Shown here: positions 1 to 34,302 of the stretch, one piece after another
Layout: the number at the start of each line of letters is the position of its first letter
Numbering within the stretch: position 1 is the first letter of the stretch
Origin: Terriglobia bacterium
Lineage (GTDB): Bacteria > Acidobacteriota > Terriglobia > Bryobacterales > Bryobacteraceae
Assembly: GCA_020073305.1 (NCBI GenBank)
Contig: JAIQFK010000039.1
Coordinates: 1 to 34,302, forward strand
DNA length: 34,302 nt
Direction of reading: 5' to 3'
Notes under the pieces: model-generated
Databases searched by the model: none
What the model saw: only the letters and a program-made list of their open reading frames with translations
What the model was told of the DNA's origin: nothing
Made by a program: the position numbers and the translations under genes

Positions 1-233
1 GTCTCCATCGGCACGCGATGGATGCTCCTTTTCCCGCGCCGCTGATCGAACAGCCCGGTGTAGCCATACTCCTGATACGCCTGCCGCTTGCGCTGCATGT
101 TGCGCACGCTCATCCCGGCGATCTCTGCGGCTTCGATCCAGGTCAGTTTCTTGGCCATGGCTTTCAGAATCACGTCCTGCAGTTTCATCATCCGCTCCAT
201 CTCTCGGGCGGGTATCGGCTGGCTGGGTTCCAC
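1..233 (-). CDS. ISNCY-like transposase, N-terminal fragment
   Basis: The - strand frame opens with GTG at 233, preceded about 10 nt upstream by an AGGAAG Shine-Dalgarno, and stays open to the window edge; the first internal ATG is at 200. The translated start contains MERMMKLQDVILKAMAKK, then a helix-turn-helix (TWIEAAEIAGMSVRNMQRKR), then GYTGLFDQRRGKRS. I recognise this as the N-terminal DNA-binding part of ISNCY-group DDE transposases, which read a helix-turn-helix followed by a 'GLFDRRRGK'-like linker. About 77 codons are visible and the catalytic domain lies outside the window. There is no frameshift in the visible part, so the copy may be intact. Confidence 0.7.
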   Translation of the reverse strand, partial: MEPSQPIPAREMERMMKLQDVILKAMAKKLTWIEAAEIAGMSVRNMQRKRQAYQEYGYTGLFDQRRGKRSIHRVPME

Positions 234-263
234 TCCGCCAGCTTCCTACCCCGCCCGGCCTGG

Positions 264-302
264 ACCGGACAACTCACGTGTTAATTACACCGGACAACTC
301 AC
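264..302. repeat. Pair of 14-bp direct repeats at the IS end
   Basis: accggacaactcac occurs at 264-277 and again at 289-302. The 11 bp between them (gtgttaattac) are AT-rich. Tandem copies of a terminal motif can be paired transposase-binding sites at one IS end, or the scar of a second partial insertion. Confidence 0.75.
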
Positions 303-385
303 ATGCTAACGACAGGGGGCGGGACAGTGAGCTTGCGCACCGCTTGCCTGGTGTGTTAGCTTCTACGCACATCAGGGAGCTTCCT

Positions 386-1264
386 ATGCGACAGGAGCAG
401 GGTTGCAGTGCGATGAGCAGCGTCTGGCTGACACCGGATCTTGGGTTGGGGTTTCACCACTTCGACTATTCGCAAACGCAATATGACGGGTTGGCGCACA
501 TGCACGGCGAGTACTGCATCGTCATGTGCCTCTCCGGATCTATGGAGGTCCTGCGGGAACAGCAGCGCGATCTGTTGCACGCCGGTGAAATCCTCATCGT
601 CAATCCCGGCGAAATTCACCGCTGCCGGTTCGGAGTGGATGCGCCGCACGCCAGCGGATTTACGCTGATCCTCCGGCCGACCGTCTTGCGCCCGCTGCTC
701 GAAGCCATGTCCATGCCGTACTGCTCGTTCTCCCGCGACTTCCGTTTCGTCGGGCAGTTTCGGAATGCCGAGGTTTTTGAGCTGGTGGCGAAGCTAGTGC
801 GAGAGTATCAGGAACAGCAGCGCGGCTACACCACCATGGCGGAGACCCTCGTTCGGCAGATCCTGGTCCATTTGTTGAGGTCCTGGCCCACGGACGCCGT
901 CCTTCCTTTGGAATTCCACCTGCCTCCCCAGTTGCCGTGGCTGCACATGCATCGGGCGACGGAATACATGAACAGTCATGGCAAGGGAGCATTCCGGCTT
1001 ACGGACCTCTGCGTGGCCGTCGGGGTAAGCCCCTCCAGGTTCATTCCGCTGTTTAAAAACTCCTCCGGGGTCAGCCCGCACACCTATTACAACGCGCTGC
1101 TGGTGCTGAAAGCCCGGCGGCTCATACACTTGGAGGGGTCCTCAACCAAAGAAGCGGCTTATGCACTCGGGTTCAAGAACGTCAGCCACTTTTGCACGTT
1201 GTTTCATCAACTTGCGGGCTCGACGCCGAAAACCGACCAGGAACCATCGCCCGAGTATCTTTGA
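386..1264 (+). CDS. AraC-family transcriptional regulator with cupin sensor domain
   Basis: A 292-residue protein starting at ATG 386, chosen because AGGGAG (374-379) sits 6 nt upstream; the frame opens earlier but extends into the IS end. Residues about 20-100 form an AraC-type cupin (LAHMHGEYC, LSGSMEVL, HAGEILIVNPGEIHRCRFG), the usual sugar- or effector-binding jelly roll. The last about 100 residues hold the double helix-turn-helix (LTDLCVAVGVSPSRFIPLFK, then EAAYALGFKNVSHFCTLFHQ). It stands directly upstream of and co-directional with the enolase-glycosidase-transporter run, so it probably activates it; AraC/cupin proteins often control sugar genes. The IS ends only about 84 bp before its start, which may have separated it from its original promoter or given it a new one. 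The effector is unknown. Confidence 0.9.
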   Translation: MRQEQGCSAMSSVWLTPDLGLGFHHFDYSQTQYDGLAHMHGEYCIVMCLSGSMEVLREQQRDLLHAGEILIVNPGEIHRCRFGVDAPHASGFTLILRPTVLRPLLEAMSMPYCSFSRDFRFVGQFRNAEVFELVAKLVREYQEQQRGYTTMAETLVRQILVHLLRSWPTDAVLPLEFHLPPQLPWLHMHRATEYMNSHGKGAFRLTDLCVAVGVSPSRFIPLFKNSSGVSPHTYYNALLVLKARRLIHLEGSSTKEAAYALGFKNVSHFCTLFHQLAGSTPKTDQEPSPEYL

Positions 1265-1370
1265 TCCCGGATCAAGACCCAAGCATTACACGCTTTTACC
1301 AATTTCCCCCAAAGATAGTGAAAAAACACTAGTTGGATTGCCCGACAATAGGCAGAAGTCCGCACTGTAA
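1265..1370 (+). promoter_or_regulatory. Regulator-to-operon intergenic region with two small dyads
   Basis: These 106 bp would hold the promoter of the catabolic operon. A perfect 7-bp dyad TTGATCC-c-GGATCAA (1261-1275) overlaps the regulator's stop codon, and TAGTG-aaaaaa-CACTA lies at 1316-1331. Either could be an operator or weak stem. No convincing -35/-10 pair is visible and no T-run follows the first dyad, so it is not a good intrinsic terminator. Confidence 0.3.
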
Positions 1371-2522
1371 ATGAAGATTACAGACATCCAGGCCATCCAT
1401 CTGCGCGTGGAGGACCCAAACATCGGGCTGTTTGACGGCTCATACGATGATTGCGTGATCCGCGTCGAGACCGACGAGGGCATTACGGGGATTGGTGAAG
1501 TGGAAACGCTGGCGGACGCGGTCCAAGCGATTGTGTATGCCCGTCCGGCGCACTGCAAAGCCTGGGGGCTGCGAGAGCTTCTGTTGGGAAGGGACCCCTC
1601 GAATCCCCGGGGATTGTGGGATCTGATGTACGATTCCACCTGCTATGTGGGCCGCCGTGGGCTCATGATGCACGCTATTGGAGGCGTTGATATCGCGCTG
1701 TGGGACATCGCGGGCCAGATGCGCGGAGTGCCGATCCACGAGCTGCTGGGCGGCGCGCGCCGCGATCGCATTGAGGCGTACGGCACTATCTATCCGATGG
1801 CGGCCACCGAAGCCGGTGTGAAACGCCAGGTGGAGGACGCGATGGACCGGCTGCGGCTGCGCAACGTCAAGTTTGCCGCAGATCCCTGGTGGATGGATGA
1901 CCTGGACCTGACTCACCGTTTGTTGCGGTCGGCGCGGGAGGCGTTGGGAAGCGGCAGGCTGATTGTGGATGCGGCTCTTTCGTACAAGACCGCCGACGAA
2001 GGGCTCATGCTGGTGCCGATTTTGAAAGATGTCGGCGTGCTGTTTCTGGAGGCGCCACTGCCTTTGGACGACGTTGCCGGGCACGCGCGCATGGCAGAGG
2101 CCGGTATTCCGCTGGGCGTGGGAGATCTCGGACTCACGCACGTGGATGAGTTCATCGAAGCCATGGACCGCGGCGGCGCCTCCATCTGCCAGCCGGACAT
2201 CACGAGCGTGGGCGGCTTCACCGGAATTCTCAAAATTGCGGAGGCCGCGCGGCAACGCGGCAAGCGCGTGATCACACACGGCTACAAGACGAATATCGAA
2301 ATCGCGGCTAACCTTCACTTTCTGGCAAACCATCACGATACGGAGCTGCTGGAGTATTCGACCAGCAAGTCGCCGCTGCGCTGGGAAACGACCGAGGAGA
2401 GCATCCTGGTGGACGCCGACGGAATGGTGGCAGTTCCGAAGACTCCTGGGCTGGGTGTGCATTTGAACCCGGCGACGATCGAACGCTACCGCGTGGGGCA
2501 GAGGGAGAGGGCGTGCGTCTGA
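1371..2522 (+). CDS. Enolase-superfamily protein (mandelate racemase/muconate lactonizing enzyme family)
   Basis: A 383-residue, full-length member: the N-terminal capping domain is about 1-125, followed by a (beta/alpha)7-beta barrel. The three metal ligands expected at the ends of strands 3-5 can be read as D200 (LIVDAAL), E227 (LFLEAPL) and D252 (GVGDLGL). D276 (CQPDITSVGG) and H303 (ITHGYKT) form the Asp-His dyad typical of the mandelate-racemase branch. The strand-2 base region reads NVKFAADPW, with a single lysine (K167) where many members have Lys-x-Lys. That resembles the 'VKFGWGP' type of uncharacterised members. Known chemistry of the branch is abstraction of the proton alpha to a carboxylate, usually dehydration of acid sugars or racemisation. 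No clear Shine-Dalgarno precedes ATG 1371. It overlaps the next gene by 10 bp. The specific substrate cannot be assigned. Confidence 0.88.
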   Translation: MKITDIQAIHLRVEDPNIGLFDGSYDDCVIRVETDEGITGIGEVETLADAVQAIVYARPAHCKAWGLRELLLGRDPSNPRGLWDLMYDSTCYVGRRGLMMHAIGGVDIALWDIAGQMRGVPIHELLGGARRDRIEAYGTIYPMAATEAGVKRQVEDAMDRLRLRNVKFAADPWWMDDLDLTHRLLRSAREALGSGRLIVDAALSYKTADEGLMLVPILKDVGVLFLEAPLPLDDVAGHARMAEAGIPLGVGDLGLTHVDEFIEAMDRGGASICQPDITSVGGFTGILKIAEAARQRGKRVITHGYKTNIEIAANLHFLANHHDTELLEYSTSKSPLRWETTEESILVDADGMVAVPKTPGLGVHLNPATIERYRVGQRERACV

Positions 2523-5500
2523 CCCTCGCATGGGCTCTGCTGGCGACTTCGTGCTGTGCGCAGGCGGCGGATTATCTCGACCTGGCTCCCTTCGGCAGGC
2601 TCACCACGTGGAGCGACAAAGAGCCCCGGCGTCTGGCTGCGATTGCCGATGTCGCGAAGAGTTCCAACGTGGGAATCGAATGGGATGAAGAACGCGACAT
2701 TCGCGAAATCAAGGCGCGATACGCGGGTGAGGCGCCAAAGGGTGTTCGGGTCGAATACTGGTTCCACAACTGGCCGTATGATCCGCCGCGTATGCCGTCG
2801 TTCGAAGATCCCATGGACGACCCGTGGCAGGGCCAATGGCTGACTGCCGAGGCCTCAGAGCGCTGCGAAAAATCGGAATGCCGCTATGAGTTCTCGCCGC
2901 TGGGTGAAGCGGAGAACGCGCGCGCCAAGAATCTGCCGGCTGTGCGCTATCGAAGAACGCTGAAGGTGCGCTTGGCTTTCGCCGCCGGAGCGCCCGCGAT
3001 CTCTGCGATCTCCGCGTATTCCGACAGTGTGGAGCGGCCGCTCGTTGTGCGAGTGGAGGCTGACTTCGCGACTGAACCCGCAATCTCGGTTTACAACGGC
3101 CGGCTGCGCTCGTCGGCGGCCTCGGCTTCACCTAAGGGCGTGATGCTCGATCTCGTCCAGGCCGTGCCATCCCTTCCCGGCTCGCATGATCTGACCGTGG
3201 TGACACTGAAGACGACGGCGAGGACTTTCTCATTTTGCACGGATGATCTCAAGCGCGGACCTATCGTCATTCCGGATCTCGGCGCACGGGTGGTCGATCT
3301 GGACGGTCCCGACGCCGCCGCCGGAACAAAGAAGCTGCGCATCCGGCAACGCATCCCCAAAGAACCGGAGCAGAGCTACGAACGAGCCTCCCGTGAAATA
3401 CCGCCTCTCGATCCCTGGCAGCGGGAATGGGGCGGGCGTGCCTATCTGCCATTGGCCCCGGACTCAGACTGGCAGAAATTCGCGTTCGAATACGGCGGGA
3501 ATGTCTTCGTGAGCAAGTCGGGCATCAAAGCGAAGGGACACGAACTCGAGCGGCTGCAATGGGCGGGCGATCGTATTACGTGGACGATTACAACCGGCCA
3601 GACACCGAACCTGCGCGAGGACCACAAGGTTACCGTCAGCAAGCTCGACCGTTACCTTCCCGTGGTAACGCAACGCTGGCACAACGAAGGCATCGATTAC
3701 AGCGAAGAAGCTTTCTCGACGTTGCTGCGCGGGCCGTTGTCTCCTGAAGATCCGGCCCGGAGCGAGCAGACGCCCGCGATTCTGATGCTCCGGCTGACCG
3801 CGCACAACCCCGCGAGCGCCACGCGTAACGCTCACGTATGGGTGTGGGTCGATCCCGCTGAAGCGCTCACGCTCGAAGGAAAATTCGTTGTGGGCAGCGG
3901 TTTCGTGCGCGCGCAGCTCGACGGTCCCGCCACCGCCACGATGGCGGCAGAGAGCCGCGGGATCCACATCCGATTCCCGGTTCCGGCGGGCGCCGAAAGC
4001 TCGGTTGTGGTCAAACTGCCGTGTGTCTCCGATCTCTCAGCCGCCGACCGCAAGGACATGGAGGCGCTGCGCTATTCCTCCGAACGAGACCGCATCATCG
4101 GTTACTGGAAGCAGATCGTGGAGCCGGCCGTCCGCTTCAAGGTTCCTGAGCCGAAGTTCAACGACCTGGCGCGCACGGTGATCGCGCAGATTCACATCAG
4201 CACCACCAAAGACCCCAAAACCGGCCTCTACATGAATCCGGCCGCCAGTTACGTTTATGACGTGTTCGAGAACGAAGCCTGTTATCAAGTTTTACTGCTG
4301 GACACGCTGGGACAATTCCAGACGGCTACGAGCTATCTCGAAATGATGATGCGCCTTCAGGGAAGCAAGAACTTCCCGGGCGCTCATCAAGGCCCCACGG
4401 ATGCGATCTTCCACGGCGCGAAGGTCGACGATGTTTACGACTACACAGCTTCCGGTTACGGCCTCGACCATCCGACCGTGCTCTGGACGTTAGCGCAGCA
4501 TTATTTCTACACCAGAGACCGCCAGTGGCTGGAGCACGCGTGGCCGCACATGCGCAAGGCCATCGACTGGATTGTGGCGCAACGCTCCACCACAAAACAG
4601 AACGACGCCGACGGGCAGAAACTGCGCGAGTATGGCCTGTTGCCGGCATCTCAACTGGAAGACAACGAGGACTGGGCGAACTGGTTCTCCATCAACGCCT
4701 ATGCGTGGGCCGGAATGGATCAGACGGCTTTAGCGCTGGCGGAGATTGGCAATCCGGAAGCGGCACACGTCCGCAAAGAAGCGGACGAGTTTCGCACCGA
4801 CCTGCGCGCGGCGATCTTACGCTCGGTTGAAGCGGCACCGGTGGTGCGCATGCAGGACGGCACGTATGAACCATATGCGCCAGTGGTGCCCACGCGGCGC
4901 TTCCGCCTGTTCGGACCCATCCGCGCGGATTACTACGAGCGCTACGGCCACCGGGAACAGAAGCCTTTGATGAGGCTGGGCGCCGACCGGGATACGCTGT
5001 GCGGCGCGGTTGTGTGGCTGATACTCGGCCTTTTCTCTCCGGACGAGCCGATCGCGAATTGGATTCTGGATGATTGGGAAGATAACGAGACGCTTTCGAG
5101 CGGCATGGGTCTAAACATTCACGGGATGACCGATGACAAGTACTGGTTCAGCCAGGGAGGCATGGTTTTTCAGGCGAACCTGCTAAATCCGATTGCCGTG
5201 TATCTGCGGAGGCACGAGGTTCCGGCCGCGATCCGCAATTTGTACAACGACTTCGTGGCCTGCCTTTACTCGGAAGTCAACATGTTTACCGAGGAGTTTC
5301 ATCAGTGGCGGCACGGCAGCGGCCCCTTCTACAAGATCTCGGACGAATCGCGCTTCGTGAACCGGGTCCGCGACACGCTGGTCTTTGAAGACGGAGACAC
5401 GCTTTGGCTGGGATTAGGCACGCCGCGGAGGTGGCTCGCATCGGCCGAAGGAATTCACGTGGACCGGGTGCAGACTTTCTTCGGCCCGGTCAGTTATCAG

Positions 5501-5719
5501 ATGCACGCCGGGTCAGCGCCGGGAACTGTAGAGGCGACGGTGCAGTTGCCGTCGGATCATGCGGCGAAGAAGAACTGGCTGGTGGCTCGGGTTCCTTCGG
5601 GCCACATCCAGCGCGTGACGCTGGACGGCAAGCCATGGACGCGGCTGGATGCGACCCGGGACGCCATCGAACTTCCATCGCAGCCGGGCACAATGCACCT
5701 GGAGATCCAGTACCGCTGA
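2513..5719 (+). CDS. Secreted six-hairpin glycosidase-like protein
   Basis: A 1068-residue protein starting at GTG 2513, inside the end of the preceding gene, with a purine-rich GAGGGAGAGG just upstream. The N-terminus is a signal peptide (MRLTLAWALLATSCCAQA, cleavage likely before ADYL). Residues about 20-540 look all-beta. Residues about 550-960 are helical and aromatic-rich in the manner of (alpha/alpha)6 glycosidases (ENEACYQVLLLDTLGQ, DDVYDYTASGYGLDHPTVLW, YFYTRDRQWLEHAWPHMRKA, NEDWANWFSINAYAWAGMDQ). The last about 100 residues are beta again (LGLGTPRRWL onward), an arrangement seen in rhamnosidase-like and related families. I cannot assign a GH family or name the catalytic acid with confidence. 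Coupling to an acid-sugar enzyme and transporters supports a glycan- or glycoside-degrading role in the periplasm. Confidence 0.72.
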   Translation: MRLTLAWALLATSCCAQAADYLDLAPFGRLTTWSDKEPRRLAAIADVAKSSNVGIEWDEERDIREIKARYAGEAPKGVRVEYWFHNWPYDPPRMPSFEDPMDDPWQGQWLTAEASERCEKSECRYEFSPLGEAENARAKNLPAVRYRRTLKVRLAFAAGAPAISAISAYSDSVERPLVVRVEADFATEPAISVYNGRLRSSAASASPKGVMLDLVQAVPSLPGSHDLTVVTLKTTARTFSFCTDDLKRGPIVIPDLGARVVDLDGPDAAAGTKKLRIRQRIPKEPEQSYERASREIPPLDPWQREWGGRAYLPLAPDSDWQKFAFEYGGNVFVSKSGIKAKGHELERLQWAGDRITWTITTGQTPNLREDHKVTVSKLDRYLPVVTQRWHNEGIDYSEEAFSTLLRGPLSPEDPARSEQTPAILMLRLTAHNPASATRNAHVWVWVDPAEALTLEGKFVVGSGFVRAQLDGPATATMAAESRGIHIRFPVPAGAESSVVVKLPCVSDLSAADRKDMEALRYSSERDRIIGYWKQIVEPAVRFKVPEPKFNDLARTVIAQIHISTTKDPKTGLYMNPAASYVYDVFENEACYQVLLLDTLGQFQTATSYLEMMMRLQGSKNFPGAHQGPTDAIFHGAKVDDVYDYTASGYGLDHPTVLWTLAQHYFYTRDRQWLEHAWPHMRKAIDWIVAQRSTTKQNDADGQKLREYGLLPASQLEDNEDWANWFSINAYAWAGMDQTALALAEIGNPEAAHVRKEADEFRTDLRAAILRSVEAAPVVRMQDGTYEPYAPVVPTRRFRLFGPIRADYYERYGHREQKPLMRLGADRDTLCGAVVWLILGLFSPDEPIANWILDDWEDNETLSSGMGLNIHGMTDDKYWFSQGGMVFQANLLNPIAVYLRRHEVPAAIRNLYNDFVACLYSEVNMFTEEFHQWRHGSGPFYKISDESRFVNRVRDTLVFEDGDTLWLGLGTPRRWLASAEGIHVDRVQTFFGPVSYQMHAGSAPGTVEATVQLPSDHAAKKNWLVARVPSGHIQRVTLDGKPWTRLDATRDAIELPSQPGTMHLEIQYR

Positions 5720-6198
5720 TGAAAGAGCCAGTGGAACAGGTCGCGGAGATGGCGGGGCCCAGACCGGCAGGGCGCCTGATGGCGCCGTGGATGCTGCTGT
5801 CGCTCCTGACGGTTGCTCTTTGGGGCGGCTGGGGGCTGCAGTCGAAAATCATCGTGGATCGGATCTCGCCGTGGACGAATCAGGTGCTGTTTTCGATCGG
5901 GCTGCTGCCGCTGGTTCTGTGGATGGCGTTTTCCAGGAATCTGCGGCGAACGGCCGGGAGTAAGAAGAAAGGCGTGACTTACGGCCTGATTACCGGCCTG
6001 CTGGGCGGCACCGGGAATATCGCAATGTACCTGGCGCTGGCGCGGGGCGGCAAGGCCTCTATCGTGATTCCGTTCGTCGGGCTGGCGCCTCTGGTGACGG
6101 TGGTTCTGGCGTTGGCGTTGCTCGGGGAGTCGCTCAACCGGGCGCAGATCATGGGAGTCGGACTGGCGCTGATTTCGATTTACCTGTTGAGCTTATGA
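5719..6198 (+). CDS. EamA/DMT-family transporter, half-size subunit A
   Basis: A 159-residue membrane protein whose ATG at 5719 shares its A with the TGA of the glycosidase gene (tgATG), so translation is probably coupled. After a polar head of about 20 residues there are five hydrophobic stretches, about half of a normal ten-helix EamA carrier. The signature GGKASIVIPFVGLAPLVTVV followed by LLGESLNRAQIMGVGLALIS marks the EamA C-terminal helices. The next gene encodes a second half with the same signature, so the two probably form a heterodimer equal to a full DMT carrier. The family moves metabolites, amino acids or sugars; here the substrate is likely the product of the preceding enzymes, which is inference. 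Confidence 0.85.
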   Translation: MKEPVEQVAEMAGPRPAGRLMAPWMLLSLLTVALWGGWGLQSKIIVDRISPWTNQVLFSIGLLPLVLWMAFSRNLRRTAGSKKKGVTYGLITGLLGGTGNIAMYLALARGGKASIVIPFVGLAPLVTVVLALALLGESLNRAQIMGVGLALISIYLLSL

Positions 6199-6638
6199 AT
6201 ACGCAGGCATGGTTCTTGTTCGCGGTGGTCGCGCTGGTATTTTTCGGTATCAGTGGAATCACGCAGAAGCTGAGCACAAACCATGTCTCGTTTGAGTTGT
6301 CGTTCCTGTGGTTTTGTATCGCCATGGGTGTGATTTCAGCCACGATCGCCGTGGCGGGTCCGGTCGAATGGCGAGTGAGTCCTTCACTGGTGAGTTTGGC
6401 CGCGCTAGGCGGCCTGTTGAACGGCCTTGGTGCGCTGACGAGCTTTGCAGCTCTTGAGAAAGGCGGCAAAGCCTCGGTCGTGATCCCGATCATCAATCTT
6501 TATCCGCTGGTGACGATCGCGGGCGCATGGCTGTTTTTGGGCGAGAAGTTGACGGCCACGCAGGTTGGGGGCATTGTTTGCGCGCTCGGGGCGGTGGTGC
6601 TTCTTTCGCAAGAGACCGCACCGGGCGCGGGGCATTGA
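6195..6638 (+). CDS. EamA/DMT-family transporter, half-size subunit B
   Basis: A 147-residue membrane protein whose ATG overlaps the stop of subunit A by 4 nt (ATGA, 6195-6198). It has about five hydrophobic helices and ends with GGKASVVIPIINLYPLVTIA, then FLGEKLTATQVGGIVCALGA, which closely parallels the end of subunit A. The two are homologous tandem halves that have not fused, or have split. A carrier made of two unequal halves matches the paired small-multidrug-resistance style of DMT proteins. It is the last gene of the coupled run; 101 bp separate it from the TonB receptor. Confidence 0.85.
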   Translation: MNTQAWFLFAVVALVFFGISGITQKLSTNHVSFELSFLWFCIAMGVISATIAVAGPVEWRVSPSLVSLAALGGLLNGLGALTSFAALEKGGKASVVIPIINLYPLVTIAGAWLFLGEKLTATQVGGIVCALGAVVLLSQETAPGAGH

Positions 6639-6739
6639 GGCTTAGAAGCTTGGTAAAAATTCGCTGAGCAACCGCTTCCTTCGGTCGCGGCTCGGTATGT
6701 CACTGACGGTGCGAGTGGTCTTTACTACAGGAGGTGGGT

Positions 6740-9700
6740 ATGCGTGAGTATGTTCGTTTCTTCCGGTTCGCGATGGCGGCGTGGCTAGCCCTCGCGACGA
6801 TGCAGGCAGCGCTGGATCGCGGGGCCATCCAAGGTACGGTAACCGATCCGCAGGGAGCTGCCGTTCCCAATGTTGAGGTCACAGTGACCAACACCGCGAC
6901 CAACACGTCGACTAAAGTTTTCACCACCACCGCGGGCTTCTACCTGGTCCCGGAGCTGGTGCCCGGAACCTACACGGTGCAATTCCGGTCCAAGGGCTTC
7001 AGCTCGCTCGACATGCAGAACATCGCGGTGACAGCGGGCAGCAAAGCCACCGTGGATGGCGCGCTGCGAGTGGGCGAACTCGCACAGACAGTAGACGTAT
7101 CGGCACAGGCGCCACTGATTGAAGCTACGGCCTCGAATTTCAGCATCGGCATTCAGCCGCAGATGCTGGATAAGGTACCGATTCTGGGCCGCGACATTCA
7201 AAATCTGGTGCAACTGCTGCCCGGCATCACACAGTCCAACGGACCCTCGGGCTCGACGTTCGGCTTCGACAGCCAGTTCGGCGGCTTTCCCGACCCCACG
7301 CACATTGTCGGCTCCGGGATCAGCGTCAACGGCAGCCAGGGCGGCGCCAACGCCTGGTATCTGGATGGATCGCTCAACGCCGCGCTGGGTCCGGAATCGG
7401 TGGTGGTCAACCCGTCGCCGGACGCGGTGTCGGAATTCAATCTGGTGGACAACGGGCTAGCCGCCGAGTGGAGCCGCACGAGCGGCGCCGTTGTGAACAT
7501 CGTCCTGAAATCGGGCACCAACCAATTTCACGGCAGCGGGTACGGGAGCAACCGAAATTCTTATTTCAATGCGAACAACCCATTTGACCGGCGATCGCCG
7601 ACGGGCGAGGAATTCCTCTCGCCGCGCGTCAACTACAACGACGTGGGGGGCACACTGGGAGGACCCATCGTCAAGAACCGGACCTTCTTCTTCTTTTCGT
7701 GGGATACCTCGCTCCTCCACGAGAACAAGAATCAGATCTACAACGTTCCGACGGCTCTGGAGCGGTCCGGGAATTTCAGCGACCGGCCGGACCTGGGAGC
7801 CTGCCCGACGTGCATGATCTACGATCCCTACTCCACCACCGGCCCGGATGCCAATGGACTGTTTCACCGGGCTCCGTTTGCGGGGAATATCATTCCGCAG
7901 AGCCGCATCGATCCGCTGTCTGCGTATTACGCGGCAAGCTTGCCGACGCCGAATTTCATTGATCCTCTCCAGCAGGGTTCGAGCGGTTGCGGCGTTTATT
8001 GCAACAACTTTCTGGGCGCCGTCGGCAGCAGTCTGACCACCAACAACATGTCCATCAAGGTGGATCACCGCTTCAACGACAAAAGCGCGCTCTTCGTGGA
8101 GTACCTGTACAATCCGAGTTACTACGCGAATTTCCGTCTGCCATGGACCGGCGCCACTGCCCAGACGCAAGGAATTTCGGGAGCGCAACCATATACGACG
8201 GCGAACCAGATCTTCACCATCGGCCACACCCAGACGTTCGGCTCGACGCTGATCAATGAGTTTCGCGCCAGCTACAGCCGCCAGAACCAGATCCCCAAGC
8301 AGAACCCGAGTTCGCTGGTGGACAACTCCGCCCTGCAGCAGAAGATTCAAGGGTTGAACTTCATTCTGGATCGCTTTGGGCCAGTCCCGACGATCGGCGT
8401 GGGCGGCTATCTCGGATTCGGCCCGCAACAATGGCAGAACGGACTGCAAGGCGTGGACGCCTACACGCTGCAGGATAACGTGACCAAGGTCATCGGCAGT
8501 CATACGCTGAAGGGCGGCTTGATGTGGCGGCGCGATCACAACTGGTACAACGCGAGTTGGGGCTACGGCCTGGGATTCGGCGGCGGCCTCACCAATGATC
8601 CGGTGACCGGCCAGGGCGGTAACGGCCTGGCGCAGTTCCTGCTGGGCGCGGTTGACCCTGGCAGCGGCACCGGAACCTTCCACTACCCCTATCAAACCAA
8701 TGATTACTGGGGCTTCTATTTTCAGGATGACTACCGCGTTAATTCCAGACTGACGCTGAACCTCGGGCTGCGCTACGACTTGTACGGCTGGTTCCGGGAG
8801 CGCAGCAATTACCTCGCGAACATCAACTTCTCGGGGCAGAACCCGGACGTGCCGTACCCGGGACGCATCGACTACTTTGGGACGGCTGCTCATCCCAGCC
8901 CCAACGTCTTTCCGGCGCACAAGAATTCTCTAGGCCCACGCGTGAACTTCGCCTGGACGCCGACGAGCGACCGCAAGTGGGTGGTGCGCGGCGGTTATGA
9001 CATCATTTACAGCAACGGCATCAGTGCCGCGTTCGGTGATCAGAATGGCGGCATCAGCGGCCCTGCCTATGCGAACTACTTCGGCTACAACGGCGACTTC
9101 ACCGGCAAACGGCCGGTGTTTCAGTTCAGCAAAGGCGCGCCGCCGCTCACTTTGCCGCCGCTCAACCAGGTGAAGCAGGACAACAATCAGTTTCTGGGCA
9201 CAGGGCCGCAAGGCTTCCTGCAGGGCAGTAAGGATCCGTACGTCGAGCAGTGGAGCCTGTACGTGCAGCGCGAGCTCCCCAAGAATATGTCGCTCAGCGT
9301 GGGCTACGTCGGCACGCATGGTCTTCACTTGTACGGTGACGAGTTCCGCAGCTACGATCACGTACCCACGGCGGTGCGCCAGCAACTGCGGGATCATATC
9401 AATGACACCGTGCCGACGCCGGCAGCGCTGGTACCGATTTACGGTCCGACGATTTCGCTGGCAAGCCTCGACCGGCCGTATCCGCAGTATGGGAATCTGA
9501 GCATCAACTCGAATCCCGACGGCTTCAACCGGTACAATTCGCTGCAAATGAAGTTCGAGAAGCGCTATTCGGCCGGCTTGAACTTCATGGTGGCGTACAC
9601 GCATCAGAAGAACATCGGGACGCCAAACACTGGGAGCATCATTGGGAACACTGCTACGCCCACCACGATCGGCAGAACCGTTGGGCGCGCCTCCCTAGTC

Positions 9701-10426
9701 CCGGGCGGGCTTTCCGGAGGTTCTGGGAATACCGCGGGCGGCGCCGGAACGCAAAACCCCGACAACCGGTTTGCGGACGTGGCGCTAACCGCCGACGACA
9801 TTCCGAACATCCTGAACATCGCTGGATCCTACGAGTTGCCGTTTGGAAAGGGAAAGCCGTTCCTCTCCGGAAGCCGGCTGGGAAGCGCCATTTTCGGTGG
9901 CTGGACTCTCACGCAAAACTGGAACTTCCAAAACGGCGTGCCGCTTCTTATCACGGCGCCGTGTAACGGCATCCAAAACCAGTGCCGGCCGAATTTCATC
10001 GGCGATCCGAACAAGGGAGCGCATACGCAGAACCAGTGGTTCAATCCGAACGCCTTCCAGGCGGCATTCCAGACGAATCCCGCCATCCTGACCGCGCCCG
10101 ATCCGACCATCTATGACGCATGGTGGCAGTTCGGGAATATGGCTCTGCGCAATGACGGGGTGCGCTCGCCCGGATTCTGGAATACGGATATGTCGCTGAG
10201 CAAAGACTTCCACCTCAGCGAACACAAGTATTTCAGCTTCCGGTGGGAGGTGTATAACGCCCTGAACCACCAGAACCTTGGCATTCCGAATACCTCATGG
10301 TGCCTGCCGCCGAATGCGGATGGATCTACGGACCTGGTCCATCAGTTCGGCTGCCAGTTCGGCAAGATCACCAACGTGCAAACGGATCCGCGCGCGATGC
10401 AGTTCACCGTGAAGTTTACGTTTTAG
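6740..10426 (+). CDS. Oar-like TonB-dependent outer-membrane receptor
   Basis: A 1228-residue protein. ATG 6740 is preferred over GTG 6734 because a perfect AGGAGG (6729-6734) lies 5 nt upstream. Order of parts: signal peptide (residues about 1-24), a carboxypeptidase-regulatory-like beta domain (AIQGTVTDPQGAAVPNVEVT to YTVQFRSKGF), a plug domain (IQPQMLDKVPILGRDIQNLV, then LLPGITQSNG and GANAWYLDGS), and a long outer-membrane barrel ending in MQFTVKFTF with a terminal aromatic residue. This design is typical of the large receptors expanded in Acidobacteriota and of myxobacterial Oar. It likely brings oligomers across the outer membrane with TonB energy. Position after the enzyme-transporter run suggests the same substrate, though it may have its own promoter. 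Confidence 0.9.
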   Translation: MREYVRFFRFAMAAWLALATMQAALDRGAIQGTVTDPQGAAVPNVEVTVTNTATNTSTKVFTTTAGFYLVPELVPGTYTVQFRSKGFSSLDMQNIAVTAGSKATVDGALRVGELAQTVDVSAQAPLIEATASNFSIGIQPQMLDKVPILGRDIQNLVQLLPGITQSNGPSGSTFGFDSQFGGFPDPTHIVGSGISVNGSQGGANAWYLDGSLNAALGPESVVVNPSPDAVSEFNLVDNGLAAEWSRTSGAVVNIVLKSGTNQFHGSGYGSNRNSYFNANNPFDRRSPTGEEFLSPRVNYNDVGGTLGGPIVKNRTFFFFSWDTSLLHENKNQIYNVPTALERSGNFSDRPDLGACPTCMIYDPYSTTGPDANGLFHRAPFAGNIIPQSRIDPLSAYYAASLPTPNFIDPLQQGSSGCGVYCNNFLGAVGSSLTTNNMSIKVDHRFNDKSALFVEYLYNPSYYANFRLPWTGATAQTQGISGAQPYTTANQIFTIGHTQTFGSTLINEFRASYSRQNQIPKQNPSSLVDNSALQQKIQGLNFILDRFGPVPTIGVGGYLGFGPQQWQNGLQGVDAYTLQDNVTKVIGSHTLKGGLMWRRDHNWYNASWGYGLGFGGGLTNDPVTGQGGNGLAQFLLGAVDPGSGTGTFHYPYQTNDYWGFYFQDDYRVNSRLTLNLGLRYDLYGWFRERSNYLANINFSGQNPDVPYPGRIDYFGTAAHPSPNVFPAHKNSLGPRVNFAWTPTSDRKWVVRGGYDIIYSNGISAAFGDQNGGISGPAYANYFGYNGDFTGKRPVFQFSKGAPPLTLPPLNQVKQDNNQFLGTGPQGFLQGSKDPYVEQWSLYVQRELPKNMSLSVGYVGTHGLHLYGDEFRSYDHVPTAVRQQLRDHINDTVPTPAALVPIYGPTISLASLDRPYPQYGNLSINSNPDGFNRYNSLQMKFEKRYSAGLNFMVAYTHQKNIGTPNTGSIIGNTATPTTIGRTVGRASLVPGGLSGGSGNTAGGAGTQNPDNRFADVALTADDIPNILNIAGSYELPFGKGKPFLSGSRLGSAIFGGWTLTQNWNFQNGVPLLITAPCNGIQNQCRPNFIGDPNKGAHTQNQWFNPNAFQAAFQTNPAILTAPDPTIYDAWWQFGNMALRNDGVRSPGFWNTDMSLSKDFHLSEHKYFSFRWEVYNALNHQNLGIPNTSWCLPPNADGSTDLVHQFGCQFGKITNVQTDPRAMQFTVKFTF

Positions 10427-10429
10427 GCG

Positions 10430-10482
10430 AAGGCGGCTTCGACGGCGGACTTGGCGGCGCCAACGTCCAGCGAAGCCGCCTT
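10430..10482 (+). terminator. Intrinsic terminator candidate after the TonB receptor
   Basis: A perfect 12-bp inverted repeat, AAGGCGGCTTCG (10430-10441) and CGAAGCCGCCTT (10471-10482), begins 3 nt after the receptor stop codon and is followed by ttcgatttt. The 29-nt loop is GC-rich and could fold further. It separates the receptor from the oppositely oriented tRNA. On the - strand the trailing side is not T-rich, so it mainly serves the + strand. Confidence 0.65.
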
Positions 10483-10494
10483 TCGATTTTATGA

Positions 10495-10583
10495 TGGTGC
10501 CGGAGGAGGGGGTCGAACCCTCATGACCAGTGAAGGCCGCGGGATTTTGAGTCCCGTGCGTCTGCCAGTTCCGCCACTCCGGC
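10495..10583 (-). tRNA. tRNA-Leu(CAA)
   Basis: On the - strand the acceptor stem is GCCGGAG paired with CTCCGGC, followed by discriminator A and an encoded CCA (10495-10497 on +). The anticodon arm is CGGGA-CTCAAAA-TCCCG, giving anticodon CAA, which reads UUG. A long class II variable arm follows, and the T arm is GAGGG-TTCGACC-CCCTC. All the marks of a leucine tRNA are present and no mismatches were seen in the stems checked. Confidence 0.96.
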
Positions 10584-10600
10584 CGCGGAGATTCGCATTT

Positions 10601-10630
10601 CAGTATAGCAACCCCGGATTCGCTATACTG
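10601..10630. promoter_or_regulatory. Palindromic divergent promoter between tRNA-Leu and comM
   Basis: CAGTATAGC (10601-10609) and GCTATACTG (10622-10630) are perfect 9-bp inverted arms around a 12-bp spacer. Each arm contains TATACT, a near-consensus -10 box, facing outward: on + at 10624-10629, about 20 nt before the comM start, and on - at 10602-10607, about 18 nt before the tRNA 5' end. Clear -35 hexamers were not found. The symmetry could also be an operator. Confidence 0.5.
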
Positions 10631-10649
10631 GTGATCGAGCCCTTCCTGA

Positions 10650-12170
10650 ATGGCGCTGTTCAAGACGCGCAGCGCCGCCGTATACGGCATCGATGCTCAT
10701 CTGATCGATGTCGAAGTCGACATGTATAAGTCTGGCACGGCGCGCGACTTCATCACTGTTGGCATGCCCGATACCGCCGTTCGCGAGAGCCGCGAGCGCA
10801 TTAAATCGGCGTTGATCAACTCCGGATTTGGATTCCCGAACAAAGCGCTCACCATCAACCTGGCTCCGGCGAACGTCCGCAAAGAGGGAGCGGGATTCGA
10901 TCTGCCGATGGCGCTGGGCATTCTCGGCGCGATGGGAACCGTAGCCGCGCTGGATCGTCATCTGGTAGTGGGTGAGCTCTCGCTTGACGGCGCCGTCCGG
11001 CCTGTCCGCGGCGCGCTCTCCATGGCGGTTTGCGCACGCACGCAGGGCATCGAAACCCTAATTCTGCCGGCGGAAAATGCCGCCGAAGCGGCCGTCGTGG
11101 AAGGCGTGCAAGTTTTCGGCGTTAAGCATCTGGCCGAGGCAGTGGCCCTGATCTCGCGGCCCCTGGAGTTCTCACCGGCTATCCCGTTGAACGCGCCGCA
11201 GTTCTCGCCGGAAATCTCCGCTCTGGATTTTCACGATGTCCGCGGCCAGATCACGGCGAAGCGCGCGCTACAGGTGGCGGCAGCGGGCGCTCACAACGTG
11301 CTCATGATAGGGCCGCCGGGCTCGGGCAAGACCATGCTCGCGAAACGCCTGGCTGGCGTGCTGCCGCCGCTGAGCTTCGCCGAAGCCATCGAGACCACCA
11401 AGGTCCACAGCATCGCCGGCATGCTGCCTTCGGGCGAGGGACTGTTGCGCGAACGGCCCTTTCGCGCGCCGCATCACAGTATTTCCGATGCCGGGCTGAT
11501 CGGCGGCGGTTCGGGCATGCCCCGGCCGGGCGAAGTCAGCCTGGCGCATAACGGCGTCCTGTTTCTGGACGAATTTCCGGAGTTCCCGCGCAATGTGCTC
11601 GACCTGCTTCGCCAGCCGATCGAGGACGGCTCGGTCACGATCGCACGCGCCGCCATGACGCTGCACTTTCCCTCGAGCTTTATGTTGATCGCGGCGATGA
11701 ACCCGTGCCCGTGCGGATTCTTTGGCGACTCGACGCGGGAATGCCGTTGCACGCCCGGCATCATCCAGCGCTACCTGAGCAAGATTAGCGGGCCGCTACT
11801 GGACCGTATCGACATCCACATCGAAGTGCCCGCGGTTCCCTACAAGGAACTTCGCGGAAACGGAACCAGCGAAACATCGGCGGAGATTCGGGAGCGCGTG
11901 GAGCGGGCGCAGGCGCTACAGCTCGAGCGGGGTTTCCTCAACTCGCGCATGCCGTCGCGTTTGATTCGCAAGCAATGCGCGCTCGACGATGCCGGTGAGC
12001 GCACGCTGGAATTGGCGGTCCGGAAGATGGGCCTTTCCGCGCGGGCGCACGACCGCATTCTCAAAGTGGCGCGCACCATCGCCGATCTCGACCAATCCGC
12101 CTCCGTCTCCGCCAAGCACCTGGCGGAAGCCGTGCAGTATCGCAGCCTGGATCGGAGCTACTGGACCTGA
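10650..12170 (+). CDS. comM: YifB/ComM-family Mg-chelatase-like AAA+ ATPase
   Basis: A 506-residue full-length protein. Residues about 1-165 are the Lon-protease-like/S5-fold N-terminal domain ([36 protein letters not shown]). The AAA+ core follows, with Walker [11 protein letters not shown] and Walker [13 protein letters not shown] cysteine cluster ([19 protein letters not shown]) is typical of the family. The C-terminal helical lid ends [18 protein letters not shown]. Known members act as helicases in branch migration during integration of transformed DNA (ComM); in many bacteria the role is less clear. No strong Shine-Dalgarno precedes ATG 10650. It converges on the histidine-kinase gene with only 2 nt between the stop codons. 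Confidence 0.93.
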
Positions 12171-12172
12171 GA

Positions 12173-15100
12173 TCAGGTCACGACGCCAGACAGATTGCCG
12201 CTCTTTGCGATCGACGCCTCGATCACCTGGAAGAGTTGTTTGGGCCGCATCGGCTTGATGACGTAGTCGTCCAATCCGCAATCCGGGCGGCACGGATCGT
12301 TTTCGGCGGTGTGATGCGCCGTGAGAGCGATGATGGGCACGCGACCGCCGGTCCCCTGCTCTCTCTTCCGGATCTCGGCGGTGCATTCATAGCCGTCCAT
12401 CACGGGCATCTGGATGTCCATCAGCACCAGATCGAACTTCTGGCGATCAATTTCCGCCAGCGCTTCGCGGCCGTTGGCCACGGCAGTGACTTCGTAACCT
12501 TTGCTTTCGAGCAGTTTCGCAACCAGTTTCTGGTTGATCAGGTTGTCCTCAGCCAGCAGGATCCGAAACGATTTCGAAACGGTACCGGGCTCAGGACGCC
12601 GTTCGGGGCTGCTGGCCGGCGACGGCAGCGAGTTGGCCGCGACTTGAAACGGGACCGTGAAGTGAAAGGTGCTGCCTCGCTGGGGCAAGTTCTCCGCCCA
12701 GAGACGACCGCCCATCATGGCTACCAGGCGGGATGAAATGGTGAGCCCCAGTCCCGTGCCGCCGTATCTTCGCGTGTTGGAACCGTCCGCCTGCCGGAAG
12801 GCCTCGAAGATCACTTCCATTTTGTCGGCGGGAATGCCGAGACCTGTATCGCGGACCGAGAACTGCACCGTGACGGTTTGATCCATGCGATCCTCGACCC
12901 TGGCCTGCAAATCGATCGAACCCGCTGCCGTAAATTTCACCGAGTTGTCCAGCAGACTCAGCAACACCTGCCGAAGCCGCGCGGCGTCGCCGTGCAGTCC
13001 ATCCGGCACCCCGGGCGCGATCTCGAGGTTGAGTGTCAGGCCCTTCTGATTGGCGGCCGGACGCAGCGCTGCAGCCGCTTCCGCGGTACACCGGCGCAGC
13101 GAGAAATCGACCGGATGCAGCTCCATCCGTCCGGATTCGATTCTCGAAAAATCCAGCACATTGTTCAGCAGGGAGAGCAGAGTCTCCGCGGATGTTCGCG
13201 CCACCGAAAGGTAGTCCCGCTGCAGGGAAGAAAGCTCGGTATCGAGAACCAGATCCGTCATGCCCAGAATGCCATTCATGGGAGTGCGGATCTCGTGACT
13301 CATGTTGGCGAGGAACTCGCTCTTGAGCCGGCTGGCCTCCTCCGCGCGAGCTTTTTGGACCAGCACATTGGCTTTTTCCTTCTGCAGTTCCTGGGTCCTC
13401 TGGTCGACGGCGATCTCGAGCTGCCGCTGTTCTTCCTTCAAGTGAGCGACGCGCCAAGTCCACACCAGGACCACGAGGAGCATAGTCATGGCCCCTTGAA
13501 TCACGCGGGCCCACCAGGACCGCCACCACGGCGGGAGGATCCTAAATGGAAAGCTCGCCGGCTGGGTGCTCCAGACTCCCTCGGGGTTAGAGGCAAGAAC
13601 TTCGAACGTGTACCCTCCGGGCGGCAGGCTGGGGTAGCGAACTTCACGTTGGCTCGTTTCGACCCAATCTTCCTCCAAGCCTTGCAGGCGGTATCGAAAC
13701 CGAACGGACCGTTCGTTGACAAAGCTCAAACCCGCGAAGGTTACCATCAGCGAATGGTGCTGGTATGGAATCTTGATACCGGGAGACGCTTTCACAGACC
13801 CGTCTCCGAACTGCACGGAGGTGAGGACCACCGGGGGTGCAACATTGCCCATCGGGTGTGACGGTGGATGAAAGCGGGAGAGGCCGCGGCTGGTGCCCAG
13901 CCACACACTGCCGTCCGAATCGGCAAACAGCGAGCGGCTCACGGAATCTTCCCAAAGCAGCCCTTGCGCCTGGCCGAAGTGATGCCATTTCTGGCCATCA
14001 AACGCATCCACGCCGTCATTCGAGCTGGCCCACACCCATCCCCGGCTGTCGGTTTGGAGCGAAGCAATCTCGTTGGACTTCAGCCCTTTCCCCTCCGAGA
14101 AGTGCTGCACTTGCGGCCGGCCTTGACGGATCGTGAATCGAGAGACTCCGAGCGCTTCGACATAGCCCAACCAAATGCTGCCGTCCGCCGCTTCTGTCAG
14201 GGTGTCCACGGCATCGCTGCGCAAGCCGTCCTTGGCCGAAAATCGCGTACACCGGCCCTCGTCCATGCGGAGCAACCCTTGGGAACCAGCGAACCACAAG
14301 CTGCCTCTTGAATCGATCAGCATTTGGCCGAAGGTTTCCGCGGCCGAACTCCCGGGCAGTATTTGGCGGTCGAATTTTACAGTTCGGTTGACCGGCGTGC
14401 TTCGAAACAGCGCGCCCTGAGTGACTACCCAGAGGCGCTTTTCGGAATCCAGCACCAGTCCGGTGACGAAGTTGTCGTCGTCCAGCACTCCTAACCGGTA
14501 CGAGCGGACTCTACCGGAACGTGGATCCAGCCGGGAGACACCGCCCGGGGCACTTCCTACCCAAATCGCCCCATCCGCACCGGACGTAATGGCACGCACT
14601 TTGATGCCGCCCAATCCGTCTTTGTCAGTCCATGCGCGCGATATCTTACCGTCGCTACCCATCCGCTGGATGCCGCGCTCCGTGCCAATCCACAGGGTTC
14701 CAGAGCGGTCCCGGTGAATCGCCTGCGAATTGTTTCCCGCCAGGCCCTCCGCGCGGGTCCACGACTGCCATTGGTCATAGCCAAGCCAGCGAGCCAATCC
14801 GGCGCCGGACAACCCGACCCAGACCGAACCTTCGCGGTCCTGAAGGATGCAACAGGTAGGATTGGTGGGGAGGCCCTGCTCGATGCCGATGGTTTCCCAG
14901 ACTCCGCCTCTCAAATGGCCGATCCCCGACTCGGTAGGAACGAAGAGGCGGCCTTCGCGGTCCATTTGCAGGGAGGCGGAGATGGTGGCCGGAGGCAGTC
15001 CGCGATCGCGCGCCATGAACTGCCGCTCGCCTTTCGGACGCACCAGCAGCCTGTGGAGACTACGGATCCACAGGTTGCCTTCCTGGTCGGTCAGGATGGC

Positions 15101-15781
15101 GTCCCATTGATCCGCTGGAATCCCGGCATCCTGAGCGAGAACTTCTGTGCGCTCATGGGCGAGCTTGCACAAGCTATCGCCGCAGCCGAACCAGACGTCT
15201 CCAGCGGGATCGACATGCACTCCATAGACCGCCGGATCGGTAACGAGTGCGGGGTTCGGATACCGCCGGAACTTCAGATCCGGACCGCTGCCCTCGCCGA
15301 CATACAAGCCTTTGGTGGTGCCCACATACAGGCGCCCCTGCGGATCAGAAACAAGGCTGCCCTGGCCGTTGATGCGAACCCACCCGGGCGGATCAACGAA
15401 TTCCATCTGGCCATTGCGCAGGCGCGCGAGCCCGCCGTGGGTTCCGACCCACAGCGTTCCGTCCGGGGTTTCCGCGAGTGCGTCTATCGAGCTGGTGATA
15501 TCGCCGGATTGGAGAAAACCGACGAAGTGCATACCGTCGTAGCGGAACAGCCCTGACGAGGTACCCACCCAAACGAAGCCCGTACGGTCCTGCAACAGGC
15601 AGTGAACTTCTGTGTCATTCAGGCCATCGCCATGGCTGAAATACTTGAACCGGTAGCGCTGACCGAACAGAGAGAGCGGGGCCAGGATCATCAATAGCCC
15701 GATTAGGGCTAACGGTCGTAGACACGTCCGCCTGCCGACTCCTGTCCAATGCACAGTGAGAGAAAACCCTTCCCTTTTCAT
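12173..15781 (-). CDS. Hybrid sensor histidine kinase with periplasmic propeller and receiver domain
   Basis: A 1202-residue protein from ATG 15781; a TTG at 15808 is also in frame. Residues about 18-36 are a signal or membrane segment. About 13 short repeats of the form 'D..G..W.GT..GL.R' (for example [33 protein letters not shown]) make a two-component-regulator propeller, followed by a Y_Y_Y domain ([26 protein letters not shown]), then a transmembrane helix near residue 765. The kinase core has His[12 protein letters not shown] with H829, an N box (LLDNSVKFT), G boxes ([17 protein letters not shown]), and a receiver domain with LLAEDN, phospho-acceptor D1122 ([11 protein letters not shown]) and YVIKP. 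Unlike Bacteroides HTCS proteins it has no DNA-binding output domain, and no response regulator is adjacent. Propeller sensors of this type often detect glycan fragments; the ligand here is unknown. Confidence 0.92.
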
Positions 15782-15849
15782 TGTCGAAAAGCGGTAATGC
15801 AAAGCCAATATTTACTTTGGTAAAGGAAACTGGATTTATGGCGCCGTGC

Positions 15850-15858
15850 GGGGGGGGG
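15850..15858. repeat. Run of nine G between divergent genes
   Basis: A G9 homopolymer lies in the 177-bp region between the divergent kinase and helicase genes (c-G9-cgg). Runs of this length can change by slipped-strand mispairing. It is not inside a coding frame that I can support. Confidence 0.9.
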
Positions 15859-15930
15859 CGGCTCCATTGGCGCGGAAGATGCCTGGATCTCGGCATTGGA
15901 GGATCGCGAATCGAGGCGCGCGACATGGCG

Positions 15931-15939
15931 TGTTAAAAT
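15931..15939 (+). promoter_or_regulatory. Extended -10 promoter candidate for the helicase gene
   Basis: TGTTAAAAT matches the extended -10 form TGnTAnAAT-like (box TAAAAT at 15934-15939). Transcription would start near 15946, leaving about 13 nt before ATG 15959 and too little room for the upstream TTG (15896) in the same frame to be used. There is no clear -35. Confidence 0.4.
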
Positions 15940-15958
15940 TCAAACTGATCCCCAGCAA

Positions 15959-18295
15959 ATGGATTTTCTTCAAGGGCTAAATCCCCAACAACGCGAAGCC
16001 GTTGACCATACCGAGGGTCCGCTGTTGATCCTGGCCGGCGCCGGCAGCGGCAAAACGCGCGTCATCACCCACCGCATCGCGCACCTCATTAGCCGCCACC
16101 GGGTTCCGGCGTCCGCCATCCTCGCGGTCACCTTTACGAACAAGGCGGCGGATGAAATGCGCACGCGCGTCGCCGCGCTGCTCGAAGGCGAGAGTCTTGC
16201 TTCGTCGCCCAACCTTTCCACGTTTCACTCATTTTGCGTGCGGCTGCTGCGGCGCGATGGCGATCCTCTAACGCAGATCCGGCCCGGATTTACGCGCCGT
16301 TTTTCCATTTACGACGACGAAGACCAGCTTGCGATCATCAAGGCCGCCTTCCGCCATCTTGGCCTGGACGAGAAGTTCATGCAACCGCGGGCCGTGCTCT
16401 CGCGCATCAGCCACTCCAAGAACTGCAAGAAGACCCCGCAGGACCTGTATAAGGAAGCCACCGAACCGAACCTGACCAAGATTGCGGTGATCTTTGAAGA
16501 GTACGAAAAGGCGCTGCGGCAGGCGAACGCTCTGGATTTTGACGATCTGCTCCTGGAGACCGTCCGCCTGCTGTATCACGATGAGGCCACGCGCGCGGGC
16601 TACAACCGGCGGCTCAGTTACCTGATGATTGACGAGTACCAGGACACCAATCGCACCCAATACGAATTGATGCGCCTACTCTCTCAAGCGCACCAGAACG
16701 TGTGCGTGGTAGGTGACGAAGACCAGTCGATCTATAGCTGGCGGGGCGCCGACATCCGCAACATCCTGGATTTCGAGCGCGATTATCCGGGCGCGTTGAC
16801 CATCCGTCTCGAGCAGAATTACCGCTCGACCAAGAACATCCTGGAGGCGGCTAGCGTACTGGTGGCGCGCAACAAAGAACGCAAAGGCAAATGGCTCTGG
16901 ACCGATGCCGGCGCGGGCGAGCCGCTGGGTCTCTACGCGGGATTCGACGCCGAAAACGAAGCGCTGTTCGTCGCGGATTCGATCGAGCGGCTGCTGTCCG
17001 AAAATCCAGGCCAGCGCGTAGCCGTGCTGTACCGCACAAACTTCCAATCGCGGCAAATCGAAGAAGCGCTGCGGCGGTACGGCCGCAAGTACATCGTGGT
17101 AGGTGGATTCAGCTTCTATCAGCGCGCCGAAGTGAAGGACATTATCGCGTATTTGAAGCTCGCGGCTTCGCAGCAGGATTCCATCAGCCTGTTGCGCATC
17201 ATCAATACCCCGGCGCGCGGCATCGGCAAAACCACGGTCGAGCAGATCGAACGTTACGCGCTTGATCACAATCTCGATCTTTGGACCGCCATCGGCCGCA
17301 TGCTCGACGAGAACCAGTTCGCGACGCGCGCGCACGCGGCGCTCGAATCGTTCCGAAAGCTCGTGCAAGAACTGGCAGAGGCTCTGGCCGCTCTGCCGCT
17401 GCACGATGGTTTGCGCTTTATCGAAGACCGCACCGGGTATCGCAAGATGCTCGATCAGGAGAACACGCCCGAATCGGAAGGGCGGATCGAGAACCTCGAC
17501 GAACTGGCGAGCGCCGCTGCCGAAGCGGCCCAGCGGGGTGAGGGCGTCACCGAGTTTCTGGATCACGCGGCGCTGGTGTCGGACGCCGACACGGTGGACG
17601 AGCGCGCGCAGGTGAGCCTGCTGACGCTGCACAATGCCAAGGGCCTGGAATTCCCCATCGTTTTTCTTGCCGGCATGGAAGAGGGCCTTTTCCCGCATAG
17701 CCGCTCCTTCAATTCCGAAGCCATGCTGGAGGAGGAGCGCCGGCTCTGCTACGTGGGCATGACGCGCGCCGAAAAGCGGCTCATCCTGACCTGGGCGCGT
17801 TACCGGAGGCGGTTCGGCGGTGGCGAGCAGGAGCGCTCGATTCCGTCGCGCTTCCTCAGCGAAGTCCCCGCGAACCTGATTGTGAACCTGGGCGGCGATG
17901 ACCGCGGGACTCCGCAGCTTGACCTCACTGCCGAACGCTATGACGGCCGCGAGAGCGCCAAGCGTAGTACGTTCACGGGCAAGACCTATAATTCGCTGGA
18001 GAATATTTCGCACTTTTTCGCGGAGCGCGGCATGCCCTTCCCCGGGCAAAGGCCGGGGCAGCCAACTGGCCAGCAAGCGCCGCGCGCGCCCGTGGTCACA
18101 CGCAGCCTCCCGTCTGCTCCGCCGCCACCCAAGAAGCCGGCGCGCACCGGCATGACGGTCGAGCATCCGAAGTACGGTACCGGGACGGTGGTGCGACGCG
18201 AAGGGGAAGGCGATGATGCTAAGATCACCGTCAGCTTCCCTCGTTACGGTTTGAAGAAGCTAATTGAAAAATACGCTGGACTGAAAAAGAGCTGA
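15959..18295 (+). CDS. pcrA: UvrD/PcrA-type superfamily 1A DNA helicase
   Basis: A 778-residue protein. Start ATG 15959 gives MDFLQGLNPQQREAV, the normal PcrA/UvrD beginning; the frame extends upstream to a TTG that lacks support. Motifs in order: Q motif LNPQQREAV, Walker A GAGSGKT (27-33), TFTNKAADEM, LDFDDLL, motif II DEYQDTN, motif III GDEDQSIYSWRGAD, motif IV EQNYRS, motif V TLHNAKGLEFPIVFL, motif VI EERRLCYVGMTRAEKRL. The C-terminus carries the PcrA/UvrD tudor-like segment (VEHPKYGTGTVVRREGEGDD), known in relatives to contact RNA polymerase. Role: 3'-5' unwinding in mismatch and nucleotide-excision repair and removal of blocked complexes. The stop codon overlaps the start of a small basic ORF. 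Confidence 0.95.
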   Translation: MDFLQGLNPQQREAVDHTEGPLLILAGAGSGKTRVITHRIAHLISRHRVPASAILAVTFTNKAADEMRTRVAALLEGESLASSPNLSTFHSFCVRLLRRDGDPLTQIRPGFTRRFSIYDDEDQLAIIKAAFRHLGLDEKFMQPRAVLSRISHSKNCKKTPQDLYKEATEPNLTKIAVIFEEYEKALRQANALDFDDLLLETVRLLYHDEATRAGYNRRLSYLMIDEYQDTNRTQYELMRLLSQAHQNVCVVGDEDQSIYSWRGADIRNILDFERDYPGALTIRLEQNYRSTKNILEAASVLVARNKERKGKWLWTDAGAGEPLGLYAGFDAENEALFVADSIERLLSENPGQRVAVLYRTNFQSRQIEEALRRYGRKYIVVGGFSFYQRAEVKDIIAYLKLAASQQDSISLLRIINTPARGIGKTTVEQIERYALDHNLDLWTAIGRMLDENQFATRAHAALESFRKLVQELAEALAALPLHDGLRFIEDRTGYRKMLDQENTPESEGRIENLDELASAAAEAAQRGEGVTEFLDHAALVSDADTVDERAQVSLLTLHNAKGLEFPIVFLAGMEEGLFPHSRSFNSEAMLEEERRLCYVGMTRAEKRLILTWARYRRRFGGGEQERSIPSRFLSEVPANLIVNLGGDDRGTPQLDLTAERYDGRESAKRSTFTGKTYNSLENISHFFAERGMPFPGQRPGQPTGQQAPRAPVVTRSLPSAPPPPKKPARTGMTVEHPKYGTGTVVRREGEGDDAKITVSFPRYGLKKLIEKYAGLKKS

Positions 18296-18453
18296 TGAAT
18301 ACACAAAAAATTACCGACAAAGCGGAACGGAAGAAGTTGAAGCGGGTTGCACGCAAAAAAGCGCCGCCCAAAGCCAAGCGGGCTTCCGGGGTCGCACGAG
18401 GATCTCAGAAGAGAAAGATCACAAGGGCTGCGCAGGGCCAACGCAAGCGCTAG
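18295..18453 (+). CDS. 52-residue very basic protein coupled to the helicase gene (unrecognised)
   Basis: An ORF of 52 codons whose ATG at 18295 shares its A with the helicase TGA (tgATG), the arrangement for coupled translation. It starts MNTQKITDKAERKKLKRVAR and ends in RKR, with 12 lysines and 9 arginines in 52 residues and only two acidic residues after the start (D8, E11). It has no predicted hydrophobic core or cysteine. The composition recalls small ribosomal proteins or histone-tail-like DNA/RNA-binding peptides, but I do not recognise a family. It is a real reading frame by position and coupling; expression is not shown. It could bind nucleic acid with the helicase, or be a fortuitous extension. 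Confidence 0.6.
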   Translation: MNTQKITDKAERKKLKRVARKKAPPKAKRASGVARGSQKRKITRAAQGQRKR

Positions 18454-18485
18454 TTATCGCGCGGGGCATTCGCGGTCGAGCAGGA

Positions 18486-20009
18486 ATGCCTGCGCCACGC
18501 ATGAATCAGCTTCTCCGTACCAAGAGCATCGACGCACTGATCGCCGGGTCCGAAGATCCGGCCGTTCGTCTGCGAAAGACGCTGGGCGTCTGGAGCCTGA
18601 TGGCCCTCGGCATCGGCGCCGTGATTGGTTCAGGCATTTTCACGGTGTTGGGCACCGCCGCGGCGGGCCAACACTTCATGGACAAATCCGTCTTCAAGGT
18701 CCCCGTGCTGGATTTGCTCTTGAACGGCGGCAACGCAGCCACGCTCACGGGACGGGCGGGCGCTGGACCAGCCATATCGCTATCTTTCGTCCTGGTGGCC
18801 ATCGCTTGCGGCTTTGCGGCGCTCTGCTACGCGGAACTCGCGTCCATGATTCCGATCGCGGGGAGCGCGTATACCTATGCGTACGCCACGCTGGGAGAGA
18901 TTTTTGCCTGGATCATCGGCTGGGATTTGATTCTGGAATACGCGTTCTCCAACATGAGCGTGGCCGTGGGTTTCTCGGCGTACTTCAGCGACATTCTGGA
19001 AAATCTCTTTGGCATTCACCTTCCGGCCCAGCTTTCGAGGCCCATGATCGTGGAAGGCCAGTTCACCGGGAGCTGGTTTAACGTACCGGCTCTGTTGATC
19101 CTGCTGGTGCTCAGCTATGTTCTGGTGCGCGGCGTTCGCGAAAGCGCAGAGACCAACAACATCATCGTCGTCGTCAAAATCGTTGCGATTCTGATCTTCG
19201 TGTTCGGTGCTGCGCGCGCCGTGAACACCGCAAACTGGCACCCCTTCATGCCGAACGGCTATTCCGGGGTGCTGACGGGCGGCGCCATCGTGTTTTTCAC
19301 TTACATCGGATTCGATTCGGTATCGACGGCGGCAGAGGAGTGCCACCGCCCGCAGCGCGATATGCCCAAAGGCATTTTTGGGACTCTGCTCATCTGCACG
19401 ATTCTCTATGGATCGGTGGCTCTGGTGCTGACGGGAATCGCCCACTGGAGCACGCTGAACAACGATGCGCCGGTGGCGAACGCGCTGAAGGCGCTCGGCA
19501 TGAACAAACTCCGGCTAATCGTGACGGCCGGCGCTCTGCTTGGCATGCTTTCCTCGCTGCTGGTATTTCAGTACGGACAGGCGCGGATCTGGTTTGCCAT
19601 GTCGCGGGACCGATTGCTGCCTGGCCTGTTCTCCCGCGTCCACCCGCGGTTCCAGACCCCGCACATCAGCACCTGGTTGGCCGGATTGCTGGTTGGCATT
19701 CCAGCGGGCATCTTCGATATCGGCTGGTTCGCGGACCTTTCCAACATCGGTACCCTGTTCGCATTCATCATCGTGTCGATGGGAGTAATCGTGCTTCGCA
19801 AAAAGCAACCTGAGCGCCCGCGCGGATTTCGCGTTCCGTGGGTGCCGTTCACGCCGATTGTTTCCATGGTCTGCTGTCTGGTTCTGATGGTGAGCCTGCC
19901 GCTCGAGACGTGGGTGCGTTTCTTCGCGTGGCTGGCCATCGGCCTGGTGATTTACTACACGTTCGGAAGGCATCGCAGCACATTGCGAAACGAAGAGACG
20001 GTGGCTTAG
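18486..20009 (+). CDS. APC-superfamily amino acid permease (cationic amino acid transporter-like)
   Basis: A 507-residue integral membrane protein with about 12-14 helices. The first helix contains ALGIGAVIGSGIFTVLGTAAAG, the APC substrate-backbone motif. It continues with CGFAALCYAELASMIPIAGS, GWDLILEYAFSNMSVAVGFS, VVVKIVAILIFVF, FFTYIGFDSVSTAAEECHRPQRDMP and a C-terminal group of helices. This is the pattern of the CAT/YfnA branch that imports amino acids. The start could also be ATG 18501 (MNQLLRTKSIDAL), which matches relatives better; neither has a well-spaced Shine-Dalgarno. It ends 15 bp from the convergent B12-operon end. The substrate is not determined by sequence alone. Confidence 0.9.
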   Translation: MPAPRMNQLLRTKSIDALIAGSEDPAVRLRKTLGVWSLMALGIGAVIGSGIFTVLGTAAAGQHFMDKSVFKVPVLDLLLNGGNAATLTGRAGAGPAISLSFVLVAIACGFAALCYAELASMIPIAGSAYTYAYATLGEIFAWIIGWDLILEYAFSNMSVAVGFSAYFSDILENLFGIHLPAQLSRPMIVEGQFTGSWFNVPALLILLVLSYVLVRGVRESAETNNIIVVVKIVAILIFVFGAARAVNTANWHPFMPNGYSGVLTGGAIVFFTYIGFDSVSTAAEECHRPQRDMPKGIFGTLLICTILYGSVALVLTGIAHWSTLNNDAPVANALKALGMNKLRLIVTAGALLGMLSSLLVFQYGQARIWFAMSRDRLLPGLFSRVHPRFQTPHISTWLAGLLVGIPAGIFDIGWFADLSNIGTLFAFIIVSMGVIVLRKKQPERPRGFRVPWVPFTPIVSMVCCLVLMVSLPLETWVRFFAWLAIGLVIYYTFGRHRSTLRNEETVA

Positions 20010-20024
20010 CGCAGACTGGCTTGG

Positions 20025-20939
20025 CTACAGTTTTTGCCAGCGTGTACCCTCGAATGCCAGTGCGAAAGTCTCAGGGTGCAAGATCTCCGAAAGAATCTGC
20101 AGCGTCTCGACCAGCCTGGGGCCGGGCCGGTTGAAGTATTGATTTCCATCGGCAACATACACCCGACTGTTTTGCACGGCGCGCAGCCGGTGCCACTCGG
20201 GGTGCTCAGTCAACCAATACATCTGCTGCGCCGTTCGCGCCAGATCGAAGCCACACGGTGCGATTACGATCACATCGGGATCGGCCGTCACCAGTTCCGC
20301 CCACTGGAGGTATCCGGAATGCTTGCCCGGCTCGCCTAAGAGATTGACGCCGCCGGCCATTTCCACCAGTTCCGGCATCCAATTGCCCGCTGACATGAGC
20401 GGTTCCTGCCATTCGATGCAGGCCACTCGTGGACGCTCAAATGCGGCGCGAGCTTTCTCCGAAATCGCGCACATGCGCGCCTGCAACTGAGCAACGACGA
20501 CCTCGCCGTGCTCCGCGATTTCGAGCGCGCCCGCTACGCGGCGGATGTCGTCCCAAACGTGGGCCAGCGAATTCGGCGTGAGCGATATGATTTTCGGGCG
20601 GCTCGCAAGCCGCAAAGCTACCGAACGCTCCACGTCGCGCAGGCTCACCGCGCACACTTCGCACTGCGTCTGCGTGACGATGTGGGTGGGCTGCAGACGC
20701 TCCAGCACCTCGTCGAAAACCTCATAGACCGACAGCGCGTTGCGCACCCGGTCTTTCACCGCGCGATCAATCTCGCGGCTATCCGCGTGAATGTCGATAG
20801 TGGGCTTGGTGCAGACGGGCAGCGCCGCCGCCTCGAGCGGGAAATCGCACTCGTGTGAGCGGCCCACCTGGTTGGAAGTCTCTCCGAGCGCGTGAATGAT
20901 CTCGGTTGCGCTTGAGATCAGAGAGACGATACGGGGCAC
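20025..20939 (-). CDS. BtuF-like cobalamin-binding protein without signal peptide
   Basis: A 304-residue protein from GTG 20939, which overlaps the preceding gene by 22 nt. The sequence begins at once with the mature-type strand of BtuF/FepB-fold binding proteins (PRIVSLISSATEIIHALG), and continues with GRSHECDFP, PTHIVTQTQCEVCAVS, RVACIEWQEPLMSAGNWMPELVEMAGG and DPDVIVIAPCGFDLART. It has no signal peptide and no lipobox, and no upstream start would add one, because upstream lies coding sequence in another frame. So as read it is cytoplasmic, unlike E. coli BtuF, which works in the periplasm with BtuCD. It carries a Cys-x-x-Cys (CEVC). Its place at the end of the riboswitch operon supports cobalamin binding; a chaperone or scavenging role inside the cell is inference. 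Confidence 0.85.
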   Translation of the reverse strand: MPRIVSLISSATEIIHALGETSNQVGRSHECDFPLEAAALPVCTKPTIDIHADSREIDRAVKDRVRNALSVYEVFDEVLERLQPTHIVTQTQCEVCAVSLRDVERSVALRLASRPKIISLTPNSLAHVWDDIRRVAGALEIAEHGEVVVAQLQARMCAISEKARAAFERPRVACIEWQEPLMSAGNWMPELVEMAGGVNLLGEPGKHSGYLQWAELVTADPDVIVIAPCGFDLARTAQQMYWLTEHPEWHRLRAVQNSRVYVADGNQYFNRPGPRLVETLQILSEILHPETFALAFEGTRWQKL

Positions 20940-21589
20940 AGTAGATCGGCAAACGTGAAATCGCCGTCCTCATGGAGACTAACCGGTTCAACCGCGACGG
21001 GCCGGCTGAACATGGGACCGTCAAAGACGAAGGTGTGGAATTCGCCATTTTCACCGCAGGGATCGGCACCGGGTGGCAGATCCGCGAGAAATTTCGCGTC
21101 GAACTCCCTACCGGCGAAGGAGGTGTCCAAGACCTTTCGGTCGATGCACGCGACGCGAGCGCGCAAGCCACCGGCCAACATCTCCACGGCGAGAGCGCCG
21201 GTCGGCACATCCCACAGCGGAAAGATCGGCTCGAGACCCGTGCCTGAAAGCATCCTCTCCCGATAGGCGCGAATGTCGGCGAGGAACAGGTCTCCGAAAA
21301 CCACCAGCGTGATGCCTGAATTGACAGCTCGGCGGCACGCCTCCGCCATGACTTCTTCGTAGCGCCCGTTAGGGCAGGGCCACGGCAGCGGCGCCAACCA
21401 CAGCGGAATGCCGATTGAGCGGGCCTGCTCTTCGATCAATTCGCGGCGCACGCCGTGCATGGCGACGCGATCCGCCTTTTCATTGATCGTGGTGAGCAGG
21501 CCGACGACTTGGATGTCCGTCCCACGCAGCCGCTCAAGTGCCCAGGCGCAGTCTTTGCCGCCGCTCCAGGATAGAAGCGCGCGTCTCAA
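20918..21589 (-). CDS. DUF71/COG2102 ATP-pyrophosphatase (Dph6-like), probable B12-salvage type
   Basis: A 223-residue protein whose start I place at TTG 21589, overlapping the upstream stop (ttGA). A much longer open frame continues upstream but only as an antisense-like shadow of the next gene's sequence. The PP-loop is LLSWSGGKDCAWAL at residues about 5-18. Downstream family motifs are VVFGDLFLADIRAYRERML, GLEPIFPLW and the signature GENGEFHTFVFDGP near the C-terminus. In archaea and eukaryotes the family makes diphthamide, which bacteria lack. Published comparative genomics of DUF71/COG2102 proposed a second, B12-salvage group in bacteria, and this gene's operon fits that. The reaction (ATP-dependent amidation of a corrinoid side chain is one suggestion) is unproven. 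Confidence 0.85.
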   Translation of the reverse strand: MRRALLSWSGGKDCAWALERLRGTDIQVVGLLTTINEKADRVAMHGVRRELIEEQARSIGIPLWLAPLPWPCPNGRYEEVMAEACRRAVNSGITLVVFGDLFLADIRAYRERMLSGTGLEPIFPLWDVPTGALAVEMLAGGLRARVACIDRKVLDTSFAGREFDAKFLADLPPGADPCGENGEFHTFVFDGPMFSRPVAVEPVSLHEDGDFTFADLLCPVSSL

Positions 21590-22110
21590 GCGGTTTGCGG
21601 TACCCGCTCCGGCGTGTAGACCCTGCGGCTCAACCACGCATGCAGGCCGAACAGCACGCCGGTTGTCAGCAAGTCGCTCACCAGCGTTGGCGCGAAGAAT
21701 GGAAGCGCCATCGTGTAGCACTGCACGAATCCGGCCCAGGTGTGGGCATATCCGAACGCGAGCCATGTGCCGAAATTCGACAGCAGGAAAAACTGGACGC
21801 TGCAGAGCATCGCAGCCGCACCGATGCGCAGCGGACTCTCGGATTTCCGCAGCCGCCGGCCGATCCACACGTTGATCATGAAGCTCAGATAGATAAGCGG
21901 GGTGGCCCGGCTGTAGCCGCCGACCAGGGGGTCGGTGACGGCCATCAGCACGATGGGCAGCAGGTACGCCTGCCAGCCTCTCAGCCGTGCGCCGGCAAAC
22001 AAGCTCATGCCGCCCACGGGCGCAAAATTCCATGGGTGCGGTGCAAGGCGCGCCAGCGCCCCAGCTACCGTCAATGCCAATGCCAGCGGTCTTCGATTTA
22101 CGTTCTCCAT
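21586..22110 (-). CDS. DUF6580 membrane protein, candidate cobalamin transporter
   Basis: A 174-residue membrane protein from ATG 22110, with AAGGAG (on + 22116-22121) 5 nt upstream and directly after the preceding stop; the frame also opens further upstream. About five to six hydrophobic helices are visible, with family-type motifs LARLAPHPWNFAPVGGMSLF, YLLPIVLMAVTDPLVG, LLSNFGTWLAFG and a stretch ALPFFAPTLVSDLLTTGVLF. I recognise DUF6580, a family of unknown function whose size and helix layout resemble S components of ECF vitamin transporters. Position inside a B12 riboswitch operon, without BtuCD, makes it the best candidate for the inner-membrane step. That role is inference; an ECF energising module is not in the window. 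Confidence 0.8.
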   Translation of the reverse strand: MENVNRRPLALALTVAGALARLAPHPWNFAPVGGMSLFAGARLRGWQAYLLPIVLMAVTDPLVGGYSRATPLIYLSFMINVWIGRRLRKSESPLRIGAAAMLCSVQFFLLSNFGTWLAFGYAHTWAGFVQCYTMALPFFAPTLVSDLLTTGVLFGLHAWLSRRVYTPERVPQTA

Positions 22111-22120
22111 GCACTCTCCT

Positions 22121-22774
22121 TCAAGATCTATTGTCGCGCTGCCCGGAGGCGGCGCGGTTGGGTTCCCACAGAGTCTCCGCAACTCCTAGTGTATGACTGG
22201 CCCAGCGGCTCCAGACAAACAGGGCGTCACTCAGCCGGTTGAGATATCGGACGATCTCGCCGTCCACCGGCTCGCTGCGCGCCAGCGCCACACAGACGCG
22301 CTCAGCGCGGCGGCAGACCGTGCGGCAGACATGCAGCTCGGCATTCAAGCGGCAACCGCCCGGAAGCACGAACGAGCGCAGCGGGGGCAAGCCTTCGTTC
22401 ATCTTATCGATCTCGGCTTCGAGCTGCGCAATCTCCGCTTCCGTGACTCGCGCCTGCCGTGGATGCACATCCTCTGGAAGCGTCGCCAAAATCGAGCCGG
22501 CATTAAACAGCTCATGTTGCACGCGGTTCAGGATGGCGCCGAGTTGCGTGAGCGCCGGGTGGGCTGCAACCAGTTCCTGTGCGGTGTCGCGAGCCAGGCC
22601 GATCTGGGCATTCAGCTCGTCCACCGTACCGTAGGCGTCGATGCGCATAGCATCCTTGGGGATACGCTGCCCACCCGCCAGGCTGGTCTCGCCTTTGTCG
22701 CCGCCGCGCGTATAGACGCGATTGATGGCCAGCCGGGGTTGGTCGTACTTCACGTTCTCCATTCTCGCACTCAC
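22121..22774 (-). CDS. cobO: PduO-type cob(I)alamin adenosyltransferase
   Basis: A 217-residue protein. The start is GTG 22774, overlapping the receptor stop by 4 nt (GTGA); ATG 22762 is an alternative. PduO-type hallmarks are all present: the N-terminal ATP-binding YTRGGDKGETSL, RIDAYGTVDELNAQIGLAR, LPGGCRLNAELHVCRTVCRR and the C-terminal NRLSDALFVWSRWA. The enzyme transfers the 5'-deoxyadenosyl group of ATP to cob(I)alamin, giving adenosylcobalamin, which also feeds back on the riboswitch. By family it is PduO/MMAB rather than true CobA, so the symbol is generic. It is the only enzyme of coenzyme assembly in this operon, showing that the cell salvages corrinoids rather than making them here. 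Confidence 0.93.
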   Translation of the reverse strand: MSARMENVKYDQPRLAINRVYTRGGDKGETSLAGGQRIPKDAMRIDAYGTVDELNAQIGLARDTAQELVAAHPALTQLGAILNRVQHELFNAGSILATLPEDVHPRQARVTEAEIAQLEAEIDKMNEGLPPLRSFVLPGGCRLNAELHVCRTVCRRAERVCVALARSEPVDGEIVRYLNRLSDALFVWSRWASHTLGVAETLWEPNRAASGQRDNRS

Positions 22775-24951
22775 TTAGACGGTGAAAAGGTCCACTTCAC
22801 ACCGCTCACAAAATTCAGAAGCGGCGAGGGGAAGCCCAGAGCCTCTTCGTAGCGCCAGTTCAGGGCATTGCGCAAGTTTCCATAGAGCGTCACCCCACGC
22901 GTGAGCGCGTAATTCACGTTCAGGCCGAAATTCGCGAAACCGGGATTATAGAACACGCCGTAAGCCGGACCATAATTCGGTTCGACATCGAGGGCCTTTC
23001 CCCGAAAATAACCAGTCGCATTCGCCGAAAGCTTGCCGCGCGAGAACGTAGCGACCATCGTGCCCGAGTGCCGCGGCCTTCGCGCCAGCGGCTGCCCCAC
23101 CACGAAATATTGTGGAGCGAGATTGGTCGAGCCCCTGAGCGACAATATTTCGGAATCGAGAAATGTGTATGCGCCCGCCACAGAAATCCACCGCGCCGGC
23201 CGGAAGCGCACGGCGAATTCCGCTCCCTGCGCGCGTGAGTTGGCCAGGTTATCCGACTGGAAGCTGCTCAGATGCGTGAGCGAACCTCCCAGTACAACGA
23301 TCAAGTCGTAATAGCGGTTGTAGAAGTACGTAGCGTCCAGTGAGACGTGATTGTGGAACAGCCGCTGTTCGATCCCCGCGTCGAAACTTGCGGTGCGCTC
23401 GGGTTGCAGACGCGGATTATCGGTGAAGGCCAGCTCAAATCCGGACGGCGGGCGAATGCCGGTGCCGGCGGAGACGTGCAGTCGCGTACCTTCCCGCAGT
23501 GCGTATGCTACGGCGAGCTTGGGATTCAGTTTCAAGATCGTGTCCCGCGGGAATTCGGGACGCCCGACCACCGGGTCCGCGGCGATGCGGCCGGTTTGAA
23601 TGATCTCCTCACGCGCCCCCGCGTTCACGAATAGCCGGCCGCCGAATTCGAAGCGGTTCTCCCAATAGATTCCTTGTTGATTGCGCTCAAGAGGGAAAAC
23701 GCCGGCGCTGGGGTCGTTGATATATGTATTCCTGAGTTCCTCCCGCGCGAAGGCGTAACCGAATGCCATGGTGTAATGCGATGTCACGCTCAGCACCGTG
23801 CGCTCTTCCAGTTGTCCACGATAGTTGTCGTTGTAACTGTCGCCGTATGGGCTAACGTAGAAGCTGTTGCTCCAGAAGATGCTTGCGAACAGCTCCTGGC
23901 GCACCCGCGGTGTGGCATCGATCTGGTAGTGCGCCCCATAGTTGGACAGGTTGACGCGGCTGCGGCTGATGAGGTCGAGGCCGGTGAAAAGATGTGCCGG
24001 GTCGGAGCCGTACGGCCCCGGCTCTCCGACGTCGCTCGCGTTGAAGTTGCCGTTCGCCGCGAAACTCTGCCGGCCGGTGTTGTGTGTCAGTGTGAGGAAC
24101 AGGTTCTGGTTGTGGTAGTCGCCGTTGGCCACCGGGCCATCATCATCCAGGCGAGAGAGGTAGGCCCCGATTCCGAAGCCGCGCAGCGTGCCCGAGCCTC
24201 CCAGACCAAAGCGCCGCTCATAGTGGCTGCCGCCTTCGGCCAACGCCTCGAATTCCGCGTTCTCCTGGGGCGATCGCGTAACGAAATTCACCACGCCGCT
24301 GTTGGCGTATGCCCCGTAGACGGCCGACTGCGGCCCTCGAATCACTTCTATGTGATCCAGGAAGTCCGTGGGGACGTGGGCGAAATCGACGATTCCGCCG
24401 AACCAGTCGATGGGGACTCCATTGATCTCCACCAGATTGAAGTCGTAATCCCCACCGCGCATGAACACCGATGCCTGCGCACCACGCGCGCCGGTTGCCG
24501 CCACGCTGAGGCCGGGCAGGTACCGGATCAGGTCGATGGCCTGCGCTTCGTTGCGCCCGGCGATCTCTTCGCGCGGAATGATGCTTACACTTGACCCCTG
24601 CTGGCTGAGCGGGATATCCATAGTCGAGCCCGCAACGGTAACCGAATCATCCTGCGGCGCAATGGCGAGCGTGATGACCCCCGCCTGCGCCAACGGTACA
24701 GACTTGGTCTCGAAGCCTGGAGCCGTCACCAACAAATTCGCGCCGATGCCATCCGCCACCGAAACCTGAAATGCGCCCGCCGCATCGCTCACGGCCTGCG
24801 CCATCACTCCCACACGGTTGACGGCCGCCACGCGCGCGCCGGGGATGACTGCGCCGGACGGATCGACAACTTTACCTTGGACGGTTTCTGCCTGCGTCAT
24901 GGCCGCGGCGCACAACAGAAAAAGCAAAGAGAATGTGAGTGGACGTGTCAT
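22771..24951 (-). CDS. btuB: BtuB-like TonB-dependent cobalamin receptor
   Basis: A 726-residue outer-membrane receptor from ATG 24951. The signal peptide is MTRPLTFSLLFLLCAAAMTQA. A carboxypeptidase-regulatory-like domain follows (VQGKVVDPSGAVIPGARVAA), then the plug with ISLIP-type SVSIIPREEIAGRNEAQ, RYLPGLSV, MRGGDYDFNLVEINGVPID and IEVIRGPQSAVYGAYANSGV, then a 22-strand-type barrel ending near VKWTF. The GGDYDFNLV element resembles the vitamin-binding apical loop region of BtuB plugs only loosely. Assignment to cobalamin rests mainly on the riboswitch directly upstream. It heads the operon and its start is inside a translation-control hairpin. Confidence 0.85.
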   Translation of the reverse strand: MTRPLTFSLLFLLCAAAMTQAETVQGKVVDPSGAVIPGARVAAVNRVGVMAQAVSDAAGAFQVSVADGIGANLLVTAPGFETKSVPLAQAGVITLAIAPQDDSVTVAGSTMDIPLSQQGSSVSIIPREEIAGRNEAQAIDLIRYLPGLSVAATGARGAQASVFMRGGDYDFNLVEINGVPIDWFGGIVDFAHVPTDFLDHIEVIRGPQSAVYGAYANSGVVNFVTRSPQENAEFEALAEGGSHYERRFGLGGSGTLRGFGIGAYLSRLDDDGPVANGDYHNQNLFLTLTHNTGRQSFAANGNFNASDVGEPGPYGSDPAHLFTGLDLISRSRVNLSNYGAHYQIDATPRVRQELFASIFWSNSFYVSPYGDSYNDNYRGQLEERTVLSVTSHYTMAFGYAFAREELRNTYINDPSAGVFPLERNQQGIYWENRFEFGGRLFVNAGAREEIIQTGRIAADPVVGRPEFPRDTILKLNPKLAVAYALREGTRLHVSAGTGIRPPSGFELAFTDNPRLQPERTASFDAGIEQRLFHNHVSLDATYFYNRYYDLIVVLGGSLTHLSSFQSDNLANSRAQGAEFAVRFRPARWISVAGAYTFLDSEILSLRGSTNLAPQYFVVGQPLARRPRHSGTMVATFSRGKLSANATGYFRGKALDVEPNYGPAYGVFYNPGFANFGLNVNYALTRGVTLYGNLRNALNWRYEEALGFPSPLLNFVSGVKWTFSPSK

Positions 24952-24956
24952 GGTCA

Positions 24957-24973
24957 GGCAGCCCTCCGCTGCC
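24957..24973 (-). promoter_or_regulatory. Hairpin holding the btuB Shine-Dalgarno in its loop
   Basis: On the - strand GGCAGC (24968-24973) and GCTGCC (24957-24962) form a perfect 6-bp stem whose 5-nt loop is exactly GGAGG (24963-24967). The btuB ATG lies 11 nt beyond. This is the only Shine-Dalgarno for btuB, and the hairpin would hide or present it, fitting riboswitch control of translation. Confidence 0.65.
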
Positions 24974-24996
24974 GGATTTCACGCCCTGAAATGGGC

Positions 24997-25034
24997 TCAG
25001 CATGTGGTCTGGCGCAGCGCCAGATTCATGCTGA
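24997..25034 (-). promoter_or_regulatory. Nested stem-loop in the riboswitch expression platform
   Basis: Two nested dyads: TCAGCATG / CATGCTGA (outer, 24997-25004 and 25027-25034) and TCTGGCGC / GCGCCAGA (inner, 25008-25015 and 25017-25024), separated by short internal loops. There is no T-run after it, so it is not an intrinsic terminator. It lies between the aptamer and the SD hairpin and probably is part of the switching structure. Confidence 0.65.
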
Positions 25035-25035
25035 A

Positions 25036-25195
25036 TCCCGTCGGTCGGTCTCCTGACTTCGCGCTTCAACGGGCCGGCCGGCCTTCCCATTCCGTGCGGA
25101 ACAGTGGCTGAATTGACCGGTCCTCCACGCTCACAGTGGCGGGGCCGTGCTGGATTTTCACCAGCTTCCCGTACTTCTCACCGCGGGCTTCCAGG
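25036..25195 (-). ncRNA. Cobalamin (AdoCbl-type) riboswitch
   Basis: Reading the - strand, the landmarks of the cobalamin riboswitch appear in order: GGGAAGCTGGTGAAAATCCAGC, shown here as GGGAAGCTGG then TGAAAATCCAGC; ACGGCCCCGCCACTGTGA; a second GCCACTG (+ 25102-25108); and the B12 box AAGCGCGAAGTCAGGAGACC (+ 25047-25066). The boundaries are set by a possible CCCG/CGGG P1 stem and are approximate. It controls btuB and the four genes overlapping after it. Binding of cobalamin should reduce expression, most likely by translation, given the SD hairpin downstream. Confidence 0.96.
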
Positions 25196-25203
25196 ACTTT
25201 TCG

Positions 25204-25209
25204 AGCATA
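25204..25209 (-). promoter_or_regulatory. Candidate -10 box for the B12 operon
   Basis: TATGCT on the - strand, preceded by TGA (TGATATGCT), matches an extended -10 element and would start transcription near 25197, at the first bases of the riboswitch. No convincing -35 was found. Confidence 0.4.
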
Positions 25210-25276
25210 TCACAGATTTTTCTTGTGGTATCCTGAAGGATTGAAAACTCTTCAAGGACTGGTACGTAAGTAGAAC

Positions 25277-25543
25277 ATGGCAAATCATTACTCCGCGCTG
25301 GAGCGGGTTCGACAGACCGAAAGGCGCACCGAGTTCAACCAACGCAACAAGACACGGCTGCGCGGTCAGATCCGCGCCATGCGGAAGCTGCTCACCGACA
25401 AGAACGCGTCCGGCGCGCTCGCACTGCTGCCGGAGACCTTCTCGGTCATCGACCGCTCTGCCAAACTCGGCATGATCAAGAAGAACACCGCCGCGCGTTA
25501 CAAATCCAAACTGCACCTGCGCGTCAAGTCGCTCGCGAGCTAG
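25277..25543 (+). CDS. rpsT: 30S ribosomal protein S20
   Basis: An 88-residue basic protein of the standard S20 length, with [37 protein letters not shown], and the C-terminal [19 protein letters not shown] (the usual S20 'KNKAARHKSRL'-like helix). S20 binds the 16S rRNA early in small-subunit assembly. No Shine-Dalgarno is visible before ATG 25277, and the about 70-bp upstream gap to the divergent B12 promoter must hold its own promoter. Its last 20 bp overlap the 3' end of holA on the other strand. This neighbourhood of rpsT and holA is common in bacteria. Confidence 0.97.
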
Positions 25544-26594
25544 TCAGATCGAGCACAAAACGTTCCATCACGATGCGGTCGTCCGGCCGGGCGCTGCGAA
25601 GGTCACGGTCCGCCGCAAAGATTAACCTCAAACACCGCTCCAGTTGTTCCTTCGAGAACTTGGACACGGTCTGATAAATTTGCTCGGCTCGTGAACTCCA
25701 CATGGGAACGCCGGCGCGAGAGAAATGTCCTTGAATCTGCTGGGCGCTACGCAGTCCGCTCTCCTTGGAGACCAGCGCCAGGCGGAATTGCGTGGAAAGA
25801 AACGCGAGCGCGAGCGGCAAGTATTCGCCTTCCCGGCACAGAGTATCCAAAAGCGCCAGCGCCCGGGCCCGATCGCGGCGGCCCAGTGCACTTACCAGGG
25901 CAAACACCGTGGTGGACCGCGCATCGGGCACGAGAGCCGAGATGTCCTCGACTGACATGGACCGGCCACCGGCGCTGTACAGCGAAAGCTTCTCGATTTC
26001 CACCGCGATGCGAGCCACATCGCCACCCAGCGCCTCCACCAGCAGGTCGAGCGCCGCCGGATCTACGGCCACTCCGGCACGCCGCACGAGCGCCTGCGCC
26101 TCTGCGCCGGCTTCGTCCATCGAGAGGCGATGCAACTCCACGGTCTCCAAAACCGCGGAATAGAACTTGCGCACGCGTTCGATCTTTTTTTTCTCTTCCC
26201 CCTCGAATTCAAATCGGGTTGCCTCGAACAGCAGCACCAACCCGGGCGAAGGGTCCTTCAAGTAGGTGTCCAGCTCAGCCGCACCGCCTGAACCGCCGGC
26301 CTCGTCCTCTTCGTCCGATTTTCCGCGCGGCAACGCAGCTTCGGCGCTGGAGACCTGAATCACGCGCTGCGCGGCAAATAGGGAGAGAGACCGTGCATCG
26401 TCGACCACCTGGGCAAGCGAACTCTCGCTCAGGTCATACTGGGTAAGCCCGCTCTCGCGGCCGTCGGGACCCAGCACCCGCTCCAGCAGCGCTTCGCGGC
26501 AACGCCGGCCCTGGTAAGCTTCGGCGCCCAGGAAGAGATACGCCGGCGCGATTTCGTTCCGCTTGAGGCGCGCGATAAACTGCGCGGGAGTCAT
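25524..26594 (-). CDS. holA: DNA polymerase III subunit delta
   Basis: A 356-residue protein of normal HolA length. The N-terminal domain contains [24 protein letters not shown], where HolA proteins have the 'YLLxGxE' strand, followed by [19 protein letters not shown]. The middle holds [13 protein letters not shown] and [20 protein letters not shown], then [33 protein letters not shown] and the C-terminal clamp-loader collar domain. Delta opens the beta sliding clamp in the clamp loader. ATG 26594 shares a base with the lptE stop, and the lptE-holA order is conserved widely. Confidence 0.93.
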
Positions 26595-27124
26595 CAGAAA
26601 TTCTCCAGCACTGCGCTGACCACGGAGCGCGCCACGTCGCGGCTCAGACGGTCCATGGCGACATCGCTTTCATCGAAGTAAGCCCCGGGATTGACGCTGA
26701 TTTCATACGTCTGACGGAATACCATGTTGGGGCGGTCGAACAGCACGGCGTTCGTCGTCCGGTCGCGAAGCGAGAGGGCCAGGAAAACGATCACTTGCAC
26801 GCCGGCAGCCCGACCTGTCTGCGGGTCGAAAGTCGTGGGATATGCAAAAAAGTTGACCACCGATCCCGAAAGCACGGCGTCGGCATTGTCCGGGTCCGCA
26901 ACGACCTTGTACCGCGTCCGCGAGATGAATTCGCGACCCACGGCCGCGGTGATCACCTCCGAGACCTTGTACCGGGTGGTGGCGTTGGCGAATGCAGGGA
27001 TAGCGATGATCTTGACATTCTTGGGTAAAACACTGGCAGCACCGGCGACATGGTAGCCGCAGGAAGCAACACCAAAAGCCAAAATGCAGGAGGCCAAGGG
27101 TACGCATACGCGCCGGAGCGTCAT
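26594..27124 (-). CDS. lptE: LPS-assembly lipoprotein LptE-like
   Basis: A 176-residue protein with a lipoprotein signal peptide ending in the lipobox GVAS-C22, then CGYHVAGAASVLPKNVKIIA and IPAFANATTRYKVSEVIT, the standard LptE start, and ADAVLSGSVVNFFAYPT further on. LptE plugs the LptD barrel that inserts LPS into the outer membrane, so the cell is diderm with LPS or a related glycolipid. Its ATG overlaps the preceding stop by 4 nt (ATGA). No lptD is in the window. Confidence 0.9.
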   Translation of the reverse strand: MTLRRVCVPLASCILAFGVASCGYHVAGAASVLPKNVKIIAIPAFANATTRYKVSEVITAAVGREFISRTRYKVVADPDNADAVLSGSVVNFFAYPTTFDPQTGRAAGVQVIVFLALSLRDRTTNAVLFDRPNMVFRQTYEISVNPGAYFDESDVAMDRLSRDVARSVVSAVLENF

Positions 27125-28113
27125 AGCAGTTGCTGCGCAACCAAGATGGCGTTTTCTGCTTGCAAGCGAAGGTTGTCACAGACAATCCATAGCCAGACGG
27201 CTCTCGGATGGTTACGATCCGACGCGACGTTACCAATCGCCAGCCCGCCCTGGCCCGCCATGCCGACTGCGTCAGGCGGCTCGGTATCGCCCCCTCGAAC
27301 GTCCACCCCGTCACCCTCGAGCACTTGTTCGATGGTGGCAATGCCCGGGTTTGATTCGAACTCGACCCAGAGTGAAATGCTATAGCCGTGAAATACAGGC
27401 GCCTGAATCAGCCGCAGCGACGGAATGGGGGCGTGACCGGAATGTGAGAGCAACGTCGCCAGGTTCCGCTCGATCCGCAGTTCGGATTCTTCAAGCGCAA
27501 CCGGCGCTTCTTCGCCATAACGGGGCAGCAGGTTGAACGCGAGTTGCGCATCGAAAATTTTCTTCGGCTGACCTTTGAACGACAGCAGGCCGATGGTTTG
27601 CTGCTGCAGCTCCTCGACGGCAGGGGCGCCTCTTTCGCTCGCGGGCCCGAAAACATGCGCCAGCGCGCCTGTGATTTTGTGCGCAGCATGCAGCCGGCTC
27701 AGGACCACCGTGATGGCGATGGCGGCCGCATTGGCGATCACGTGGATGGAATCGCCAGGAACCTGGTAGCCCCGGGGCTCGACCATGGGCGCGCGCAGCC
27801 GTGCCTGCGGCATATCCTCCAGGGCGTTTGTGAGATCGATCAGATGCGCGCGCGGAGCCACCTCACGCACCTTTTGGGCAGCTTCGGGCGTGTCCGCCAG
27901 GAAGATGACATGTGCCGATTCCAGGCTCTCCTCCTCGAGCGCCAGCAGAAAGGCCGGCTCTCCGCCGTGGTCGGTCAACTTGCCGGCCTCCTCGCCGCCC
28001 GCCGCGATCAGCTTGAGGTTCTGCCCCAGGGAATTGCCGGACAGGAGATCACGAAGTTCGCGTCCGATCAGAGACTCGCTGCCTACCAGGGCCAAAGTCT
28101 GGGTCTTAGCCAA
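27121..28113 (-). CDS. Aspartate-semialdehyde dehydrogenase homologue lacking catalytic residues
   Basis: A 330-residue protein with the full Asd fold. The start is TTG 28113 (GGAG 7 nt upstream), overlapping pssA by 8 nt; the frame also runs on upstream inside pssA. The N-terminal Rossmann part reads LALVGSESLIGRELRDLL, and family features continue with LAFNLLPRYG, PVFHGYSISLWVEFE, PPDAVG and WLWIVCDNLRLQAENAILVAQ. The catalytic motif of the family, N-(P)-N-C-(S/T), reads IANAAAIAI at 127-134, with no cysteine (A131 in place of Cys). The active-site GHS becomes GYS at 243-245 (Tyr in place of His), and the 'YQ' of the STYQAVSG motif is also not kept (AHVFGPASERG). It is therefore likely a non-catalytic paralogue, perhaps structural or regulatory. 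A real asd should exist elsewhere. Confidence 0.85.
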   Translation of the reverse strand: MAKTQTLALVGSESLIGRELRDLLSGNSLGQNLKLIAAGGEEAGKLTDHGGEPAFLLALEEESLESAHVIFLADTPEAAQKVREVAPRAHLIDLTNALEDMPQARLRAPMVEPRGYQVPGDSIHVIANAAAIAITVVLSRLHAAHKITGALAHVFGPASERGAPAVEELQQQTIGLLSFKGQPKKIFDAQLAFNLLPRYGEEAPVALEESELRIERNLATLLSHSGHAPIPSLRLIQAPVFHGYSISLWVEFESNPGIATIEQVLEGDGVDVRGGDTEPPDAVGMAGQGGLAIGNVASDRNHPRAVWLWIVCDNLRLQAENAILVAQQLL

Positions 28114-29002
28114 CCTGATGCTCCGGCTGCTCCGGACGAGCGGGGCGCAAATACCGCCTGATGATTCCCCCAATACGAATAACAATGCCGCTGGCCACAT
28201 AGCAGGCGGCACACGCCAGCAGCACCGGTTGCGAATAGTTCCAGATGAGGTAAATGAGACCCCCGACAAGAATGATGGTCAACGGCGATCGTGGGCGCAT
28301 CAAGTTCAGATCTTTGAAACTGTAATAACGCCACGTGCTGACCATCAGGAAGGAAAGCAGAGACAGCAACGCCAGCCAGGCAACCGTCCAGGGCCAATAG
28401 GTGATCGGCACGGAATCCGCCGCGTACACGACGGAAGCCACCATCCCCGCGCCGGCTGGGATCGGCAATCCGACAAAGTATTTCCGGTTCGGCCTGCCGG
28501 GATTCTTGGGAATGGGATTCTTCTGGACATTGAAGCGCGCCAGCCGTGCGGAACCGCAGAGCAAGAACATGAACACAATGAAACTGCCCACGGCAAGGAT
28601 TTGCCGGTGTAGCAATGCCCCCAGACCCGGATCGGTAAACTGCACGCCCCAGGTGTACGCCAGCACGGCAGGTGCGATGCCGAAGCTGATCACGTCGGCC
28701 AGTGAATCCATCTCCCGGCCGAAATCACTCGCAGTGTTCGTCAGGCGCGCAATCCGGCCGTCAAGTCCGTCCAGCAGGAAGGCCAGCCCGATGGCTTTAG
28801 CGGCAATCTCAAAGTGATGTTCCGCCCCCGCCGTGCCATCGTGCGCGACCATGGCGCCTTGAATGGCCTGCATCACCGACACGAAGCCCAGGAAAATGTT
28901 GCCGGCGGTGAAAAGAGTCGGTAGCGCGTACGCGGCGCGATGCGGACGGCGCTCGGGCGACCGCGGGTCGACGAGCCGCTCTTTAAGGTTCAACCCCGGC
29001 AT
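28106..29002 (-). CDS. pssA: CDP-diacylglycerol--serine O-phosphatidyltransferase
   Basis: A 298-residue membrane protein of the CDP-alcohol phosphatidyltransferase family. The signature D-G-x2-A-R-x8-G-x3-D-x3-D is exact in DGRIARLTNTASDFGREMD followed by SLAD. The N-terminus has YALPTLFTAGNIFLGF and several membrane helices follow. It makes phosphatidylserine from CDP-diacylglycerol and serine. ATG 29002 overlaps the end of psd by 13 nt, so the two enzymes of phosphatidylethanolamine synthesis are made from one message. Confidence 0.94.
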   Translation of the reverse strand: MPGLNLKERLVDPRSPERRPHRAAYALPTLFTAGNIFLGFVSVMQAIQGAMVAHDGTAGAEHHFEIAAKAIGLAFLLDGLDGRIARLTNTASDFGREMDSLADVISFGIAPAVLAYTWGVQFTDPGLGALLHRQILAVGSFIVFMFLLCGSARLARFNVQKNPIPKNPGRPNRKYFVGLPIPAGAGMVASVVYAADSVPITYWPWTVAWLALLSLLSFLMVSTWRYYSFKDLNLMRPRSPLTIILVGGLIYLIWNYSQPVLLACAACYVASGIVIRIGGIIRRYLRPARPEQPEHQVG

Positions 29003-29655
29003 GCGACCGGCTCCAGCGTGCTGACCTGCGCCGAGGCGTCCCCGATACGTTCCACGTCGTTGCGTCGGGCGAGTACGCTCGATCCGGCTGCGACACGCAT
29101 CCCTTCACGCACCAGAATGTCCCACTCCGGACCGAAGACCACGTCGACTCGGGAGCCGAACTTGATCAGCCCGACACGCTCGCCGGCCGTGACCTTGTCG
29201 CCGGGCTTCTTGGTGCAAACGATCCGCCGGGCAATCAAACCGGCGATCTGCTTAAACACGACACGCGTGCCGTTGCCCTCGACCACTAGCGTGTTCTGCT
29301 CATTTGCGAGCGAAGCCAATTCTTTGCTGGCCACGAGAAATCGGCCCTTCCGGTATTGGATGCCCGTGATGGTGCCGCCAATGGGAGCGCGATTCACGTG
29401 CACGTCGAAAATGTTCAGAAAGATACTCACGCGTTGTTCCGAGGCGCCTTCCGGCCGCACCGCGACCACCTTGCCGTCGGCCGGGGAGACCGCCACCGGC
29501 CCGGGAGGGATCCGCCGCTCCGGATCGCGAAAAAAATACAGGCAAAACACCGCAAGAATGAAAAACGGCAGCCCATACCACGGCTGGATCAGGTATGAGA
29601 CCAGGACACCCAGTGCCGTCATTGTGGCGCCGTAATAGAGGCCATCACGAACCAT
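28990..29655 (-). CDS. psd: Phosphatidylserine decarboxylase proenzyme
   Basis: A 221-residue protein, the short bacterial/archaeal type, with two N-terminal membrane segments (residues about 9-24 and 28-43). Motifs: FRDPERRIPPG, VAVSPADGKVV, VSIFLNIFDVHVNRAP and the self-cleavage site KFGSRVD with G167-S168. Family knowledge: the Ser becomes the pyruvoyl group after cleavage of the Gly-Ser bond, giving a beta and an alpha chain. It decarboxylates phosphatidylserine to phosphatidylethanolamine at the inner membrane, working directly with PssA downstream. About 60 bp separate it from the TPR-like gene, so it may have a promoter there (no strong box seen). Confidence 0.95.
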   Translation of the reverse strand: MVRDGLYYGATMTALGVLVSYLIQPWYGLPFFILAVFCLYFFRDPERRIPPGPVAVSPADGKVVAVRPEGASEQRVSIFLNIFDVHVNRAPIGGTITGIQYRKGRFLVASKELASLANEQNTLVVEGNGTRVVFKQIAGLIARRIVCTKKPGDKVTAGERVGLIKFGSRVDVVFGPEWDILVREGMRVAAGSSVLARRNDVERIGDASAQVSTLEPVACRG

Positions 29656-29718
29656 AGAGAACCAAGCCCAATTCTATTTTCCCACGTCTCCACAATCTTG
29701 CCGGAGCACCGCTACAAT

Positions 29719-30603
29719 CTATCTAGGATCTGAGTTCTCGCCGTGCCCGAGCTGCTCCGCCACCTTGGTCAATTCTTTGCGAAGCAGCGAGTTCTCGGGG
29801 TACTCGGAAGCCAAGCCTGCGAGAAGTTTCTGGGTTTCACGGGGCTGCTTCTCCCTTAGGTACACCATCGCCAGCAGAATCTTGGCGAACGGCCGCAAGT
29901 ACTGCCCCGAGCGCGCCACGAGTTGCAGGTTTTGAATCCCCGTGTTCTTGCTGCCGTTCACGCCGTCGAAGTGAACGAACCAGCGGACGAAAAAGGGCAG
30001 GCTGCCGATCAAATATTCATTCAAGCCGGTGGTTAAATAAGCGTCGTAGTACTGCGGATTGATCTTCAAGAGCCGCTGCGCATAATCGTTGGCACGGCGG
30101 GCGGAACTGAGGCTGCTCAACTGCCGCTTCTCTACCAGCGCCGTGTAGTCCATCGTCACGCCTTGCGTGATGGCCATGGCGAACAAAGAATTTTGATCAT
30201 TCGGATTCGATTCCAGGATTTTCGCCGCGCGCGACTGCGCGTCATCGATCGCCCGAAAGAGCTTTTGCTTGACTTCGGCGTCCGGCTGCAGTTTCTTTTT
30301 CTCGATGATGCGCCGGTCGTCGGCGAAGAACTCGCTTTCCAGAATCCCGAGGCGGTAGAGTTCGGAAAACAGGTAGGCGCTGGCACGCACCGCATAGCCC
30401 AGGGGATCGGATCGCTGCGCGGCGACATAGCGGTCGAGAACCTCATGGGCGCCCCGGAAATCCGTGTTGTACATGTGGGCGAACGCCTGGTCAATTTCAG
30501 GCGCGGGGCGGCCGGAAACGCCCGTACCGCCCATTACGGGCAGGCTCGCCATGGTGGCCAGCAATAGCCAGCGGCCAAACAGTCTAGCTGAACACGCGAT
30601 CAA
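29719..30603 (-). CDS. Secreted or membrane-anchored TPR-like protein, function unknown
   Basis: A 294-residue protein. I put the start at TTG 30603, inside the last codons of glnE (20-nt overlap), because this gives a signal-peptide-like N-terminus (SARLFGRWLLLATMASLPVM); the same frame also extends upstream inside glnE without support. The rest is helical with repeat-like pairs (DFRGAHEVLDRYVAAQRSDP, AQSRAAKILESNPNDQNSLF, NDYAQRLLKINPQYYDAYLT, AKILLAMVYLREKQPRETQK), in the style of tetratricopeptide repeats, with a hydrophobic stretch YLIGSLPFFVRWFVHF. TPR proteins bind other proteins. Nothing here identifies the partner; the family is frequent in Acidobacteriota genomes. Confidence 0.7.
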   Translation of the reverse strand: MIACSARLFGRWLLLATMASLPVMGGTGVSGRPAPEIDQAFAHMYNTDFRGAHEVLDRYVAAQRSDPLGYAVRASAYLFSELYRLGILESEFFADDRRIIEKKKLQPDAEVKQKLFRAIDDAQSRAAKILESNPNDQNSLFAMAITQGVTMDYTALVEKRQLSSLSSARRANDYAQRLLKINPQYYDAYLTTGLNEYLIGSLPFFVRWFVHFDGVNGSKNTGIQNLQLVARSGQYLRPFAKILLAMVYLREKQPRETQKLLAGLASEYPENSLLRKELTKVAEQLGHGENSDPR

Positions 30604-33466
30604 AGAATTCTCTCGTACGCTCACGAATCTGCGCCAGTTTAGCATCCAGGCTCCGGTCATGCAGGTGCTCGGGCGTCCAACGATGCACGAGTTCCGTAAG
30701 GACTCGCATCTGCTCCGGCGCGGCGGGAAGGCTGCCCTCCGCGTGGCCCGCGGCGATGCGCAAGCCGTGATCGACCGCACGGTAGAAGGTGGCCGCGTCG
30801 CGCAAAAACTCAGCGTCTTCCCGTTCGAGGTGGCCCATCTTCTCAATGACGTCAATGCGTTCCGGAGTATTGAGCACTTTAAAGAAAATTCCCGCTCCTT
30901 TCAGGCGCAAGTACATCAGCGCAAAGTCGATATCATAATAGCCGCCCCGGCCCCCCTTGAGCGGGTTGCGGGCGCCCTGCTCCTTCTCTAGACGTCCGCG
31001 CATCTGCGCAAGTTCCTTGCGGGAACGCCCGCTCTGACCATAACGGCGCCAGTCGACTTCCTGCAAATCGTGCAGGAAATCCGTGGCGCGAGACACATTG
31101 CCGGCCACGCCACGTGACTTCATGTACGCGATTCCCTCCCAGGCTTCTGCCCGGTGTGCAAAATAATCCTTGTACACCGACTCGGACTGAACCAAAGCGC
31201 CTTCCCGGCCGTTGGGGCGAAGCCGGGTGTCCACAGTGAAAATGACGCCTTGGCCGGTATAGGCGCTGATGGTGTGGATCATGCGCTCGGCGACTCGAGT
31301 CCAGAACAACGCTTCGGAGGTATCGGCGTCGGGTAGGACGAAAACCAGGTCCGCATCAGAGGCGAGGTCGAATTCGCGCATTCCCAGGCGGCCGATCGCG
31401 ATCACCAGCATTTGATCCTGGGGCGCGTAATCGGCATGAGCGGGCGGACTGCCGGCCTTCATATCTTCGAGCGCGATGCGATAAGCCGCGGCAATAACGG
31501 CGTCGGCAAGATCCGAGGTGTGGTCAAGCGTGGTGAAGATCGGTTGTCGCAGATACACGCTCTGGCACTGGATGCGAAGCATCTGCCGCAGATAGAAGCG
31601 GCGGAGGCCATCAGCTTCCGCCGGCAATTCCGTATCCACTTGAAACTCCGTTGACCCGCAGGCGTGGGCCACCTCATCCAGCAATTCCGGATGCCGGATG
31701 AGCTGATCGGCAAAGTACTGGCTGTGCTCGAACATGTCAATCGCACAGCCCGCCAGGCGCGAATCCGCATTGAGCTGTCGAAGCCATTCGGGATTGGCAA
31801 TCACCTTCTCCAAAAAATACTCGAAGCGGTCGCTTCCGCGGCGCAAGGGAGTTTGGTTCAGAATCTCCGCAAGCCGCGGCGCCCGTTGATCCACCAGGCG
31901 GACCAAGTTAACCGAAGCCAGGCGCCGCTCGGGAACTGGAAGGGGCTCGACGCCGGCAGGAGGCGGCTCGGCCGGAACGGGTGAATAGTACATCGGCTTG
32001 TTCACGCGAATCAGGCGGTCGTACAATTCCTGCACCTCTTCCAGATGGGCGTCGATCTCCCGCTCGATGGTATCCGCGGAGGGCGGGGCGGCCGAAGGGC
32101 CGGCGGGCATGCGGCGCGCGAGCGCTTCCAGTGCCTCCGGATCCTGCGGCAGCGTGTGCGTTTGCCGATCCTCATCGAATTGCAGCCGGTGCTCGAGATT
32201 CCGAAAGAACTGGTACGCCGAGGCCAAGCGCGCGTATTCGGGGCCTGAAAGCAGCGACTTGTCCCGCAGCCGGAACAAGGCGACCAGCGTACCGGCGTGC
32301 CGTACCCAGGGCTCGCGCCCGCCATGCAGACGCTGCAGGCATTGCACCAGAAACTCGATGTCCCGGATTCCCCCGCGAGCCAGTTTGATATCCAGCCCCG
32401 CATTGGCACGCCTGGACGCGAGCTTCTCATGGATGCGGGCGCGGGTTTCCGAAACGGCCTCCACGGCGCGGAAGTCGAGCGTGGTCGAATAGATCAGCGG
32501 CTCGACATAATCCAGCAGCGCGCTGCCGGGCTCGGTTTCGCCGGCTGAGACGCGAGCCTTGATGAGCATCTGCAGTTCCCAATCGCGGCCTCGCTGCTTG
32601 TAATAAGAGCGCGCGCCTTCGAGCGAGATGGCCACCTCGCCGAGCCGTCCGTCCGGCCGTAACCGCAGATCGACGCGGTAGCACTGGCCTTCCGCGGTAT
32701 AGGTCGAGAGAAGCTCGGTGGAGCGGTTGGCTACCTTCTTGAAGAACTCCTTGTTGGTGATGGGCTCGGCGCCATCCGTCTCGCCGCTGGCCGAGTAGAC
32801 AAACATCAGATCGATGTCGGAACTGTAGTTCAGTTCCTTGCCTCCCAGTTTGCCGAGCGAGATCACCGAGAAGCCGCAGGAGCTCCCATCGGCCAGCCGC
32901 GGCACTCCGTGGCGCGCGGTTAACTCCTCCCGGATGCGATGGTAGGTGAGATCGAGGACAGCGTCCGCGAGATTTGAAATCTCCTCGGTGACATCGGATA
33001 GTGATGCCAGCCCCAGCACGTCACGCAACATAACCCGGAGCAACTGCTGACGGCGGAAGTGCGCGAGATGGAGCGGCGCGGGAACGCCCTCGCGCGTCAC
33101 AGACGTTTGCAGGCGCCGCCCAAGCTCGTCGGCTGAGAGCGCGCGGTGCAAATCGCCGGAAGCGATCAATTGCAGCAGCCACTCCGGGTGCTGTACAACC
33201 GCTTCAGAAAGAAATTTGCTGTAGGAAAAAACAGTAATCAGATAGCCGAGCGCCGCCGGTGAGCTGGCAATGCGATCGAAGCCGCCCTGGTTTTCGCTGC
33301 GCAGGCGTTCCAGGTAGTGGACCGCCTGGTCGGGGTCGGGAACCGACGCCAGCAGGACCTGAATGCGTGTGACGACGGCTTCGGGAAGGCCTGCGGCCAG
33401 CCGCGCCATCTGCTCCCGGGCGCGGCTGGGATTCTGGAACTCGATCTCTTCGAGGAGATGCGTCAT
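30584..33466 (-). CDS. glnE: Bifunctional glutamine-synthetase adenylyltransferase/adenylyl-removing enzyme
   Basis: A 960-residue protein, near the E. coli length (about 946). There are two nucleotidyltransferase domains. The first has SLGKLGGKELNYSSDIDLMF (about residue 205) and the second AIGRLGMREFDLASDADLVF (about residue 690); both keep the paired acidic metal ligands. In the family the N-terminal half removes AMP from GlnA and the C-terminal half adds it, under control of PII. The middle and end contain ARGGIRDIEFLVQCLQR and LKGGRGGYYDIDFALMYL, the paired GGxxDIEF motifs. The GlnA target is encoded just upstream on the same strand with its adenylylation tyrosine. Confidence 0.95.
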   Translation of the reverse strand: MTHLLEEIEFQNPSRAREQMARLAAGLPEAVVTRIQVLLASVPDPDQAVHYLERLRSENQGGFDRIASSPAALGYLITVFSYSKFLSEAVVQHPEWLLQLIASGDLHRALSADELGRRLQTSVTREGVPAPLHLAHFRRQQLLRVMLRDVLGLASLSDVTEEISNLADAVLDLTYHRIREELTARHGVPRLADGSSCGFSVISLGKLGGKELNYSSDIDLMFVYSASGETDGAEPITNKEFFKKVANRSTELLSTYTAEGQCYRVDLRLRPDGRLGEVAISLEGARSYYKQRGRDWELQMLIKARVSAGETEPGSALLDYVEPLIYSTTLDFRAVEAVSETRARIHEKLASRRANAGLDIKLARGGIRDIEFLVQCLQRLHGGREPWVRHAGTLVALFRLRDKSLLSGPEYARLASAYQFFRNLEHRLQFDEDRQTHTLPQDPEALEALARRMPAGPSAAPPSADTIEREIDAHLEEVQELYDRLIRVNKPMYYSPVPAEPPPAGVEPLPVPERRLASVNLVRLVDQRAPRLAEILNQTPLRRGSDRFEYFLEKVIANPEWLRQLNADSRLAGCAIDMFEHSQYFADQLIRHPELLDEVAHACGSTEFQVDTELPAEADGLRRFYLRQMLRIQCQSVYLRQPIFTTLDHTSDLADAVIAAAYRIALEDMKAGSPPAHADYAPQDQMLVIAIGRLGMREFDLASDADLVFVLPDADTSEALFWTRVAERMIHTISAYTGQGVIFTVDTRLRPNGREGALVQSESVYKDYFAHRAEAWEGIAYMKSRGVAGNVSRATDFLHDLQEVDWRRYGQSGRSRKELAQMRGRLEKEQGARNPLKGGRGGYYDIDFALMYLRLKGAGIFFKVLNTPERIDVIEKMGHLEREDAEFLRDAATFYRAVDHGLRIAAGHAEGSLPAAPEQMRVLTELVHRWTPEHLHDRSLDAKLAQIRERTREFFDRVFS

Positions 33467-33486
33467 GGCTTGGGACCCAAGCGGCC

Positions 33487-33981
33487 TCAGGCCAACTCGG
33501 ACTCAAGCGTGATTATATCGTTAGCGCGAACGACCCCGGCTTCGACGACCGTCGCGTAGAAACCACTCATGGCCCACCGCGGCGACGAACTGTCACCCGA
33601 TTTGACCCGGTCGTCATAGATTTCGGCTTTGATGGGGGCACCGTAGACATCCTGCTGCGAGCAAGGCACGCGGATCCGGGTCAGCTCAATGACGGCGGAA
33701 CCGGCGCGATAACGCTGGCCCGCGCGCAGCAACCGGCGATCGATGCCGCGCGTAGTGAGGTTCTCGCCCATGGCGCCGTAGAAGACGGGGTATCCGAGAG
33801 CGACCAGCTCGTCAATGGTCTCCGCGGTCATGAGAAGAACGGCTTTTTGCGGCCCGCCGTGGATTTCCGGGTGGCCGTGACCGTCGCCTTCCAAACCGAG
33901 CGGCGTCAGGACAGCCTCTGGAACCGGGTATTTTGGAATTCCGCCGCGAGAGACGCTGATCTGGACGATCGTGCCGGTCAA
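33487..33981 (-). CDS. MOSC-domain protein
   Basis: A 164-residue single MOSC-domain protein, beginning at TTG 33981 (TTG ACC GGC). No Shine-Dalgarno is seen; upstream in frame there is no other start codon through the G-rich repeat. Family features: ISVSRGGIPKYPV, LGLEGDGHGHPEIHGGPQKAV, GAMGENLTTRGID, RIRVPCSQ with the conserved cysteine of the MOSC core (residue about 107), and SGDSSSPRWAMSGFYATVVEAG. MOSC domains carry sulfur to molybdenum cofactor or act on N-hydroxylated compounds. Its place between glnA and glnE is not obviously functional. Confidence 0.88.
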   Translation of the reverse strand: MTGTIVQISVSRGGIPKYPVPEAVLTPLGLEGDGHGHPEIHGGPQKAVLLMTAETIDELVALGYPVFYGAMGENLTTRGIDRRLLRAGQRYRAGSAVIELTRIRVPCSQQDVYGAPIKAEIYDDRVKSGDSSSPRWAMSGFYATVVEAGVVRANDIITLESELA

Positions 33982-33985
33982 GAAA

Positions 33986-34067
33986 CGGGATTTGGGATTG
34001 GGGATCTGGGAGTTAGAAACGGTCCTGAGCTGCGAACCAAATCCTAAATCCCAGATCCCAAATCCCG
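33986..34067. repeat. G-rich inverted repeat with G-quadruplex motif
   Basis: CGGGATTTGGGAT (33986-33998) is repeated in inverted form at 34055-34067, and both arms continue in G/A/T-rich copies of GGGATYTG. On + four G-runs (33987-33989, 33994-33996, 34000-34003, 34008-34010) with loops of 4, 3 and 4 nt fit a canonical G-quadruplex. The other arm has three GGG runs plus GG on the - strand. It spans the gap between the glnA stop and the MOSC start and could be a terminator for glnA or a REP-like element. Confidence 0.7.
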
Positions 34068-34071
34068 CCTT

Positions 34072-34302
34072 TTAGATGTCGTAGTACAGCGCAAACTCGT
34101 AGGGATGCGGCCGCAGGCGGATGGCATCGGCTTCGTTCTTGCGCTTGTAGTCGATGAACGTCTCGATCAGTTCCTCGGTGAACACGTCGCCCTTCATCAG
34201 GAACGCATGATCATCTTCCAGGCAATCGAGCGCCTCCTCGAGCGACGCCGGCATGGACGGAACGCTCTTCATCTCCTCCGGCGAAAGGTCGTAAATGTCC
34301 TT
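34072..34302 (-). CDS. glnA: Glutamine synthetase type I, C-terminal fragment
   Basis: Only the last 76 codons are in the window; the gene continues to the right. The visible part begins [17 protein letters not shown], then [20 protein letters not shown], and ends with the family terminus [13 protein letters not shown]. The Tyr of IYDLSPEE (codon 34291-34293) aligns with the adenylylation site of E. coli GlnA (NLYDLPPEE, Tyr397), so this enzyme is expected to be controlled by GlnE, encoded in the same direction 600 bp downstream. Stop TAA is at 34072-34074. Confidence 0.94.

Follow-up and report, generated by a model that had tools for sequence, protein, structure and literature searches.

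Many bacteria that possess B12 enzymes and a receptor for the vitamin lack a known importer in the inner membrane. How the vitamin would cross that membrane is the question raised by an operon of a Terriglobia bacterium (assembly GCA_020073305.1, contig JAIQFK010000039.1). The operon lies on a stretch of 34,302 nucleotides, the whole of which is called the window below. It occupies positions 20025-25209, all of its parts are on the minus strand, and neither BtuC nor BtuD is encoded within it.

Organization of the riboswitch-led operon

The operon is headed by a cobalamin riboswitch aptamer (RF00174, 25025..25200), which scored 101 bits in Rfam (E 2.4e-24; gathering score 31.5) and is the only RF00174 match in a search of the whole genome. 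The first gene (22771..24951) encodes a 726-aa TonB-dependent receptor (PF00593, 3.7e-38; PF07715, 1.1e-19) with a carboxypeptidase-regulatory-like domain at its N-terminus; its best NCBIfam model is that of the TonB B12 receptor, TIGR01779, at 146.8 bits, below the cut-off of 599.7. It is followed by a PduO-type cob(I)alamin adenosyltransferase of 217 aa (22121..22774; PF01923, 2.5e-61; TIGR00636, 177.5 bits, above the cut-off of 108.45) and by a 174-aa membrane protein of the DUF6580 family (21586..22110; PF20221, 8.1e-46, 156.6 bits against a curated cut-off of 27). The last two products are a 223-aa DUF71/COG2102 PP-loop ATPase of the DUF71-B12 subgroup (20918..21589; PF01902, 1.2e-28) and a leaderless 304-aa protein of BtuF fold (20025..20939; PF01497, 3e-17). 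Rfam, Pfam and NCBIfam confirmed this order, which had been given in a preliminary description of the DNA. The spacings between the five genes are, in order, -4, +10, -4 and -22 nt, the DUF71 start being set at a TTG that overlaps the DUF6580 stop. Packing by overlaps of a few bases or gaps within 11 nt, as first described, holds for three of these spacings but not for the last overlap of 22 nt.

The translation of the DUF71 gene contains ENGEFH. This fits the ENGEF/YH motif which, in place of EGGE/DxE, defines the DUF71-B12 subgroup in the available part of PMC3541065, and a diphthamide role was ruled out since the motif is of the B12 subgroup type. According to the same part of that paper, DUF71-B12 genes adjoin B12 transporter genes in 75 of 102 cases and cbiB in 18 of 102, and the protein was predicted in 2012 to replace CbiZ and to make cobyric acid for CbiB. 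The window protein resembles the subgroup in its PP-loop ATPase family, its motif and its B12 neighbourhood, and its supposed step beyond textbook salvage had thus already been foreseen. The host, in contrast, has no BtuCDF, and CbiB (PF03186) had no match in its genome, the controls being positive in 8 of 14; DUF6580 is not named in the available text of PMC3541065. The cobyric acid role does not fit this genome because no CbiB was found. Of the import and salvage system initially proposed, the import half is supported and the salvage half is weak.

The last protein of the operon has a BtuF fold (AlphaFold2, Foldseek), and its match to Peripla_BP_2 runs from position 1, at the very start of the protein. 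In agreement with the preliminary description, no signal peptide was seen by reading and hydropathy, which is a crude check, and the relatives begin at the same place, as far as their approximate starts tell. Judged from its sequence, the protein appears to be cytoplasmic. The reading as a periplasmic binding protein was rejected since no leader was seen; a cytoplasmic protein would not deliver its ligand to a transporter from the periplasmic side, and on this point the earlier proposal is not borne out. Four of its cysteines (C31, C93, C96 and C229) are invariant in alignments with its relatives.

Inner-membrane importers and the DUF6580 fold

The host genome, which is 99.89% complete, encodes B12 enzymes. 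It gave no match to FecCD (BtuC-type) permeases in a search that was positive in 13 of 14 control genomes, and a BtuCD elsewhere in the genome was rejected on this result. A BacA-type ABC importer was rejected as ABC_membrane_2 (PF06472) had no match, with controls positive in 2 of 14. The single EcfT is part of a CbiM-CbiQ-ABC (CbiMQO) unit adjoining NikR. This unit looks dedicated to metal because it has its own CbiM and NikR next door, and a B12-type ECF transporter was set aside as improbable on this ground. The search for btuC/btuD and ECF modules that the preliminary description had called for thus returned only this lone EcfT. Since neither a FecCD nor a BacA-type match was obtained and the EcfT sits in the CbiMQO unit, yet B12 enzymes are present, DUF6580 is likely the inner-membrane importer. 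The proposed stand-in for BtuCD is supported by the searches of this genome, which found no known importer, and by the recurrence of DUF6580 with B12 genes described below.

DUF6580 and FecCD avoid each other, by genome and by family. The phylum was surveyed in 297 genomes, and of the 39 with DUF6580, 9 had strong matches to FecCD, versus 242 of the 258 without it; the direction was unchanged at E<=0.001 (15/39 versus 246/258). Weak matches (E about 1e-13 to 1e-4, mostly starting from around profile position 80) were counted as presumed cross-matches of other permeases. Because most of the DUF6580 genomes (30/39) have no strong FecCD, something other than FecCD must import B12 in them. Beyond the phylum survey, the named relatives are the best 80 of 400. 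Strong FecCD occurs in 9 of 50 genomes behind these loci (25 of 50 at E<=0.001), but the 50 were hand-picked from the 80, and 11 of the 30 left out have FecCD in the locus. FecCD lies inside the same locus as DUF6580 in 14 of the 80, the same 11 being outside the 50 genomes, and at least 20 of the 80 have it alongside DUF6580 (some of the rows counted share genomes). Some genomes thus carry both DUF6580 and BtuC-type permeases, so the replacement is common and not universal. Within one genus (g2), DUF6580 and BtuCDF are swapped. BtuCDF, an ABC transporter with a periplasmic binding protein, does the job proposed here for DUF6580, and in sister genomes such as G187 it is under the same riboswitch control; the window host, by contrast, is without FecCD. 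Two further genomes, G131 and G148, have riboswitches, and neither DUF6580 nor FecCD was found in them.

The AlphaFold2 model of DUF6580 has six helices (pLDDT 92.2). Its top three Foldseek matches in the PDB are ECF S-components (probability 0.98-1.00, TM 0.51-0.57, weak E-values of 0.085-0.39), and despite these E-values the modelled protein looks like an S-component-like six-helix fold. When the family profile was run against PDB sequences, the sole match was CbrT (6FNP), with a marginal E of 0.096; the BtuM structure 6FFV was absent among the matches at E<=10. In a scan of 78 DUF6580 members with S-component Pfam families, PF12822 was touched by one (E 0.18) and PF07155 by two (best 0.004), without reaching the cut-off.

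BtuM of Thiobacillus denitrificans (PMC6072759, 6FFV) is, like DUF6580, a small six-helix-type membrane protein with an S-component-like fold, which occurs where BtuCD is missing and is linked to a TonB receptor and an adenosyltransferase gene. The two differ in that they share no sequence match and that BtuM has an invariant cobalt-ligating cysteine (PMC6072759), whereas no cysteine is invariant across 146 DUF6580 members; 118 of 144 have C at position 131 and the others mostly S or A, and His25 is near-invariant (137/146). The ECF module was demonstrated to be dispensable for BtuM in E. coli, which has no such module (PMC6072759). For DUF6580 this is a proposal by analogy, under which the protein, like BtuM, probably needs no ECF motor. 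The preliminary description had suggested a new kind of B12 transport; it is probably not wholly new, because both the fold and the setting are those expected of an S-component-like protein that works alone, as BtuM does.

DUF6580 neighbourhoods in other phyla

The neighbourhood survey found DUF6580 recurrently beside B12 genes in several phyla, which settles in the affirmative a recurrence that had initially been put forward for checking. Among the 80 named loci, 22 have no B12 neighbour inside 4 kb. Riboswitches were sought in these neighbourhoods with a custom pattern modelled on the B12-box consensus. Rfam, applied to part of the loci, recovered riboswitches that the pattern had missed (L097, L120, L090), together with a few doubtful extra matches, e.g. 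L036, L037 and L045. No mention of DUF6580 or PF20221 was found in the open-access literature.

In one phylum of the Candidate Phyla Radiation (CPR), DUF6580 is present in 105 of 379 genomes. Forty CPR loci were inspected, being every second of the best-ranked places and biased to stronger matches. In 39 of them DUF6580 adjoins at least one of three genes, those for a B12-dependent ribonucleotide reductase, a transcobalamin-like protein and an adenosyltransferase. NrdJ does so in 27 of the 40, one of these (L234) being a weak match (5e-06). About 0.5 of 40 would be expected by chance for a single-copy gene, and chance synteny was ruled out accordingly. DUF4430 genes are next to DUF6580 in 31 of the 40 loci; the DUF4430 and CobA counts come from profiles seeded from five loci, with seeds confirmed by Pfam. 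Some of the CPR loci also have riboswitches, and none of the 40 contains DUF71 or the BtuF-like protein. Transcobalamin-like SLBB/DUF4430 proteins (PMC1796856, PMC4350170) are a possible B12 catcher beside DUF6580 in CPR, and are absent from the window operon. Their pairing with DUF6580 did not appear in the publications located, as far as the available parts of these go, and no literature was found that brings together CPR with B12, ribonucleotide reductase and a transporter.

Proposed pathway and alternative readings

Taken as a whole, the operon is best explained as a B12-regulated unit of uptake and activation with DUF6580 as its motor-free inner-membrane importer, a reading that we regard as likely. 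Corrinoids would cross the outer membrane through the TonB receptor and would then be moved over the inner membrane by DUF6580 with neither an ABC nor an ECF motor, in the way proposed for BtuM. Inside the cell, PduO would adenosylate the corrinoid, which would both trap it and yield the coenzyme, and the incoming corrinoid may be handled or modified by the DUF71 ATPase and by the presumably cytoplasmic BtuF-fold protein with its four cysteines.

The S-component-like fold and the marginal match to CbrT could also mean that DUF6580 is an ATP-driven S-component that shares the CbiQ/CbiO-type proteins of the genome or some other EcfT module. ECF-CbrT of Lactobacillus delbrueckii (6FNP) is a B12 S-component that requires its ECF module, and solitary CbrT without the module gave no growth, according to the available part of PMC5997447; an EcfT-family protein and an ABC ATPase are present in the host. 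However, that CbiMQO unit has the metal-dedicated look noted above, the genome yielded no B12-type module, and the ECF-docking motif AxxxA of helix 1 is not conserved: it occurs anywhere in only 26 of 146 members, in variable register, although the window protein has it in helix 1. We consider such motor sharing rather unlikely.

It is also improbable that DUF6580 works alongside another importer and, instead of B12, carries a metal or a related or partial corrinoid (cobinamide, a lower-ligand base or its nucleoside). The coexistence with BtuC-type genes, in 14 of the 80 named loci on the same stretch, speaks for it; yet the 30 phylum genomes without strong FecCD must have some carrier for B12, the CPR neighbours are an adenosyltransferase and the B12 enzyme itself, and partial corrinoids that require CbiB would be of little use to a host in which no CbiB was found. 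A salvage unit in which DUF71 replaces CbiZ and converts foreign cobamides to cobyric acid, with DUF6580 merely supportive, would suit the subgroup motif and the published neighbourhoods with transporter genes or cbiB. It can hardly be upheld, as cobyric acid would not be carried on by the CbiB route in this genome and the 40 CPR loci have neither DUF71 nor the BtuF-like protein.

The reading of DUF6580 as a motor-free importer may extend to the family, which we favour with some reserve as an unrecognised and widespread group of B12 importers. In Gram-negatives it would be a TonB-coupled replacement of BtuCD. In CPR, a transcobalamin-like DUF4430 catcher and DUF6580, sometimes under riboswitch control, would make up a minimal system of B12 uptake and supply the adenosyltransferase and the B12-dependent ribonucleotide reductase.

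A family without an assigned function is in this way tied to B12 by its fold, its exclusion of BtuC, its riboswitches and its neighbours. A candidate importer can be named for a good part of one phylum, Acidobacteriota as judged by the named relatives, and for roughly one in four of the genomes sampled from a CPR phylum, and, if it is correct, the absence of BtuC in DUF6580 genomes would be accounted for. The CPR loci suggest that these ultra-small bacteria rely on B12 made by others; if so, their synthesis of DNA precursors would depend on scavenged B12.

Operon, companion genes and B12 use in the host genome

A cobalamin riboswitch (RF00174, Rfam, 101 bits) lies at 25200-25025 on the minus strand. 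It leads an operon (25200-20025, same strand) that encodes, in order, a TonB receptor, a PduO-type adenosyltransferase, a DUF6580 protein, a DUF71 protein and a BtuF-like Peripla_BP_2 protein, with intergenic spacings of -4, +10, -4 and -22 nt. Rfam, gene calls and spacings thus agree with the content, order and riboswitch given in the preliminary description. The genome to which the window belongs (6.98 Mb, 99.89% complete) has no other RF00174 match.

Eight B12-binding domain matches, six of them above cut-off, were found in this genome. Four proteins could be identified: MetH (partial within its stretch; 843 bits, below the cut-off of 1010.85), the methylmalonyl-CoA mutase C-terminal subunit and HpnJ (both above cut-off), and an MtgC-like corrinoid protein (below). 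Searches of the genome found no FecCD (the BtuC-type permease family), no ABC_membrane_2 protein (BacA type) and no CbiB, the same searches being positive in 13, 2 and 8 of 14 control genomes, respectively. The sole CbiQ/EcfT match sits inside a CbiM-CbiQ-ABC ATPase unit (Pfam) adjoining a NikR gene, which is probably a dedicated nickel or cobalt transporter. Neither btuCD nor a B12-type ECF system, whose presence elsewhere was to be checked, came up in these searches, and the genome appears to use B12 while lacking the importers searched for.

The BtuF-like protein (20025-20939) has no visible leader, as the lack of a signal peptide in the earlier reading implied. Its AlphaFold2 model (pLDDT 92.0) best matched 2r7a_B in Foldseek, with the BtuF entries 5ysc and 1n4a also matched, and the predicted fold is that of heme- and B12-binding proteins. 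Four cysteines are invariant, C31, C93 and C96 in 22/22 sequences and C229 in 18/18; H29, W177 and W187-type positions are invariant among its relatives too. No known BtuF role accounts for this conservation, and the protein is possibly corrinoid-handling, decyanating or metal-binding. The DUF71 protein (20918-21589) carries the DUF71-B12 motif. This subgroup was proposed in 2012 to substitute for CbiZ (PMC3541065), an idea that the CbiB search speaks against and that seems a poor fit, at least in this genome.

Predicted structure and conservation of DUF6580

The AlphaFold2 model of the DUF6580 protein (21586-22110; 78-sequence alignment) has six helices, a pLDDT of 92.2 and a pTM of 0.87. Its top three Foldseek matches in the PDB were the ECF S-components 4huq_S, 6zg3_C and 5d0y_A (probability 0.98-1.00, TM 0.51-0.57, weak E of 0.085-0.39), with a RibU and another folate ECF chain lower in the list; the model thus looks like an S-component. 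When the family profile was compared with all PDB sequences at E<=10, the single match was 6fnp_A (E 0.096, residues 5-87). 6FNP is ECF-CbrT, a B12 transporter (PMC5997447); this single marginal match may be taken as a hint, not proof. Both statistics are weak on their own.

All 78 members scanned with Pfam matched DUF6580, with weak additional touches to 7TM-7TMR_HD (3), the riboflavin S-component family PF07155 (2), PF12822 (1) and 5TMR-LYT (1), among others. A 19-residue hydropathy peak above 1.6 occurs in 136/146 members (1.52 in the window protein), which fits a membrane protein. Conserved positions include R21 (145/146), H25 (137/146), N28 (139/146), D60 (144/145), N112 (144/144), Y121 (140/144), G127 (143/144) and P137 (143/144), and we infer that His25 could be a cobalt ligand. 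The AxxxA motif, described for docking of S-components onto the ECF module (PMC11109136), is carried by 26/146 members in no fixed register; the window protein has it.

DUF6580 and BtuC-type permeases

Set against FecCD in the 297 genomes of the surveyed phylum, DUF6580 occurs DISPLACEMENT OF BtuCD. DUF6580 was found in 39 of them (in G095 as a fragment only) and FecCD in 261. Strong FecCD matches (E<1e-25, a threshold chosen after the list was inspected) were present in 9/39 genomes with DUF6580 versus 242/258 without it (Fisher p 1e-21, kinship ignored). By family, strong FecCD is missing from the DUF6580 genomes of 7/12 DUF6580 families (f1, f11, f30, f40, f60, f74 and f2, in the last from 20/23 such genomes), versus 2/68 families without DUF6580 in which strong FecCD is missing (f59, f64); p is 8e-6, or 2e-4 with f1 and f2 removed. 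Where DUF6580 is lacking, FecCD often represents BtuC: of seven such genomes examined, six (G009, G027, G053, G125, G202 and G187; the FecCD position in G001 was unlisted) have a cobalamin riboswitch no more than about 5 kb away from FecCD.

The clearest apparent alternation is in genus g2, where G187 has riboswitch, BtuF-like, ABC ATPase and FecCD genes in a row and no DUF6580, while in G289 the riboswitch leads a TonB receptor gene, DUF6580 lies at another place and FecCD is missing. In family f2 (class of g2), a TonB receptor is present in 8/10 fetched riboswitch regions, with DUF6580 elsewhere; of the other two, G036 (L137) has an NrdJ-like ribonucleotide reductase gene there and the G023 stretch ends at the riboswitch. 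Six f2 genomes have riboswitches and neither FecCD nor DUF6580. In one, G094, the riboswitch regions carry cobalamin biosynthesis genes (CobB/CobQ-type, CobT-type, CobS, CobN and TP methylase), so that import is probably needless.

Several observations count against DUF6580 as an importer in place of BtuCD. It occurs together with a BtuC-type permease in those 9/39 phylum genomes and in 20 or more of the 80 genomes that contain the named loci (the top 80 among 400 DUF6580 relatives): strong FecCD was found in 9/50 genomes chosen from these, and 11 of the remaining 30 have FecCD inside the locus itself. The two genes are neighbours in locus L042 and in 14/80 named loci, mostly of an acidobacterial type labelled gp2. 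In L089, L091, L093-L095, L100, L102, L103, L107-L109 and L117-L119, FecCD precedes the TonB receptor gene by about 4-5 kb and DUF71-DUF6580 come after it; L094 also has a GatB gene beyond DUF6580. Where FecCD coexists, DUF6580 may have another or an added role. Genomes G131 (L164) and G148 (L166) have cobalamin riboswitch regions, with DUF71 or a TonB receptor, yet neither FecCD nor DUF6580 was found in these genomes, which may reflect another importer or incomplete assemblies.

B12 transport is the likely function, in which DUF6580 would act as a solitary S-component-like importer standing in for BtuCD. A precedent is BtuM, an S-component-like protein reported to sustain B12 uptake in E. coli with no ECF module present; the authors of that study suggested that B12 enters by facilitated diffusion and is trapped by BtuR, a co-localised adenosyltransferase (PMC6072759). 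The window DUF6580 likewise lies beside an adenosyltransferase and lacks BtuCD. It differs from BtuM in that entry 6FFV is absent from the profile's PDB matches (E<=10) and no cysteine is invariant among 146 members. The core proposal of the preliminary description, DUF6580 in place of BtuCD, is well supported by comparative evidence; the transporter most likely represents a new family within a known kind rather than a new kind of B12 transport.

Gene neighbours and the Candidate Phyla Radiation

Among the 80 named loci, those nearest to the window protein being Acidobacteria such as Bryobacterales, 58 had at least one scored neighbour on the same strand within about 4 kb (pattern-found riboswitch, TonB receptor, PduO, DUF71, cytoplasmic BtuF-like protein or NrdJ): 18/18 in L052-L069, 2/17 in L070-L086 and 38/45 in L087-L131. 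The other 22 were isolated, and the frequency of such lone genes also counts against an importer role. A TonB receptor alone counts for little, being common in such genomes. Rfam found cobalamin riboswitches in 9/9 loci of a first set, from Rokubacteriota (L096), Rhodospirillaceae (L104), Halieaceae (L105), a gammaproteobacterium (L122), planctomycetes (L124, L125), Acidobacteria (L089, L101) and a labelled betaproteobacterium (L094). In a second set it found them in 6/11, from Kordiimonas (L097), Ignavibacteriaceae (L090, L120) and the Candidate Phyla Radiation (CPR; L088, L112, L114), and not in L099, L106, L113, L116 or L123. The anticipated recurrence of DUF6580 with B12 genes was therefore borne out in several phyla. 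The L092 and L094 contigs (both BOG_genome_mining), labelled Nevskia soli and Betaproteobacteria, closely resemble acidobacterial loci; either the bins are mislabelled or genes have been transferred.

In the phylum to which the Roizmanbacteria genome G328 (locus L099) belongs, DUF6580 was found in 105/379 genomes, 103 above cut-off. Forty CPR loci, every second place among the best-ranked, were fetched. NrdJ, a B12-dependent-type ribonucleotide reductase, lay within about 6 kb in 27/40 (weak match in L234), an adenosyltransferase in 28/40 (21 CobA type, 7 PduO type) and a DUF4430 protein in 31/40; at least one was present in 39/40. For any one single-copy gene, chance would give about 0.5/40. 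All were on the DUF6580 strand except the PduO gene of L222. The class II reductase was verified by NCBIfam in L099, L114, L115 and L121 and by Pfam in L209, and CobA and DUF4430 by Pfam on five seed loci. Vertebrate transcobalamins are described as having a C-terminal DUF4430 domain (PMC4350170), and bacterial transcobalamin-like domains have been proposed to bind soluble ligands including B12 (PMC1796856).

Rfam found cobalamin-clan riboswitches in 6/40 CPR loci (L199, L204, L205, L208, L226, L230) and none in the other 34, and in 4/7 named CPR loci (L088, L112, L114, L115), with none in L099, L110 or L121. Apart from the L088 match, which is downstream, and one of two in L230, these riboswitches precede the DUF4430-DUF6580 genes. 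The 40 CPR loci yielded no BtuF-like protein, which is therefore outside the minimal system. A repeated unit, NrdJ - CobA or PduO - transcobalamin-like DUF4430 - DUF6580, was observed (L197-L236, L088, L099, L112, L114, L115, L121), in some cases accompanied by a riboswitch of the cobalamin or AdoCbl-II type. The putative importer family thus appears more widely spread than the single operon could reveal, and the CPR unit would gather capture, import, activation and use of B12 in one place.
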